Shown here piece by piece: positions 1 through 64,000 of a DNA stretch of 64,000 bases. The position numbers and the translations under genes are program-made. How positions within the stretch are numbered: position 1 is the stretch's first letter; every line of letters starts with the position of its first letter. The stretch is from an uncultured Roseovarius sp. Its GTDB lineage: Bacteria > Pseudomonadota > Alphaproteobacteria > Rhodobacterales > Rhodobacteraceae. The stretch covers positions 744,001 to 808,000 of the forward strand of contig CANMOU010000001.1 of the NCBI GenBank assembly GCA_947499555.1. The letters are read 5' to 3'. The notes under the pieces are model-generated. The model was not told the DNA's origin. It worked only from the letters and a program-made list of their open reading frames with translations, and did no database searches.

Positions 1-1125
1 CGCATTAGCCACAAAGATCACCGCATTAAAGAAACTCGCCAAAGCCAGCGGCCCGCAGAACAGAAAGATCAGTTCCCGCGTCATGCCTTCGGCGCCAAAG
101 AGGTCGGCAATCGGACCACGCAGGATAAAGAGCACCGAAGTAACGCCGACTACGTAAAGCCCGGCGAAGATCACGCCGTCGAAAAAAGTCTCGCGCACCC
201 GGTCAAGCCGCCCTGCCCCATAGTTCTGCCCCATTATCGGCCCGATCGATCCCGAAAGCGCCAGAACCACCGAAAAGACAACGGGAACCATCCGATTGAT
301 GATGGCCATGCCCGCCACCGCATCGGTGCCGTATTTCGCCATTTCCCGTGTGACAATCGCCGTCCCGACGGGCGCCGCGATGGTTGCCAGAATGGCGGGC
401 GTCGCAATCTGCATGCCCTCGCGAATGTCGTACATAAAGCATTGCACACGCGGCACGGCAAAGGCGTTGTAGACCCGTATCGCAGGCCAAAGCGCAATCA
501 CCATGGTGGCAAACCTTGCTGCCACAGTAGCCCAGGCCGCGCCTTCAAGGCCCATCGACAAGGCAAAGATAAAGATCGGGTCCAGCACACCGTTGACAAG
601 TGCGCCCACAAGCGAGGGATACATCGCCCGCGTACCATCACCATAGGCGCGCAGCACCGCGACGGTGGTCATGCCAAGGCCGGACATGATCGTCGTTGGC
701 AGGATGATCCAAAGGTAATCCTTGGCGCGCTCTGCGACATCCCCACTGGCCCCGAGAAGGCCAAGGATGAAATCAAGATTAGGCATCATGATCAGAGGGA
801 TGAGGATGCCAAACACGATGGCGAACATGCTAGAGCTGAAGGCGTGTTCGCGTGCCGGAAGGTCCTTTCCCCCGCCCAGCGAATTCGCAACAAGCGCGCC
901 GGCCGCAACGGAAAGCCCGATATTGATGGCGCTGGCAAAAAACATCACCACGCTGGCATACCCGGCAGCTGCGGCCAGTGCCTCTTGCCCCAGCATCGAG
1001 ATAAACAGCACATCAATCAGATCGACGGCGAAAATGGCCATAAGGCCAATACTCGACGTGAGCGACATGACCGAAACATGCCGCATCAGGTTACCTTCGA
1101 TGAACCGCGCTTCGATATGGGCCAA
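1..1125 (-). CDS. MATE family multidrug/cation efflux transporter (3' end cut by window)
   Basis: This is a polytopic inner-membrane protein of the MATE (NorM/DinF) family, which exports drugs or metabolites using a Na+ or H+ gradient. About 375 codons are visible, showing repeated hydrophobic segments and the family-typical stretch GPIMGQNYGAGRLDRV in the second half. The last 70 or so residues lie beyond base 1. I place the start at a TTG (1123-1125), because GGAGG lies six bases upstream; the first in-frame ATG is 13 codons further in. The neighbouring gcdH gene is on the same strand, about 100 bases upstream, and gives no clue to the substrate. The family is certain; the substrate is unknown. 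Confidence 0.9.
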   Translation of the reverse strand, partial: MAHIEARFIEGNLMRHVSVMSLTSSIGLMAIFAVDLIDVLFISMLGQEALAAAAGYASVVMFFASAINIGLSVAAGALVANSLGGGKDLPAREHAFSSSMFAIVFGILIPLIMMPNLDFILGLLGASGDVAERAKDYLWIILPTTIMSGLGMTTVAVLRAYGDGTRAMYPSLVGALVNGVLDPIFIFALSMGLEGAAWATVAARFATMVIALWPAIRVYNAFAVPRVQCFMYDIREGMQIATPAILATIAAPVGTAIVTREMAKYGTDAVAGMAIINRMVPVVFSVVLALSGSIGPIMGQNYGAGRLDRVRETFFDGVIFAGLYVVGVTSVLFILRGPIADLFGAEGMTRELIFLFCGPLALASFFNAVIFVANA

Positions 1126-1227
1126 GGGGGGCCTCCGTGGACTTTAGGTAAAAGCGATGTAACACCCTGCACCCAAAGCACAATAATCGAAAGGCGCGTC
1201 TTTACTGTGCGAAAACGCGCAGAAAAA

Positions 1228-2451
1228 TCAGAAGAACGCCTGCAGCCCGGTTTGCGCCCGACCCAGAATAAGCGCATGCACATCATGCGTCCCTTCATAG
1301 GTGTTCACCGTTTCGAGGTTCATCATGTGGCGGATCACCTGAAATTCCTCGGAAATTCCGTTGCCGCCATGCATGTCGCGCGCCATCCGGGCAATATCCA
1401 AGGCCTTGCCACAATTGTTGCGCTTGATCAGCGAAATCATCTCGGGCGCGGCTTTCGCCTCATCCAGAAGGCGCCCGACGCGCAGCGCGGCTTGCAAACC
1501 CAATGTAATCTCGGTCTGCATGTCGGCGAGTTTCTTCTGGAAAAGCTGTGTCTGCGCAATTGGACGATTAAACTGCTTGCGGTCGAGCCCGTATTGCCGC
1601 GCACCGTGCCAGCAAAACTCTGCCGCGCCCATCACGCCCCAGGCAATGCCGTAGCGCGCGCGGTTCAAACATCCAAAAGGCCCTTTAAGCCCTTGAACAT
1701 TCGGCAATAGCGCATCTTCACCAACCTCGACACCATCCAGAACAATCTCGCCTGTAATCGATGCGCGTAAGGATTGCTTGCCTGCAATCTTCGGCGCGCT
1801 GAGGCCCTTCATACCCTTCTCAAGCACAAAGCCCCGGATCTTGCCCTCATGGGCGTCGGACTTGGCCCAGATCACAAACACATCGGCAATGGGAGAATTG
1901 GAAATCCACATTTTCGAGCCGCTGATCTTATACCCCGCCGCGGTCTTCTCCGCCCGGGTCTTCATGCCTGCCGGATCCGAGCCTGCATCGGGCTCAGTCA
2001 GACCAAAACAGCCAATCAACTCTCCAGAGGCCAGCCCCGGCAGGTATTTCTGCCGCTGTTCTTCCGACCCGTAAGCATAGATCGGATACATCACGAGCGA
2101 GGATTGCACGCTCATCATGGAGCGATAGCCAGAATCCACACGCTCAATCTCGCGTGCGACAAGGCCGTAGGTCACGTATCCTGCGCCCAACCCGCCATAT
2201 TCCTCGGGGATGGTCGTCCCCAAGAGCCCCATCTGCCCCATCTCGCGGAATATGCTCGGATCGGAGGCCTCTTTCGCATAAGCCTCAATCACACGCGGTT
2301 GCAGCGTCTCTTGCGCAAAGGTCCGCGCGCTGTCTGCGATAAGGCGTTCATCCTCTTCCAACTGCTGGTCCAAAAGAAAGGGATCAGCCCAGTCAAAACT
2401 GGATAGGTCAGGTTTATCTTTGGCTTTGAGCTTGGGGGCGTCGAGGCTCAT
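1228..2451 (-). CDS. gcdH: Glutaryl-CoA dehydrogenase
   Basis: This flavoprotein of the acyl-CoA dehydrogenase family oxidatively decarboxylates glutaryl-CoA to crotonyl-CoA in lysine, hydroxylysine and tryptophan breakdown. The protein is about 407 residues, normal for the family. The FAD/substrate motif [13 protein letters not shown] is near residue 145. The catalytic glutamate lies in [16 protein letters not shown] near residue 386, the form typical of glutaryl-CoA dehydrogenases. I use the ATG at 2451, which has GGAG six bases upstream, rather than a TTG five codons earlier. It stands alone, with no LysR partner beside it. Family and specificity are well supported by the C-terminal motif. 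Confidence 0.92.
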
Positions 2452-2645
2452 TGTCTGCTCCTGCAAATCAATCGTTAGTGCAAATATAGCGCGTCAGCCT
2501 GAGCAACAACAGTGGGCACACCGCCTGCAACGCGGTGCGGCATCGTCGAACTGACGGTAAGGCGGGTGAAAGTGCCCGAAGACCTGCGTGATGTCGGTGG
2601 ATTATGCCCATTTGGCAAAATGGTTGATCGGGGTCCAACGGCATG

Positions 2646-3758
2646 TCAGCCGCAAAGAAAGTTCCTTGTTGGCGAGCGGCTGAAAGCTTGCGCATGGCGG
2701 TGCACGAAAACGCTGCCCGGCATCTCAGTCACCCGTCGCATATGCGCGGCAACCTTATGTTTTTTAACCATTGGTCGGGCAAGCCCGCCTGCATCGGGCG
2801 CGCCATGGCTGATCGCAATGCCGGGTCCTGGGCCCATAGTTTTGTTTTTCACCAGGTCACAAGAAATCGGCCCAAGAAAAAGGCTTTCTGCACCAATCCC
2901 GTTCGCGAACAGGACGCTGTGATCCTCGGTCAGAAGATGAAAATAGCTTAGACCGCGCTTCCCCCGCGCCAGTCGTGCGCCAAATCTCGAGACAGAACAC
3001 AGATGCACCGCTTTGACAAAAGCGTCTCCCACCAGAATCCGATGTTGTTGCGACACAAAAAGCGGTTCGGGATTACCAAGAGCGCCCGGCGCGATGCGGA
3101 CCGGCAGCATCTTTTGATTTGCTCTTAATTGCCAGTCGGCAACATCTCTGCGCCCGATCCAGACAACCTCTCGCAGGCCACTGTCAATAGTCTGAACGCG
3201 CATCCCGCATTTGATGTGCTCAACCGGGCAAGGCCCAAATTCAGTTTCGATCTGCGTGCCGTTCGCGAAACAGACAACGCTTCCACTTTCAAACGTGCTG
3301 TATTGATAGCTCGACTCAGCGCTTGAGCCCGGGGTGTAGTCGATCGACGTGATCGTATACGTGACGTTTGGATCGATCGGAGCGCTGAAGATGTAGAAGT
3401 CCTGTGTTTGCGCACCGCCTCCGGGCTGTCCATTATCTTCACGAATAGAAACGCGACCAACTGTTATCTGATTTCCGGTACTGGGATCAGTCAGTACGAG
3501 CACATCTTCCAGGGACGCCAAACCCTGATCATAGGTCGACCCACCACCGTCAGAAAGCTCTCCCAACTGGCGGCCCGCCCCCGAGCTTTCGTCAAACTGA
3601 GCCCCCAACGCCGCGAATTCCGTGTCATCATCAGAAGCCGAAAATGTCAGGTCGGTGAAGGGTCCACCGCCAAGCTGAAACGTGCCGCCTTCGAAATAAG
3701 ACGTCGCATTTGTTTCAGAGACCAATACGGCCGTTGTGCCAGAAAGTTGTGTCGCCAT
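2646..3758 (-). CDS. Hint (hedgehog/intein) domain protein, probably secreted
   Basis: The protein has 370 residues. The first 155 or so are rich in Gly, Ser, Asp and Thr and look like an extracellular beta-structured region without a classical signal peptide. A Hint_2-type domain follows: the putative nucleophile Cys in VVCFANGTQIET (near residue 162), then VEHIKCGMRVQT, VVWIGRR and the block VSQQHRILV. Such proteins are abundant in Rhodobacterales and are often predicted type I secretion substrates. Hint domains can catalyse self-cleavage or ester transfer, but activity here is unproven. The C-terminal 70 residues are less typical. It stands alone between gcdH and the pho cluster. Confidence 0.8.
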   Translation of the reverse strand: MATQLSGTTAVLVSETNATSYFEGGTFQLGGGPFTDLTFSASDDDTEFAALGAQFDESSGAGRQLGELSDGGGSTYDQGLASLEDVLVLTDPSTGNQITVGRVSIREDNGQPGGGAQTQDFYIFSAPIDPNVTYTITSIDYTPGSSAESSYQYSTFESGSVVCFANGTQIETEFGPCPVEHIKCGMRVQTIDSGLREVVWIGRRDVADWQLRANQKMLPVRIAPGALGNPEPLFVSQQHRILVGDAFVKAVHLCSVSRFGARLARGKRGLSYFHLLTEDHSVLFANGIGAESLFLGPISCDLVKNKTMGPGPGIAISHGAPDAGGLARPMVKKHKVAAHMRRVTEMPGSVFVHRHAQAFSRSPTRNFLCG

Positions 3759-3794
3759 TTGCCCGCTCTGATCTCCGGAGCGGACTGCCTAGCG

Positions 3795-3837
3795 CGAAAA
3801 AACAAAAAGCCAGTTAAGCAATCTCGTGCTTGCGGCT
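3795..3837 (-). terminator. Probable terminator after phoB
   Basis: Read on the minus strand, an interrupted stem (AGCC/GGCT outside, AAGC/GCTT inside) overlaps the phoB stop codon and is followed by TTTTTG and a further T run. The stem is weak, but it stands at the end of the long pho operon, where a stop is expected. Confidence 0.4.
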
Positions 3838-4525
3838 ACCCCAAACTATATCCTGCCCCGCGTACCGTGCGCAGCGGATCGTTCCCGCCATGAGAGCACA
3901 GTACTTTGCGCAGCCGACCGATATGCACATCCACGGTTCGGGTATCGACATAGATATCGCGGCCCCAGACCCGGTCGAGAAGCTGCTCGCGGCTCCACAC
4001 CCGGCCGGGTTTTTCCATGAAGGTCGTCAGCAGGCGAAACTCTGTTGGTCCAAGCTTGAGCTCTTTGCCGCCGCGCATCACACGGTGGGTTTCTGAATCA
4101 AGCACGATATCCTGATACTCCAGCCGCTCACCCACGGTAGATGGCCGCGTGCGCCGAAGCTGGGCGCGCACCCGCGCCATCAGTTCGTTCACCGAATAGG
4201 GCTTGATCACATAATCATCCGCACCGGTCTCCAAACCGCGCACGCGGTCAACTTCCTCTGAGCGAGCGGAAATCATGATGATGGGCACATCGCGCGTCTC
4301 AGGCCGGGTCTTCAGCCTGCGACAGACCTCAATGCCCGACACGTTGGGCAGCATCCAGTCGAGCAGGATTACATCCGGCGTGGCCTCATCGACAAGCATC
4401 AGCGCCTCTTCGCCGTTGCCCGCACTTGTCACGGCAAAGCCGTCGGCCTCAAGGTTGTAGGCCAAAACCTCGCGCTGCGCGGGTTCGTCTTCGACCAAAA
4501 GAACGGTGGGTTGATGCGTCGCCAT
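3836..4525 (-). CDS. phoB: Phosphate regulon response regulator PhoB
   Basis: This OmpR-class response regulator is activated by PhoR when phosphate is scarce and binds Pho boxes. The 229 residues contain a receiver domain with the phosphoacceptor Asp56 in ILLDWMLP and the conserved Lys in YVIKPY. A C-terminal winged helix follows, with TEFRLL and VDVHIGRLRK. It is the last gene of phoR-pstSCAB-phoU-phoB, 18 bases downstream of phoU. Gene order, length and sequence all agree. Confidence 0.95.
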   Translation of the reverse strand: MATHQPTVLLVEDEPAQREVLAYNLEADGFAVTSAGNGEEALMLVDEATPDVILLDWMLPNVSGIEVCRRLKTRPETRDVPIIMISARSEEVDRVRGLETGADDYVIKPYSVNELMARVRAQLRRTRPSTVGERLEYQDIVLDSETHRVMRGGKELKLGPTEFRLLTTFMEKPGRVWSREQLLDRVWGRDIYVDTRTVDVHIGRLRKVLCSHGGNDPLRTVRGAGYSLG

Positions 4526-4543
4526 CTCGCGCCGGTCCCCGCG

Positions 4544-5263
4544 TTACTCGACCTGAGAGGTTTCTGGATCGACCGAGGTTTTGTCGCTTTTCAGGCGGCT
4601 TTCCTCGGGGAAAGATCCCGTTACCAGGTAGACAACCTGCTCGGCGATGTTGGTCACATGGTCGCCCATCCGTTCAGTGTTCTTGGCAATGAAATGCAGG
4701 TGCATGCAGGGAGTGATGTTGCGTGGATCTTCCATCATGAATGTCAGGAATTCCCGGAAGAGCGCGTTATACATCTGGTCCACGTCGTGGTCGCGGGCGA
4801 TCACCTCAAGCGCCAGCTTTTCGTCACGCTGGATATAGGCGTCCAGTGCATCGCGCAGCATCCGCTCGGTCTCGCGTGCCATGCGCCGCAAAGAGGCCGC
4901 CGCGCCATTGATTGGCGTCAACTGCGAAAGAACGGTTGTGCGCTTGGCCATGTTCTTGGCGTAGTCGCCGATCCGCTCCAGGTTCGAGGCGATTTTCATC
5001 ACCGTCAGGATCACGCGCAAATCAATTGCCGTGGGTGCGCGCAAGGCAATGATCCGTGCTGTATCCTCGTCGATCTGCTCTTCCAGCGCATCGATGGCCT
5101 TATCACCCGCCCGCACTTTCTCGGCCAGCTCTTCATCGCGCGATTCAAGCGAAATGGCGGCGTTCAGAATGGCCTCTTCGACCATCCCGCCCATCTTCAT
5201 GATCAGTGCCTGAACCGTCTCGAGGTCCCGGTCAAAAGCAGAGGAGATATGTTCGTCCTGCAT
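4544..5263 (-). CDS. phoU: Phosphate signalling protein PhoU
   Basis: PhoU is a cytosolic all-helical protein that links the PstSCAB transporter to PhoR and keeps the regulon off when phosphate is plentiful. The 239 residues match the usual length and carry two PhoU repeats with the expected motifs (for example EERIGDYAKNMAKR-like and RMGDHVTNIAE segments). I start it at the ATG of MQDEHISSAF (5263), which gives the family length. Longer in-frame starts would run into pstB. It lies 10 bases after pstB. Confidence 0.95.
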   Translation of the reverse strand: MQDEHISSAFDRDLETVQALIMKMGGMVEEAILNAAISLESRDEELAEKVRAGDKAIDALEEQIDEDTARIIALRAPTAIDLRVILTVMKIASNLERIGDYAKNMAKRTTVLSQLTPINGAAASLRRMARETERMLRDALDAYIQRDEKLALEVIARDHDVDQMYNALFREFLTFMMEDPRNITPCMHLHFIAKNTERMGDHVTNIAEQVVYLVTGSFPEESRLKSDKTSVDPETSQVE

Positions 5264-5273
5264 GTCAAAAATC

Positions 5274-6071
5274 CTAGCCAATCCGGCCTGTAATGTAACT
5301 TTCAGTGCGTTCGTCATTGGGATTGGTAAAAATCTGGCTGGTCTCGCCAAATTCCACCAGATCACCAAGATGGAAAAATGCAGTCTTCTGGCTCACGCGT
5401 GCGGCCTGCTGCATGGAGTGGGTCACAATGACCACCGAGTAATTCTTGCGCAACTCATCGATCAGCTCTTCCACCTGCGCCGTGGCAATCGGATCAAGTG
5501 CCGAACAGGGCTCATCCATCAATAGCACCTCGGGTTCGGTCGCCACCGCCCGCGCAATGCAAAGCCGCTGCTGCTGGCCACCCGAAAGCCCGGTGCCTGG
5601 TGCGTCAAGGCGGTCTTTTACCTCGTCCCAGATCGCCCCACGACGCAGGGATTTTTCAACGATCTCATCAAGTTCCGCCTTGTTCCTGGCAAGACCGTGA
5701 ATGCGCGGGCCATAAGCGACATTGTCATAGATCGATTTCGGAAACGGGTTGGGTTTCTGAAACACCATGCCCACCTTCGCGCGCAGCTGCACCGGATCGA
5801 CGCGCTTGTCATAGATATCCTCGCCGTCAAGACGGATATCCCCCTCGACCCGGCAGATATCAATCGTGTCATTCATCCGGTTGAGACAGCGCAGAAAAGT
5901 GGATTTGCCACAGCCAGACGGGCCGATAAAGGCCGTGACGGTCTTGTCTTCAAGTTCGACATCCACATCCTTGATGGCGTGGTTGTCGCCGTAATACACC
6001 TGCACCCCTCGGGCCGAGAATTTGATCTCTTTTTGATCCACATGTCTCTCCAGAATTGGCGTGTCATACAT
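5274..6071 (-). CDS. pstB: Phosphate ABC transporter ATP-binding protein PstB
   Basis: PstB is the ATPase that powers high-affinity phosphate import. It has 265 residues with Walker [10 protein letters not shown] (residues 50-58), the Q-loop segment [14 protein letters not shown], the ABC signature LSGGQQQR, Walker B VLLMDEP and the switch His in VIVTHSM. It lies 24 bases after pstA and 10 bases before phoU in the pst-pho operon. Confidence 0.97.
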
Positions 6072-6095
6072 TGGCCTAGCTCCTTCGCCCGGCTT

Positions 6096-7451
6096 TTACC
6101 AGCGGCGCTCAAATTTGCGGCGCAGAAGAATGGCGATGATGTTCATGGTCAAAAGGAACGCGAGCAGAACGATGATCCCGCCCCAGGCGCGCTCATAAAA
6201 GGCCGGGTCGGCGCGCGTCGCCCATTGGTAAATCTGCGCCGGAATGGCCGAGTTCGGATCGACAAAGCCTGATGCCACGCTGTCGGGATAGTTGGTGGCA
6301 ATGTAGCCCACCATACCTATCAGCAGCAGCGGCGCGGTTTCGCCCAGGGCCTGAGCGAGGCCAATGATCGTCCCGGTCAAAATCCCGGGCATGGCCAGCG
6401 GCAGGACATGGTGGAACACGGACTGCATTTTGGAAGCCCCCACACCCAACGCCGCATCCCGGATTGAAGGCGGCACCGATTTCAGAGAAGCGCGTGTCGA
6501 GATGATGATGGTCGGCAGCGTCATCAGCGTCAGGACCAAACCGCCGACCAAAGGGGCCGATTGCGGCAGGTGCATGAACTGGATGAAAACCGATAGACCA
6601 AGAATACCAAAGACAATCGAAGGCACCGCCGCAAGGTTCGAGATGTTCACCTCAATGAGGTCGGTGAACTTGTTCTGAGGCGCGAATTCCTCAAGATAGA
6701 TCGACGCCGCGACACCGACAGGCAGGCTGAGGATTAGCACCACCAACATCATGAAGAATGAGCCAAGCATGCTCACACCTATGCCAGCCGCTTCAGGGCG
6801 GCTCTCGGACGCATCTGAGCCTGTGATGAAGGACATGTTGAATGACTTCGAGATCACACCCGCATCCCGAAACGCGTCTGTCAGGTCAAGTTGCTCCGCG
6901 GAGATGTTTTTGTCTTCGGCAATGTCTTCGCGTTTTACACGGCCTTTGAAGTAGCCATCCACGCGGGACGAGGCCAAAAGACGAAACTCCACCGTCTCAC
7001 CGATCATCTCCGGGTTGGCGATCACGTAGTCTCGCACCTGTGCCGCCGAAGAGGCCGACAGCAGGTTCTTCATATCCTTTGCTTCTTCCAAAGGCGTTTC
7101 GATATCGTGTTTCGTAATCTCTTCCAGCAACGCGTTTTGGATCAGTGGCGTATAACCAAAGGTCGAGACCTTTTTGATGTCCTCGATGTTCCGCGCGCCA
7201 CTCTTGTCGAGCTTGGCTGGATCCAGATACACCGACACATTCACGAATGTCTGCTGAAACGCCCCCATCCCGTTGGAGACGATCGAGCCGATCAGAACGA
7301 CGAGAAAGAAAAGCCCGGTACAGATCGCAGCGATTCCATAGGCTTTGAACCGTGCTTCGGCCCGGTTCCGGCGCTTTGTGCGTTCATCAAGCTCTGTCAG
7401 GGATCCCGCTTGTGCTTTCCCTGCGCCACCAGTGAGAGTTGCGTCAGTCAT
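6096..7451 (-). CDS. pstA: Phosphate ABC transporter permease PstA (long N-terminal form)
   Basis: This is one of the two membrane permeases for phosphate uptake. At 451 residues it is much longer than the roughly 300-residue enterobacterial PstA. The first 190 residues contain one membrane segment (near 37-60) and a probable periplasmic region, like the DUF3333 extension known in alphaproteobacterial PstA. The C-terminal half has the transporter TM core with the EAA-type loop ALGVGASKMQSVFHHVLPLAMPG-like (key residues Gly, Ala, Pro and Gly). The ATG overlaps the pstC stop by four bases, implying translational coupling. Confidence 0.95.
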   Translation of the reverse strand: MTDATLTGGAGKAQAGSLTELDERTKRRNRAEARFKAYGIAAICTGLFFLVVLIGSIVSNGMGAFQQTFVNVSVYLDPAKLDKSGARNIEDIKKVSTFGYTPLIQNALLEEITKHDIETPLEEAKDMKNLLSASSAAQVRDYVIANPEMIGETVEFRLLASSRVDGYFKGRVKREDIAEDKNISAEQLDLTDAFRDAGVISKSFNMSFITGSDASESRPEAAGIGVSMLGSFFMMLVVLILSLPVGVAASIYLEEFAPQNKFTDLIEVNISNLAAVPSIVFGILGLSVFIQFMHLPQSAPLVGGLVLTLMTLPTIIISTRASLKSVPPSIRDAALGVGASKMQSVFHHVLPLAMPGILTGTIIGLAQALGETAPLLLIGMVGYIATNYPDSVASGFVDPNSAIPAQIYQWATRADPAFYERAWGGIIVLLAFLLTMNIIAILLRRKFERRW

Positions 7452-8911
7452 TCATACTGCTCCCGGTACTTGCGGACGATGTAAAGCGCCAGCACGTTAA
7501 GCCCCAGCGTGATGATGAAGAGCGTCATACCAAGCGCGAAGGCCACGAGCGCCTCGGGGCTGGCAAAATCGGCGTCACCCGTCAGTTGGCTCACGATCTT
7601 GGCCGTGACGGTCGTCATCGCATCAAAGGGGTTCAGGGAAAGCCGTGCCGCCGCCCCTGCCCCCAGAACAACGATCATCGTCTCGCCAATCGCGCGCGAC
7701 GCCGCCAGAAGGATTGCCCCCACGATACCCGGCAGGGCCGCAGGCAGGATCACCTGCTTGATCGTCTCGGACTTGGTAGCGCCCAGCCCGTAAGAGCCAT
7801 CACGCATCGCCTGCGGAACCGCGTTGATGATGTCATCGCTCAGAGAACTAACAAACGGGATAAGCATGATCCCCATCACCAGCCCTGCAGTCATCACGGC
7901 AGTCCCGGCCTGCATGATGCCAACCCCGTCATCGCCAAAGACAGAGACCAGCAAAGGCCCAACAGTCAACAGGGCGAAGAGGCCATACACAATGGTGGGG
8001 ATGCCTGCCAAAACCTCAATGAGCGGTTTGGCAAAGGCGCGCACTTTGGGTGACGCATACTCAGACAGGTAGACCGCTGCGAAAAGGCCAATGGGAACGG
8101 CAACGGCCAGCGCGATGATCGAAATGTAAAACGTGCCCCACAGCAAGGGGATAATGCCCAGATCTGAGCCGCCACCAAAACTTGGGGCCCAGGTGAGTGA
8201 AAGGAAGAATTCGGATGCGGGATAGAGCTTGAAGAACTCAAGCGTGTTGAAGATGAGCGACAGAACAATCCCGATGGTCGTCAATATCGCGATCGATGCC
8301 GCCAGTATGAGCAGGATTTTGATGCCCGACTCCACCACGTTGCGCGCTCGGTAATCCTTGTTGGTCTGAACGAACGCAAAGGCAAACCCGGCAATGGCCA
8401 CGGCCAGAACAGCAAAGGTTCGGAACCAATCTCCGGATGCTGTCATCTCGCGGTACTGTTGCGCCGCACGCAAGACCGTCGCGGTCACATCCGAACCCAA
8501 GGCGACACCAACCTCTGCCAGTTTTTCGCGCACGTTGGTAAATTCCGTCCGGACGCTTTGTGCCTCTTCTTCAGCCATCGCACCTTGAGCTACTGCAAGG
8601 TCCAAACCATCCGCCACGCGCCGAACATCGGACATGACAAGACTACGTGTGCTGTCCGAGGGAATTAGCTCCTTCGGGATCGTGGATGATACCGATGTGT
8701 TGATGAACAGCGGCTGGATCAACATCCAAAGAACGAGCAATCCAAAAGCGGGCACCAGGGAGGAAAGCGCGACGTTCCAACCGTAATAGGCGGGGAGTGA
8801 ATGAAGACCTCGAGGGTCTCCTTCCGCATCTGCCAACGCGCGCGACCTGCCAAGAACAAATCCGATCAACGCCAGGACAAGAGCGATTGCAGCGAGCCAG
8901 ATTGCAGGCAT
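7448..8911 (-). CDS. pstC: Phosphate ABC transporter permease PstC (long N-terminal form)
   Basis: This is the partner permease of PstA. At 487 residues it carries about 180 extra N-terminal residues, with two or three hydrophobic segments and a helical region, as in other alphaproteobacterial PstC proteins. The conserved core includes the EAA-type loop around LGATKSETIKQVILPAALPG and the phosphate-path segment SRAIGETMIVVL. It follows pstS after 83 bases and overlaps pstA by four bases. Confidence 0.95.
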   Translation of the reverse strand: MPAIWLAAIALVLALIGFVLGRSRALADAEGDPRGLHSLPAYYGWNVALSSLVPAFGLLVLWMLIQPLFINTSVSSTIPKELIPSDSTRSLVMSDVRRVADGLDLAVAQGAMAEEEAQSVRTEFTNVREKLAEVGVALGSDVTATVLRAAQQYREMTASGDWFRTFAVLAVAIAGFAFAFVQTNKDYRARNVVESGIKILLILAASIAILTTIGIVLSLIFNTLEFFKLYPASEFFLSLTWAPSFGGGSDLGIIPLLWGTFYISIIALAVAVPIGLFAAVYLSEYASPKVRAFAKPLIEVLAGIPTIVYGLFALLTVGPLLVSVFGDDGVGIMQAGTAVMTAGLVMGIMLIPFVSSLSDDIINAVPQAMRDGSYGLGATKSETIKQVILPAALPGIVGAILLAASRAIGETMIVVLGAGAAARLSLNPFDAMTTVTAKIVSQLTGDADFASPEALVAFALGMTLFIITLGLNVLALYIVRKYREQYE

Positions 8912-8994
8912 GGGTCCCCCGTCCCAAATTTTAAGTCAGCCTAAATGGCGCACCGGAGGCGGCGCATCACCGCCTCCGGGAATTGCTTAGCGTC

Positions 8995-10053
8995 TTATGA
9001 GCCTTGGCCGAGTGTCTGTTCGTCGCTCACGGCGGCTTGCGTTCCGCCCAGCTCTGGGTCGGAGACCAACCCGTATTGTGCCAGAGGTCCGTCAGGGCCA
9101 GCGATTTCGTCAGAGACGAAGAACTCTGCAAACTCTTTCAGGCCGGGGATCACGCCGATATGCGCCTTCTTAATGTAAAAGAAAAGCGGACGTGAAACCG
9201 GGTATTCACCCGACGCAATGGCTTCGGTGGACGGTGCCACGCCACCCATGGTCGCGACTTTGAGCTTGTCTGTGTTGTTCTCGTAGAACGCCAGACCGAA
9301 GACGCCGATGCCTTCACTGTTGCTGTCGATACGCGCCAGCGTCTCAGTGTAGTCACCGTCGATGTCCACGGATTTGCCATCGGTGCGCACTTCGTAGCAG
9401 GCGCTCTTGGCAGCTTTCTTTTTGGCCTTCTCGTCATCACCTTCGGCAGCCGCAAGGTAGAGGTCATAAGCGCCTGTGGCCTTGCAGCCTTCAACCAGCA
9501 CTTTCTCTTCAAAGACTTCTCGTGTGCCGTGCTTTGTGCCCGGGATAAAGGCTGCGATCTCAACCGCAGGCAGGTCAGGGTTGGCATCCGCCCATGTGGT
9601 GTTGGTGTTTTCCACCAACGCGCCGTCCTTGACGATCATTGGGCTGAGAGCGTTGAACCAGTCTGAAGCTTCAAATGCGCTGAAGTCCGGACCGGTTTTC
9701 TGGCTTGCAAAGACGATGCCGTCATAACCGATACGCACTTCGATGATGTCTGTGACACCAGCTTCTGCGCAGGCTTTGACTTCTCTTTCACGAATCTGCC
9801 GTGAGGAATTGGCGATGTCGATTGTGTTTTCACCTACACCTTCACAAAACCGTTTCAGGCCCGCCGATGAGCCACCGGATTCCACGACAGGGGTTGGAAA
9901 GTCGAAGTTTTCACCGAACGCTTCAGCCACGATAGAGGCATAAGGCAGCACGGTTGACGACCCGGCAACTTGCACGTTGTCGCGCGCGGCGGCAGTGGTG
10001 GCCGAGACGGCCGCAATTGCCAAGCTAGAGGCAGTCAGTTTCACAAAGGACAT
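8995..10053 (-). CDS. pstS: Phosphate-binding periplasmic protein PstS
   Basis: PstS captures phosphate in the periplasm for PstCAB. The 352 residues begin with a Sec signal peptide (about 1-23, ending in TTAAA). The phosphate-loop motif QVAGSSTVLPY and the SGGSSAGLKRF segment follow. A good ribosome site (GGAG, six bases before the ATG) supports the start. It is the first gene after the Pho box and is probably the most highly expressed gene of the operon. Confidence 0.96.
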   Translation of the reverse strand: MSFVKLTASSLAIAAVSATTAAARDNVQVAGSSTVLPYASIVAEAFGENFDFPTPVVESGGSSAGLKRFCEGVGENTIDIANSSRQIREREVKACAEAGVTDIIEVRIGYDGIVFASQKTGPDFSAFEASDWFNALSPMIVKDGALVENTNTTWADANPDLPAVEIAAFIPGTKHGTREVFEEKVLVEGCKATGAYDLYLAAAEGDDEKAKKKAAKSACYEVRTDGKSVDIDGDYTETLARIDSNSEGIGVFGLAFYENNTDKLKVATMGGVAPSTEAIASGEYPVSRPLFFYIKKAHIGVIPGLKEFAEFFVSDEIAGPDGPLAQYGLVSDPELGGTQAAVSDEQTLGQGS

Positions 10054-10128
10054 ATGTTGCTCCTGATGTCAGATGTCATGGCCACCCCCCGGTGACCTTG
10101 GCCTCGTACCTAGAGAGAACGCACGACG

Positions 10129-10161
10129 CTTTTGTTACATCTGCGTAACAGTTTTATGACA
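10129..10161 (-). promoter_or_regulatory. Pho box (three tandem 11-bp units) upstream of pstS
   Basis: Read on the minus strand, three direct units at 11-base spacing are visible: TGTCATAAAAC, TGTTACGCAGA and TGTAACAAAAG. The first two match the classical PhoB target (CTGTCAT, A/T-rich, CTGTCAC) well. The site ends 76 bases before the pstS ATG, the right place to activate pstSCAB-phoUB. Whether phoR, further upstream, is also co-transcribed is not shown by the sequence. Confidence 0.8.
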
Positions 10162-10210
10162 CCTCACGGTGCGGGAAAATTTGTCTTTAAAACAGAGAGA
10201 TGCACGCGCC

Positions 10211-11269
10211 TCAGACGGGCTTTTCAGCCTGCGTGAGCGGCAAAATCACCTCAAACGAGCTGCCTTCACCGGACCTCGATGAGATTCGCAGCCGACCACG
10301 GTGGCGACTCACGATATGTTTGACGATGGCCAGCCCAAGGCCCGTGCCGCCCATCTCGCGCGACCGGTGGCTATCGACGCGGTAAAATCGCTCGGTCAGG
10401 CGCGGGATATGGACCGCCTCGATGCCGGGGCCTTCATCCACAACCGAAATGATCACCGCGGGGCCACGCAGGGCGGCATGATCATCCTCGGTCCGCAACC
10501 GCACATGAATGCCCCGGTTTCGCCCGCCATATTTGACCGCATTCTCCACAAGATTGGTAAAGACCTGTTGCAACTGATCCGTGTCACCCATGATGAGCAA
10601 CTGCGGATATTCAGGATCAAATTCGCAGGTTACGTTGGACGCGCTCAGGATTGGCCCCGTGGCCTGCAGGACCGCGCGCAGGATCGTCACAAGGTCCACG
10701 CTCTGCGTCGGCCGCACCCGCTCCTGGGCCTCCACACGGCTGAGCGACAGCAGGTCCTTGACCAGCCGCTCCATGCGGCTGGCCTCCTCTTGCATCGTTT
10801 CAAGAAACCGCTGCGTCGCCTTCGGGTCATCGCGCGCCGGGCCGCGCAAGGTTTCGATAAAGCCCAAAAGCGCTGTCAGCGGGCTGCGCAGTTCGTGGCT
10901 CACATTGGCCACGAAATCCCGGCGCATCTGGCCCACCTGTTCCAAAGGCGTGACATCATCGAAACAAACCAAAACGCCGGTCCCCGCATCGGTCGAGACC
11001 GATGAACAGCTCACCTGAAATGTCGTATCCTGCGGACCTTCGCTGGAGAGAAACCGTGCTTCGCGTGCGCCCTGATCGGCAAGACAGGCCTCAATCGCAT
11101 CAAGGACGGCAGGCTGACGGATGGCCGTGATGAAATGACGCCCCTGAAGACCCTGACCCAAGAGCGCGATCGCCCTGGCATTCGCCCCGAGAATCCGCTC
11201 ATTGCGCCCAATCAGAACCGCTGGCAGAGGAATGCCCTCAAGCAGGGTGTTGATATGCCCCTCGGTCAT
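10211..11269 (-). CDS. phoR: Phosphate regulon sensor histidine kinase PhoR (soluble form)
   Basis: PhoR is the kinase that phosphorylates PhoB. The 352 residues comprise an N-terminal PAS-like domain (about 10-110), a HisKA domain with His125 in NVSHELRSPL, and an HATPase domain with N box LVENAVKYGG, G1 DEGPGI and G2 GGTGLGLAIVKH. No membrane segment is visible before the PAS domain, unlike E. coli PhoR, so any membrane contact would have to come from PstC/PhoU. It lies 14 bases after the gamma-carbonic-anhydrase-like gene. About 150 bases containing the Pho box separate it from pstS. Confidence 0.9.
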   Translation of the reverse strand: MTEGHINTLLEGIPLPAVLIGRNERILGANARAIALLGQGLQGRHFITAIRQPAVLDAIEACLADQGAREARFLSSEGPQDTTFQVSCSSVSTDAGTGVLVCFDDVTPLEQVGQMRRDFVANVSHELRSPLTALLGFIETLRGPARDDPKATQRFLETMQEEASRMERLVKDLLSLSRVEAQERVRPTQSVDLVTILRAVLQATGPILSASNVTCEFDPEYPQLLIMGDTDQLQQVFTNLVENAVKYGGRNRGIHVRLRTEDDHAALRGPAVIISVVDEGPGIEAVHIPRLTERFYRVDSHRSREMGGTGLGLAIVKHIVSRHRGRLRISSRSGEGSSFEVILPLTQAEKPV

Positions 11270-11282
11270 CCGCGCCCATACC

Positions 11283-11804
11283 TCAGAGAGGTTTCAGACT
11301 GTCACGGAACCGCTTGGCGTTTGCCTGATAATGCCGCGCGGCACGGGCCATGTTGGCCAGACCGGCGTCGTCCATCTGGCGCACAACCTTGCCCGGCGCC
11401 CCCATGACAAGGCTGCCATCGGGGATCTCTTTGCCCTCGGTGATCAACGCGCCTGCCCCGATCAGACAATTCTTCCCGATTTTAGCGCCGTTCAGAACGG
11501 TCGCGCCCATCCCGATGAGGGTATTATCCCCAAGCGTGCAGCCGTGCAGCATTGCCTTGTGCCCAATGGTACAGCCTTCGCCTATTGTCAGGGGAAAGCC
11601 CGGGTCCGTGTGCATGACGACATTTTCCTGCACATTGCTGCCGCGCCCCACAACAATCGGCTCATTGTCTCCGCGCAAGGTGCAGCCAAACCAGACAGAC
11701 GCGCCATCCTCAAGCGTGACGTTGCCAATCACATTGGCGTCCGGCGCAACCCAGACATCCTTGCCCAAGGTGGGCTTTACATCGTCCAGCGCATAAATTG
11801 TCAT
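11283..11804 (-). CDS. Gamma carbonic anhydrase family protein
   Basis: The 173 residues form a left-handed beta-helix protein of the YrdA/PaaY/gamma-CA group. Repeated hexapeptides ([37 protein letters not shown]) are visible, as are metal-ligand histidines in VVMHTDPG and IGHKAMLHG. Many members bind zinc but lack measurable carbonic anhydrase activity, so the catalytic role is uncertain. Its ATG overlaps the gmk stop by four bases, so the two are translationally coupled; phoR follows 14 bases later. Confidence 0.85.
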
Positions 11805-12442
11805 GAGCGATCCTCGAATTCCGTCTGCAGTCGCATCACATGAGCATTGAGGTCCGGCTGCTGGACCCGTTTGAGGCGCGCGGCGCTGACAATCGACCTC
11901 AGGCGCGCCTCGGTCTCCTCCAGATCATCATTGATCAGCACGTAATCATACTCCGCCCAATGGCTGATCTCATCCCAACTTTTCTGCATCCGCTTGCCGA
12001 TCACCTCGGCTGTGTCCTGCCCGCGGCTCTCAAGCCTGCGATGCAATTCCTTGATTGAGGGCGGAAGAATGAAAATCGACAGCGTATGCGCGCCCAGGGC
12101 CGAATTCTGGATCTGTTGCGCGCCTTGCCAGTCGATATCAAATAGAACGTCGCGGCCCGCGTCAATCGCCGCCTGCACCGGTGCTTTGGGCGAGCCGTAG
12201 AAATGGCCAAAGACATGCGCATGTTCCAGCATTTCGCCTTGCGCCACATCGGCCTTGAATTGCGCCTCGGTCAGGAAATGGTAATCCTGCCCATCCTTTT
12301 CGCCCTCACGCGGGGCACGGGTTGTGGCAGAGACCGAGAACGAAATCGTCTTGTCCCAATCCCTCAACCGGCGCGACAGAGTTGATTTCCCGGCGCCCGA
12401 AGGTGAGGAGAGGATAATAAGAAGGCCGCGTCGCTCACTCAT
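11801..12442 (-). CDS. gmk: Guanylate kinase
   Basis: This enzyme phosphorylates GMP to GDP in purine metabolism and (p)ppGpp precursor supply. The 213 residues begin with the P-loop [10 protein letters not shown] (about 12-21). They contain the GMP-binding segment [21 protein letters not shown]-like (Ser, Thr, Arg and Tyr contacts) and the [10 protein letters not shown] motif. Length and sequence are typical. It is transcribed with yicC upstream, a pairing common in bacteria. Confidence 0.96.
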
Positions 12443-12496
12443 GCGCCCGCTCCTGCTTCTTTCTTGTCATAAATACCCCGACCCAACGCCTGCCAC

Positions 12497-13390
12497 CTAT
12501 TCCACATTCTGCACCTGTTCGCGCATCTGGTCGATCACGGTCTTCAACTCAAGGCCAACCGAAGTAAGCGCCGCATTCTGGGCTTTGGAGCAAAGCGTGT
12601 TGGCCTCCCGGTTGAACTCCTGCGCCAGGAAATCAAGCTTGCGGCCGACCGGGCTGCCTGCCGCAACAAGATCACGCGCCGCCCCGACATGAGCGCGCAA
12701 CCGGTCAATCTCTTCGGTGACATCCGCCTTGACGGCCAATGTCGCAAGTTCCTGCGCCACACGGGTTTCATCAGCGGTGTCCGCATTTTCCATCACACGC
12801 GCCAGAGCGGCGCGGAAATGCGCCTCGATTTCAGGCTTGCGTGCCTCTGCCGCTTTGGCCGCGACATCTGTCAGCGTCTCGATCTGGTCTATGCGCTCGG
12901 TCAGCACTGCCTCCAGTGCCTGCCCTTCAGCACCACGCATCTCCAGAAACGCGGCAAGCGGCGTTTCCAGATCGCGCATCAGCGCCTCGCGCAGTGGCCC
13001 TGTGTCCTCTTCAGCCTCGGCGGCGGTGTCGAAAACACCGCGCAGGGCCAGCACATCAGCGGCATTCGACGGTGCCAACGACAACCCCTGATCCATCGCA
13101 CGTGTCTCAATTTCGGACATGGCGGACAGGACCTGATCCAGAACCGCGATGTTCAGGCTTGCGGCACGGGCATTGTCATCTTGGGCCACGCGCAGCGCGA
13201 CGGACACATTGCCACGATCCAGTGCCTTGCCCAGCCGTGTTCGAATGGCTGCTTCCAGACCATCAATCCAGTCCGGCACCCGCAATCGCAGATCAAGCCC
13301 TTTGCCATTGACGGAACGCAACTCCCAGCTCCAGCTATAGCCGCCCGATGCTCCCTTGCCAGAGGCAAATCCGGTCATTGAATTCAGCAC
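12497..13390 (-). CDS. yicC: YicC family endoribonuclease-like protein
   Basis: This is a YicC/YloC family protein. E. coli YicC is linked to RNA degradation and has reported endoribonuclease activity. About 297 residues contain the N-terminal family signature SMTGFA and SWELRSVNGKGLDLRLR, and the C-terminal segment GRKLDFLAQEFNREANTLCSK. I choose the GTG at 13390, which has AAGGAG nine bases upstream and gives the common N-terminus LNSMTGFA. An ATG three codons earlier directly abuts that ribosome site. It sits upstream of gmk on the same strand. Confidence 0.9.
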   Translation of the reverse strand: MLNSMTGFASGKGASGGYSWSWELRSVNGKGLDLRLRVPDWIDGLEAAIRTRLGKALDRGNVSVALRVAQDDNARAASLNIAVLDQVLSAMSEIETRAMDQGLSLAPSNAADVLALRGVFDTAAEAEEDTGPLREALMRDLETPLAAFLEMRGAEGQALEAVLTERIDQIETLTDVAAKAAEARKPEIEAHFRAALARVMENADTADETRVAQELATLAVKADVTEEIDRLRAHVGAARDLVAAGSPVGRKLDFLAQEFNREANTLCSKAQNAALTSVGLELKTVIDQMREQVQNVE

Positions 13391-13630
13391 AGGCCGCATC
13401 TCCTTGTCGCGTGGTCATCTCCTAGCCACTCCACCTCTCAAGAGCAAGCACCGCCCCGGTCCGGCATTAACCATTTTCAAAGAATCTTGCACACTCTCTT
13501 TTTGATTTGTGTAAAATGTCCCCCATCAGGCATTATAGGTCTGTGGCTGCAAATTAATTGGCATGGCTGATTAAGTGAAACGCCCGTGGTGGGTGTGGTG
13601 TGGGTATTTTATGTGGGTTGGGGGACGACG

Positions 13631-14296
13631 ATGACCGACGATAAGGGTGTGTCGCAACAAGACGCTGTCAAAGCGAAGAAAATTGTAAACATGCATCAAC
13701 CGGCCCAGGGCTATCGCGCCGCCGAGTTGGACGCGTTTGAAGCCTACTGGGACAGCATGCGACGAGACGGCGACGTGCCTCTGCGCACCGAGATTGATCC
13801 GCGCGGAATCGAATCGCTGCTGAGCAATGCATTCGTCGCCGAGAGGATTGCACCGGGTCTTGCGCGCATGCGCATCGCCGGTACACATCTGTGCGATGTC
13901 ATGGGGCTTGAGGTACGTGGCATGCCGATTTCCTCCCTGATCGAAAGCAAGGACCGTGACCGTCTTGCCGATGCACTGGTGGAACTCTTCGAACGTCCCG
14001 CCACGCTGCGTTTCTCGCTTGCGGCGCATGGCGGCTTCGGGAAAGCCTCTCTTCAGGGAACCATGCTGTTGCTGCCTTTGCGCAGCGATTTGGGAGATAT
14101 CTCTCGTGCGCTGGGCTGCCTTGTCACCCATGGACCGATCGGCAAATCGCCGCGCCGGTTCGCGATTACGGACTGCACCATCACGCCCGTCCTGCCGACA
14201 ACCGGCGCGCCTTTTGCCGAGAATGTCATGACGGATGATCTGCCTATTCCGCCACTGCGCGGTGAGCGCCCGTATCTGCAGCTGGTGCGGGACTAG
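13631..14296 (+). CDS. PAS domain protein (PAS_5 type)
   Basis: This protein of about 221 residues has the single-domain PAS_5 architecture common in alphaproteobacteria, with segments such as YWDSMRRDGDVPLRTEIDP, GTHLCDVMGLEVRGMP and LFERPATLRFSL. It has no output domain, membrane segment or DNA-binding motif, so it probably acts by protein contact; the ligand is unknown. The start is the ATG of MTDDKGVSQQ, preceded by a G-rich ribosome site; a longer in-frame start 15 codons earlier is less likely. It is transcribed alone and ends at a clear terminator. Confidence 0.8.
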   Translation: MTDDKGVSQQDAVKAKKIVNMHQPAQGYRAAELDAFEAYWDSMRRDGDVPLRTEIDPRGIESLLSNAFVAERIAPGLARMRIAGTHLCDVMGLEVRGMPISSLIESKDRDRLADALVELFERPATLRFSLAAHGGFGKASLQGTMLLLPLRSDLGDISRALGCLVTHGPIGKSPRRFAITDCTITPVLPTTGAPFAENVMTDDLPIPPLRGERPYLQLVRD

Positions 14297-14322
14297 ACCT
14301 TACCAGACGCCATCACGAAATG

Positions 14323-14360
14323 AAAAAGCCAGCACGAGGGTGCTGGCTTTCGTATTTTTT
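14323..14360 (+). terminator. Rho-independent terminator after the PAS gene
   Basis: An eight-base perfect stem GCCAGCAC/GTGCTGGC with a GAGG loop (14328-14347) is followed by TTTCGTATTTTTT. An A run lies before the stem, so it may also stop the opposing DAHP synthase transcript. Confidence 0.85.
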
Positions 14361-14370
14361 GTGCGTGCCC

Positions 14371-15744
14371 TTAGCTGGCGCGTTGGGCATCCCGGCCGTT
14401 GCGCAGGGTTTGCAACTCTTCGGCCACAAGAAATGCCAGTTCGAGCGATTGTGACGCATTAAGCCGCGGGTCGCAGGCGGTGTGATAGCGATCTGACAAA
14501 TCCTCTTCGGTCACGGCCCGCACGCCACCGGTGCATTCGGTCACATCTTGACCGGTCATCTCAAAATGCACACCGCCCGGCACGGACCCCTCGGCGCGAT
14601 GCACGGCGAAGAAATCCTGCACCTCGCGCAACACCGCATCAAAAGGACGGGTCTTGTAGCCGGTCGAGGATTTGATCGTGTTGCCATGCATCGGGTCACA
14701 AACCCAGGTGACATTCGCACCCTCGGCCTGCACCGTCTTGATCAGTCGTGGCAAATGCTCTGCGACCTTGCCGGCACCGAACCGCGCGATCAGGGTCAGA
14801 CGCCCTTCTTCGTTCTGAGGGTTCAACGTTGCGAGAAGACGTTTGAGATCATCCTCTTCCATCGTCGGGCCGCATTTCATACCGATGGGATTGAGTACAC
14901 CGCGCAGGAACTCTACATGCGCGCCGTCAGGCTGCCGCGTCCGGTCGCCAATCCAAAGCATATGGCCTGAGCCCGCCAGCCACTTGCCCGGCGTCGTGGA
15001 ATCTTCGCGGCAGAGCGCTTCTTCATACTCCAGAAGCAGCCCCTCATGAGAGGTATAGAAATCGACCGAGGCAAGCGATTCCACCTCATCGGCGTCAATG
15101 CCCGCCGCGCCCATGAAATCAAGCGCATCAGATATCCGTTCCGCCCAGTCCTTATACTGCTTGACGGCCTGGCCTTCGGCGAATTCCAGTGTCCAGCGGT
15201 GCACGTTGTTGATGTCGGCAAAACCACCGGTCGAGAACGCCCGCAAGAGGTTTAGCGTACCAGCCGCCTGCGTATAGGCCTGCAGCATCTTGTTCGGATC
15301 GGGAATCCGTGCCTCGGGTGTGAATGCCAGATCATTGATGATGTCGCCCCGGTAACTTGGCAGTTCCAAATCACCAACGGTCTCGGTCGGGGCCGAGCGC
15401 GGTTTGGCAAATTGACCTGCCATGCGACCCACCTTGATCACCGGCACCTTGGCGCCATAGGTCAGCACGACCGCCATCTGCAGCATCACCTTGAACGTAT
15501 CGCGGATCGCGTCCGCCGAGAACTGATCGAACGCTTCGGCGCAATCTCCGCCCTGAAGCAAGAAGGCCTCTCCCCGCGACGCCGCCCCCAATGCTTTTTT
15601 CAGCCGCCGCGCCTCGCCTGCAAAAACCAGCGGCGGAAACTTTGAAAGCTTGGCCTCGACATTACGCAAGGCATCTGCATCGGTATAATCCGGCATCTGA
15701 ATTCGGGGTTTCGACCGCCAGTCAGATTTGTTCCAATCGCTCAT
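14371..15744 (-). CDS. 3-deoxy-7-phosphoheptulonate synthase, class II
   Basis: This enzyme condenses phosphoenolpyruvate and erythrose-4-phosphate in the first step of the shikimate pathway. About 457 residues match the class II (plant/AroH-II) family, with [12 protein letters not shown] (near 75), [30 protein letters not shown] and [10 protein letters not shown]. The ATG at 15744 has GGAG eight bases upstream; an in-frame start 15 codons earlier lacks one. Transcription is divergent from the GlxA-type regulator. Confidence 0.95.
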
Positions 15745-15910
15745 GGGTTCTCTCCGCCAAATGGCACATTGCGGGCGCTGTATAAGCAATCACGCGGGTC
15801 ACTACCATATAAGTTCGACAAGAAATGTCGCAAATTGCGTTCGCGCGCCCTTGTAATGCCCCCCAATTTCATGAAACTCGTTACCTGACGCAATGCATTG
15901 GAGACAAGCG

Positions 15911-16909
15911 ATGCAGCATACCGCGGGCGAAAGACGGGCCGATGCGGGCAAGCCGCGTCGCTTTGTCTTTGTTTTGCTGGATAATTTCACGTTGCTGTGT
16001 TTCTCGGCGGCGCTTGAAAGCCTCCGTATCGCGAACCGCATGGCCGGAGAAACCAAATACGAGTGGGTTCTTGCCGGCGAAGGCGGTGAAAGCGTCAGCT
16101 GTTCTGCCGGGGCTGAGTTCAAGCTTGATATCGACCTCGAAGAGCTGCGGCGCGATGATGTGATGCTGATCTGCGGCGGCATTGATGTGCAGGCGGCAAC
16201 CACCAAGAAAGTGCTCAACTGGCTGCGCCGCGAGGCGCGCCGCGGCCTGACCGTCGGTGGGCTTTGCACCGCCGCCTACACAGTGGCCAAGGCCGGGCTT
16301 CTCGACGGCAAACGCGCGACGATCCACTGGGAAAATCAGGACAGCTTCGCCGAAGAGTTCGATGAGGTGGAACTGACGAAATCTGTCTTTGTCATTGACG
16401 GCAACCGGATGACAACGGCTGGTGGCACGTCTTCCATCGATCTTATGCTGAAGATCATCGCCGATGATCACGGCGAGCAACTGGCCAACGCGGTGGCAGA
16501 TCAGTTGATTTATTCCTCGATCCGCACCGATCAGGACACACAGCGCCTTTCGGTGCCAACGCGCATCGGCGTGCGCCATCCCAAGCTTAGCCAGGTCATC
16601 CAGATGATGGAAAACAATATCGAGGACCCAATCAGCCCCTCGATCCTCGCCAAGGAAGTGGCGATGTCCACGCGCCAATTGGAGCGGCTTTTCCGGCGCT
16701 ATCTCAATCGCTCGCCCAAGCGCTATTACATGGAACTTCGCCTGCAAAAGGCGCGCAATCTGCTGATGCAGACGGATATGACCGTCATCAACGTGGCGCT
16801 GGCCTGCGGCTTTGCCTCACCCTCGCATTTCTCAAAATGCTACCGGTCGCATTACAACACCACACCTTATAGAGAGCGCGGAAGCCAGGCGACGCGGCTG
16901 TCGGTGTGA
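15911..16909 (+). CDS. GlxA family transcriptional regulator (DJ-1/PfpI + AraC HTH)
   Basis: The protein has about 332 residues. The N-terminal 190 or so form a DJ-1/PfpI-like domain (FVFVLLDNFTLLCFSAALESL; nucleophile-elbow-like GGLCTAAYTVAKAG). The C-terminal 100 are an AraC-type double HTH (AKEVAMSTRQLERLFRRYL; ALACGFASPSHFSKCYR). Relatives include GbdR/CdhR regulators of glycine betaine and carnitine use, so an amine or amino-acid ligand is a reasonable guess. The start is the ATG with GGAG seven bases upstream. No catabolic genes are adjacent, so the target is unknown. Confidence 0.85.
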   Translation: MQHTAGERRADAGKPRRFVFVLLDNFTLLCFSAALESLRIANRMAGETKYEWVLAGEGGESVSCSAGAEFKLDIDLEELRRDDVMLICGGIDVQAATTKKVLNWLRREARRGLTVGGLCTAAYTVAKAGLLDGKRATIHWENQDSFAEEFDEVELTKSVFVIDGNRMTTAGGTSSIDLMLKIIADDHGEQLANAVADQLIYSSIRTDQDTQRLSVPTRIGVRHPKLSQVIQMMENNIEDPISPSILAKEVAMSTRQLERLFRRYLNRSPKRYYMELRLQKARNLLMQTDMTVINVALACGFASPSHFSKCYRSHYNTTPYRERGSQATRLSV

Positions 16910-16957
16910 TCCGCAGCAATCGGCTTTTGCTGCGGCGGCCAATCTAAGCTCCAGCCC

Positions 16958-17395
16958 TCAAAAATCGACCAACAATTCCAGCATGTCCGTGTTGAATTTG
17001 AAATATGGCACAACAAGAAAATCGTCACGCATGTGGTAAAACACCGAGACATACATGTAACTGAATCCGCTGTAATAGCCCAAAAGTTCCCGCACCCAGC
17101 CATTTTCCAATTCATCGCGCAGGATGATTTCTGTGGTGTCAAAATCCTGCGGGAAAATGCCACGCACCTGAGCCTGTAGCGAGGCAAGCTGCTCCGGGGT
17201 CATTTCGTCCGACGCACCGAAGGATCGCATCACATTCGTGATCTCTCGGGCCATCATCCCGGAATCGAGCACCTCGCGCATATGCTCGTAGTCCCTAAAG
17301 ACTGATTCCGGCAGATCGTCCTGCGCCGCCGCTTTCTGCGGCAGAGAGACACCCATCAAACCAACAAGAAGAACAAAAGACGTCAGCAATCGCAT
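16958..17395 (-). CDS. Conserved hypothetical exported protein
   Basis: The 145 residues begin with a clear signal peptide (about 1-24, ending AAAQ). A mostly helical domain follows with EMTPEQLASLQAQV and a tyrosine-rich patch YYSGFSYMYVSVFYHMRDDF. The general look recalls DUF2059-type periplasmic proteins, but I do not recognise the family with confidence. A ribosome site GGAG lies seven bases before the ATG. It follows the sugar dehydrogenase gene after 54 bases on the same strand and may be co-transcribed with it. Confidence 0.65.
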   Translation of the reverse strand: MRLLTSFVLLVGLMGVSLPQKAAAQDDLPESVFRDYEHMREVLDSGMMAREITNVMRSFGASDEMTPEQLASLQAQVRGIFPQDFDTTEIILRDELENGWVRELLGYYSGFSYMYVSVFYHMRDDFLVVPYFKFNTDMLELLVDF

Positions 17396-17449
17396 TCCAA
17401 GACTCCTCTAGAGGTTCTTGTGCAACTTGCCATGTCAGTTCTTTCTCTG

Positions 17450-18553
17450 CTAGGGCGACAGCCGATAAAGCGCCCCGCGCCCGGCGGACAACACCCAGAT
17501 CGACCCGTCCGGCGCTTCGCGCACATCTCGGACGCGGTTGGTTTCACGCCCCTTGATCTGCTCCACCTCTCGCAGCGGAGAGCCATCCAGCCGCGCGAGA
17601 TAGTCGAACTTGAGCGAGCCCACAAAGACCGAGCCGCGCCATTCGGGCCAAAGTTTACCCGAGTAGATCATCATGCCAGATGGCGCCATGGACGGATCCC
17701 AGTAGTGCTCCGGCTGCTCCATGCCCTCGGCCTCGGCGCCGACACCAATCTTCTGGCCTGAATAATGCCGGCCGTAGGAAATGACCGGCCAGCCATAATT
17801 CGCGCCTTTGCGAATGCGGTTCACTTCGTCCCCGCCTTTCGCCCCATGTTCTGAAACCCAAAGATTGCCATTCAAATCAAGCGCGGCACCTTGCGGATTG
17901 CGATGCCCCCAGGACCAGATCGCCGGGCGCGCACCATTGGTTTGCGTGAACGGATTGTCCGACGGAATGCTGCCATCCCGCGCAATCCGCAGCACCGAGC
18001 CATTCTCGCGAGCCAGATCCTGCGAGGATGGCCGGTCGCCCCGGTCGCCGACTGTGACAAAGAGCGTGCCATCGGAGGCTTCAACAAGGCGAGAGCCGAA
18101 ATGCCGTCCACCGGAGGATCCCGGCGTGATCTCAAAAATCACGTCCCACCCAGTCAGGCTGCGGCCGTCTTGAGAAAGTTGTGCCCGGGCCACGGCAGTG
18201 CCTGATCCGCCGCCTTGGGCCTTGGAGTAAGTGAAAAACACCATCCGGTCTGCTGAGAAATCACGAGGCACCAGGACATCCAACAACCCGCCCTGGCCAG
18301 CCGCGGCAACGGCGCCGACGCCAGACACCTGGTTGACAGCCCCACCTGACGACAAAAGAAGGCGGCCGTCGCGTTCGGTGATCAGAACAGAGCCATCCGG
18401 CAGGAACCCGAAACTCCAGGGCGTTTCAAGGCCGCGTGCCATTTCCTCAACTTTAAGGCGACCCCGTGTGGTATCGAGCGCATGCGCAAGCCCGGGCAAT
18501 GCCAGAAGACTTCCGCTCGCCAGTCCTGAGATGATCAGCCTTCGCCGGTTCAT
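17450..18553 (-). CDS. PQQ-dependent sugar dehydrogenase family protein (YliI/Asd-like)
   Basis: This is a periplasmic six-bladed beta-propeller enzyme of the soluble aldose dehydrogenase family. About 367 residues start with a twin-arginine-type signal (MNRRRLIISGLASGSLLA, cleavage near residue 25). Family motifs include ETPWSFGFLPDGSVLITERDGRL, GDRGDRPSSQDLARENGSVLRI, WSWGHRNPQG, WVSEHGAKGGDEVNRI and NYGWPVISYG. The conserved His, Arg and Asp set fits cofactor binding. The start is the ATG preceded by GGAGG. The sugar substrate cannot be told from sequence, and no PQQ synthesis genes are in view. Confidence 0.87.
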   Translation of the reverse strand: MNRRRLIISGLASGSLLALPGLAHALDTTRGRLKVEEMARGLETPWSFGFLPDGSVLITERDGRLLLSSGGAVNQVSGVGAVAAAGQGGLLDVLVPRDFSADRMVFFTYSKAQGGGSGTAVARAQLSQDGRSLTGWDVIFEITPGSSGGRHFGSRLVEASDGTLFVTVGDRGDRPSSQDLARENGSVLRIARDGSIPSDNPFTQTNGARPAIWSWGHRNPQGAALDLNGNLWVSEHGAKGGDEVNRIRKGANYGWPVISYGRHYSGQKIGVGAEAEGMEQPEHYWDPSMAPSGMMIYSGKLWPEWRGSVFVGSLKFDYLARLDGSPLREVEQIKGRETNRVRDVREAPDGSIWVLSAGRGALYRLSP

Positions 18554-18953
18554 TCGCTCGAGACCCTCCAAATCGTTCCATTTAAGATGGGCTCTGATCC
18601 GGGCCAATCAAGTGATTTGACGGCTCAATCCTGCGTCATCGCACCTAAGGCCAGTCAGCAGATCATCGGCAAAAGTCCATCTATTCGATTCGCTCCTGCC
18701 CCAATTTCGTCATGAACCTGACCGATACAGCCTCTGGTTTGTTTCCCAGATGGAACCGGTTCGACCAAGTAAATTGGACTGTCTTCCATATGTAGAACGA
18801 TCAGAAACGAATTTGGCCAAAATACGATCTAACTTCATGCCGCCGCTTTGCCCGCCACATTTTTGCCTCATTTCGAAACGATCCATTAAGGCATCGGCGC
18901 CGCAAGGTTCTTGTCCAGGATCGAGGCGCTGAGCCAAGTATCGTTTAACTCGT

Positions 18954-19163
18954 ATGATGTGTATGAAATCAGCAATGTGGACCACACGTAATATTGACGC
19001 CAAACAAGAGCTTCGGGTGACCAACCCCGATCGCATTGTCCTTGTGGCAAGTCTTGTTTGTCTCACGTGTTTCTTGCTGAGCGTTGCGAAGGATTCAACC
19101 TTAAGTAGCGCTTATGCGGATCAGCCGCCGGTAATTGCACCTGCTACTTTTACCGGTGACTGA
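18954..19163 (+). CDS. Possible small single-pass membrane protein
   Basis: A reading frame of up to 69 residues has one convincing hydrophobic segment, RIVLVASLVCLTCFLLSVA (about 28-46), after a polar N-terminus and before a short polar tail. Several ATG codons cluster at the start and none has a strong ribosome site, so the exact start is open. It lies about 200 bases before the pilin-like gene on the same strand and could be its partner. It is weakly supported and could be chance. Confidence 0.35.
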   Translation: MMCMKSAMWTTRNIDAKQELRVTNPDRIVLVASLVCLTCFLLSVAKDSTLSSAYADQPPVIAPATFTGD

Positions 19164-19280
19164 TCCCACGATTTGCAGCTGGGGGATTTTAATGAAGGCC
19201 ATTTTCAGAACCGCACTATAGATCAAATTTAATTTTGTCCTGCCGCGATCTTGCCCCGAGTGTTCAAGAGCCGCGGCTAC

Positions 19281-19330
19281 CGTTGGCCGATCCATTCATG
19301 CGTCTGGGGGAGATTGCGGATCGGCCAACG
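19281..19330. repeat. Perfect 13-bp inverted repeat in the leader of the pilin-like gene
   Basis: CGTTGGCCGATCC (19281-19293) is repeated inverted as GGATCGGCCAACG (19318-19330), with a 24-base loop that contains a GGGGGAGA run. The right arm ends 20 bases before the ribosome site of the gene at 19362. It could form a strong RNA hairpin in the leader or bind a dimeric regulator. Confidence 0.75.
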
Positions 19331-19361
19331 GACGACACAGATTTCAGGCCGGAGACGTTAT

Positions 19362-19577
19362 ATGCAGATGCTATTCAAAAAGTTCGGGGACGACATGTCC
19401 GGGGCGATTTCAGTGGATTGGGTGGTGCTGAGCGCGGCCTTGGTTGGCTTCATCGCTGCCGCGATGATCGCGATCCAAGCCGCAACCGTGAGCCTTGCAG
19501 ACCGGACCTCGCTGAGCGTTTCCGAGACACTGACAGACATTCAGGCGCAAACCGGTCTTTCCGGCAGCGGCGGCTAA
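19362..19577 (+). CDS. Small Flp-pilin-like membrane protein
   Basis: The 71 residues have a short basic N-terminus (MQMLFKKFGDD), then SGAISVDWVVLSAALVGF, a single hydrophobic helix (about 17-40) and a polar tail. This resembles the Flp/TadE-type pilin-like small proteins of Rhodobacterales, in which a Gly precedes the hydrophobic stretch. The tad/cpa secretion genes are not in the window. A ribosome site GGAG stands seven bases before the ATG. Assembly into a pilus is only an inference from this similarity. Confidence 0.65.
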   Translation: MQMLFKKFGDDMSGAISVDWVVLSAALVGFIAAAMIAIQAATVSLADRTSLSVSETLTDIQAQTGLSGSGG

Positions 19578-19589
19578 CGCCGGTGCCGC

Positions 19590-21515
19590 TCAGGCGCGCT
19601 TGCTGTCGATCTTCGCCACGCCGAGCACATCAAGCACCTTGGCTTCGATATCACTGGCCGAAAGCCGGGCTGTCGCATACATGTCCGCCGGGCTGGCCTG
19701 GTCTATAAACACATCCGGCAGCACCATGGACCGGAACTTCAGCCCTTTATCAAACACCTCGTTTTCCGCCAAAAGCTGTGCCACGTGGCTGCCAAAGCCG
19801 CCAACCGCACCTTCTTCGATGGTGATCAATGCCTCATGGCCTGCCGCCAGATCAAGTATCAGCGCCTCATCCAATGGCTTGGCAAAACGCGCATCCGCCA
19901 CCGTCGGGGAAATCCCCCTGGCCTCCAGCACTTCGCACGCCTTGAGCACCTCGCCCAAACGCGTGCCAAAAGACAGGATCGCAACGCCCGCGCCCTCCCG
20001 GATCATGCGGCCCTTGCCGATCGCCAGGATTTCACCACGCTCGGGCATATCAACCCCCTCGCCTTCGCCACGGGGATAACGGAACGCGATCGGGCCACTG
20101 TCATGCGCCACGGCAGTGGCAACCATATGCACAAGCTCTGCCTCATCAGCGGCAGCCATGACCGTAAAGCCCGGCAGGTTAGACAGATACGCGATATCGT
20201 AGCTGCCAGCATGCGTGGCCCCATCGGCCCCTACAAGCCCCGCGCGGTCAATCGCGAAGCGCACAGGCAGGCGTTGAATGGCCACATCATGAACAACCTG
20301 ATCATATCCACGCTGAAGAAAGGTGGAATAAAGCGCGCAGAAAGGCTTCATGCCCCCCGCCGCAAGCCCGGCAGAGAATGTCACGGCATGCTGTTCGGCA
20401 ATGCCCACGTCAAAGCAGCGCGACGGGTAGCGGTTTTCAAACAGATCAAGGCCCGTGCCATCCGGCATGGCCGCTGTAATCGCACAAACCTTGTCATCTT
20501 CGGCGGCATGGGTCAGCAACGCCTCGGCAAAAACCTTGGTATAGCTCGGCGCATTTGAGGGCGCTTTTTTCTGCTGGCCTGTCACGACGTCAAACTTGGC
20601 TGTCGCATGCCCGCCATCGCGCCGTGCCTCGGCAGGCGCATAGCCCTTGCCCTTTTTGGTCAGCATATGGATGACAATTGGCCCCGTGGCGCGGGCCTTC
20701 ACCGTGCGCAGCACCGGCAAAAGCTGATCCATGTCATGCCCATCAATGGGGCCGAGATAGCTAAAACCCAGCTCTTCAAAAAGGGTGCCACCAACGGCCA
20801 TCCCCTTGAGCATCTCCTTCGCGCGCCGCGCGCCTTCCTGAAAAGGTTCCGGCAAAAGCGACACCGCGCCCTTGGCCGCCGCCTTGAATTCCTGAAATGG
20901 CTCTCCCGCGTAAAGCCGCGAGAGATAGGATGACAGCGCCCCCACCGGCGGAGCGATCGACATCTCATTGTCGTTGAGGATGACAATCAGGCGCTTTTTC
21001 AGATGCCCGGCATTGTTCATCGCCTCAAAGGCCATGCCCGCTGACATCGCGCCGTCGCCAATCACCGCGATGGCATCCCCATGGCCTGTGTCGCAGGCAC
21101 CGCCCAGATCACGCGCGACGGCAAAGCCGAGTGCGGCGCTGATCGAGGTCGAGCTATGCGCTGCGCCAAACGGATCATAGGGAGATTCGGAACGTTTGGT
21201 GAAACCGCTTAGTCCATCTTTCTGCCGGATGGTGCGAATGCGGTCGCGCCGCCCGGTGAGGATCTTGTGCGGATAGCATTGATGGCTCACGTCCCAGATG
21301 ATCTTGTCGCGCGGCGCATCGAAGACGTGGTGCAATGCGACGGTAAGCTCGACAACGCCCAGACCCGCCCCAAGGTGCCCGCCTGTCTCGGAGACCGCCG
21401 AAATTGTCTCGGCGCGCAACTCATCGGCCAATTGCACCAGTTGCGCATCGCTCAGATGTTTCAGATCAGCGGGGCTTGAAACCTCGTCAAGCAACGGTGT
21501 GTGCGGGCGCGTCAC
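19590..21515 (-). CDS. dxs: 1-deoxy-D-xylulose-5-phosphate synthase
   Basis: This thiamine-diphosphate enzyme joins pyruvate and glyceraldehyde-3-phosphate in the first step of the MEP isoprenoid pathway. The 641 residues are full length. They show [17 protein letters not shown] (near 46), the ThDP motif starting [15 protein letters not shown], and transketolase C-terminal motifs [17 protein letters not shown] and [14 protein letters not shown]. It lies downstream of ispA and xseB on the same strand, the classical xseB-ispA-dxs order. Confidence 0.97.
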
Positions 21516-21542
21516 GTCTCACCCTCCTTCTTTAACAGAGGC

Positions 21543-22406
21543 TTAAGCACGGCGCGAAATAACGAAGCGCGCCAGCTGTCGCAAGGTGTCTGCGGCCTCT
21601 CCATAGGGAGATAGGCTTTCACAGGCGGCGTCAACAAGGGCCGAGGCGCGGCGTTTTGCCTCCTCTAGTCCCAAAAGCGAGACAAAAGTGGCTTTGCCGG
21701 CTGCTGCATCCTTGCCCACGGCCTTGCCAACCGCTTCGACATCGCCGGTTTCGTCAATCACATCGTCCTGGATCTGAAAGGCCAACCCAAGCGCCCCCGC
21801 ATAGTGTGAAAGGGGCGCCGTATCGGCATGGGCCATCACGGCACCCGCTGTTGCCGCCCAGCCAAAAAGCGCACCGGTCTTACCCGCCTGAAGCGTGGTG
21901 ATTTCTTCCAGTGTCAGCGGCTCTGCTGCCGTTTCCGCCGCAATATCCAAAGCCTGCCCCAGAACCATCCCCTGCTGACCCGCAGCGCGGGCCAGCCGCA
22001 AGCCCAGCTCCATGCGCGCGGTCGCATCCGTAACCCCGTCAGGATGCAGAACCAGCTCAAAGGCCAACGATTGCAGCGCATCACCCACCAAGACCGCCGT
22101 GGCCTCATCCCATTTGACATGCACGGTGGGTTGCCCACGTCGCAGATCATCATCATCCATGCAGGGCAAATCGTCATGCACAAGACTATAGGCATGCAGC
22201 GCTTCGATTCCGGCGGCTGAAAGCACCGACTGCGCGTCATCAATCCCGTGCAGCCGCGCGGTCTCCATGACCAGAAAACCCCGAAGCGCCTTACCCCCGG
22301 CCAGAGCGTGGCGCATTGCGGCGCTCAATTCTGTTGTGCCGATGATATGCGCATGCAGGCAGGCCTTGATCCGGGCCGCATCCGCCGCCAGCGCCTCTTG
22401 TAGCAT
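21543..22406 (-). CDS. ispA: Polyprenyl (farnesyl/geranyl) diphosphate synthase
   Basis: This enzyme makes C10-C15 prenyl diphosphates from IPP and DMAPP. About 287 residues carry the first aspartate-rich motif DDLPCMDDDDLRRG (near 80) and the second FQIQDDVIDETGD (near 214). The ATG overlaps the xseB stop as TGATG, indicating coupled translation. It feeds on the product of the downstream dxs pathway. Chain length cannot be fixed by eye, but gene order points to IspA. Confidence 0.94.
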   Translation of the reverse strand: MLQEALAADAARIKACLHAHIIGTTELSAAMRHALAGGKALRGFLVMETARLHGIDDAQSVLSAAGIEALHAYSLVHDDLPCMDDDDLRRGQPTVHVKWDEATAVLVGDALQSLAFELVLHPDGVTDATARMELGLRLARAAGQQGMVLGQALDIAAETAAEPLTLEEITTLQAGKTGALFGWAATAGAVMAHADTAPLSHYAGALGLAFQIQDDVIDETGDVEAVGKAVGKDAAAGKATFVSLLGLEEAKRRASALVDAACESLSPYGEAADTLRQLARFVISRRA

Positions 22407-22648
22407 CAAAGCCCCTCGACCGGTGTCGTGCCCTTCGGATTGCCATCAGCGTCAAGTGTGATCGCCGCGACCTTCTCTTCGGCCTCTTTGAGCTTCTCCT
22501 CGCAACGTTTCTTGAGCTTCGCGCCACGCTCGTAAAGGCTGATCGACTGTTCCAGCGGCACGTCGCCGCGTTCCAGACGAGAGACCACCTCTTCCAGCGC
22601 TTTCATGGCCTCTTCAAAAGACATCTCGGAAATGGAAGCATCGGTCAT
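22406..22648 (-). CDS. xseB: Exodeoxyribonuclease VII small subunit
   Basis: The 80-residue XseB subunit partners XseA in single-strand exonuclease VII. The sequence FEEAMKALEEVVSRLERGDVPLEQSISLYERG is diagnostic in its key residues (Leu, Glu, Leu and Gly), and KRCEEKLKEAEEKV follows. It is the first gene of the xseB-ispA-dxs unit and divergent from the APH-fold gene. Confidence 0.95.
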   Translation of the reverse strand: MTDASISEMSFEEAMKALEEVVSRLERGDVPLEQSISLYERGAKLKKRCEEKLKEAEEKVAAITLDADGNPKGTTPVEGL

Positions 22649-22747
22649 GGCGGGGTCCTGTCGTGGTCATGTCGCGCCACCATAGAGCCACCCGCGAAGG
22701 GGTTCAATTCGGTTGACGCCTTCATGGCCATCAGAAAGGATGCGCCC

Positions 22748-23719
22748 ATGAGCAACGCGCCCGAGCCCGAGGTCTTTCCTTTACCGGACATCGAAGCGCT
22801 GGCCGAGGTGGCCGCGCGATTTGAAGCGGCCCAGGCTGAAGAGGCCCTGTTTGCATCCGCCGATCCGAATGAGGTCATTCGACACGTGCCGGAAAAACGG
22901 GTGATACTGCGCGGTCACCTCGGGGCGCGGCCAGCCATCTTCAAGGTTCAGCTGTCAGACCGCGAGGCCGTGACGCGCGAATGGACTGAACTTCGCCGGG
23001 TCTGGGCCTATATGAAAGACTGCGCCTTGACGGTCTGCACGCCACTGGCTGTGGCGCCGAAGGCCGGAATCGTTGTGATCGCCGACATCCCCGGCACACC
23101 ACTGCTCAAACTGCTCTACGAGACAGAACCTGAAGAGCGCGAACGCTGGCTCAAGCCAGCCGCAAACTGGCTTCGTGCCTATACGCAGCCAACCGAAACA
23201 ACTGGTGATCCAGACCCAAAGCCATGGCTGACACGCGCCAGAAGTGGCGCGGAGGCTCAGGCCTTCGACAAGTTGCGCAAGATCGAGAAACCGATTCTGA
23301 AAGAGGTTGAACGCCTTGCAAGCTTATTGCCGGAAATGCCTTGGCGCGTGGCGATCAGCCATGGCGATTTCCACCCCAACAACCTGATCGCGCGCGAGAG
23401 CACTCTGACGGGCATTGACTGCAGCGGCTCTCTGCATGCGCCGATCTACAAAGATATGGCGCGCTTCTTGATGCATATGGGCCGACGCGGCATGGTTCCC
23501 TCTGGCAACATGCGGTTTGGCGTCGACGCCTCGGGTATCGTGGCGTTTTCTGACATCTTTGCACTTGGCAAGGATGAGCGCGAATTGATCTTGCCGTTCT
23601 TTCTTGGGGTTGAGGCGCTGATGCGCGCCGAATCCCGCGCCCTGCCCGCCTCTCGCATCCGGCGCGCAATAGACATGTCCGAAGCACTGCTGGAAGATCT
23701 GCGCAACCTTGCCAGATGA
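22748..23719 (+). CDS. Aminoglycoside phosphotransferase (APH)-fold protein
   Basis: This is a kinase-like protein of about 323 residues. The catalytic loop is VAISHGDFHPNNLI (near 210) and the following metal site is replaced by TGIDCSGS. The first 60 residues are acidic and alanine-rich. In true APH kinases the second motif is normally DW/DF, so the Cys-containing variant is worth noting. The start is the ATG with AGGA seven bases upstream. The substrate is unknown, and it need not confer resistance. Confidence 0.75.
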   Translation: MSNAPEPEVFPLPDIEALAEVAARFEAAQAEEALFASADPNEVIRHVPEKRVILRGHLGARPAIFKVQLSDREAVTREWTELRRVWAYMKDCALTVCTPLAVAPKAGIVVIADIPGTPLLKLLYETEPEERERWLKPAANWLRAYTQPTETTGDPDPKPWLTRARSGAEAQAFDKLRKIEKPILKEVERLASLLPEMPWRVAISHGDFHPNNLIARESTLTGIDCSGSLHAPIYKDMARFLMHMGRRGMVPSGNMRFGVDASGIVAFSDIFALGKDERELILPFFLGVEALMRAESRALPASRIRRAIDMSEALLEDLRNLAR

Positions 23720-23761
23720 CGGCCAGAGCTTTTGCGAAAGCCCTTTTAAAGGGAAGATCGC

Positions 23762-25303
23762 CTACCGGCCCTTGAACAAACCACCCAGAATGCCACGCAC
23801 GATACGGCGTCCTGTGGTGCCTTTGAGTTCCTTCACAACCACATCCAGCACCGCGCCACCAAAACTGTCCGTCTTGCTCCGTGTACGAGAGCTTGAACGC
23901 TCTACCTTCGTTCCCGAATATCGCCGACCGGCATTGAACTCCCGCTCGGCCGCTGATTGTTCTTCGGCCAGCGCCTCTGCCTCTTCGGCTTCCTGCGCGG
24001 CTTTCGCGGCCCGCTCCCGCAGCATCTCGAAGGCCGAGACACGATCGAGCGGTTTCTCATATTTGCCCGCAACCGGCGAGGTTGCCAGAACCTCCTTACG
24101 TGTCGCGGCATCGACCGGGCCCAGCTTGGAGGATGGCGGGCGAATAAGCGTCCGCTCCACAATGCCCGGCACGCCCTTATCTTCGAGCATCGAGGTCACG
24201 GCCTCGCCCACGCCCACGTCACGAATGGCGTCGGCTGTATCGAACCTGTCATTGGGCCGGTAGGTCTCGGCGGCGCGTTCCAGCGCCTTACGATCGCGCG
24301 CGGTGAAGGCCCGCAAGGCGTGCTGCACCCGATTGCCCAGCTGCCCCAGGATGTCTTCCGGAACGTCATCGGGGTTTTGCGTGATGAAGTAGACACCAAC
24401 CCCTTTCGAGCGGATCAGCCGCGCTACTTGTTCAACCTTGTCGACAAGCGCCTTTGGCGCATCCTCAAACAGCAGATGCGCCTCGTCGAAGAAGAACACC
24501 AGCTTGGGCTTGTCCGGGTCACCCACCTCGGGCAGCGTCTCGAAAAGTTCTGACAAAAGCCACAGAAGGAAGGTTGCATAAAGCCGGGGCGCGCCCATCA
24601 ACTTGTCCGCCGCCAGGATGTTGATCTGACCACGCCCATCGGGGGCAAGGCTCATCAGATCATCCAGATCCAGTGCCGGTTCGGCAAAAAATTGGGTACC
24701 ACCCTGGTTCTCCAGCACAAGCAATGATCGCTGGATCGCCCCAACAGACTGCACCGAAACATTGCCGTAGCGCAGGCTCAAATCGGTCGAATTTTCCCCG
24801 ACCCAGACCAGAAGCGCCTGCAGGTCCTTCAGATCCAGAAGCGGCAAGCCCTGTTCGTCGGCCACGCGGAACGCGATGTTCATCACCCCTTCCTGTGCCT
24901 CGGTGAGTTGCATCAATCGGCTCAAGAGCAACGGCCCCATCTCGGCTACGGTTGCCCGCACCGGATGCCCCAGCTCGCCGAAGAGGTCCCAGAACGTGAC
25001 CGGGAAAGCCTCGTATCTGTAGTCGTCAAAGCCGATCTGCCCGGCCCGCTTCGTGAAAGCCTCATGCAGTTTGAATGTCTCGCTGCCCGCTGCGGCAAGC
25101 CCGGAAAGATCGCCCTTCACATCCGACAAAAACACCGGCACGCCCGCGGCAGAAAACCCTTCCGCCAAAATCTGCAACGTCACCGTCTTGCCCGTGCCGG
25201 TCGCACCCGCGATAAGACCGTGACGGTTGGCGTATTTGAGCGTCAGCCCCTGTTTTTCGGCGTAATCCACGCCGCCGCCACCCAAAAAGATGCGATTTTC
25301 CAA
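23762..25303 (-). CDS. HerA-like helicase/ATPase (DUF853 family)
   Basis: This bacterial HerA/YjgR-type P-loop ATPase has about 514 residues. It has Walker [12 protein letters not shown] (near 33), Walker [13 protein letters not shown], and an arginine-rich C-terminus with a coiled-coil stretch of Ala and Glu (about 420-470). Family members are hexameric motors of uncertain role in DNA processing. I place the start at a TTG (25303) with a G-rich site upstream, so that the protein opens with [10 protein letters not shown]; an upstream TTG is also possible. It is convergent with the APH-fold gene. Confidence 0.85.
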
Positions 25304-25379
25304 GGCTCTGCCCCCACGTCTAAAAAATACCACGGTGTGAACATACAAAGTTAACGATTGCCTGCCACTACTAAACGCG

Positions 25380-25461
25380 TTCCCGGGCGCATGTCCTCTT
25401 GGCTCGGGACGACTTCCTCCCTGTCAGACTGGCCGCGCTTCGTTGCGCGGCCCTTTTTTTT
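25380..25461 (+). ncRNA. Candidate small RNA 1 with CU-rich anti-Shine-Dalgarno stretch
   Basis: A terminator with an eight-base perfect stem GGCCGCGC/GCGCGGCC (25431-25452) and eight T residues ends a transcript that cannot come from a plus-strand gene. Just before it, an imperfect hairpin (TCCCG...CGGGA, 25381-25409) and the single-stranded CTTCCTCCCTGTC are visible. This recalls the CCUCCUCCC-motif stress sRNAs (CcsR type) of Rhodobacter. The 5' end is a guess and I see no strong promoter. Confidence 0.5.
25431..25461 (+). terminator. Strong rho-independent terminator
   Basis: The stem GGCCGCGC/GCGCGGCC with loop TTCGTT is followed by C and eight T residues. Confidence 0.9.
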
Positions 25462-25554
25462 CGCAAGGCTTTGCGCGAATAAACGCCGTAAAATTGCTGG
25501 AAAACAATTTTTTAATTTAACCTGTTGACGGGTCACATGAACTGCCATAGCGTC

Positions 25555-25628
25555 GCGATCAATGAATAAGTCGGCTAGTCCGGCAGGGAGAAAGAAGGAA
25601 AGAGACCCTATGGTCTCTTTCTTTTTTT
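25555..25628 (+). ncRNA. Candidate small RNA 2 with purine-rich body
   Basis: A -35-like TTGACG (25525-25530) with a weak TAGCGT 17 bases further is followed by about 40 purine-rich bases (including GGCAGGGAGAAAG) and a perfect ten-base terminator stem. No open reading frame with a ribosome site fits inside. The GGCAGGGAGAAAG segment could pair with CTTCCTCCCTGTC of candidate RNA 1, with one wobble and one mismatch. Confidence 0.45.
25598..25628 (+). terminator. Strong rho-independent terminator
   Basis: The perfect ten-base stem GAAAGAGACC/GGTCTCTTTC (25598-25607 and 25612-25621) has a CTAT loop and seven T residues. Confidence 0.9.
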
Positions 25629-25785
25629 GTGGGGTCGGCCTTTGCGAAACAAGCGCAGTTCACCCTCGCGTCATGTGGCAGAAAATCGCCTTGCGCTGAT
25701 CCATTCCCTAAGTTTTTATCCTGACACTCTGCGCAGGCCATGTTAGAGCGCTGCGCAACTTAACGAGCAACATATTGGGGAACAC

Positions 25786-26466
25786 ATGCCCGCATTCTTT
25801 CGCACATTGCCTTTGATGGCCCTCCTCGCTTTGGGGACGCCGCTTGCGGCACAAGAGGCCACCACCACACAAGACGAGGCCACACAAGACGCGACCACAC
25901 AAGACGAGGCCGCGCAAACCGAAGAAACCACGGAGAGCCCGCAGACCGAGCAGACAGATACAGGCAACGATGCCACGTCTGAACTGGATCTGGGCCGTCC
26001 GGTCGATGACGACGAATCCTATGTCAAGGAAACCTATGGCGACTGGCAACTGCAATGTTTCCGCACCGAGGCAGGTGAAGACCCCTGCCAGATGTACCAG
26101 CTTCTGCGTGAAGACGCCGGCAATCCTGTCGCTGAGTTCACGATCTTCAAACTGCCGGGCAACGGTCAGGCCATTGCCGGTGCAACGATTGTCGTCCCGC
26201 TTGGCACGCTTCTGCCCGAAGGCCTGAAGATGTCCGTCGATGGCGGCACAGCGAAGGGATATAACTTCGCCTTCTGTTCGCTGGTAGGGTGCTTTGCGCG
26301 CATCGGCTTCACCGAACAGGACATCGCGAATTTTCAGGCAGGTGCGTCTGCGTTACTCACGATCATCCCGGCGCAGGCTCCGGATCAGACCGTAGTGATC
26401 AAAGCCTCGCTCAGCGGCTTTACCGCCGCCTATAACGAAGTGTCAGTGGCCGGCGAAGCCAACTGA
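25786..26466 (+). CDS. Invasion-associated locus B (IalB) family exported protein
   Basis: The 226 residues start with a signal peptide (about 1-22, ending LAAQ). A low-complexity acidic linker rich in Thr, Gln, Asp and Glu (about 23-75) comes next; it contains repeated TTQDEA units encoded by near-identical DNA repeats. The IalB domain follows, with YGDWQLQCF and paired cysteines CFRTEAGEDPCQMYQ and CSLVGCFARIGF. IalB proteins are periplasmic or envelope proteins linked to host-cell invasion in Bartonella but widespread in free-living relatives. A G-rich ribosome site precedes the ATG, and a terminator follows. Confidence 0.88.
   Translation: MPAFFRTLPLMALLALGTPLAAQEATTTQDEATQDATTQDEAAQTEETTESPQTEQTDTGNDATSELDLGRPVDDDESYVKETYGDWQLQCFRTEAGEDPCQMYQLLREDAGNPVAEFTIFKLPGNGQAIAGATIVVPLGTLLPEGLKMSVDGGTAKGYNFAFCSLVGCFARIGFTEQDIANFQAGASALLTIIPAQAPDQTVVIKASLSGFTAAYNEVSVAGEAN
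25856..25919 (+). repeat. Short tandem repeats in the IalB linker
   Basis: The unit ACCACACAAGACGAGGCC recurs nearly exactly, with shorter partial copies between, producing repeated TTQDEA peptides. Such repeats can vary in copy number by slippage and would change linker length in frame (18-base unit). Confidence 0.7.
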
Positions 26467-26496
26467 CGACAGAGTTTCCTTTGCCCAATCTCTAAG

Positions 26497-26525
26497 AAAC
26501 CGCCGGTCGCCATCGGCGGTTTTTT
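26497..26525 (+). terminator. Rho-independent terminator after the IalB gene
   Basis: The stem AACCGCCG/CGGCGGTT with an eight-base loop runs into a T run on the plus strand, 31 bases after the IalB stop. Confidence 0.85.
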
Positions 26526-26681
26526 GCTGATCCGCACCCCCATTTCGCGGATTTTTCCAAAAAACAGCGCCAAATTCAAAGTCACCAGCATAGTTTTGCC
26601 GTTTTTGCGCCCCACCGCTGCGCCGTTTCAGCCTCCAAGTCGGCCTCACATGTCTGTGATCAATACCTGGAGACCAACCTG

Positions 26682-27611
26682 ATGGCGACGATGACTTTCA
26701 CAATTGAAGGTGAAGTAAATGTTTTGTTCCTTGTTACGGAACAGGAAGACGGCACGCTTAAATTCGATCTTCAAGTGCTTGGCGATACCGGCTCAATCGG
26801 AGATCTGAATGCGATCTATTTCGATTTGATGCTCAACGAAGAAGGGTCAGATGAAATATCCTTTGACGGGCTGACCGTGACCGGCGACGACGTCACTGGC
26901 ACCAACATCGAAGAAGATAGCGTGACCAAGGTCGACAACTTCACCAACATCAATGGTGAAGTCGTCAAGGAATACGACAAGTTTGACGTGGGCGTGCAGT
27001 TCGGCACCGCGGGCATCGGCGAAGACGATATTCGCGAAACCAGCTTTGTGCTGTCACATGCAGATGTGCCGCTCACCATCGATATGCTGCTGTCACAGGA
27101 TTTCGGTGTACGTCTGACAAGTGTCGGCGAAGAAGGCGGCGAACGCGACGGATCTCTGAAACTGGGCGGCGAAGCACCGGAAGAGCCCGACACACCCGTT
27201 TCAACGCAAGAAGCCGTTGACGACACGCTCATGGTCTTTGAAAGCGAAGAGTTCAATCCAGGCTTCCCCGATTTCCTCGAAGGGTTCCAGGTTTCTGTTC
27301 TGGAAAACGACCAGCTGGACCAGCCTTTCTTTGAGACCGAAGTGACCGCTGTGAACGGCGACGCGACGAACATCGCGCAGGTCGTGGCAGGGTCAAGTGG
27401 TGGCCTTCTGATCATGTATGCCGACGGCACCGTGGATTTCTCGGCCAATGACGAGTTTGATTTCCTCGACGAAGGCCAAACTGCCACGACGACGTTCAAC
27501 TATTCCATCGAAGGCGGCAGCACAGCCACCCTGAACGTCATTGTTAAAGGCGAAGATGACATTCCCCCGGTCGATGATACGCCGGTTATCGACGACCCGT
27601 TCATATTCTAA
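26682..27611 (+). CDS. Large acidic VCBS/Ig-like repeat protein, probably secreted
   Basis: The 309 residues are strongly acidic, have no cysteine, and have no Sec signal. The first 160 or so form a beta-rich domain beginning MTFTIEGEVNVLF. The second half has an Ig/VCBS-like repeat ending FDFLDEGQTATTTFNYSI and a final conserved ATLNVIVKGEDD. Such sequences are typical of type I secretion substrates and calcium-binding surface proteins of marine alphaproteobacteria. A ribosome site GGAG lies nine bases before the ATG. No type I secretion genes are nearby. The role is not known; the secretion route is inferred. Confidence 0.7.
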   Translation: MATMTFTIEGEVNVLFLVTEQEDGTLKFDLQVLGDTGSIGDLNAIYFDLMLNEEGSDEISFDGLTVTGDDVTGTNIEEDSVTKVDNFTNINGEVVKEYDKFDVGVQFGTAGIGEDDIRETSFVLSHADVPLTIDMLLSQDFGVRLTSVGEEGGERDGSLKLGGEAPEEPDTPVSTQEAVDDTLMVFESEEFNPGFPDFLEGFQVSVLENDQLDQPFFETEVTAVNGDATNIAQVVAGSSGGLLIMYADGTVDFSANDEFDFLDEGQTATTTFNYSIEGGSTATLNVIVKGEDDIPPVDDTPVIDDPFIF

Positions 27612-27647
27612 CGTTACCCGCTTTCCAGACTGAAAACCTGCTGGCGC

Positions 27648-28859
27648 TTAGGCAAATCGCTTGAGCGCCAGCACTGCATTCAGACCTCCGAACGCAAAAG
27701 CGTTGGACAAAGCCACATCAACCTTGGCCTCGCGCGCAACGTTGGGCACCACGTCAAGCGCACATTCCGGATCAGGCTCTTCGTAATTGATCGTCGGCGC
27801 AATCACCCCGTCCCGCACCGCCATGATGCAGGCCAGAAGCTCAACCGCGCCCGTGCCTCCAATCAGGTGGCCATGCATCGACTTGGTTGAAGACATCAGA
27901 AGCTTATCGGCGTGGGCACCAAACACATCCGCGACAGCGGCGCTTTCGGTTTTGTCATTGGCCGCGGTTCCGGTGCCATGGGCATTGATATAGCCCACAT
28001 CGCTGCAGTTGAGGCGCGCATCCTTTATCGCGCCCTTGATGGCCCGTGCCGCGCCATTCTTGGATGGCATCACGATATCGGCGGCATCTGAAGACATGGC
28101 AAATCCGCCCACCTCGGCCAATATCTCCGCGCCGCGCTTTTTCGCATGCTCCAGCTCTTCAAAAACAAAAATACCGGCGCCTTCGCCCTGCACCATGCCG
28201 TTGCGATTGGCCGAGAATGGTCGGCACCCATCCTTGGACATCACCCGTAGCCCTTCCCAGGCCTTCACGCCGCCAAAGCAAAGCATGGATTCCGAGCCGC
28301 CCGTAATCATCACAGGCGCCGCGCCGCCATGAACAAGCTGAAAGGCCTGCGCCATGGCGTGATTGGAACTCGCGCAAGCGGTTGAAACGGTAAAGCTCGG
28401 GCCCTTGAGATTGAACTCCATTGACACATGGCTGGCCGCCGCGTTGTTCATAAGCTTCGGCACGACAAAAGGATGGACCCTGTTTTTCCCGGCCTCGTAA
28501 ACCGTGCGGTAATTCTCATCGAGCGTGGTCATGCCCCCGCCCGAATTTCCAAGAACGACCCCTGCACGCGCGGCCAGGTTTCCCGAAAATTCCAGACCAG
28601 CTTGCGCAATCGCCTCGCGTGCGGCAATCAATGTGAACTGTGTGAAGCGGTCATAAAGCGCGAGCTGCTGGCGGTTAAACCGGTCCTCGGGCTCGTAGCC
28701 ACGGACCTGACCGCCGATTTTGATCGCAAGCCGGTCCACATCCGGAATATCAAGCTCTCCGATACCGCTGCGACCCTCGCGCATGGCCTCGAGTGTTTCG
28801 GGAACGGAATGCCCCAGCGAATTGATCGTGCCCGCGCCTGTGATGACGACGCGCTTCAC
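27648..28859 (-). CDS. Beta-ketoacyl-ACP synthase (KAS II/FabF-like)
   Basis: This 403-residue condensing enzyme extends acyl chains on an acyl carrier protein. The catalytic Cys lies in TVSTACASSNHAMAQA (near 166), and the two histidines in NAHGTGTAANDKTE and KSMHGHLIGGTGAVE. The start overlaps the preceding ACP gene by four bases. With its own ACP and lpxD upstream, it is likely a dedicated enzyme for special lipid A acyl chains rather than the housekeeping FabF. That assignment is inferred from context. Confidence 0.88.
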   Translation of the reverse strand: MKRVVITGAGTINSLGHSVPETLEAMREGRSGIGELDIPDVDRLAIKIGGQVRGYEPEDRFNRQQLALYDRFTQFTLIAAREAIAQAGLEFSGNLAARAGVVLGNSGGGMTTLDENYRTVYEAGKNRVHPFVVPKLMNNAAASHVSMEFNLKGPSFTVSTACASSNHAMAQAFQLVHGGAAPVMITGGSESMLCFGGVKAWEGLRVMSKDGCRPFSANRNGMVQGEGAGIFVFEELEHAKKRGAEILAEVGGFAMSSDAADIVMPSKNGAARAIKGAIKDARLNCSDVGYINAHGTGTAANDKTESAAVADVFGAHADKLLMSSTKSMHGHLIGGTGAVELLACIMAVRDGVIAPTINYEEPDPECALDVVPNVAREAKVDVALSNAFAFGGLNAVLALKRFA

Positions 28860-29131
28860 CCGTGCTGTTCCGCCACAAGTTTCTCTATCCCATCAAGGAT
28901 CGAAGCCACGGATGTGATGTCAAACTCGCTTTCCTGAGGCGCATTGGCATTGAACGGCACCGAGATATCAAAGGCCTCTTCGATGGCAAAGATGCTCTCC
29001 ACCAGGCCAAGGCTGTCAATCCCCAGATCCTCAAGCGTGCTGTCCATCGTGACATCGGATGGCTCAAGCACCGCCTGCTCGGCGATGATTTCGATCACCC
29101 GCGTCTTGATGTCACTCACCGATGTGTCCAT
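28856..29131 (-). CDS. Acyl carrier protein (dedicated, AcpXL-like)
   Basis: The 91-residue ACP has the phosphopantetheine serine in DLGIDSLGLVE (near 41), within EDLGIDSLGLVESIFAIEEA. Its sequence FDISVPFNANAPQESEFDI differs from housekeeping AcpP and resembles ACPs that serve lipid A long-chain acylation in alphaproteobacteria. I use the ATG of MDTSVSDIK with GAGGG eight bases upstream. It is coupled to the KAS gene by a four-base overlap and lies 33 bases after lpxD. Confidence 0.88.
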   Translation of the reverse strand: MDTSVSDIKTRVIEIIAEQAVLEPSDVTMDSTLEDLGIDSLGLVESIFAIEEAFDISVPFNANAPQESEFDITSVASILDGIEKLVAEQHG

Positions 29132-29164
29132 GTCTTGCACCCTCTTTATGGCCACGCGGCTGAT

Positions 29165-30256
29165 TTAGTCCCTCTGCTCGGACTTGGAAACCGTTTTCTT
29201 AAGCTCCGCCACGTCAGCGAAAAGCCGTTTCAGGCGACGGAAGCCTTTGAAAACCTCCATCGTGGTCTCCATCTTCATGGCCGGGTAGCCAAGCATGACG
29301 CGGCCCTCGGGAATATTGGAGAGCACGATTGTCCCGCCGCCAGTGATCACATTATCCCCGATAAAGATATTATCGCTGACCCCGGTCTGACCGCCAAGCA
29401 CCACATTATTGCCGATCCGCGTTGAGCCTGCGATGCCCACGCAACCGCATAACAGAGAGTCGTTTCCGATCTCCACGTTGTGACCAATCATCACAAGGTT
29501 ATCGATTTTCGTGCCATTGCCGATCCGCGTGTCGCGGATTGTGCCCCGGTCAATTGTGCAGTTCGAGCCAAGCTCGACATCATGGCCGATGCGCACCGCC
29601 CCAAGGCTGTTGATCCGCGTCCAGGACTGCGCGCTTGTACCATCCTGCGAGCCCAATGTCTGGCGGGCCTGCTCGACATTCGACTTCTCTGGTGTGACGT
29701 AGGAAAACCCGTCGCCACCAACAACGGCACCGGGCTGCGCAATAAACCGGTCGCCGATCACAACCCGCGCCCCGATCCGGACACCCTCGCGCAAAAATGC
29801 GTTTTCGCCGAGAATTGCGTTTGTGCCAACAAAAGCCTGCGGGCCGATCACGCTGCCTGCGCCAACCTGCGCGCCAGCGCAAACCACTGCCATCGGGCCA
29901 ACCGACACACCCTCTGCCAGCACAGCGCTCTCATGCACAACGGCGGATGGATGGATGCCGCTGTCCCAGCCTTGGCCGGGGTCAAAGAGCGTGGTCAGGC
30001 CCGACATCACATAGCGTGGGCGCGGTGCAATGATCGCCGCCTCAAGCCCCAGCGACTGCCAATCTGCCCCGTCCCAGACAACCGCCGCGCGGGCCTGCCC
30101 TTTTCCAAGGGTCTCGGCATATTCAGGCTTCATCGCCAAAGCAAGATCGTCGCCGCCTGCATCGGCAGGCTCGGCCACACCTGAAATCTCAAGCGCGCCA
30201 TTGCCAAGCGCCGTGGTTCCAAGCGCCTTGGCGATCTGCTCAACCGTGTAAGCCAT
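29165..30256 (-). CDS. lpxD: UDP-3-O-(3-hydroxyacyl)glucosamine N-acyltransferase
   Basis: LpxD adds the N-linked hydroxyacyl chain in lipid A synthesis. The 363 residues contain an N-terminal uridine-binding domain and a long left-handed beta-helix of hexapeptide repeats. The catalytic His is in DNLVMIGHNVEIGNDS. The C-terminal helical part (FKGFRRLKRLFADVAELKK) fits ACP recognition. A GGGGGAG ribosome site precedes the ATG. It heads the lpxD-acp-KAS unit. Confidence 0.95.
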   Translation of the reverse strand: MAYTVEQIAKALGTTALGNGALEISGVAEPADAGGDDLALAMKPEYAETLGKGQARAAVVWDGADWQSLGLEAAIIAPRPRYVMSGLTTLFDPGQGWDSGIHPSAVVHESAVLAEGVSVGPMAVVCAGAQVGAGSVIGPQAFVGTNAILGENAFLREGVRIGARVVIGDRFIAQPGAVVGGDGFSYVTPEKSNVEQARQTLGSQDGTSAQSWTRINSLGAVRIGHDVELGSNCTIDRGTIRDTRIGNGTKIDNLVMIGHNVEIGNDSLLCGCVGIAGSTRIGNNVVLGGQTGVSDNIFIGDNVITGGGTIVLSNIPEGRVMLGYPAMKMETTMEVFKGFRRLKRLFADVAELKKTVSKSEQRD

Positions 30257-30286
30257 GCGACTCCCCCTGCTTCTCAGGGGAAGCGT

Positions 30287-31981
30287 TTATCCTTGAACGG
30301 CGTTTAGCGAAACCCCTGCGCGTTCCAGCGCGGACCAAATCCTCGTATCCCGCCCGTAGACGTCGCTGCGGAACCGGATGACGCCTTTGGCATCGCTGAC
30401 AGCTGTGCGGTAAATGATATGCACCGGCACATGCGTGTCGAGATGCACATAGGTTTCGCGCCCCGTATCCAGCGTCCGGTGGAATGCCGCCTTTGGGTCA
30501 GCTTCCTGTTTCGACAGAATTTCATAGGCGAAATCAAACGGATCAGCCAGACGAATGCACCCATGGCTATAGGCCCGCACTTCGCGAGAGAACAGGTCTT
30601 TGTGCGGTGTGTCATGCAGGTAGATGTTGTACTTGTTGGGGAACATGAACTTCACAAGCCCCAAAGCATTGCGCGGCGACGGCGGCTGCTTCAGCGCGAA
30701 GGGAAAAGTCCGCGCGCTATAGGCGGCAAAATTTACTGATCCCCGGCTGACTGTCTGTCCACGCGAATTGACCACGCGCAGATGGCTGACCGCATTGGGG
30801 TTGGCCCGCAGTTTGGGCAGATATTCCTTCACAGCAATAGAGCGCGGCACATGCCAGGTCGGATTGATGACCATATGCTCCATTTCGTCCGAAAACTCCG
30901 GGCTTCGGCGTCCGTCCTTGTGCATGCCGATCACGGCGCGCGTGCGGAATGTCTCGCGATCATCATCCATGATCCGCGCGCTGAAATCGGTCAGGTTGAC
31001 AAGAATATGTCGCTTGCCTTTGCCGCCCGGCAGGTTGATCCAGCGCTCTCTTTCCATTGCGACGATCACCGATTTCAAACGATCTGCCGCAGAGACATTG
31101 ATCGCTTTGAGCGTATCAGCATCGGCGACACCGTCGGCTTCCAACCCATGCAACTCCTGGAAGTTCCGAATGGCTGCTTCCATGTTGCGGTCATAGCTTT
31201 GGGTCACGGAACGATCCATGTAACCCATGCGCACCAAACGATTGCGCAAGGCCACCACGGCTGATCCGGTGGAGCCGGGCTTGAGCGACTTGGCCGCCAC
31301 AGGCTCACCCCATCCACCATTTTTCACAACCGCATCAAGCGTGAGCCGCGCTTTCCTAAGACGGGCATATTCATTGGTTTGCGGTGCGAGCGTCCGGAAA
31401 TAGGTGTTGGGATCTCCAGATTGGAACCGCTTGAGATACATCTTGCGATCCCGCAGCGGCACCTCACGCTTTATGTTCTCATCCACCTCGATGGGCGTCA
31501 GGATGCCGGTCTGCATATCTTTCGACAGGCGCAGGAACATCTGGCTCATCGCCACTTCCGCAAAGCCAAGCTCACGTGTTGAGTTCGCGCTGCGCAGCTT
31601 GTCGATAAGAGCTGCCGTCTCATATCGCGCTTCTGGAAGACCGTGGGTTTCTACCTTGCCCAGAGCGTGGATCAAGTCCTGACGGCGCGTCTGGCCCAAG
31701 GCGTCATCCCGTGTCCAAAGCGGCGCATACCCGACGCTTTGATAATATTCAGCGAGATCCCGATCCTTTGCGGCCGCTTCTGCCACGGCCTGTTTGAACG
31801 CCATGCTCTGCGCCTTTGCAGGCTGCGCCACCCAGAAGAGAAGAATGATTGCGAGAAGCACCGCGCCGATGGCGGCAATCACCATCTGCTGGCTTGTCTG
31901 CAACTCTGTTCTGGCCACCACTTTTGCGCGTGCCTTTGCACTGAACACGCTGTGGTCATCTACTCGATTATCCGCCTTCAT
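30287..31981 (-). CDS. L,D-transpeptidase (YcbB/LdtD-like)
   Basis: This enzyme forms 3-3 cross-links in peptidoglycan. The 564 residues have a short cytoplasmic N-terminus, a membrane anchor (about 32-52), a helical scaffold, a peptidoglycan-binding domain (about 245-300; LKPGSTGSAVVALRNRLVRMGY) and a catalytic domain with the nucleophile Cys in YSHGCIRLADP and its upstream His in YLHDTPHKDLF. Length and order match E. coli YcbB. It is divergent from a MepK-like gene, as if keeping the ycbB-ycbK pairing. Confidence 0.9.
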   Translation of the reverse strand: MKADNRVDDHSVFSAKARAKVVARTELQTSQQMVIAAIGAVLLAIILLFWVAQPAKAQSMAFKQAVAEAAAKDRDLAEYYQSVGYAPLWTRDDALGQTRRQDLIHALGKVETHGLPEARYETAALIDKLRSANSTRELGFAEVAMSQMFLRLSKDMQTGILTPIEVDENIKREVPLRDRKMYLKRFQSGDPNTYFRTLAPQTNEYARLRKARLTLDAVVKNGGWGEPVAAKSLKPGSTGSAVVALRNRLVRMGYMDRSVTQSYDRNMEAAIRNFQELHGLEADGVADADTLKAINVSAADRLKSVIVAMERERWINLPGGKGKRHILVNLTDFSARIMDDDRETFRTRAVIGMHKDGRRSPEFSDEMEHMVINPTWHVPRSIAVKEYLPKLRANPNAVSHLRVVNSRGQTVSRGSVNFAAYSARTFPFALKQPPSPRNALGLVKFMFPNKYNIYLHDTPHKDLFSREVRAYSHGCIRLADPFDFAYEILSKQEADPKAAFHRTLDTGRETYVHLDTHVPVHIIYRTAVSDAKGVIRFRSDVYGRDTRIWSALERAGVSLNAVQG

Positions 31982-32312
31982 TTTGAAAATCCCCCAAAAA
32001 CCAATAAAGCAACGCCTGTTTGACTAAGATGTTTCCCGTCTTTGTGTCAGAAGTCCAATCAATTTTCCTTGCGCGCTCAACCTGTCCACATTGCCATCAG
32101 ATTGGTGCAGCATTGCCGCGCGGCGATGACACAGATGCGTAAAAACTGCGCAAAATTTCGCCGAAATTTGTTGATCTTACCCCTGTGACCGTTTCACCCC
32201 TTGGTAACTGATTCTCGTTATGCCATAAACCTCCCACATCTGGGGACAAGGTGGTACGGTTGCTTCCACAGCAGAGGTAGCCGCACGTAGCGACGGGACG
32301 GGCGCTAACGCG
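31982..32312. other. Divergent promoter region between the L,D-transpeptidase and MepK-like genes
   Basis: No gene is seen in these 331 bases. Two signals stand out: a perfect 7-3-7 inverted repeat, AAATTTC GCC GAAATTT (32153-32169), and a promoter-like TTGGTA / N17 / CATAAA (32201-32229) that would transcribe the MepK-like gene with a leader of roughly 75 bases. Confidence 0.5.
32201..32229 (+). promoter_or_regulatory. Possible sigma-70-type promoter for the MepK-like gene
   Basis: TTGGTA and CATAAA are separated by exactly 17 bases, 84 bases before the ATG. The match is moderate and unconfirmed. Confidence 0.35.
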
Positions 32313-32882
32313 ATGAAAAACAATAGCTCTTTGGGCATGAACAGGCGTGCTCTACTTGGTGCTTTTGCCGCAACTTTTGTGACGGCCGCACCCACATTCA
32401 CCAATGCGGCAGGGTTCCTTCGTGGGGCTGGCGATATACGCAGGCTCAAGATGGCGTCGCCACGCACTGGTGAAAAAATCGACACAATCTACTGGATTGA
32501 AGGTGAATATATCAAAGACGCGGTGAAAGAGATTAACCTTTTCATGCGCGACTGGCGGACGAATGATGTGCATACAATCGACCTTCGCACCGTCGATGTG
32601 ATGGCCGCCGCGCACAACCTTATGGATACGCGCGAGCCCTACCTTCTTCTGTCCGGATATCGAAGCCCGAAGACAAACGCGATGTTGCGCTCGCGCTCGC
32701 GTGGTGTTGCCAAGAATTCGCGCCACATGGTGGGTCAGGCCGCTGATCTTCGCCTCACATCGCGCTCGGTCAACCAGATGTATCGCGCCGCCAAAGCCTG
32801 TCGTGGCGGTGGTGTCGGCCGTTACTCCGGTTCGAACTTCGTCCATATGGATTGCGGCCCGGTCCGCACCTGGGGCCGCTGA
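32313..32882 (+). CDS. DUF882 murein endopeptidase (MepK/YcbK-like)
   Basis: The 189 residues begin with a twin-arginine-type signal (NRRALLGAFAATFVTAAPTF). An M15-type zinc peptidase domain follows, with SGYRSPKTNAML, the zinc motif HMVGQAADL (near 140-148) and the final HMDCGP (near 180). E. coli MepK cuts the 3-3 cross-links made by LdtD-type enzymes, which fits its divergent neighbour. The start is taken at 32313; the ATG of MNRRAL eight codons in is an alternative. Confidence 0.88.
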   Translation: MKNNSSLGMNRRALLGAFAATFVTAAPTFTNAAGFLRGAGDIRRLKMASPRTGEKIDTIYWIEGEYIKDAVKEINLFMRDWRTNDVHTIDLRTVDVMAAAHNLMDTREPYLLLSGYRSPKTNAMLRSRSRGVAKNSRHMVGQAADLRLTSRSVNQMYRAAKACRGGGVGRYSGSNFVHMDCGPVRTWGR

Positions 32883-32910
32883 GAACAAGATTCAAATAGC
32901 GTGACAAGAT

Positions 32911-32934
32911 GCCGGCCTGACAGGCCGGCTTTTT
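32911..32934 (+). terminator. Rho-independent terminator after the MepK-like gene
   Basis: The perfect eight-base stem GCCGGCCT/AGGCCGGC with loop GAC is followed by TTTTT. Confidence 0.9.
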
Positions 32935-32998
32935 GTTGAGATAAATGTCTGGTTTTGCCGGCCTTGCCCTCTTCACGGCACGCTCTTAACCTTCGGCC

Positions 32999-33478
32999 AT
33001 GGCCTTTCAGATCACCGCTGCGACCCCCACGCATATTCCCAAGATCGCTGACATCTGGCATCGAGGCTGGCATGACGCTCATGACAAGATTGTGCCAGAA
33101 GCCCTGAAGCGGCTGCGCACCGATGAAAGTTTTCTGGCCCGCACCAAGGCGCGGCTTCCACAGGCCGAGGTCGCAATCCGGGATGGGAAAGTTATCGGGT
33201 TCTTCATGACCATCGGTGACGAGCTGAACCAGATGTATGTCAGCCAGGACGCGCGCGGAACCGGTGCGGCAGGCGCGCTTATCGAGGCCGCCGAATCCCG
33301 CCTGCGCGCCGAAGGTCATGATCTGGCCTGGCTTGCCTGTGCCATAGGCAATGCCCGCGCCATGCGGTTTTACGAAAAATCAGGCTGGGTAAATCAGGGA
33401 CGCCAGATGGTGACACTGGACACAATCGCAGGCCCGTTCGAGCTGGATATATGGCGCTACGAAAAGCGTCTGCGCTAA
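32999..33478 (+). CDS. GNAT family N-acetyltransferase
   Basis: The 159-residue acetyltransferase has the acetyl-CoA loop SQDARGTGAAGALIEAAESRL (key Arg/Gln-x-x-Gly-x-Gly/Ala variant, near 80-95) and the C-terminal ARAMRFYEKSGWV motif. The substrate cannot be told. It stands between a terminator and convergent lipA. Confidence 0.85.
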   Translation: MAFQITAATPTHIPKIADIWHRGWHDAHDKIVPEALKRLRTDESFLARTKARLPQAEVAIRDGKVIGFFMTIGDELNQMYVSQDARGTGAAGALIEAAESRLRAEGHDLAWLACAIGNARAMRFYEKSGWVNQGRQMVTLDTIAGPFELDIWRYEKRLR

Positions 33479-33483
33479 CCGCC

Positions 33484-34431
33484 CTACCCCAGCTTCGCCA
33501 GTCTTGCCGCGCGCAAACGGGCGAAATCGTCACCCGCGTGGTACGACGACCGCGTCAAAGGTGTCGCGGAAACCATCAGGAAGCCCTTGCCATAGGCGGC
33601 CTTCTCGTAGGCTTTGAACTCATCTGGGTGCACAAACCGATCCACTGCATGATGCTTGGGTGTCGGCTGCAGATACTGACCAATGGTCAGAAAATCGATA
33701 TCCGCGGCGCGCATGTCATCCATCACCTGCGTGACTGCTTGCCGGTCCTCGCCAAGGCCAACCATGATGCCTGATTTGGTGAACATCGTGGGATCGAGTT
33801 CCTTAACGCGCTGAAGCAGGCGCAAGGAGTGAAAATACCGCGCACCGGGGCGCACCTCGGGATAAAGGCCCGGCACGGTTTCCAGGTTGTGGTTGAACAC
33901 ATCCGGCTTGGCCGCAACAACAATTTCGAGAACTGCGGGATCGGCCTTGATGAAATCAGGCGTCAGAATCTCGATGGTCGTACCGGGTGACTGGCGACGG
34001 ATCGCACGGATGGTCTGCGCAAAATGCTCCGCTCCGCCATCTTCCACGTCGTCGCGGTCCACAGAGGTAACAACGACATGGTTCAGCCCAAGCTTCTTGA
34101 CCGCGTCGGCGACACGGCCGGGTTCAAATACATCAAGCGCCTCTGGTGGTTTGCCCGTCGCGATATTGCAAAATGTGCAGGCCCGCGTGCACACCTCTCC
34201 CATGATCATCATGGTCGCGTGGCCCTGGTTCCAGCATTCGCCGACATTTGGACAGCCCGCTTCTTCACATACCGTGACAAGCTTATGTTCACGCATGATT
34301 TTTTGCGTATCGCGATAACCGCGACCGACAGGGGCTTTCACCCGGATCCAATCAGGCTTCTTGGGTTGAGCCTTGTCAGGGCGATGCGCTTTTTCCGGGT
34401 GGCGCTCAGCCGGTATTTTGAGGTCTCGCAC
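33484..34431 (-). CDS. lipA: Lipoyl synthase
   Basis: This radical-SAM enzyme inserts two sulfurs into octanoyl-protein to make lipoate for 2-oxoacid dehydrogenases. The 315 residues contain both clusters: the LipA-specific [12 protein letters not shown] and the radical-SAM CTRACTFC. The C-terminus carries the RSSYHAGD motif. It is convergent with the GNAT gene, with only five bases between stops. Confidence 0.97.
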
Positions 34432-34482
34432 GGATCATTCCCCGCAAATGGTTTGGTAACCTCGGCTATGTATAAGCATCTA

Positions 34483-34606
34483 AGGTGGGTTTTTCCAGTT
34501 TCGTGGCTGCCTCCCTCACCCGGGATAGCCGCAAGTAACCAGTTCCCACCGAACGTGCATCGTAGAGAAGTTATCTGGCCCGCACTTAGGATGCGGGCCC
34601 TTTTTT
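34483..34606 (+). ncRNA. Candidate small structured RNA between lipA and the DUF6456 gene
   Basis: Both flanking genes point to the minus strand, yet a strong plus-strand terminator ends here. Upstream, TATAAG (34471-34476) could be a -10 box. A rod-like fold follows at once: GGTGGG/CCCACC (34484-34489, 34545-34550), an internal bubble, then GTGGCT/AGCCGC (34503-34508, 34527-34532) and TCCC/GGGA around a six-base loop. The shape (closing stem, bubble, apical stem) recalls 6S-type RNAs, but I cannot assign a family. The length is near 124. Confidence 0.55.
34577..34606 (+). terminator. Strong rho-independent terminator of the candidate RNA
   Basis: The perfect eight-base stem GGCCCGCA/TGCGGGCC with loop CTTAGGA is followed by C and six T residues. 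Confidence 0.9.
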
Positions 34607-34637
34607 GTCCATATGATGAAACGTCGCGGTGGCGGGC

Positions 34638-35729
34638 TCAGCCCATCAGACCTGCCGTGTCGCCCAATCCGTCATAATGACGTTTCAGACGCTGCAGCGC
34701 GATGCGCAGTACAATCTTGCCTGACCGCGCAGACCAACCCATGTCCTTTTCTGCGCTTTCCAACCCTTCAAGAAAGCAGCAACACCGGAGTGCCACATCC
34801 CCAAGGCCGGGGCCCAGATCACGCAACGCGCTGGTGACCCGCTGCCGCGCAGACGCCATCGTGCCTGCGTCTTGGTCATTTGTCAGCACCTGCAGCTCAC
34901 CGTTCAGGAACGCGTCCCAGTTCCGGCCTTTGCGATCGCCCAACTGGGACATCTCGAAATCCTCGCGCAAACGTTCTCCGGCGCGAACCAGTGCCTCTGA
35001 CAGAAAACGCTCTCCACCTTTGTCGCGACGTCGAGACAGCAAAACCAGAGGGGAGTCCGCCACGCCATATCGAAGACCGCGCCGGTAAAGGGGGCGTTCC
35101 GACCCGTTTCTGGCCCCACTGGCCAATTCGTCGGCATCCTCGCCGCAAAGCGCCGCATTCTCCTGTTCTGCCAGAAGCCGTGCCAACATAGACCGACCAG
35201 CCGCCGTCACACGATAGCGCGAAACCTTGCCTTCACTGTCGCATTGTATCCAGGCGTTAAGGGCCATGGCCTCTGCTATGTCGCGATCGACAATTGCCGT
35301 CCGCGTACTGCCTTCCGCCGTTTCGCGGACGACCACGGCTTTTTCCATTGTCGGCGCGACCGCCAGCACCGCCCCAGCCTCGCACAATCGTCGCAACACG
35401 CGGATTGCCTGCGTGTTCAGGCGTTGCTCGGTCAGCGCCGATGCCTCGGCATCCGGGGCCTCTGCGCCACTCATGGCGCCTTGTCCGTTTTGATACGCCG
35501 CCACCTGCGGGCCCAACCGGCGCAGCGCCTCGTCCACCAGCACATCATCGCGGCGCGCTTCGAAGGCGCGCACCTGGCGTGACACTGTCGACGCATGACA
35601 TCCCGACATTCGGGCAAGCGACCGGATCGAAGCGCCCGCTTCGGTATGGGCCACATAATTCAGGGCAGCGCGTGGCACCCAGACTAAGGCTCCGTTCCCG
35701 TGCGTATCCGAAACCTTACATTTCGTCAT
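34638..35729 (-). CDS. DUF6456 helix-turn-helix protein
   Basis: The 363-residue putative DNA-binding protein has an N-terminal HTH (SIRSLARMSGCHASTVSRQVRAFEA in part, near 35-58), a middle winged-helix-like segment (VSRYRVTAAGRSMLARLL) and a C-terminal DUF6456 domain (SALRDLGPGLGDVALRCCCFLEG; KIVLRIALQRLKRHY). The family is typical of Rhodobacterales and of unknown role. It stands divergent from the small DUF6477 gene, a recurrent neighbour. Confidence 0.8.
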   Translation of the reverse strand: MTKCKVSDTHGNGALVWVPRAALNYVAHTEAGASIRSLARMSGCHASTVSRQVRAFEARRDDVLVDEALRRLGPQVAAYQNGQGAMSGAEAPDAEASALTEQRLNTQAIRVLRRLCEAGAVLAVAPTMEKAVVVRETAEGSTRTAIVDRDIAEAMALNAWIQCDSEGKVSRYRVTAAGRSMLARLLAEQENAALCGEDADELASGARNGSERPLYRRGLRYGVADSPLVLLSRRRDKGGERFLSEALVRAGERLREDFEMSQLGDRKGRNWDAFLNGELQVLTNDQDAGTMASARQRVTSALRDLGPGLGDVALRCCCFLEGLESAEKDMGWSARSGKIVLRIALQRLKRHYDGLGDTAGLMG

Positions 35730-35982
35730 CCATTACCCTCCTGTTGCAGTCCGAAGTCTGCATGGCCAAGACCAGGGTCTGAACATCCACAGACTTATCC
35801 ACATACAAAGTTTCTACCTATGATTGTATTTCTTACCAGTTCGTTAATTCATGGCGTGTTCAGCAACAGTGGTTTGCATTTCGTAAACAATGACAAACCC
35901 GTCCGAACGCAGAATCGGTGATTTGCGCAACACCCTCCTGAGTTGTGTCAATGATGCCGCCACAAATGTAAGGGAGACGCCG

Positions 35983-36285
35983 ATGTGTGACGTTCTACAA
36001 CAACTTAATGCCCTCAAACGCCCCAAGCTGCTCATCAATGCGGCGCGTATAGGATCGATGGAGTATCGCAGAGAAACCCATCTCCATCGTCATCTCAAGG
36101 AAAGCGGTCCGCTGCACAGCCATCACGCTTTGGAACGGCTGATAGAGCTGGAATCAGAACTGGATGCGAAACGTACTGGGGCGACGGCCGGGTATTCTGT
36201 GGCACGTCATGTCGAACTTTTGATCGCGATGATGGGCGAGGCACGTATTCTGCGCACCGCCCATCAATGCCAGATCATCAGGTAA
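35983..36285 (+). CDS. DUF6477 small protein
   Basis: About 100 residues, helical and basic, begin MCDVLQQLNALKRPKLLINAAR in key residues and contain ARHVELLIAMMGEARIL near the end. No catalytic motif is visible. The ATG at 35983 has GGGAG six bases upstream, which decides against longer in-frame starts. Its last eight bases overlap the end of the convergent MttB-family gene. Confidence 0.78.
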   Translation: MCDVLQQLNALKRPKLLINAARIGSMEYRRETHLHRHLKESGPLHSHHALERLIELESELDAKRTGATAGYSVARHVELLIAMMGEARILRTAHQCQIIR

Positions 36286-37822
36286 AGGCGTCTGGCATGG
36301 ACGCCTTTTTCTCGACCACGTAGGCATCAAGCGCTTCTTCGATTGCCGGATCCAGCGCGGGCTTCTGATAGGTGGCGAGCATTTGCTTCATCTTCGCATT
36401 GGCCAGGCTCATCGTGTCGCGCTCGCCCTCTTCGGCCCAGGTTTCAAACGGCTTATAATCAAGCACATTGGTGCGCCAGAACGCGGATTTGAAATTGGCC
36501 TGAGTATGCGCACATCCAAGGTAATGGCCGCCTGGCCCGACTTCGCGGATCGCATCCATGGCCTGCCCATTTTCATCAACGCTTATGCCTTTGGCCAGGT
36601 GATGCAGAATGCCCAACTGATCGGCGTCCATCACAAATTTCTCGAAGGATGACACCAGCCCGCCTTCCAGCCAGCCACAGGAATGCAGCATGAAATTCAC
36701 ACCTGACAAAAGACCCATATTGAGACTGTTGGCCGTCTCATATGCCGCTTGCGCGTCCGGCAGTTTGGAGCCGGTAAAGGACCCTGCCGACCGGTAAGGC
36801 AAACCAAGCCGGCGCGCCAGTTGCCCTGCGCCATAGGTGATGTGAGAGGCCTCCGGTGTGCCAAAGGTCGGCGCCCCGGAATTCATGTCAATCGACGTCA
36901 CAAATGCGCCCATGATCACCGGCGCCCCCGGACGGCAAAGCTGGTTGTAGGAAATCCCGGCCAAGACTTCGGCCAAGACCTGTGTCAGCGTCCCGGCCAC
37001 CGAAACCGGGGCCATCGCGCCGCCGACAATGAAAGGAGAGACGATGCAGGCCTGATTGTTCTGCGCATAAACCTCCATCGCACCCATCATGACATCATCA
37101 AAAGTCATCGGCGAATTGATGTTGATGAGCGATGTCATCACGGTGTTTTCCTGAACGAAATCCTTGCCAAAAAGGATGCCGCTCATATCGACACTGTCCT
37201 GCGCGCGGCTGGGCTCAGTCACCGACCCCATATAGGGTTTGTCCGAAAGCACCATATGCGCGCGCAACATGTCGAGGTGACGCTTGTTCACCGGGATATC
37301 GGTGGGTTCACAAACCGTCCCACCCGAGTGATGCAGCCATTTCGACATGTAGCCGAGTTTCACGAAGGTCTCGAAATCCTCCATCGTCGCATAGCGACGG
37401 CCGCCATCCATATCCCGCACGAAAGGCGGGCCGTAAACAGGGGCGCAAACCATCGTGTTGCCGCCGACGACCACACTGCGTTCGGGGTTGCGGGCATGCT
37501 GCGTGTATTGGCTCGGCGCGGTCTTGATCAATTCACGCGCCAGACCGCGCGGCAGGCGCACGCGCTCTCCATCAACATCAGCGCCCGCATCCTTCCACCG
37601 CGCGAGAGCGGCAGGGTTGTCAACGAAATTGACGCCAATCTCTTCCAGCACCGTTTCGGCATTGTGTTCGATGATCTCAAGCGCCTCATCGTTCAGCACC
37701 TCGAAAAGAGGAATATTGCGCTCAATATATTTGGCGGTCTCGATGGAAACGGCAGTGCGTTCTGCGCGGCGCGCAGCGCCGCCTCCGCCTCGTCCCCGTC
37801 TGCGAGCTGATGCTTCGGTCAT
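36278..37822 (-). CDS. Trimethylamine methyltransferase (MttB) family protein, non-pyrrolysine
   Basis: The protein has 514 residues with the MttB-superfamily TIM-barrel fold and motifs such as HHSGGTVCEPTDIPVNKRH, PVIMGAFVTSIDMNSGAP and GGHYLGCAHTQANF. The frame has no internal amber codon, so it is one of the non-pyrrolysine members. Characterised relatives demethylate glycine betaine or related quaternary amines to a corrinoid protein. No corrinoid protein or methyltransferase partner is adjacent, so the substrate is open. The N-terminus carries an Arg/Gly-rich tail. Confidence 0.85.
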   Translation of the reverse strand: MTEASARRRGRGGGGAARRAERTAVSIETAKYIERNIPLFEVLNDEALEIIEHNAETVLEEIGVNFVDNPAALARWKDAGADVDGERVRLPRGLARELIKTAPSQYTQHARNPERSVVVGGNTMVCAPVYGPPFVRDMDGGRRYATMEDFETFVKLGYMSKWLHHSGGTVCEPTDIPVNKRHLDMLRAHMVLSDKPYMGSVTEPSRAQDSVDMSGILFGKDFVQENTVMTSLININSPMTFDDVMMGAMEVYAQNNQACIVSPFIVGGAMAPVSVAGTLTQVLAEVLAGISYNQLCRPGAPVIMGAFVTSIDMNSGAPTFGTPEASHITYGAGQLARRLGLPYRSAGSFTGSKLPDAQAAYETANSLNMGLLSGVNFMLHSCGWLEGGLVSSFEKFVMDADQLGILHHLAKGISVDENGQAMDAIREVGPGGHYLGCAHTQANFKSAFWRTNVLDYKPFETWAEEGERDTMSLANAKMKQMLATYQKPALDPAIEEALDAYVVEKKASMPDAFT

Positions 37823-38039
37823 GTTTGCCTAACCCTTGCAAATCCCAGAGCGCCCGGTCGTCGGGCGCCACTGCATGATCATGTACCCCAGCCCACCATC
37901 GCAACAGAGGAAAATTACGTCCTATGAGGCGGGAAAGCGACATTTCCGACGCTGCGGGTCAGGACAAACTCATCCGACAAACCACAGGGGCCACACCCGA
38001 GGCTTGCACCCGCCCCGCCCCCGTCCTATTGGGCTTGTC

Positions 38040-39623
38040 ATGAGCACCGAAACACATGACCGCCTTCTGATCATCGACTTTGGCAGCCAGGTGACGCAGC
38101 TGATTGCCCGCCGCCTGCGAGAGCTCAACGTCTTTTGCGAAATACATCCCTACCAGAATGTCAGCGACGCCTTTCTCAGGGATTTTGCCCCAAAAGCGGT
38201 GATTTTTTCTGGCGGCCCTGACAGTGTCGTGCGCGAAGGCAGCCCGCGCCCTCCGGCAGCGGTGTTCGACATGGGCGTGCCGATCTTGGGCATCTGCTAC
38301 GGCCAGCAGGTCATGATGCAAGAGCTGGGCGGCAAGGTCGAGGGCGGCAAGATTTCCGGCGGCGGTGGCACCGCCGAATTTGGCCGGGCCTATGTGACGC
38401 CAACGATCGAAAAAATAGACCTGCTGGACGGCTGGTTTGATGGCGATGACGACCGAGAGCAAGTCTGGATGAGCCATGGCGACCATGTAAGCCGCCTTGC
38501 CCCGGGGTTTGAGGTGTACGGCACGTCTCCCAACGCGCCCTACGCGATCACCGCAGACACAAATCGCGGGTTCTACGCTGTGCAATTCCACCCCGAGGTC
38601 CATCACACCCCCAATGGTGCAAAGCTATACGAGAATTTCGTACGCATGGCGGGCTTTACCGGCGACTGGACCATGGGTGCTTATCGCGAGGAAGCCATTC
38701 GCAAAATCCGTGAACAGGTTGGCGACAAACGCGTGATTTGCGGTCTTTCCGGTGGCGTTGACAGTTCCGTGGCGGCGGTTCTCATTCACGAAGCGATTGG
38801 CGATCAACTCACCTGCGTTTTTGTCGATCATGGCCTCTTGCGCCAGAACGAGGCCGATGAGGTCGTTTCGATGTTCCGCGACAACTACAACATACCGCTC
38901 ATTCACGCGGACGAATCCGAACTCTTTCTTGGTGAGCTTGAAGGCCAAAGCGACCCCGAGACCAAGCGCAAGATCATCGGCAAACTCTTTATCGACGTGT
39001 TCCAGAAACACGCCAATGAGATCGAAGGGGCCGAGTTTTTAGCCCAGGGCACGCTTTACCCGGATGTCATTGAAAGTGTGAGCTTTTCGGGCGGTCCATC
39101 AGTCACGATCAAATCGCACCACAATGTGGGCGGCCTGCCTGAGAAGATGGGTCTGAAGCTCGTCGAACCGTTGCGCGAGCTTTTCAAGGATGAAGTGCGC
39201 GCATTGGGGCGAGAGCTTGGCCTGCCGGACAGTTTCATTGGCCGCCATCCCTTTCCCGGCCCGGGCCTTGCGATCCGCTGCCCGGGTGAGATCACCCGTG
39301 AAAAACTCGACATCCTGCGGCTGGCCGACGCGGTTTACATCGACCAGATCCGCAAACACGGACTCTACGATGATATCTGGCAGGCCTTCGTGGCGATCCT
39401 GCCGGTCCGGACCGTCGGCGTGATGGGCGACGGGCGCACCTATGACTATGCCTGCGCGCTGCGTGCGGTCACATCCGTCGATGGCATGACGGCTGACTAC
39501 TATCCTTTCAGCCACGAGTTCCTCGGCGAGACCGCAACGCGCATCATCAACGAAGTGCCCGGCATCAATCGCGTCACCTACGACATCACCTCCAAACCGC
39601 CCGGAACCATTGAATGGGAATGA
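38040..39623 (+). CDS. guaA: GMP synthase (glutamine-hydrolysing)
   Basis: This enzyme converts XMP to GMP. About 527 residues contain a class I glutamine amidotransferase domain (Cys in [11 protein letters not shown] near 89; His/Glu in FHPEVHH) and the ATP pyrophosphatase loop [14 protein letters not shown]-terminal dimerisation domain ends KPPGTIEWE. The ATG of MSTETHDRL gives family length, although the ribosome site is weak. Confidence 0.96.
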
Positions 39624-39639
39624 TCCCAAGTCAAAGACG

Positions 39640-40530
39640 ATGAGCGCGCCTGATCCGACTTACCAGAACAGCGACGTCCTGCGCGCGGCCTTCTGGATGC
39701 TTGGTGCCGTTGGCTCATTTTCCCTGATGGCGGTGGCAGGCCGCGAGGTGAGCTTTGAGCTCGATACCTTTGAAATCATGACATATCGCAGCCTTGCGGG
39801 CATCGTGATTGTCATGTCGATCATCTTGTTAACCGGCAGACTGCATGAGTTACCGACCTCCCGGCTCGGCCTGCACATGACGCGAAACCTGTTTCACTTC
39901 GCCGGTCAGAACCTGTGGTTTTTTGCGCTGACGCTGATCCCCCTCGCGCAGCTCTTCGCGCTTGAATTCACAACACCCTTATGGGTGTTGTTGCTGTCTC
40001 CGCTCCTGCTGGGCGAAAAACTGACACGCCTCCGGGTTCTCGCGGCTTTGATAGGTTTTGTCGGCATTCTCATCGTCGCGCGCCCAAGCCCTGATACGCT
40101 CAATATAGGAACCGCCACTGCGGCGGCGGCGGCAATTGGATTCGCGGGCGCGATGATCTTTACAAAAAAACTCACCCGGACCGAGACTTTGGCCTGCATC
40201 ATGTTCTGGCTGACCCTTACTCAAAGCATTTTTGGCCTGATCTGTGCAGGAATCGACGGGGATATCGCCCTGCCCTCGCTGGCCAGCATGCCCTGGCTTT
40301 TCGTGATCGCGATCTGTGGACTTCTGGCACATTTCTGCATCGCCTCCGCCCTGTCCATTGCGCCCGCAACTCTGGTGTCGCCGATTGATTTCACCCGGCT
40401 TCCCGTCATCGCAATTGTTGGTCTGGTTCTCTACGACGAGCCCGTCGATGCCCTTGTAATCCTCGGTGCGGTGATTATCTTTGGCGCCAATTACCTAAAT
40501 CTGTGGTCCGAGACCCGGCGCAACCGCTAG
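39640..40530 (+). CDS. DMT superfamily (EamA) transporter
   Basis: This inner-membrane protein of about 296 residues has ten hydrophobic segments in two EamA halves. Segments such as PLAQLFALEFTTPLWVLLLSPLLLGE and APATLVSPIDFTRLPVIAIVG are typical, in part, of the family. It likely exports metabolites or amino acids; specificity is unknown. I start at the ATG 16 bases after guaA, with which it may be co-transcribed. Confidence 0.85.
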   Translation: MSAPDPTYQNSDVLRAAFWMLGAVGSFSLMAVAGREVSFELDTFEIMTYRSLAGIVIVMSIILLTGRLHELPTSRLGLHMTRNLFHFAGQNLWFFALTLIPLAQLFALEFTTPLWVLLLSPLLLGEKLTRLRVLAALIGFVGILIVARPSPDTLNIGTATAAAAAIGFAGAMIFTKKLTRTETLACIMFWLTLTQSIFGLICAGIDGDIALPSLASMPWLFVIAICGLLAHFCIASALSIAPATLVSPIDFTRLPVIAIVGLVLYDEPVDALVILGAVIIFGANYLNLWSETRRNR

Positions 40531-40585
40531 ATTTAGGGATTTTCCCGGCATCTCTGTGCCTTTTGGACCACCATCTTTTTCCGTT

Positions 40586-40626
40586 ACGTCACTGACGTTG
40601 CGTCAATCGTTGACCGAATTGCGTCA
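40586..40626. promoter_or_regulatory. Cluster of TGAC/GTCA palindromes upstream of the FadL-like gene
   Basis: ACGTCA-C-TGACGT (40586-40598) is followed by GTCAA-TCG-TTGAC (40602-40614) and a further GCGTCA (40621-40626). All share a GTCA core. They end 41 bases before the ATG at 40668, a good position for a repressor or activator. No regulator gene is adjacent. Confidence 0.6.
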
Positions 40627-40667
40627 CGAAGTAGTGTGCCTGCATATCTCTGGAGGAGAGGGACAAC

Positions 40668-41735
40668 ATGAAAAAGATTGCAGCGGCCGCCACCACTCTC
40701 GGCCTCGCAGCAAGTGGTGCATGGGCAGGTCAGATTGAGCGCGAAGGCGACACGTCTGACATTCTGTTCGAAGATGGAAAGAATTATTTCGAAGTGACTG
40801 CTTCGGCGGTCGACCCAAAGATCAGCGGTACAGTCGGGGGCGTCATCGGCTCGGGTAGCATCCAGCAAAGCTACAAGCAGCTTTCGTTTGGCTTCAAAAC
40901 CGAGCTCAACGATAAATGGACACTCGCACTCGTCGGCAATTCGCCGGTTGGAGCGGACGTATTCTATCCCGGCGGAACGCCTCACCCGTTCAGCGGCGGC
41001 AACGCGACGGTTGAGTCGCGCGCCCTGACAGGCTACGCCAAGTATCAGGCGACCGACCGTGTAAGCATCTATGGTGGTCTGCGTGTTCAGTCACTGCGTG
41101 GCGACGTGAACCTGCCGCCGCTTTTCGCGGGATACACACTGGCTGTGAACAACGACTACCAACTTGGTTACGTTCTGGGTGCCGCGTATGAGATTCCAGA
41201 TATCGCCTTGCGGGTTGCCGCAACATACGAGTCGGAGATCGAACACGAGTTTACCGACGGCGCCGGCACACCTTTCGATGTGACCATTCCGCAGGCTTTC
41301 ACCCTGAATTTCCAGACGGGTGTCGCCGCAAACACATTGGTATTCGGCTCGGCGCGCTGGCGCGAATGGACGGAATTCCAGATCGCGCCGGTCGATTTTG
41401 GAACCACGATCGGCTTTCCCGGCGCGGCCATCGCTTTTGGTACATCTGACATCTGGACCTTTGAGCTTGGTGTAGGTCGGAAGTTCAACGAAAACTGGTC
41501 TGGTGCGTTCTCGATCGGATACGAAGAAGACCAGGATGATGTTGTCGGCAACCTGCAGGGTTTCGACGGCTTCATCAGCTACGGTCTGGCCGTGAAGTAT
41601 GAAACAGAGACCTACGAATTCACTACGGGTATCCGCTACATCGACTTCGGCAACACATTGACGACAACGATTGGCGGCAACTTCCAGGATAACGACGCGG
41701 TCGCGGTTGGTATGAAACTTGGTATCAAGTTCTGA
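40668..41735 (+). CDS. FadL-like outer membrane porin/transporter
   Basis: The 355 residues start with a signal peptide (about 1-20, ending GAWA). They are a beta-barrel with alternating aromatic strands (YEFTTGIRYIDFGN, SGAFSIGYEEDQ) and a C-terminal Phe (KLGIKF), as expected for outer-membrane proteins. It resembles OmpP1/FadL transporters of hydrophobic compounds but is shorter than E. coli FadL. A strong GGAGGAG ribosome site precedes it and a terminator follows. Confidence 0.8.
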   Translation: MKKIAAAATTLGLAASGAWAGQIEREGDTSDILFEDGKNYFEVTASAVDPKISGTVGGVIGSGSIQQSYKQLSFGFKTELNDKWTLALVGNSPVGADVFYPGGTPHPFSGGNATVESRALTGYAKYQATDRVSIYGGLRVQSLRGDVNLPPLFAGYTLAVNNDYQLGYVLGAAYEIPDIALRVAATYESEIEHEFTDGAGTPFDVTIPQAFTLNFQTGVAANTLVFGSARWREWTEFQIAPVDFGTTIGFPGAAIAFGTSDIWTFELGVGRKFNENWSGAFSIGYEEDQDDVVGNLQGFDGFISYGLAVKYETETYEFTTGIRYIDFGNTLTTTIGGNFQDNDAVAVGMKLGIKF

Positions 41736-41756
41736 TTATTTCAAAATACCCAAGTT

Positions 41757-41786
41757 GAAACCCCGCCCACACCGGCGGGGTTTTTT
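41757..41786 (+). terminator. Rho-independent terminator after the FadL-like gene
   Basis: The stem CCCCGCC/GGCGGGG (41761-41780) with a CACACC loop has A residues before it and six T residues after. Confidence 0.9.
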
Positions 41787-41858
41787 CTTTGGCCGAATGG
41801 CTTTGGGTTTGACCCGCAGGATTGCTCTGGCTACCAAAGCCCGCAAAGGAGATCCGGC

Positions 41859-42719
41859 ATGATCTACACCTCTGCAAAAGACTGGCGTGAGGCCGCGCAT
41901 AAGCGGGTGCTTTTTTACGGCATGTCGGGCCTTGGCAAGACACATGTCTCCAACATGCTGCGCGCCAGCGGAGACTGGTTTCATTACTCCATCGATTACC
42001 GCATCGGCACGCGTTACATGGGTGAATGGATCGCGGATAACGCCAAGACCCACGCGATGCAGGTCCCTTTTTTGCGCGATCTTCTGATGACGGACTCGAT
42101 CTATATCGGCTCTAATATCACATTCGACAATCTCGCACCCGTCTCCACCTATCTGGGCAAACCTGGTGACCCGGCCAAGGGCGGCCTGCCGATCGAGGAA
42201 TACCGTATCCGGCAGGATCAGTTCCGCCGTGCCGAGATCAACGCGCTTGAGGACACCAGCTATTTCATCGAGCGTGCCGGGCGGCTTTACGGCTATCCAA
42301 ACTTCATTTGCGATACCGGTGGGTCCATCTGCGAATGGGTGGATGGCAACAATCCGGATGACCCGCTGTTAAACGAATTGTCCAAGCATTGCCTTCTCGT
42401 GCGTATTCAGGGCGATGAGAGCCATACTCAGGAGCTGATCCGCAGGTTCGACCGCGCGCCCAAGCCAATGTGTTATCAACCAGAGTTCCTTGACGCCTGC
42501 TGGTCGGAATATCTGAATGAAACCAACCACTCAGAAGACAATGTTGATCCCGATGGTTTCGTCAGATGGACTTATACCCGTGCTCTGGCCCATCGCGCGC
42601 CGCGCTATGAGGCCATGGCGAAATGGGGCGTCACCGTATCGGCCAATGAAATTGCCGCTGTTACAGACGTTAACACCTTCGAGAGCCTGATCGCACAAGC
42701 CCTTGAGCGTGCTGGCTGA
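41859..42719 (+). CDS. P-loop ATPase of unknown function, conserved in Rhodobacterales
   Basis: The 286 residues have a Walker A motif [11 protein letters not shown] (near 21-31). Most of the rest is not assignable by eye; the segment [14 protein letters not shown] (near 150) may be the Walker B/sensor region. The kinase-like P-loop and the aspartates around [14 protein letters not shown] suggest nucleotide binding and possibly a small-molecule kinase. GGAG lies seven bases before the ATG. It lies 38 bases before metA on the same strand, so a link to methionine supply is possible but unproven. Confidence 0.65.
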
Positions 42720-42757
42720 TCGTCTATGTAAGCCAGACCCCAAAAGGTCTTGATCCG

Positions 42758-43690
42758 ATGCCAATCAAACTGCCCGCCAACCTGCCTGCCTTTGACGTCC
42801 TGAACAATGAGGGCGTCATGGTCATGGATGATGATCAGGCGTCTCGGCAGGATATTCGCCCGCTGCGCATCGGGCTTGTGAACCTGATGCCCAAGAAAAT
42901 CCAGACCGAGAACCAGTTTGCGCGGCTCGTTGGCGCGACGCCCTTGCAGATTGACCTTTCGCTTATCCGGATGTCCGAACACAGGACCAAGAATACCGCC
43001 GCCGAGCATATGGAAAGCTTTTACCGCCCCTTTACCGAGGTCGAGGCGACAGGCGAGAAATTCGACGGGCTGATCATTACCGGCGCACCGATAGAGCATC
43101 TGGAATTCGAGGACGTCACCTATTGGGATGAACTGCTCCGCCTGTTTGACTGGACGCAAACCCATGTGCATTCCACTTTCGGCGTCTGCTGGGGCGGCAT
43201 GGCCATGATCAACCATGTCCATGGTGTGAAGAAACATATGCTCGACGCCAAGGCCTTTGGCTGTTTCCGGCATCGCAATATGTCCCCCGCTTCGCCCTAT
43301 CTGCGCGGCTTTTCCGATGATTGTGTCATCCCCGTGAGCCGCTGGACAGAGATGCGCCGCGATGAGATTGCCTCGGTTGAGGGTCTTAACATCCTGCTCG
43401 ACAGCGATGAGGTTGGCCCTTGCCTCGTGGAGGATACGACCAACCGTTCGCTCTATATTTTCAACCATCTGGAGTATGACAGCGGCACTCTCAAACAGGA
43501 ATATGACCGCGACATCGACAATGGTACGCCCATAAATGTGCCTTGCAATTATTACCCCGAGGACGACCCCACCCGCGAGCCGCAAAACCGCTGGCGCAGC
43601 CACGCGCATCTGCTCTACGGCAACTGGATCAACGAGATTTACCAATCCACACCATTTGACAGCGCGCAAATTGGCCTAGCTTCCACGTAA
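42758..43690 (+). CDS. metAA: Homoserine O-acetyltransferase (MetA family)
   Basis: This enzyme activates homoserine for methionine synthesis. The 310 residues of the MetA fold contain the nucleophile Cys144 in TFGVCWGG and the segment [15 protein letters not shown]. In that segment Glu113 takes the place of the Gly that gives succinyl-CoA preference in E. coli MetA. By the published specificity rule for this position, acetyl-CoA is the likely donor. No SAM riboswitch fits in the short upstream gap. Confidence 0.92.
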
Positions 43691-43713
43691 AACCCAAGTC
43701 AGAGAGTTGTGAA

Positions 43714-44688
43714 ATGCGTGGCAAGGTCATCTGGGCAGCATTGGGCGCAATGGCGCTGGTCGCGGGGTGTGCAGGCCTTGCGAGCAAACGCGAACAGACC
43801 GCCGAAAACGCCCATCCCCCGATCGGGCAGTTTGTTGATGTTGACGGCACCCGTGTCCATGCCTGGGTCGATGGCTCTGGTCCTGACGTGGTGCTCATTC
43901 ATGGGGCCGGTGGCAATCTTCGGGACTATACATTCAACCTCGCTGGCAAGCTGACCAACCGTTACCGGGTCATTGCCTTCGACCGGCCCGGGCTGGGCTA
44001 CACAGAGCGCCTGCCCGGCTTCGGCGGCCTCGGCAATGTCGACGGCGAAAGCCCGTTGCAGCAGGCCGCCCTCTTGCAGAAGGCCGCAGCCAAACTTGGC
44101 GTGAAACGACCAATCGTTGTCGGCCATAGCTTCGGCGGTGCGGTCGCACTGGCCTGGGGATTGAACGCGCCAAATGACACGTCCGCCCTGGTACTGCTGG
44201 GAAGTGTCTCGAACCCCTGGCCCGGCGAACTTGGTGCCTTCTACGACGTCACCGGATCGGCTTTGGGTGGCGCCACCGCCGTGCCACTCATCACAGCGCT
44301 GGCCCCCAAATCACGCATCGAACAGGGCGTTGTGGGCGTCTTTGATCCGCAAGACCCGCCAAAGGGGTACATTGAGTACATTGGCGCGCCACTCACCCTG
44401 CGCCGCGACAGCCTACGCGCCAATGGTCAACAGGTGCTCAACTTGCGACCTCATATCGTCGAGATGTCAAAGCTTTACCGCGAAAAACTGAAAATGCCGG
44501 TGGAAATCATTCACGGCGATGCAGACACCACCGTGCCGCTCGCCATCCATTCCGAACCGCTGTCAAGACAGCTCACCAATGCGAAACTGACCGTCCTTCC
44601 CGGCATCGGTCACATGCCGCACCATGCCGATCCCGGATCAACACTTTCGGCCATCGATCGCGTCGCCACTCGTGCCGGATTGCGTTAA
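43714..44688 (+). CDS. Alpha/beta hydrolase, predicted lipoprotein
   Basis: The 324 residues begin with a lipoprotein-type signal (ALVAGCAG, lipobox Cys near 19), suggesting envelope anchoring. The hydrolase core has the oxyanion HGAGGN, the nucleophile Ser in VVGHSFGGAVALAW, an Asp in IIHGDADTTVPL and the His in IGHMPHH. The substrate is unknown. It follows metA after 23 bases. Confidence 0.85.
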   Translation: MRGKVIWAALGAMALVAGCAGLASKREQTAENAHPPIGQFVDVDGTRVHAWVDGSGPDVVLIHGAGGNLRDYTFNLAGKLTNRYRVIAFDRPGLGYTERLPGFGGLGNVDGESPLQQAALLQKAAAKLGVKRPIVVGHSFGGAVALAWGLNAPNDTSALVLLGSVSNPWPGELGAFYDVTGSALGGATAVPLITALAPKSRIEQGVVGVFDPQDPPKGYIEYIGAPLTLRRDSLRANGQQVLNLRPHIVEMSKLYREKLKMPVEIIHGDADTTVPLAIHSEPLSRQLTNAKLTVLPGIGHMPHHADPGSTLSAIDRVATRAGLR

Positions 44689-44732
44689 GCCGATTCACAT
44701 TCCATAGTGCATCGACACCATAGGAGAGGCGC

Positions 44733-45602
44733 ATGGAGCTTCCATTTGACGGCGCGATCAGCACATTCTTTCAGACCGACGCACCCGATGACGTTCGCAA
44801 CGCCATCAAACGTGGCGAAAAGGGAGAGATCCTGTCACCCACCTATCCGTATTCCGACCGGATGCCACGCAAAGCCTACGAGCAGGACCTGCTGAAACTG
44901 CAGACCGAACTGGTCAAGCTGCAGGCCTGGGTCAAGGAAAGCGGCAAACGGGTCGTGTGTGTGTTTGAAGGGCGCGATGCAGCAGGAAAAGGCGGCACGA
45001 TCAAACGCTTCCGCGAGTATCTTAACCCTCGTGGCGCGCGTGTTGTGGCCTTGTCAAAGCCCACTGAAAAGGAAGCCACTCAATGGTATTTCCAGCGCTA
45101 TATCGATCACCTGCCCTCGGGCGGCGAGATCGTGTACTTCGACCGCTCCTGGTACAATCGCGGCGTGGTCGAAAAGGTCTTTGACTTCTGTACCGATGCG
45201 CAACGTGAGCATTTCTTTGCACAGGTTGGTGATTTCGAACGCATGCTTGTGGATGAGGGGATTCATCTGTTCAAGTTCTGGCTCAATGTCGGGCGCGCCG
45301 AGCAGCTGCGCCGCTTTCTGGGTCGTGAGAGCGATCCGCTGAAGCAATGGAAGCTCAGCTGGATCGACGTTGAGGGTCTGAAGAAATGGCAGGCCTACTC
45401 CGACGCCATTGCCGAAACGCTGAAACGGTCTGACAGTGGCCATGCGCCCTGGACGATCGTGCGTTCCGACGACAAGCGACGGGCCCGGCTTGCCGCCTTG
45501 CGGCATGTTCTTCTGAATATTGACTATACCCGCAAGGATGCAAAAGCGCTTGGTCAGACGGACCCCGCCATATGCGCGGGCCCCGAGATCTGGGATGCCT
45601 AA
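44733..45602 (+). CDS. ppk2: Polyphosphate kinase 2
   Basis: This PPK2 family kinase moves phosphate between polyphosphate and nucleotides. The 289 residues have Walker [11 protein letters not shown] (near 79), the lid region and Walker [14 protein letters not shown] (near 134). One-domain length and motifs fit class I enzymes, which use ADP or GDP. GGAG lies before the ATG. It overlaps the tetR-type regulator downstream by eight bases, so the two are co-expressed. Confidence 0.93.
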
Positions 45603-46212
45603 ACGCGGCTATCACCATGGCAATCTGCGCCAGGCGCTCGTCGAGGCCGCGCTGACGCTGATCGAGGCCAAGGGACCCACCGGTTTCACCCTGTCAGAGG
45701 CCGCGAAACAGGCGGGCGTGACACCGGCGGCAGTCTACCGCCATTTCGCCGGCCGTGAGGACCTTATCGCCGAGGCCGCCCGGCAGGGTTACGTGATCTT
45801 CGCCGAAGCGATGGAGCAGGCTTACAAAAGCGGACAGCCATCGGCGCTCGCCTCGCTCGAAGCCGCTGGCCGCGCCTATCTGGCATTCGCCAAAGAGCAT
45901 GCCGGCCATTACATCGCCATGTTCGAAAGTGGCATTTCGGTCAATCGCACACCCGAACTGGCCGCCATTTCGGGCCGCGCGCGCGCGGTCCTGGAACGCG
46001 CCGCCGATGCGCTCTCTCGCCGTATCCCCGAAGACCAGCGCCCACCGCCATCCATGGTCTCGGCGCATATCTGGGCGCTAAGCCACGGCGTCGTCGAACT
46101 TTTCGCGCGCAACTCACCCGGCACCCAAAGCCCGTTTCCGGCCGAAGACCTGCTGGAATCCGGTATTGGCGTCTATCTGCGGGGTTTGGGGTTGCTGCCG
46201 AAAGACATCTAG
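45595..46212 (+). CDS. TetR/AcrR family transcriptional regulator
   Basis: The protein has about 205 residues with an N-terminal HTH ([22 protein letters not shown], key residues Ala, Gly, Thr and Tyr, near 30-51) and a helical ligand domain of the TetR_C_33/WHG type. The ATG at 45595 lies inside the last codons of ppk2. The repeated coupling suggests it responds to a metabolite linked to PPK2 or simply shares its promoter. No operator could be assigned. Confidence 0.85.
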
Positions 46213-46245
46213 AGTCTGCGGGTTTCTTTCTTGTCAGAAATACCC

Positions 46246-46273
46246 AAAAGAAAAAGGCCACCAAAAGGCGGCC
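46246..46273 (-). terminator. Rho-independent terminator of rplM-rpsI
   Basis: On the minus strand, the stem GGCCGCC/GGTGGCC with a TTTT loop (46256-46273) is followed by a TTTTTCTTTT tail, 26 bases after the rpsI stop. Confidence 0.85.
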
Positions 46274-46298
46274 CTTTCCAAAATCTTGTCTGCCAGGC

Positions 46299-46793
46299 TT
46301 AACGCTTCGAGAACTGGAAGCTGCGGCGGGCCTTGCGCTTGCCGTATTTCTTACGCTCCACCACACGGCTGTCGCGTGTCAGGAAGCCCGCGGCCTTGAG
46401 CGCGCCGCGCAGCGACGGATCATAAAGCTGCAGCGCTTTGGAAATGCCGTGCTTGACCGCGCCGGCCTGACCCGAAAGGCCGCCACCTTTCACAGTCGCC
46501 TGTACGTCAAACTGATCTTCCACACCGGCAACCGAGAACGGCTGGCGCAGGATCATCTGCAGAACAGGGCGCGCGAAATAGGCGTTCATCTCTTTGCCGT
46601 TCACAGTGACCTTGCCAGAGCCCGGCTTGATCCAGACGCGGGCCACCGCGTCTTTGCGCTTGCCCGTGGCATAGGACCGGCCCAGATCATCGCGGACCGG
46701 CTCGCGAGAGGTGTCCACCTCGGCTGCCGGAGCGTCCGCACTGCCGTCTACCACGGCTTCGAGATCGTCGAGGGATTTGATTTCGTCAGCCAT
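46299..46793 (-). CDS. rpsI: 30S ribosomal protein S9
   Basis: This is ribosomal protein S9 of the small subunit. The 164 residues include an acidic N-terminal extension of about 35 residues that is common in alphaproteobacteria, followed by the S9 core ([33 protein letters not shown]) and the invariant C-terminus [23 protein letters not shown] in its basic residues. It follows rplM after three bases. Confidence 0.98.
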
Positions 46794-46796
46794 CTC

Positions 46797-47255
46797 TTAC
46801 ACCCGCGTGTTTTTCTTGTTCATGGATTTTACATCGACCACTTCGGGGCTTTGCGCCTCGTGGGGATGCTCGGCACCGGCGTAAACGCGCAGATTGGTCA
46901 TCTGGTGGCGCGACAGGCGGTTTGACGGCAGCATGCGCTTGACCGCTTGCATCACGACGCGTTCGGGATGCGCACCTTCTAGGATTTGGCCCGTGGTGCG
47001 CGATTTGATGCCGCCAGGAAACCCAGTGTGCCAGTAGTTGGGCTTTTCGCGCTTGTTGCCTGTGACCTGCACCTTCTCGGCGTTGATCACGATGACATTG
47101 TCGCCCATGTCCTGGTTGGGCGTGAAGCTTGGTTTATGCTTGCCGCGCAGGCGCATGGCGATGATCGAGGCAAGACGGCCCAGAACGACACCTTCAGCAT
47201 CGATCACGATCCATTTCTTCTCGATATCTGCGGGCGTTGCAGAGAACGTTTTCAT
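46797..47255 (-). CDS. rplM: 50S ribosomal protein L13
   Basis: L13 is an early-assembly large-subunit protein. The 152 residues start [15 protein letters not shown] and carry [21 protein letters not shown] and [16 protein letters not shown] as expected. It heads the rplM-rpsI operon. The 180-base gap before it to the MocR gene holds the promoter. Confidence 0.98.
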
Positions 47256-47435
47256 GGTCGGAAACCTTCGTAGTTCCAGTTAGAATTCGGTGCATCCGCA
47301 CAAGCGCGTGCGCCCGGCGATGCGATGGCGGGGTTATATAGGCTCTGATTTCATCGTCAAGCGCGCAGATTCTGATTTAGCTGTTTAAAAACAATTGGTT
47401 AAAATTATGGTATTATTTTACCCCATAACTCCGCC

Positions 47436-48827
47436 CTATAAATCCACGTTCAAAGGTGGCGTTTGCAGGAGGCGGGACATTTGTTTCAGCGCCGCCTCAA
47501 ACTCGACATCAGGCATATTGGGGTCAAGGCTGATCCGCACGGCGTTGGGTGCCTGACCATCGGGCAGCGCGAACTCATCGGCCGGCTTCACCCGGATGCC
47601 CTCTTTCTCGCAGGCACGACCAAAGGTCGACCCGCGCCAGCCTTGCGGCAGCTTCAGCCACAAAAACGGAAGCGTCTTGCGCCACGCGATATCCCATTGG
47701 CCAAGGACGTTCACCGCAATGCGAACACGATCACAGATTCTGTCTTCCACCCCTGACCGGAACGCCTCGGCCTTGCCCGACCGGATCAGAACCGCAGCGA
47801 TATCAAGGACCGGCTGCGGGATGCCGTAGAAAGACGATTGCGCCACTTGCCGAGCCTGCGCCGCCAAACCCTGCGGCGCAACCGCATAGCCAAACCGCAA
47901 CGACGCCGACACCGATTTGCTCAGTGACGAGACAAACCAGGCCCGCTCCGGACAAAGCGCGCGATAGGCAGGCGTTTCGGATTTGGTTATGCAATGACAA
48001 TCATCCTCGATAATCAGAAGCTGATACCTTCGCGCAAGATTTGCGATCTGCTGTTTGCGCTCCAGTGGCGTATAGGCCGTGGTCGGACTGTGGGCTTCGG
48101 CCGCAGTCAAAAGCACCTGTCCACCATGACGGCGCAGCGCCTCTTCCAACCGATCCGGCCTTAGCCCGTGTTCATCCATTTCAATCCCGATGAGGTGTGC
48201 CCGAAGCAGGCGGGCCGCATGCCGGACCCCGGGATAAGCGAGGTTCTCTGTCAGTATCACGGGCGTCGCACCATGCAGGATAGATTGTAGCGCCATCATG
48301 ACCGAGTTTTGCGCCCCAAGCCCCAAAACCACCTCATCCGCGCTGAACCGCCCTGCCCGGTCCGGCCCGATCCACTGCGCGACAGAGGCCCGCGCGGCAT
48401 AGTCGGTTTGGGATGTCGGATAGTCCAGATACCGATGCGCACCGCCCCGGCCAAGCTCCATCATTACCTGGCGGATATATTTGTCCTGCCCCAGATCCGG
48501 CACACGCACCGCGCGGAAATCAAGATAGTCCGGCGTGGTCAGGTTCAGGAGCGGATCGTCGGGCAGATCGGTGACAAGACCCCCAGTCACGAAAGTGCCA
48601 CGCCCGACAGTCGTTTCCACCAATCCCTCTTCGGCGGCCATTTTATAGGCCCGGGCAACCGTACCGGGCGTGATCCCCAGCTTCCACGCCAGATCCCGCA
48701 CAGGCGGCAAACGCGTACCGGTTTCCAAATTGCCGGAGCGTATCGCATCACGCATTGATTGTATCAATACAATATACTTTGATTCGCCTTTTGAGCCGAG
48801 ATCTGGCATCCATATTGTATCAGTCAC
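47436..48827 (-). CDS. MocR-type regulator (GntR HTH + aminotransferase domain)
   Basis: The protein has 463 residues. The N-terminal wHTH contains TRLPPVRDLAWKLGITPGTVARAYK in its key residues (about 38-62). The rest is a fold-type I PLP domain with Asp in IIEDDCHC and the Schiff-base Lys in SLSKSVSASLRFGY. MocR proteins use PLP as a sensor cofactor for amino or vitamin metabolites. I take the GTG at 48827 as the start because AGGA stands seven bases upstream. Palindromes lie at its start, inside its first codons and in the divergent promoter, so autoregulation is likely. Confidence 0.88.
   Translation of the reverse strand: MTDTIWMPDLGSKGESKYIVLIQSMRDAIRSGNLETGTRLPPVRDLAWKLGITPGTVARAYKMAAEEGLVETTVGRGTFVTGGLVTDLPDDPLLNLTTPDYLDFRAVRVPDLGQDKYIRQVMMELGRGGAHRYLDYPTSQTDYAARASVAQWIGPDRAGRFSADEVVLGLGAQNSVMMALQSILHGATPVILTENLAYPGVRHAARLLRAHLIGIEMDEHGLRPDRLEEALRRHGGQVLLTAAEAHSPTTAYTPLERKQQIANLARRYQLLIIEDDCHCITKSETPAYRALCPERAWFVSSLSKSVSASLRFGYAVAPQGLAAQARQVAQSSFYGIPQPVLDIAAVLIRSGKAEAFRSGVEDRICDRVRIAVNVLGQWDIAWRKTLPFLWLKLPQGWRGSTFGRACEKEGIRVKPADEFALPDGQAPNAVRISLDPNMPDVEFEAALKQMSRLLQTPPLNVDL
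48758..48773. promoter_or_regulatory. MocR-type operator, copy inside the regulator gene
   Basis: The perfect palindrome ATTGTAT-CA-ATACAAT lies about 18 codons into the MocR gene. It is identical to the site in the divergent promoter. Confidence 0.7.
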
Positions 48828-48830
48828 AAT
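48814..48830. promoter_or_regulatory. Degenerate third operator copy over the MocR start codon
   Basis: One perfect half-site ATTGTAT is followed by CAG and TCACAAT, so the right half is imperfect. It covers the GTG start codon at 48825-48827. Confidence 0.5.
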
Positions 48831-48886
48831 GTTTTCCTAGGCAGTTTTTCCGGAATCACCTACCTATATCTCATCACAATCCGATT

Positions 48887-48902
48887 ATTGTATCAATACA
48901 AT
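48887..48902. promoter_or_regulatory. MocR-type operator in the divergent promoter of the DUF1127 gene
   Basis: The same perfect ATTGTAT-CA-ATACAAT palindrome, extended by a T/A pair to 18 bases, ends 27 bases before the DUF1127 ATG. TACAAT within it could serve as the -10 box, so a bound protein would control that promoter directly. Confidence 0.7.
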
Positions 48903-48928
48903 ATTCCCCAAGCATAAGGATAAGGCCC

Positions 48929-49162
48929 ATGACGACGCTGACCCGATCCGACCGCGCAGCTCTGGAGCGTCTAAGCGCGCATCCCTCCCTGCCTGCTGTG
49001 TCGCGTATCGCGGTGCAGGTGGCATGGCTTTACCTGCTGTGGTCGCAACGGCGCCGGTCGCGCATCGATTTGTCCCTTCTGGATGATCATATGCTGCGCG
49101 ATATCGGGCTGTCCCCCAAAGATGCCGCGCGCGAATCCAGCAAATGGTTCTGGAGGCCCTGA
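48929..49162 (+). CDS. DUF1127 small arginine-rich protein
   Basis: The 77 residues have a hydrophobic-aromatic middle (VAWLYLLWSQRRRSRIDLS) and the DUF1127 signature LLDDHMLRDIGLSPKDAARE. DUF1127 proteins bind RNA or act in phosphate and carbon regulation in some alphaproteobacteria; the role here is unknown. AAGGATAAGG lies before the ATG. It is divergent from the MocR gene with shared operators and is followed by a perfect terminator. Confidence 0.85.
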   Translation: MTTLTRSDRAALERLSAHPSLPAVSRIAVQVAWLYLLWSQRRRSRIDLSLLDDHMLRDIGLSPKDAARESSKWFWRP

Positions 49163-49191
49163 TCGTCCCCGACAGGCCCCTCTTCCTGACT

Positions 49192-49219
49192 GGGCCGGAG
49201 TTTCTCCGGCCCTTTTTTT
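49192..49219 (+). terminator. Strong rho-independent terminator after the DUF1127 gene
   Basis: The perfect nine-base stem GGGCCGGAG/CTCCGGCCC with a TTT loop is followed by seven T residues. Confidence 0.95.
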
Positions 49220-49637
49220 ATTTGGGCGGGATTGAATAGGTCATACTGGCGCGGGCCACGGGTTTGTCATTGCCTTCCGAGAAAAGCAGCACATCCCCCA
49301 CGGCCAGTGCCCGGCCGAGTTTGAGCAGTTTGCATTTGGCAATCAGATCCGTATTCGCCGCCGGTTTGCGCATGAAATCCATAGAACAACTCGTTGTCAC
49401 GGTAAGCGCCTTCGGCCCGATCATGCCCAAAACGGCCACATATACCGCCACATCGGCCAGGCCAAACATGGATGGCCCCGAAACCGTGCCGCCGGGCCGA
49501 AGATGCCGTTCTGACACGTTCAGACGCATTGTCACGCCCATCTCTTCCAGCATCTCTACCGTGAAGTCGCCCTTCACTTGGGGAAAGACCTCATCGAGAA
49601 AAGCGGTCATCTCTTCGATCGTCATTTTGAGCGCCAT
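49218..49637 (-). CDS. PaaI-type hotdog thioesterase
   Basis: The 139-residue hotdog-fold protein has RPGGTVSGPSMFGLADVAVYVAV, in which Gly, Ser and Asp mark the catalytic helix, and SCSMDFMRKP. It likely hydrolyses acyl-CoA thioesters; the substrate is unknown. It is divergent from the enoyl-CoA hydratase gene, which may share a pathway. Confidence 0.85.
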   Translation of the reverse strand: MALKMTIEEMTAFLDEVFPQVKGDFTVEMLEEMGVTMRLNVSERHLRPGGTVSGPSMFGLADVAVYVAVLGMIGPKALTVTTSCSMDFMRKPAANTDLIAKCKLLKLGRALAVGDVLLFSEGNDKPVARASMTYSIPPK

Positions 49638-49694
49638 GCTTTCCTCCCTGCCCGTCTCGCATTAGAAGAATCACAGACCTAGCGGAGACACAAG

Positions 49695-50480
49695 ATGACA
49701 ATCCTCATTCGCGAAGATGATGGCGCTGTGGCGCGGCTGACAATGAACCGGCCTGAGGCGCTCAATGCGCTCTCAGACGCGATGTTGGCCGCATTGAAAG
49801 AGGAGCTGGGCCGTCTGGCTGAAGATCGTAGCATCCGCGCCGTGATCATTGGCGGCGCGGGCAAGGCGTTTTGCGCAGGTCATGACCTCAAGGAAATGAC
49901 CCAAGGGCGCCAAGCCGAAGATGGCGGACAGGCCTATTTCAAAGACCTCTTCAACCGCTGCGCCAACGTGATGCGCGCCATTCGCGATCTGCCTCAGCCG
50001 GTGATTGCCCAGCCACATGGCATCGCCACCGCTGCGGGCTGCCAGCTTGTCGCCGCCTGTGATCTGGCAATTGCGGCAGAGGGGACGAAATTCGGCGTCA
50101 ACGGCGTGAATATCGGGCTTTTCTGTTCCACCCCGATGGTCGCACTGTCGCGCAATATTCCCCGCAAGCAGGCCTTTGAAATGCTGACCACAGGACAGTT
50201 CATCGACGCCGAGCGTGCCATCGCTCTGGGCTTGATCAACAAGGCCGTGCCCCACGAGGACCTGAACGCCGCCACCAAAATTCTTGCCGAGACCATCGCC
50301 GGGAAACTGGGTGCGGTCGTCAAGATCGGCAAGCAGGCCTTTTATCGCCAGCTCGAAATGGGCCTTGATGATGCCTATGATTACACCCGCGACGTGATGG
50401 TCGAAAACATGCTCTGGCGCGACACCGAGGAAGGCATCAACGCCTTTATCGAGAAACGGCCCCCGGACTGGACCCAATAG
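49695..50480 (+). CDS. Enoyl-CoA hydratase/isomerase family protein
   Basis: The 261 residues form a crotonase-fold enzyme. The oxyanion-hole segment is GKAFCAGHDLKEM (near 57), and the second is PVIAQPHGIATAAGCQLVAACDLAIA with the canonical Gly. One of the two catalytic glutamates of standard hydratases is not obvious at FGVNGVNIGLFCST, so the reaction may differ. A GGAG ribosome site precedes the ATG. It lies next to the divergent thioesterase. Confidence 0.85.
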   Translation: MTILIREDDGAVARLTMNRPEALNALSDAMLAALKEELGRLAEDRSIRAVIIGGAGKAFCAGHDLKEMTQGRQAEDGGQAYFKDLFNRCANVMRAIRDLPQPVIAQPHGIATAAGCQLVAACDLAIAAEGTKFGVNGVNIGLFCSTPMVALSRNIPRKQAFEMLTTGQFIDAERAIALGLINKAVPHEDLNAATKILAETIAGKLGAVVKIGKQAFYRQLEMGLDDAYDYTRDVMVENMLWRDTEEGINAFIEKRPPDWTQ

Positions 50481-50519
50481 ACCTTTCCAAACCCCGAAGG
50501 ACCCCCTAGATCGAGGCTC

Positions 50520-51884
50520 ATGGAAAAGACCCTTCACATCGTTGGCGGCGGCATGGCCGGATCCGAGGCGGCCTGGCAGGCTGCGAAGATGGGCGTTGAG
50601 GTTGTCATCCACGAGATGCGCCCCAAGGTCGGCACCTTCGCCCATCAGACCGGCGATCTTGCTGAGATGGTCTGCTCCAACTCTTTCCGCTCGGATGATG
50701 ATGAGCAAAACGCGGTTGGTTTGCTGCATTGGGAAATGCGCGCGGCAGATGGCCTGATCATGGAAATGGCCGATCAACATCGCCTGCCCGCAGGGGGTGC
50801 TTTGGCTGTGGACCGCGAACCGTTCGCGCAATCCGTCACCGCACGCCTGCGCGCCCATCCCAATATCCGTGTTGAACCCGGTGAAATCACCACCCTGCCG
50901 CAAGACGGCCAGTGGATCTTTGCCACAGGGCCACTGACCTCTGAAAAGCTTGGCCAGGCCATCGCGGCCGAGACCGGCACCGAGCGGTTGGCCTTTTTCG
51001 ACGCCATCGCGCCCATCGTCTATTTCGACAGCATTGATATGTCCAAAGCCTGGATGCAGTCGCGCTATGACAAGGGCGAGACCGAGGAAGAGCGCACGGC
51101 CTACCTCAACTGCCCCATGACCCGGGACCAATACGAGGCCTTTATCGACGCGCTCCTGGCGGCTGATAAAACCGAGTTTCACGAGGGCGAAACCGCCACC
51201 TATTTCGACGGCTGCCTGCCGATTGAAGTGATGGCCGAGCGCGGGCGCGAAACCCTGCGCCATGGCCCGATGAAACCCGTTGGCCTGACCAATTCACATG
51301 CGCCAACCGAGAAACCCTATGCCGTTGTCCAACTGCGCCGGGACAACGCGCTCGGCACGCTGTACAATATCGTCGGATTTCAAACCAAGATGAAATACGG
51401 CGCACAAACTTCTGTTTTCAAAATGATTCCCGGATTGGAAAACGCCTCTTTCGCGCGCCTTGGCGGCATTCATCGAAATACGTTTTTGAATTCGCCAACG
51501 TTACTGGACGCACAGATGCGGCTGCGATCTCAGCCCAATATCCGATTTGCCGGCCAAATCACCGGCGTCGAAGGATATGTGGAATCGGCGGCCATGGGGC
51601 TTCTGACCGGGCGCATGGCTGCGGCGGAGATCCTTGGGCAAACCTTGCCCGAAGTGCCGCAAGACAGTGCCATGGGCGCGCTCATCCATCACATCACCGG
51701 CGGGGCCGAGGCCAAGACGTTTCAGCCGATGAACGTCAATTTCGGCCTTTTCCGCCCGGTGAAGGGCCTCAAGGGCGGTCGCCGAGGGCGCAAGGACCGC
51801 TACAAAGCCTATACCGACCGCGCCAAGGCGGCCTGGGCAAGCTGGCTTGAGCAAACGAAACTGGACGCAGTGCCAGCGGTATGA
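50520..51884 (+). CDS. trmFO: tRNA (uracil-5-)-methyltransferase TrmFO
   Basis: This FAD-dependent enzyme makes m5U54 in the T-loop of tRNA using methylenetetrahydrofolate. The 454 residues begin with the dinucleotide-binding motif [12 protein letters not shown] and contain the conserved CSNSFRSDD and [13 protein letters not shown] segments. It starts 39 bases after the hydratase gene and is followed after 12 bases by a methyltransferase gene. Confidence 0.95.
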
Positions 51885-51896
51885 TTTGCTGCGCCC

Positions 51897-52511
51897 ATGG
51901 TTAAGAAATTTCTCGACGAGGCCTATCACCTCGACAACCCCGAAGACACCCAGGCGCTCTACGATGACTGGGCCGCCAGTTATGATGCCGAAACAAGCGA
52001 AAACGGCTATGCGACACCGGGCCGGCTGGCAGAGGCGCTGGCAAATCATGTTGAAGATCTCGGCGCACCTATTCTTGATTTCGGCTGTGGTACCGGCCTT
52101 TCGGGTCTTGCCCTGAAACTGGCGGGGTTCAAGACCATCGATGGTATGGACCCGAATGTGGAGATGCTGGCGCAAGCGAAGCCCAAAGGCGTCTATCGCG
52201 CGCTGATCGAGATCGATATCGCCGACCCGACCCCAATCGCAAAAGGCAGTTATCCGACAATCGCCGCAATCGGCGTAATTGGTACGGGCGCAGCGCCGCC
52301 TGAAACCTTTGATCTCTTGATGAATGCGCTCGAACCCGGCGGGATCATGAGTTTCAGCTTCAACGATCACGCCATGGCCGACGCGGCCTACACCTCACGG
52401 CTGAATGAATGGCTCGACTGTGGCAATGCACGTCTTGTGTTTAACGATTACGGACCCCATCTGCCCAAGCGCAACGTGAACTCCACTGTCTACATAATTG
52501 AAAAAGCGTGA
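51897..52511 (+). CDS. Class I SAM-dependent methyltransferase
   Basis: The 204-residue Rossmann-fold methyltransferase has motif I ILDFGCGTGLSGLAL (near 60) and a carboxylate motif DGMDPNVEML. The substrate is not evident. It is placed between trmFO and gluQRS and overlaps the latter by four bases, so a role in tRNA modification is possible but only inferred from context. Confidence 0.85.
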   Translation: MVKKFLDEAYHLDNPEDTQALYDDWAASYDAETSENGYATPGRLAEALANHVEDLGAPILDFGCGTGLSGLALKLAGFKTIDGMDPNVEMLAQAKPKGVYRALIEIDIADPTPIAKGSYPTIAAIGVIGTGAAPPETFDLLMNALEPGGIMSFSFNDHAMADAAYTSRLNEWLDCGNARLVFNDYGPHLPKRNVNSTVYIIEKA

Positions 52512-53362
52512 CATTCCGAACGCGCTTTGCACCTTCTCCGACTGGCCCGCTGCACCTTGGTCACGCCTATTCGGCGCTTCTGGCGCATGATATGGCGGTG
52601 GCTGCCGGAGGATTACTTTTTCTGCGCATCGACGACATTGATCAAAGCCGGTCACGCGCAACATGGGAGGCGCAAATTCTCGACGATTTGCGCTGGCTGG
52701 GCCTGACATGGCCAGAGCCGGTTTGGCGGCAATCTCATCGTGTTCCGCGATACCGCGAGGCGCTTGAAATCCTTTGGGATCAGGGCCTTCTCTATTCCTG
52801 CACCTGCAGCCGCGCAGATATCCGCGCCGCCGCCTCCGCACCGCAAGAAGGTGCCCCGCTTCATGGCCCCGACGGAATTGTCTATCCTGGCACCTGTCGA
52901 CCTCTGTCCACGCCAAAGGGCCCTCTGCCCGACACAGCCCTACGCCTTGACATTTCCAAAGCCCTAGCGCGGCTGACAGACCCGTTCCTCTTCAACGAAA
53001 CCGGCGCTGGACCTGCCGGTGAGACTGGCCACATTCTGCCTCAGGAAATGGTCACGCACGTCGGTGATGTTGCGCTTGCCCGTCCGGGGATGGGCGCATC
53101 GTATCATCTGTCCATTGTCGTGGATGACGCCGAGCAAGACATCACCCATGTGATCCGCGGTCAGGATCTGTTTGCCGCAACGCAAATCCACGTTCTGCTG
53201 CAGCGGCTCTTGAACCTGCCCACGCCCATCTACCACCATCATCGCCTGATCCGGGACGAGGCGGGCAAACGTCTGGCCAAACGCGACGATGCCCGAAGCC
53301 TTGCCACCTACCGCGATGCAGGCAAGACGCCCTCTGACATCAGAGCCATGGTCTGGCTTTAA
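52508..53362 (+). CDS. gluQ: Glutamyl-Q tRNA(Asp) synthetase
   Basis: The 284-residue truncated GluRS paralogue charges glutamate onto queuosine-34 of tRNA(Asp). Visible are the HIGH-like PTGPLHLGHAYSAL (near 10), the zinc-site cysteines SCTCSRADI with the downstream CRP segment, and the KMSKS-like KRLAKRDDARS. The C-terminal anticodon domain of GluRS is absent, as expected. It starts with GTG and overlaps the methyltransferase gene. Confidence 0.95.
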   Translation: MTFRTRFAPSPTGPLHLGHAYSALLAHDMAVAAGGLLFLRIDDIDQSRSRATWEAQILDDLRWLGLTWPEPVWRQSHRVPRYREALEILWDQGLLYSCTCSRADIRAAASAPQEGAPLHGPDGIVYPGTCRPLSTPKGPLPDTALRLDISKALARLTDPFLFNETGAGPAGETGHILPQEMVTHVGDVALARPGMGASYHLSIVVDDAEQDITHVIRGQDLFAATQIHVLLQRLLNLPTPIYHHHRLIRDEAGKRLAKRDDARSLATYRDAGKTPSDIRAMVWL

Positions 53363-53406
53363 CGGCTGTTTTCACTGTTCGCCCAATACTCCCGCCGGAG
53401 GCGGCA

Positions 53407-53769
53407 CTACGCCTTCAAAGGCACCATGATCTCGACTTCCGCCCCGTCCTGAACAGATGTGTAAAAGCAGCTTTGCCGATTGGTGTGACAGGCCGGGCCG
53501 GTCTGGTTCACCCGGACCAAAAGACAATCGCGATCACAATCGACACGCATCTCCACCAGCTCCTGCACGTGACCCGAGGTTTCGCCCTTGATCCAAAAGG
53601 CCTGCCGCGACCGGCTCCAATAGGTGACGCGCCCACTTTCGAGCGTGCGTGCCACCGCCTGCGCGTTCATCCACGCCAGCATAAGGACATCCCCAGTTTG
53701 GGCATCTTGCGCTATCGCCGGGACCAGCCCCTGGTCGTTGTAACGAAGCGTTGAAGGATCAAACATCAT
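53407..53769 (-). CDS. hisI: Phosphoribosyl-AMP cyclohydrolase
   Basis: This is the third step of histidine synthesis. About 120 residues match monofunctional HisI, with [34 protein letters not shown] and the metal/active cysteines in [11 protein letters not shown] and [14 protein letters not shown] take the ATG at 53769, which has AAGG upstream; longer starts would enter the divergent gene. No other his genes are adjacent. Confidence 0.95.
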
Positions 53770-53836
53770 GACGAAAAACCTTTTGCATGCCCGAAGGATG
53801 GCCTTATCTATGGGGTGAATGAGAAAAGGGAAAGCC

Positions 53837-54289
53837 ATGAGCGGCGAAACCGACCTGATCAAGCTTTATTCGGCCCGGATTCTGGAGCTTGCGGCAGATA
53901 TTCCGCATCATGGGCGGCTCGACACGCCCGATGTGAGCGTGAAGCGCCGTGCGCCGCTCTGCGGCTCGACCGTGACCGTCGATCTCAAGACGGACGGACA
54001 TGTGATCACTGACTATGCCGCCGAGGTCAAAGCCTGCGCTCTGGGTCAGGCGGCGGCCAGCGTTGTGGGCGGTGCTATCATTGGCTGCACGCTGGATCAG
54101 GTCATTGAGGCGCGCGATGCGCTGAAGGCAATGTTAAAATCCGATGGGCCAACCCCGCCAGCCCCCTTTGACGGGCTCGAGGTCTTGCGCCCGGCGCGGG
54201 ATTACAAGAACCGCCACGCTTCGATCCTGCTGGCACTGGATGCAGCAACCGAAGCGATGCAGGACGCCCGCGCCTCAGCCTGCAGTTAA
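53837..54289 (+). CDS. IscU/NifU-like iron-sulfur scaffold protein with a missing third Cys
   Basis: The 150-residue protein shares the IscU core: [10 protein letters not shown] and [10 protein letters not shown] give two of the three cluster ligands. The third Cys expected in the helix region (normally HCS) is replaced by Ala in [12 protein letters not shown], while the His is kept. It may be a specialised carrier or a weak scaffold. AAGGG lies six bases before the ATG. It is divergent from hisI, and no isc or suf genes are nearby. Confidence 0.75.
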
Positions 54290-54321
54290 GCGCCGAATTT
54301 TTTCCACAAAAATTTTCCCGC

Positions 54322-54358
54322 AAAAAAAAACCGCCGCACGCTTGTTAGGCGGCGGCGG
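54322..54358 (-). terminator. Strong terminator downstream of the SOS small protein
   Basis: On the minus strand, the stem CCGCCGC/GCGGCGG is followed by nine T residues. It lies about 140 bases beyond the stop of the 40-residue protein, so the mRNA has an unusually long 3' tail with two CU-rich patches. Confidence 0.85.
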
Positions 54359-54496
54359 AAGGAATGCGGTGTCCGGTGCGGGCTCAGCAGGAGAGGCAGG
54401 CAACTCTGAGCAACGAGGCAGTATCACGCAGGCGTCGAAAGGGGACAGGAGACGCGGGCGCTTGACGCACACGGGACGGTCGCAGGCAGGAACAGT

Positions 54497-54619
54497 TTAC
54501 AGAAGACCCGGAAGGTAGAGACCCCCCACAAGTGTCACCATCAACGCGGCAGCACCAATAAAATCCCCCAACAGGGTTTCGCGAGACTCTCTGGCAGCAA
54601 GTTTGATTTGGTTCAGCAT
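54497..54619 (-). CDS. SOS-regulated 40-residue membrane protein (SidA/TisB-like candidate)
   Basis: A 40-codon gene begins at ATG 54619 with GAGAG eight bases upstream. Residues 1-18 are polar and amphipathic (MLNQIKLAARESRETLLG). Residues about 18-40 form one strongly hydrophobic helix (DFIGAAALMVTLVGGLYL, ending PGLL). Four GTTC half-sites at LexA spacing stand 57-92 bases upstream. Size, topology and control match small SOS membrane proteins such as Caulobacter SidA (division inhibitor) and E. coli TisB (membrane toxin); no sequence match to either is claimed. It lies just downstream of recG. Confidence 0.7.
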   Translation of the reverse strand: MLNQIKLAARESRETLLGDFIGAAALMVTLVGGLYLPGLL

Positions 54620-54675
54620 GGCGGTCACTCTCGATCTTTGTTCTTTTTGTTGCTTATTTGTTCTCATTTCAGCGT

Positions 54676-54711
54676 GAACTTGTAAAGAACTTTTTAAGAA
54701 CATTTGTGAAC
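54676..54711 (-). promoter_or_regulatory. Tandem LexA boxes (four GTTC half-sites)
   Basis: On the plus strand GAAC occurs at 54676, 54687, 54698 and 54708. The first three are exactly 11 apart, giving two overlapping GAAC-N7-GAAC boxes; the fourth follows with a six-base spacer. GTTC-N7-GTTC is the LexA target known from Rhodobacter and other alphaproteobacteria. TTCACA and TTTACA within the cluster could be promoter elements, so LexA would block RNA polymerase directly. Confidence 0.8.
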
Positions 54712-54804
54712 TTTTTCGGAAGATCTGATCTAACCTATTGAAAAATTTATCAACTTTTTAGAACATTCGTTAATGACACGGACCCACGACATTAACCGGT
54801 CCTC

Positions 54805-59839
<5,035 letters not shown>

Positions 59840-59890
59840 GTAATCAGTCTCCGTTATGGACTTCGTTTCGAGAAGATTGGCTAAAATTGG

Positions 59891-59905
59891 TTAATCACCA
59901 GTTAC
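59891..59905 (-). promoter_or_regulatory. CtrA box upstream of ctrA
   Basis: On the minus strand, GTAA-N7-TTAACC is visible, one base from the consensus TTAA-N7-TTAA with the favoured C extension. It stands about 50-65 bases before the ctrA ATG. Confidence 0.7.
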
Positions 59906-59946
59906 CCGAATAGAACAAAAGCTGTACACATCTTTAGGTTGTATCT

Positions 59947-60210
59947 TCATCGCTGTCTAGTGGCTTTTAATCTTTCAATTCCGCCGTCATGCAGCGCCTT
60001 TCTCCATTCCTCGATTTCCTCTTCACTCAGCGCGTACATTTCCATCGCATCTTTGGATGAAATCAAACCGTGCTCAATCGCGCTTACAACCTTAAGTTTA
60101 CGCGATGCCACCCATCTCTTGGTCTCCATGTCCGGCAGGTCCGCGCGCGTCAGCACCTCACCGCCCGGAAGGGTTACAGCACGAGGGCCATTTACTTTCT
60201 TCAGATACAT
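59947..60210 (-). CDS. sciP: SciP-type CtrA inhibitor (DUF1153 protein)
   Basis: The 87-residue DUF1153 protein is a helix-turn-helix-like factor. SciP binds CtrA and blocks its transcription activation in Caulobacter. The sequence has [20 protein letters not shown] and the conserved [22 protein letters not shown], in part. I place the start at the ATG (60210). It lies upstream of ctrA on the same strand, with about 107 bases between. The function is inferred from family membership and location. Confidence 0.9.
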
Positions 60211-60392
60211 CACAATCACCCATCAAGACGGCACCGGAACAGGATCGGTCAGCGGTCTTAACAAGGCCTCAAGCGCGGGCCGGAAAGTGCTTAGGATTTG
60301 TCATAACCTCAGCGCAGCCCTTGGGACCTTTCACAGGGTTAACTTTGTCGCAAAAACCCTTATATAGGCGCTTCGATGTCCTGGAGGCACAG

Positions 60393-61529
60393 ATGCCGCT
60401 TGACCCTGCCCTGAATTCCCTTGGCTTTGCCAAGCCACCGAGCCAGACGCGCGTGGTCGTGGCCATGTCCGGCGGCGTGGACAGTTCCGTCGTGGCGGCA
60501 CAGCTGGCCGAAGAAGGCTATGACGTGGTCGGCGTGACGCTACAGCTCTACGATCACGGCGCGGCATTGGCCAAGAAAGGCGCCTGTTGCGCAGGCATCG
60601 ACATTCATGATGCGCGCCGCGTGGCCGAAGACATGGGGTTTCCCCATTATGTGCTCGACTATGAAAACATCTTCAAAGACGCGGTCATTGACGAGTTCGC
60701 CGACAGCTATCTCGCGGGTGCTACGCCTGTGCCTTGTATCCGCTGCAATGAGCGGGTGAAATTCAAGGATCTGCTGGAAACAGCCAAAGACCTTGAGGCC
60801 GATTGCATGGCCACAGGCCATTACATTCAACGCAAGCTGGGCGATCATGGTCCTGAATTGCATTGCGCGGCGGATGCCAACCGCGATCAGTCCTATTTCC
60901 TGTTCTCCACCACGCCGGAACAGCTTTCCTTCCTGCGCTTTCCGCTAGGCCATCTGCCAAGCAAGGCCGAAACCCGCGCGCTGGCGGCCAAATACGGCCT
61001 GCCTGTCGCCGACAAACCTGACAGCCAGGATATCTGCTTTGTGCCCAATGGCGATTATGCATCCGTGATCGAGAAACTGCGCCCCGGCGCGGCCGATCCC
61101 GGTGAGATCGTGCATGCCGATGGGCGGGTGCTGGGCACACATGAAGGCGTGATCCACTATACGATTGGCCAGCGCCGCGGTCTTGGCATCGGTGGGCTGA
61201 GTGAACCGCTTTACGTGGTCAAACTTGATGTCGATGCCAAACAGGTCATCGTTGGCCCGAAAGAGTTGCTGGCGACACGGCAGGTGCCGGTGCGCGAGAT
61301 CAACTGGCTGGGCGACACGCCGTTTGACAGCCAGCCCCAGTGGCATGTCTCGGTCAAAGTCCGCTCCACCCGCCCCCCGCGCGAGGCGGTGATCCGTCCC
61401 CTCTCGGCCACCACAGCCGAAATTGAGCTTCTGAACCCCGAAGAAGGCGTATCGCCCGGACAGGCCTGCGTGTTCTACGACACAGGCGGCACGCGTATCC
61501 TTGGTGGCGGTTGGATCTGGAAAGGCTGA
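60393..61529 (+). CDS. mnmA: tRNA-specific 2-thiouridylase
   Basis: MnmA thiolates U34 of tRNA(Lys), tRNA(Glu) and tRNA(Gln). The 378 residues contain the PP-loop [12 protein letters not shown] (near 25), the first active Cys in [12 protein letters not shown], and the second in [11 protein letters not shown]. The start is the ATG with GGAGG five bases upstream; longer in-frame sequence to 60105 lacks a site. It is divergent from sciP. Confidence 0.97.
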
Positions 61530-61561
61530 CTGCATCGCATGCCGGGCAATCCTGCGCAGAC

Positions 61562-62743
61562 CTAGTTAATGACCACAAGTTCGCGCCGCACAGAGCATAG
61601 GCGCTCTCCACCCGTTTTGGTCACGACGAACGGCTCTGATATCCCCGCGCCGTAAGTCTCCAGCCACACCCCCGACTGGAAGTGGAAACACATCCCTTCC
61701 TGTAAGACGGTCATGTCGCCATCGCGGATGCTTGCGGTGCGCTCCCCCCAATCAGGCGGGTATGCCAGTCCGATAGAATATCCCACGCGGCTGTTTTTGA
61801 CATAGCCATGCTTTTTCAGGATGGATTGCCAGAGCTGGTTGACCTCATGGCAGGTCACGCCAGGTTTGGCCAGTTCAAGCGCGCGGTCGCCCCCTTCTAC
61901 GATCACCTCGGCCAGCTTTGCCATCTCTTCGGGCGGTTTGCCTATATGCGCGGTTCGCGTTAGCGGGACGTTGTAATGCCGTCTCGCTGCGGCCAGTTCC
62001 ATCACGACAAGGCCCTTCTCTGGCAAAGGCTCTTCGGTCCATGTCAGGTGTGGCGTGCTTGTCCCCTCACCGACCTGAATGAGCGGGCAAAGCCCGGTGT
62101 AATCCCCGAATTTCCCGTCCAGACCGATGACCTGGTCGCGATAGACCTCGGCCACCACTTCGTTTTGCCTGACACCCGGTGCCAGCTTGGCCAGCGCGTT
62201 CTCCATGACCTGCGTCACTAGCTGACCGCCTTCGCGCATATAGGCGATTTCAGCCGGTGACTTGATCAGCCTGGCCCAGTTCACCAATTCGCGGTTGTCC
62301 CCGATCTTTGCGTCGGGCAGACCGGCTATCATGTGATGATGCGCCCGCGCGGTGTAGTAATGCGCGTCAAAATCAACGCCGATCCGTGCCCTGCCCCAGC
62401 CCCGCGCCTTGATCAGATCGCACAGCTCATCAAAGGGATGTTGCGTCCGATGATGAACTAGCGGTTCGGAAAAAGCGATGATATTGCCCGCCGGCAGATC
62501 CGTTGTGATATGGGCGGATTTGGCATCCTGTTCGCGGCCGAACCAGATTGGCCATTCCTCGTCCAGATGCAAAATCACGGCCTGCGGCGTGTAAAAAGAC
62601 CAGCCGTCAAAGCCAGTGAGATATCCCATATTGGCCGGGTCCTGGCACATCAGCAGGTCGAAACCGCCCTGCACCATGCGGCCTTTCACATCGGCGATGC
62701 GACGCTGAAACTCTGACGGGTCAAAAGGTTTGGTATATCCCAA
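61562..62743 (-). CDS. Creatinase/ectoine-hydrolase-like M24 protein lacking metal ligands
   Basis: This 393-residue pita-bread-fold protein has an N-terminal creatinase domain (DPANMGYLTGFDGWSFYTPQAV) and a C-terminal M24 fold. The usual metal ligands are absent: VMELAAARRHYNVPLTRT and the GYSIGLAYPPDWGE segment lack the Asp, Asp and His set. This matches creatinase and DoeA (ectoine hydrolase), which need no metal. DoeA is the best guess by N-terminal similarity, but no other ectoine genes are here. It starts with TTG behind an AAGGGGA ribosome site. Confidence 0.7.
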   Translation of the reverse strand: MGYTKPFDPSEFQRRIADVKGRMVQGGFDLLMCQDPANMGYLTGFDGWSFYTPQAVILHLDEEWPIWFGREQDAKSAHITTDLPAGNIIAFSEPLVHHRTQHPFDELCDLIKARGWGRARIGVDFDAHYYTARAHHHMIAGLPDAKIGDNRELVNWARLIKSPAEIAYMREGGQLVTQVMENALAKLAPGVRQNEVVAEVYRDQVIGLDGKFGDYTGLCPLIQVGEGTSTPHLTWTEEPLPEKGLVVMELAAARRHYNVPLTRTAHIGKPPEEMAKLAEVIVEGGDRALELAKPGVTCHEVNQLWQSILKKHGYVKNSRVGYSIGLAYPPDWGERTASIRDGDMTVLQEGMCFHFQSGVWLETYGAGISEPFVVTKTGGERLCSVRRELVVIN

Positions 62744-62906
62744 GAAAAAGTCCCCTTCGAAAACTCGGCGCGGTGAGAGTGCACCAAACGCATCATTGCG
62801 GAATTGATCATGGTTTACTTGTGCACGTGCTGTCCAGATTTCTCATGCAAGCGGGCGGTTCCGTCCTTTCCCGCAAAGGGCCGGGCCAGGCAGCTAAGAT
62901 CCAGAC

Positions 62907-64000
62907 CTAGCCTATCCGCGCCAGTACAGCTTTCGCCGCGCGAAGCCCTGGATCTTCACCGCCCTCGCCAAGCCGTTCCATTGTCACCTGCATCGCCTCA
63001 AGCTGCGCATCGGGGTTTTGCATCATCTCCAACACCCCCTGGGCGATCAGATCAGGCTTGCAAAGCTCGCCGTTGAACTCCGGTACGGCGCGGGTTTCCG
63101 ATACCAGGTTGACCAGTGTCAGCGTGTCGATCTTCAGCATGCGCTTGATGATCTCGCGACTGATGCGGTTGACATCATAGGCGATGACCATCGGCGTGCG
63201 CGCCGCGGCCAGTTCCAGTGACACCGTGCCGGAAGCAGCCAGCGCAAAGTCGGCTGCGGCAAAGGCTGCGCGTTTGCGCGTGGCGTCCGGTGCTACCTCG
63301 CCTTCGGGGGCAACAACAACTGGCTGACCGGGCCACGCCTCGACAAGTTTGAGCACCTGCGCCTCACGCGCGGCTGTCGTGGGCACGACAAGGCGCAAAT
63401 CGGATCTCTGCTGCATGATCTTTTCAAGCGCAGCGCCAAAGATCGGACCAAGGCGGCTCACCTCGCCGCCTCTTGATCCGGGCAAGACCAGCAGGATAGG
63501 CGCATCCCGCAAATCATGCGCGTCTCGAAACGCCGCCATCTCTGCCGCATTCGCGCGCGGCTCGCTCACAACGGGATGGCCGACAAAATCACAGGCCATG
63601 CCGGCGGCTTCCATGTAAGGCGGCTCAAACGGCAAGAGCGCCAGCACATGGTCGATTACCCGCGCCATCTTTTCCGCCCGGCCCGGACGCCAGGCCCAGA
63701 CGGAGGGCGCGACATAATGCACGGTACGAATATCGCTGTTTTCCTTCACGATCTTGGCCACGCGCAGACAAAAGTCAGGGCTGTCAATCGAGATGATCAC
63801 ATCTGGCTCTGCGGCCAGGGCGGCTTCGGCGGTTTCGCGAATGCGGCGCTTGAGATGGAAGTATTTCGGCAAGACCTCGACCAGCCCCATGACGCTAAGC
63901 TCTTCCATGGCAAATAACGATTGCATGCCTTCGGCCTGCATCATCGGCCCGCCGACGCCAAGAAACTCTACCTCTGTCAGCGTCTTTAGCCCCGCCATGA
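62907..64000 (-). CDS. lpxB: Lipid-A-disaccharide synthase (5' end cut by window)
   Basis: LpxB joins UDP-diacylglucosamine and lipid X to form the lipid A disaccharide. More than 360 residues are visible, with VLPGSRGGEVSRLGPIF, SGTVSLELAAARTPMVIAYDVN and the segment ISIDSPDFCLRVAK. The usual N-terminal start (about 20 residues, including a GEPSGD-type motif) lies beyond base 64000, so the first visible Met is internal. It is separated by about 160 bases from the M24-type gene. Confidence 0.95.
   Translation of the reverse strand, partial: MAGLKTLTEVEFLGVGGPMMQAEGMQSLFAMEELSVMGLVEVLPKYFHLKRRIRETAEAALAAEPDVIISIDSPDFCLRVAKIVKENSDIRTVHYVAPSVWAWRPGRAEKMARVIDHVLALLPFEPPYMEAAGMACDFVGHPVVSEPRANAAEMAAFRDAHDLRDAPILLVLPGSRGGEVSRLGPIFGAALEKIMQQRSDLRLVVPTTAAREAQVLKLVEAWPGQPVVVAPEGEVAPDATRKRAAFAAADFALAASGTVSLELAAARTPMVIAYDVNRISREIIKRMLKIDTLTLVNLVSETRAVPEFNGELCKPDLIAQGVLEMMQNPDAQLEAMQVTMERLGEGGEDPGLRAAKAVLARIG

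Follow-up and report, generated by a model that had tools for sequence, protein, structure and literature searches.

A putative LexA-controlled unit downstream of recG combines a predicted small membrane peptide with a conserved structured 3'UTR RNA

Introduction

LexA bound over a promoter represses transcription until it is removed by RecA-driven cleavage. Small proteins with a single helix often bind membrane proteins and tune them, and other small proteins, such as CcaF1 (DUF1127), bind RNA. In SgrS/SgrT and other dual-function RNAs, a regulatory RNA and a short peptide, about 40 residues long, come from one transcript. Among the closest described counterparts of the locus reported here is SidA, a 29-residue inner-membrane protein that is the primary SOS division inhibitor of Caulobacter and binds FtsW (PMC4211646). 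The same paper describes DidA, a second small transmembrane division inhibitor of Caulobacter, which is induced by DNA damage in an SOS-independent, DriD-driven manner (PMC4211646). For Rhodobacter sphaeroides, PMC8625941 reports several 3'UTR RNAs matured by RNase E, including CcsR1-4 behind ccaF1.

The unit that we describe resembles SidA of Caulobacter crescentus in being a putative SOS-controlled gene for a very small, presumably inner-membrane protein in an alphaproteobacterium (PMC4211646). It differs from SidA in that the peptide is 40 residues long, lies downstream of recG and has a structured 3'UTR RNA attached, and in that convincing profile matches were confined to the family of the window among 240 genomes of the class. 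With DidA it shares the small size and a putative membrane helix, but it carries LexA-type sites instead (PMC4211646). In TisB/IstR-1 and DinQ/AgrB of E. coli, SOS-induced membrane peptides are under antisense RNA control; TisB and DinQ are known toxins, whereas the membrane segment of the present peptide is mostly uncharged and no antitoxin was identified. In ccaF1-CcsR1-4 of R. sphaeroides, a member of the same order, the 3'UTR of a small protein gene is processed into regulatory RNAs, and an mRNA for a hypothetical protein with a 3'UTR-derived sRNA, as proposed here, is also found in RSP_7527-UdsC of R. sphaeroides (PMC8625941, PMC9779115). In contrast to the present unit, ccaF1-CcsR1-4 is induced by oxidative stress and its small protein binds RNA. 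UdsC was set aside as the same RNA, being described as 67 nt long with an RpoHII-dependent promoter (PMC9779115, PMC8625941). The unit is ordinary in kind, as a putative SOS small membrane protein, and unusual in its breadth, its fixed position and its covarying RNA. SgrS/SgrT differ from it in regulation, order of parts and sequence.

Results and Discussion

Organization of the locus

The window is the whole stretch of 64,000 nt that was analysed, and all coordinates of the 54,xxx type refer to it. The features of the unit are collected in Table 1. An initial annotation of this DNA had described a 40-codon gene with one hydrophobic helix, a ribosome site and a nine-T terminator about 140 bases past the stop codon. 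All three were recovered: the gene is present with a predicted helix, an SD-like GAGAG could be located, and a terminator stem followed by the T run begins 138 bases beyond the stop codon. That annotation had missed the inverted LexA-type site and the structured RNA that fills positions 54324-54492. A gene with a NifU_N domain (53819-54289, plus strand) lies downstream and is convergent with the short gene. A reading of the short gene as nothing other than the tail of a recG operon was rejected, because an operator and a terminator belong to the gene itself and are conserved.

Further along the window, a response regulator (59123-59839, minus strand) in which Response_reg and Trans_reg_C were recognised, and which we take to be CtrA-like, is adjoined by a 90-codon frame (59947-60219, minus strand) that presumably resembles SciP/DUF1153. 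The SOS unit lies only a few genes away from these apparent cell-cycle regulators.

Table 1. Position of the unit's features in the window. Promoter, operator and RNA assignments are predictions.
Feature	Position	Strand	Remarks
recG (DNA helicase)	54805..56895	-	Pfam RecG_wedge, DEAD, Helicase_C, RecG_dom3_C; directly upstream of the short gene, same strand
Operator array, four GTTC half-sites	54676..54711	-	GAAC on the plus strand at 54708, 54698, 54687 and 54676; overlaps the -35-like element
-35-like element TTTACA	54681..54686	-	Column conservation over 132 loci; putative promoter
Second, inverted LexA-type site, GAAC-N7-CAAC	54649..54663	-	GTTG-N7-GTTC on the plus strand
Ribosome-binding-like GAGAG	54628..54632	-	8 bases before the ATG; read from the sequence
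40-codon gene including stop	54497..54619	-	Codons 54500-54619, stop 54497-54499; peptide MLNQIKLAARESRETLLGDFIGAAALMVTLVGGLYLPGLL, single hydrophobic helix
Structured 3'UTR RNA	54324..54492	-	Closed by a long stem; inner hairpins carry CUGYC-type loops; ends in the terminator hairpin
Intrinsic terminator	54322..54358	-	Stem 54331-54358, then nine T at 54322-54330

Distribution and genomic conservation

With the peptide sequence alone as query, 168 of the 295 genomes of the window's family were matched, and a profile (A1) built from 30 relatives matched 253 of the 295 at E ≤ 0.01. Among 240 genomes drawn from the class, the profile gave 23 matches at E ≤ 0.1; the only convincing ones came from three genomes of the window's own family (E below 1e-13), and the remaining 20 had E-values above 0.004 and lay mostly inside long frames. 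By these searches, the peptide family is lineage-specific. We read 137 loci, one per genome (30 from the peptide search, 7 from the profile search and 100 fetched additionally), which represent better-scoring matches rather than a random draw from the 253. In 133 of them the gene is immediately preceded by recG in the same orientation, and 105 showed a nifU-like gene running towards it; the peptide was 40 residues long in 112 and 36 to 42 residues long in 136. The initial annotation had proposed to look for conservation of the peptide together with LexA boxes in related genomes; with profile matches in 253/295 family genomes and the box present at 135/137 loci, its original observation holds and is far from chance.

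Twenty of the 42 family genomes without a profile match were examined, and 16 of these yielded a full recG. In 11 of the 16, recG is directly followed by a 36-50-codon frame whose end is hydrophobic, together with one or more LexA-type boxes. The D..G motif of the peptide is kept in seven of these 11 diverged frames, and one genome (G001) has E for D. The frames of G093, G058 and G090 diverge further from the family, and the case for their homology is made by position and operator. In the other five of the 16 genomes, namely G054, G017, G109, G056 and G008 (L217, L219, L220, L221 and L224), recG is followed neither by a short hydrophobic frame nor by a box of the LexA type; these represent natural losses or relocation.

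When 84,980 species were scanned for exact matches to the promoter core AAAGTTCTTTAC-N14-16-TGAGAACAAA, at least 119 stretches were returned. Among the matches listed, 117 carry the peptide and 117 carry recG; in the first 80, the peptide was found in 79 and recG in 78. Three of the four misses are loci that end early, and the fourth (L340) is a borderline peptide match that passed the threshold once and failed in a larger search space. We take the genera named in the titles of the first 80 records to be Rhodobacterales, the remaining titles giving unspecified Rhodobacterales, Rhodobacteraceae or Alphaproteobacteria. A search of plasmid records with the peptide gave no match, and a scan of viral contigs with RecG found no relative, the latter being uninformative. 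A mobile or phage origin is unlikely and was dismissed, because plasmid records and PHROGs gave no match and the gene occupies a fixed site after recG.

Putative operator and promoter

On the minus strand, the half-sites of the operator array combine into a pair of overlapping GTTC-N7-GTTC boxes, with the fourth half-site spaced at N6, and the positions that had originally been assigned to the four GAAC sequences on the plus strand are exact. The widely conserved core of the array is GTTC-N6-GTTC-N7-GTTC. The profile of the promoter region, taken from 132 loci, is GTTC-N6-GTTC-N7-GTTCTTTACA followed by GAGAACAAA, and the distance from the last GTTC to GAAC is 23 bases in 110 loci. The -10 element may be situated near GAGAACAAA, its position being uncertain. 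A GTTC-N7-GTTC box is present within 160 bases upstream of the peptide gene in 135 of the 137 loci, a triple array with N5 or N6 followed by N7 in 125, the inverted GAAC-N7-[CG]AAC site in 124 and a loosely defined SD-like motif in 127. A full GAAC-N7-GAAC inverted site was also found in several divergent genomes without a profile match. The conservation of operator and promoter-like elements across loci supports the earlier view that the gene has its own promoter, as predicted by comparison.

The triple GTTC-N7-GTTC-N7-GTTC occurs once in the window when both strands are searched. It should be noted that the bare LexA box is enriched neither in the window (3 observed vs 1.9 expected in shuffles) nor genome-wide (98 vs 159 for a reversed control pattern). 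As the bare box is common, the array is significant because it is conserved, and the case rests on comparison. An imperfect second copy of the operator motif, AATGTTCTAAAAAGTTG, is located at 54751-54767 (minus strand), about 40 bases upstream of the main array, and is possibly a decayed duplicate.

Probable LexA control

The window's own genome has lexA at C1:364642-365334, and a lexA match was obtained in 28 of the 31 genomes searched. The three in which this search did not find lexA are G008, G029 and G033, the last of which (74% complete) still has the short frame and a box. Within 150 bases upstream of lexA, GTTC-N7-GTTC was present in 24 of the 26 loci for which the start was found, and the reversed control in none. 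Five of these 26 lexA promoters (L248, L249, L253, L262 and L265) have overlapping boxes at an 11-base step, the GAAC-N7-GAAC boxes forming the same kind of array as the operator of the short gene. The initial annotation had taken GTTC-N7-GTTC to be the LexA site of Rhodobacter-type alphaproteobacteria, and the occurrence of the same box at 135/137 peptide loci and before lexA in 24/26 supports this. LexA control is therefore well supported by comparison, and we regard it as highly probable that the unit belongs to the LexA regulon, with induction by DNA damage as the prediction.

The array could alternatively be bound by another regulator, in which case the unit would stand outside the SOS response. 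Some sequence features point in that direction: both boxes of the unit (GTTCTTAAAAAGTTC and GTTCTTTACAAGTTC) are more A-rich than the boxes of its own lexA and uvrA-like genes and lack their TGTTC ending, so that the base before the second half-site differs. Nevertheless, the direct as well as the inverted sites fit the GTTC-N7-GTTC pattern that precedes lexA itself, and five lexA promoters share the 11-base step, which makes a regulator other than LexA very improbable.

In the same genome the box also precedes the uvrA-like gene (L204), which we take to be uvrA from its first residues. Another box, GAACAAAACAAGAAC, is found at position 1172 of L207 (own genome, C2:193800-196200), several hundred bases before a frame that, judged from its residues, presumably encodes an EAL-domain (c-di-GMP) protein. 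This box may be compared with the LexA site at pde2 that PMC6473078 reports for Dinoroseobacter.

The peptide

D19, G22 and L34 are invariant in the 136 profile-matched peptides, invariance applying to peptides selected in this way, and P37 is kept in 134, L26 and L30 in 131 each and T15 in 129. Conservation has a 100-degree periodicity (moment 0.49; p = 0.001, 5000 permutations), and the most conserved positions (11, 15, 19, 22, 26, 30, 34, 36 and 37) fall at 80-240 degrees of the helical wheel. Entropies at the three codon positions were 1.14, 0.72 and 1.55 over 112 sequences, which is the coding type. While the initial annotation had named a synonymous-to-nonsynonymous ratio near one as a sign of an untranslated frame, pN/pS was 0.22/0.52 = 0.42 in the 73 nearest pairs, with synonymous sites partly saturated. 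Both measures indicate that the gene is translated and under purifying selection. AlphaFold predicted from the single sequence one helix over residues 2-39 (mean pLDDT 88). The C-terminal half of the 40 residues is hydrophobic and mostly uncharged, and the peptide is presumably located in the membrane. From these comparisons, it is very probable that the gene makes a translated membrane peptide. The earlier proposal of a small membrane-type peptide thus stands, on the comparative evidence of conservation within the family and a hydrophobic helix. Database searches gave no matches at E ≤ 1 in NCBIfam or PHROGs, with three peptides each, or in the PDB, and nothing of note in Pfam for 30 members (two lone matches at E 0.14 and 0.2).

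The helix of TisB is charged and amphipathic. If our peptide were a type I toxin of the TisB or DinQ kind, it would depolarise the membrane and lead to dormancy, restrained by an antisense RNA or by the structure of its own mRNA. SOS-type control, the size and the hydrophobic helix would all suit a toxin, the structured tail could be regulatory, and DinQ is an SOS-regulated toxic peptide with a single transmembrane segment. In contrast to TisB, a charged residue in residues 20-39 or the equivalent was seen in just 14 of the 136 peptides, and in 122 this 20-residue stretch has none. Moreover, the stretch from recG to the gene is short in most loci and therefore leaves little room for a divergent antitoxin gene, and to our knowledge, family-wide conservation at one chromosomal place would be unusual for a toxin-antitoxin pair. 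A toxin of this kind consequently appears improbable. Because the helix is mostly uncharged with a strongly conserved face, we favour a predicted partner-binding peptide over a self-assembling pore.

A conserved helix face implies a partner without revealing its identity, and the peptide might bind a membrane protein outside the division complex, for example a protease such as FtsH, a transporter, or a respiratory or envelope-stress protein, and tune it during DNA damage. What speaks against this is the precedent of SidA, an SOS-controlled small membrane protein of known target in alphaproteobacteria, that target being division (PMC4211646). We consider such another partner unlikely, although a real contender. 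Division itself as the target of the peptide, which is argued by analogy with SidA, is a tentative assignment that falls somewhat short of even odds.

The structured 3'UTR RNA

The RNA spans about 170 bases. With the terminator removed, the tails are more stably folded than their dinucleotide shuffles, the mean z being -2.69 and 70% of the values lying below -2; for the copy in the window the gain is only modest (z = -1.05). At least 8 pairs between the two ends were present in 92% of tails vs 47% of shuffles. RNAalifold recovered only the terminator from a plain MAFFT alignment of 122 tails, and the terminator plus the closing stem from 15 selected tails. An alignment of 31 sequences (A2) was discounted, its closing stem being misaligned.

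For a curated alignment, 20 tails were chosen because they share a motif on the 3' side of the closing stem and, after exclusion of L019, L067 and L072 by eye, 17 were aligned with MAFFT (A3). Paired cells amounted to 90.1% (83.3 in shuffles), 17 pairs were changed on both sides (9.4 in shuffles) and covariation was 0.271 (0.159 in shuffles); none of 500 shuffles reached any of these values, and slid controls stayed at or below 0.10, but A3 leans towards structure because its seeds were motif-picked and three tails were removed by eye. A covariance model built from A3, from which the second and third inner hairpins were left out, recovered 80 of 91 additional sources at E ≤ 1e-8 and missed 11. 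In the resulting alignment A4, which holds these 80 non-seed sequences and none of the 17 seeds, and includes two short members (L070, 77 bases; L165, 88), 388 cells were changed on both sides vs 101.8 in shuffles, with a covariation of 0.377 vs 0.119 in shuffles and 0.05-0.07 in slid controls; since A4 was fitted to the model these counts are inflated, although we judge not by this much. The terminator stem was paired in 98.3% of cells over the 80 sequences.

The own tail matches the model with 52.4 bits (E 1.2e-14), as the single match in the genome. Of the 295 family genomes, whole-genome searches matched 222 at E ≤ 0.01 and 196 at E < 1e-8. Among 237 genomes from outside the family, 24 matched at E ≤ 0.01, the best with 30.7 bits; these were taken as noise, 21 of the 26 matches spanning 105 bases or less. 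No Rfam match at E ≤ 1 was obtained with 4227 models in window positions 54200-54900, and six related loci gave a lone match to Ysr141 (E 0.15), far below the gathering score and away from the RNA. A terminator of the expected type was seen in 127 of the 137 loci. The ten others divide into five that match the RNA model (L084, L095, L097, L103 and L157) and five that fail it (L090, L120, L122, L141 and L154), of which L154 is masked, the tail of L141 is similar by eye and those of L090 and L122 are not.

Altogether, these comparisons make it almost certain that the 3' tail holds a conserved structured RNA, and this strongly covarying RNA appears to be a new structured family. It is the most novel part of the unit. 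The initial annotation had suggested that the tail may hold a CU-rich regulatory RNA; a structured RNA with C/U-rich loops is indeed predicted, and its regulatory role is plausible. A conserved predicted structure ending in an intrinsic terminator is what is expected of a 3'UTR-derived regulatory RNA.

Over 127 tails, the loop motifs CTGCCT and CTGTCC occur in 206 and 182 copies. Eight of their anagrams occur in 1-17 copies each, and anagrams that overlap the motifs are more frequent (CCTGTC 158, TGCCTC 56). The motifs are unpaired with a mean probability of 0.76, vs 0.37 for the rest of the RNA and 0.62 (overlapping one), 0.43, 0.41 and 0.29 for anagram sets. The repetition of such motifs in loops suggests a partner in trans, which could be mRNA starts, another sRNA or a protein; whether the RNA acts in trans we rate as an even chance. 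A complement search with one perfect 11-mer in the own genome gave 4 matches vs 2 in the control and no convincing target. One 11-mer complement, L397, falls within a hairpin about 50 bases ahead of a possible start.

The peptide and the RNA together

An RNA match at E ≤ 0.01 without a peptide profile match was seen in six genomes (G023, G077, G083, G125, G155 and G201). The loci of four (G125, G077, G083 and G023) were read, and all have a diverged hydrophobic frame before the RNA. Conversely, L090 and L122 retain the peptide and have apparently lost the structured RNA, so that the two parts are not strictly tied. Considering these unequal losses, the RNA is a second part that is strongly retained, but the peptide is the more constant of the two.

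These observations bear on the idea that the unit chiefly makes the RNA, with the short frame serving for the most part as a leader that determines how the RNA is processed or how stable it is. The very strong covariation would be in line with this, as would the position of the first YTGCC motif, whose median distance from the stop codon is 7 bases over 133 loci. It is hard to reconcile with residues invariant over 136 peptides under purifying selection, with a peptide that persists in L090 and L122, and with the hydrophobic frame in front of the RNA in all four genomes read. We regard the RNA as the main product as quite doubtful.

Proposed mechanism and significance

The best explanation as a whole, to which we assign a probability of roughly 50%, is a LexA-repressed single-gene SOS unit whose one transcript would provide a SidA-like peptide and a 3'UTR RNA. 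DNA damage would lead to LexA cleavage and induction of the unit. The peptide would insert into the inner membrane, and its conserved face (R11, T15, D19, G22, L26, L30, L34 and P37) would dock on a partner in the membrane. The division complex is the likeliest such partner, and division would then be delayed, as it is by SidA in Caulobacter. This division step is the weakest link of the mechanism. The RNA, either whole or cut off near the stop codon, would present its repeated CUGCCU/CUGUCC loops, which may base-pair with mRNAs or hold an RNA-binding protein. A broader version, in which the unit would be an ancestral damage checkpoint of the family whose peptide stops the division machine while the multi-loop 3'UTR RNA simultaneously rewires translation, is speculative and on balance unlikely. 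We know of no SOS precedent for a peptide and a translation-rewiring RNA from one transcript.

A literature search, with most subscription journals outside its reach, recognised no paper on the short gene or its RNA, and the word 'recG' is absent from the texts of PMC6473078, PMC8625941 and PMC5107571. No named SOS division inhibitor was met in this literature for the Roseobacter group, Rhodobacter or Paracoccus. A widespread peptide whose gene has LexA-type boxes and keeps one place in the chromosome is a direct candidate for halting division after DNA damage in the large family to which these belong. If true, the attached RNA would in addition tie post-transcriptional control to the SOS response.
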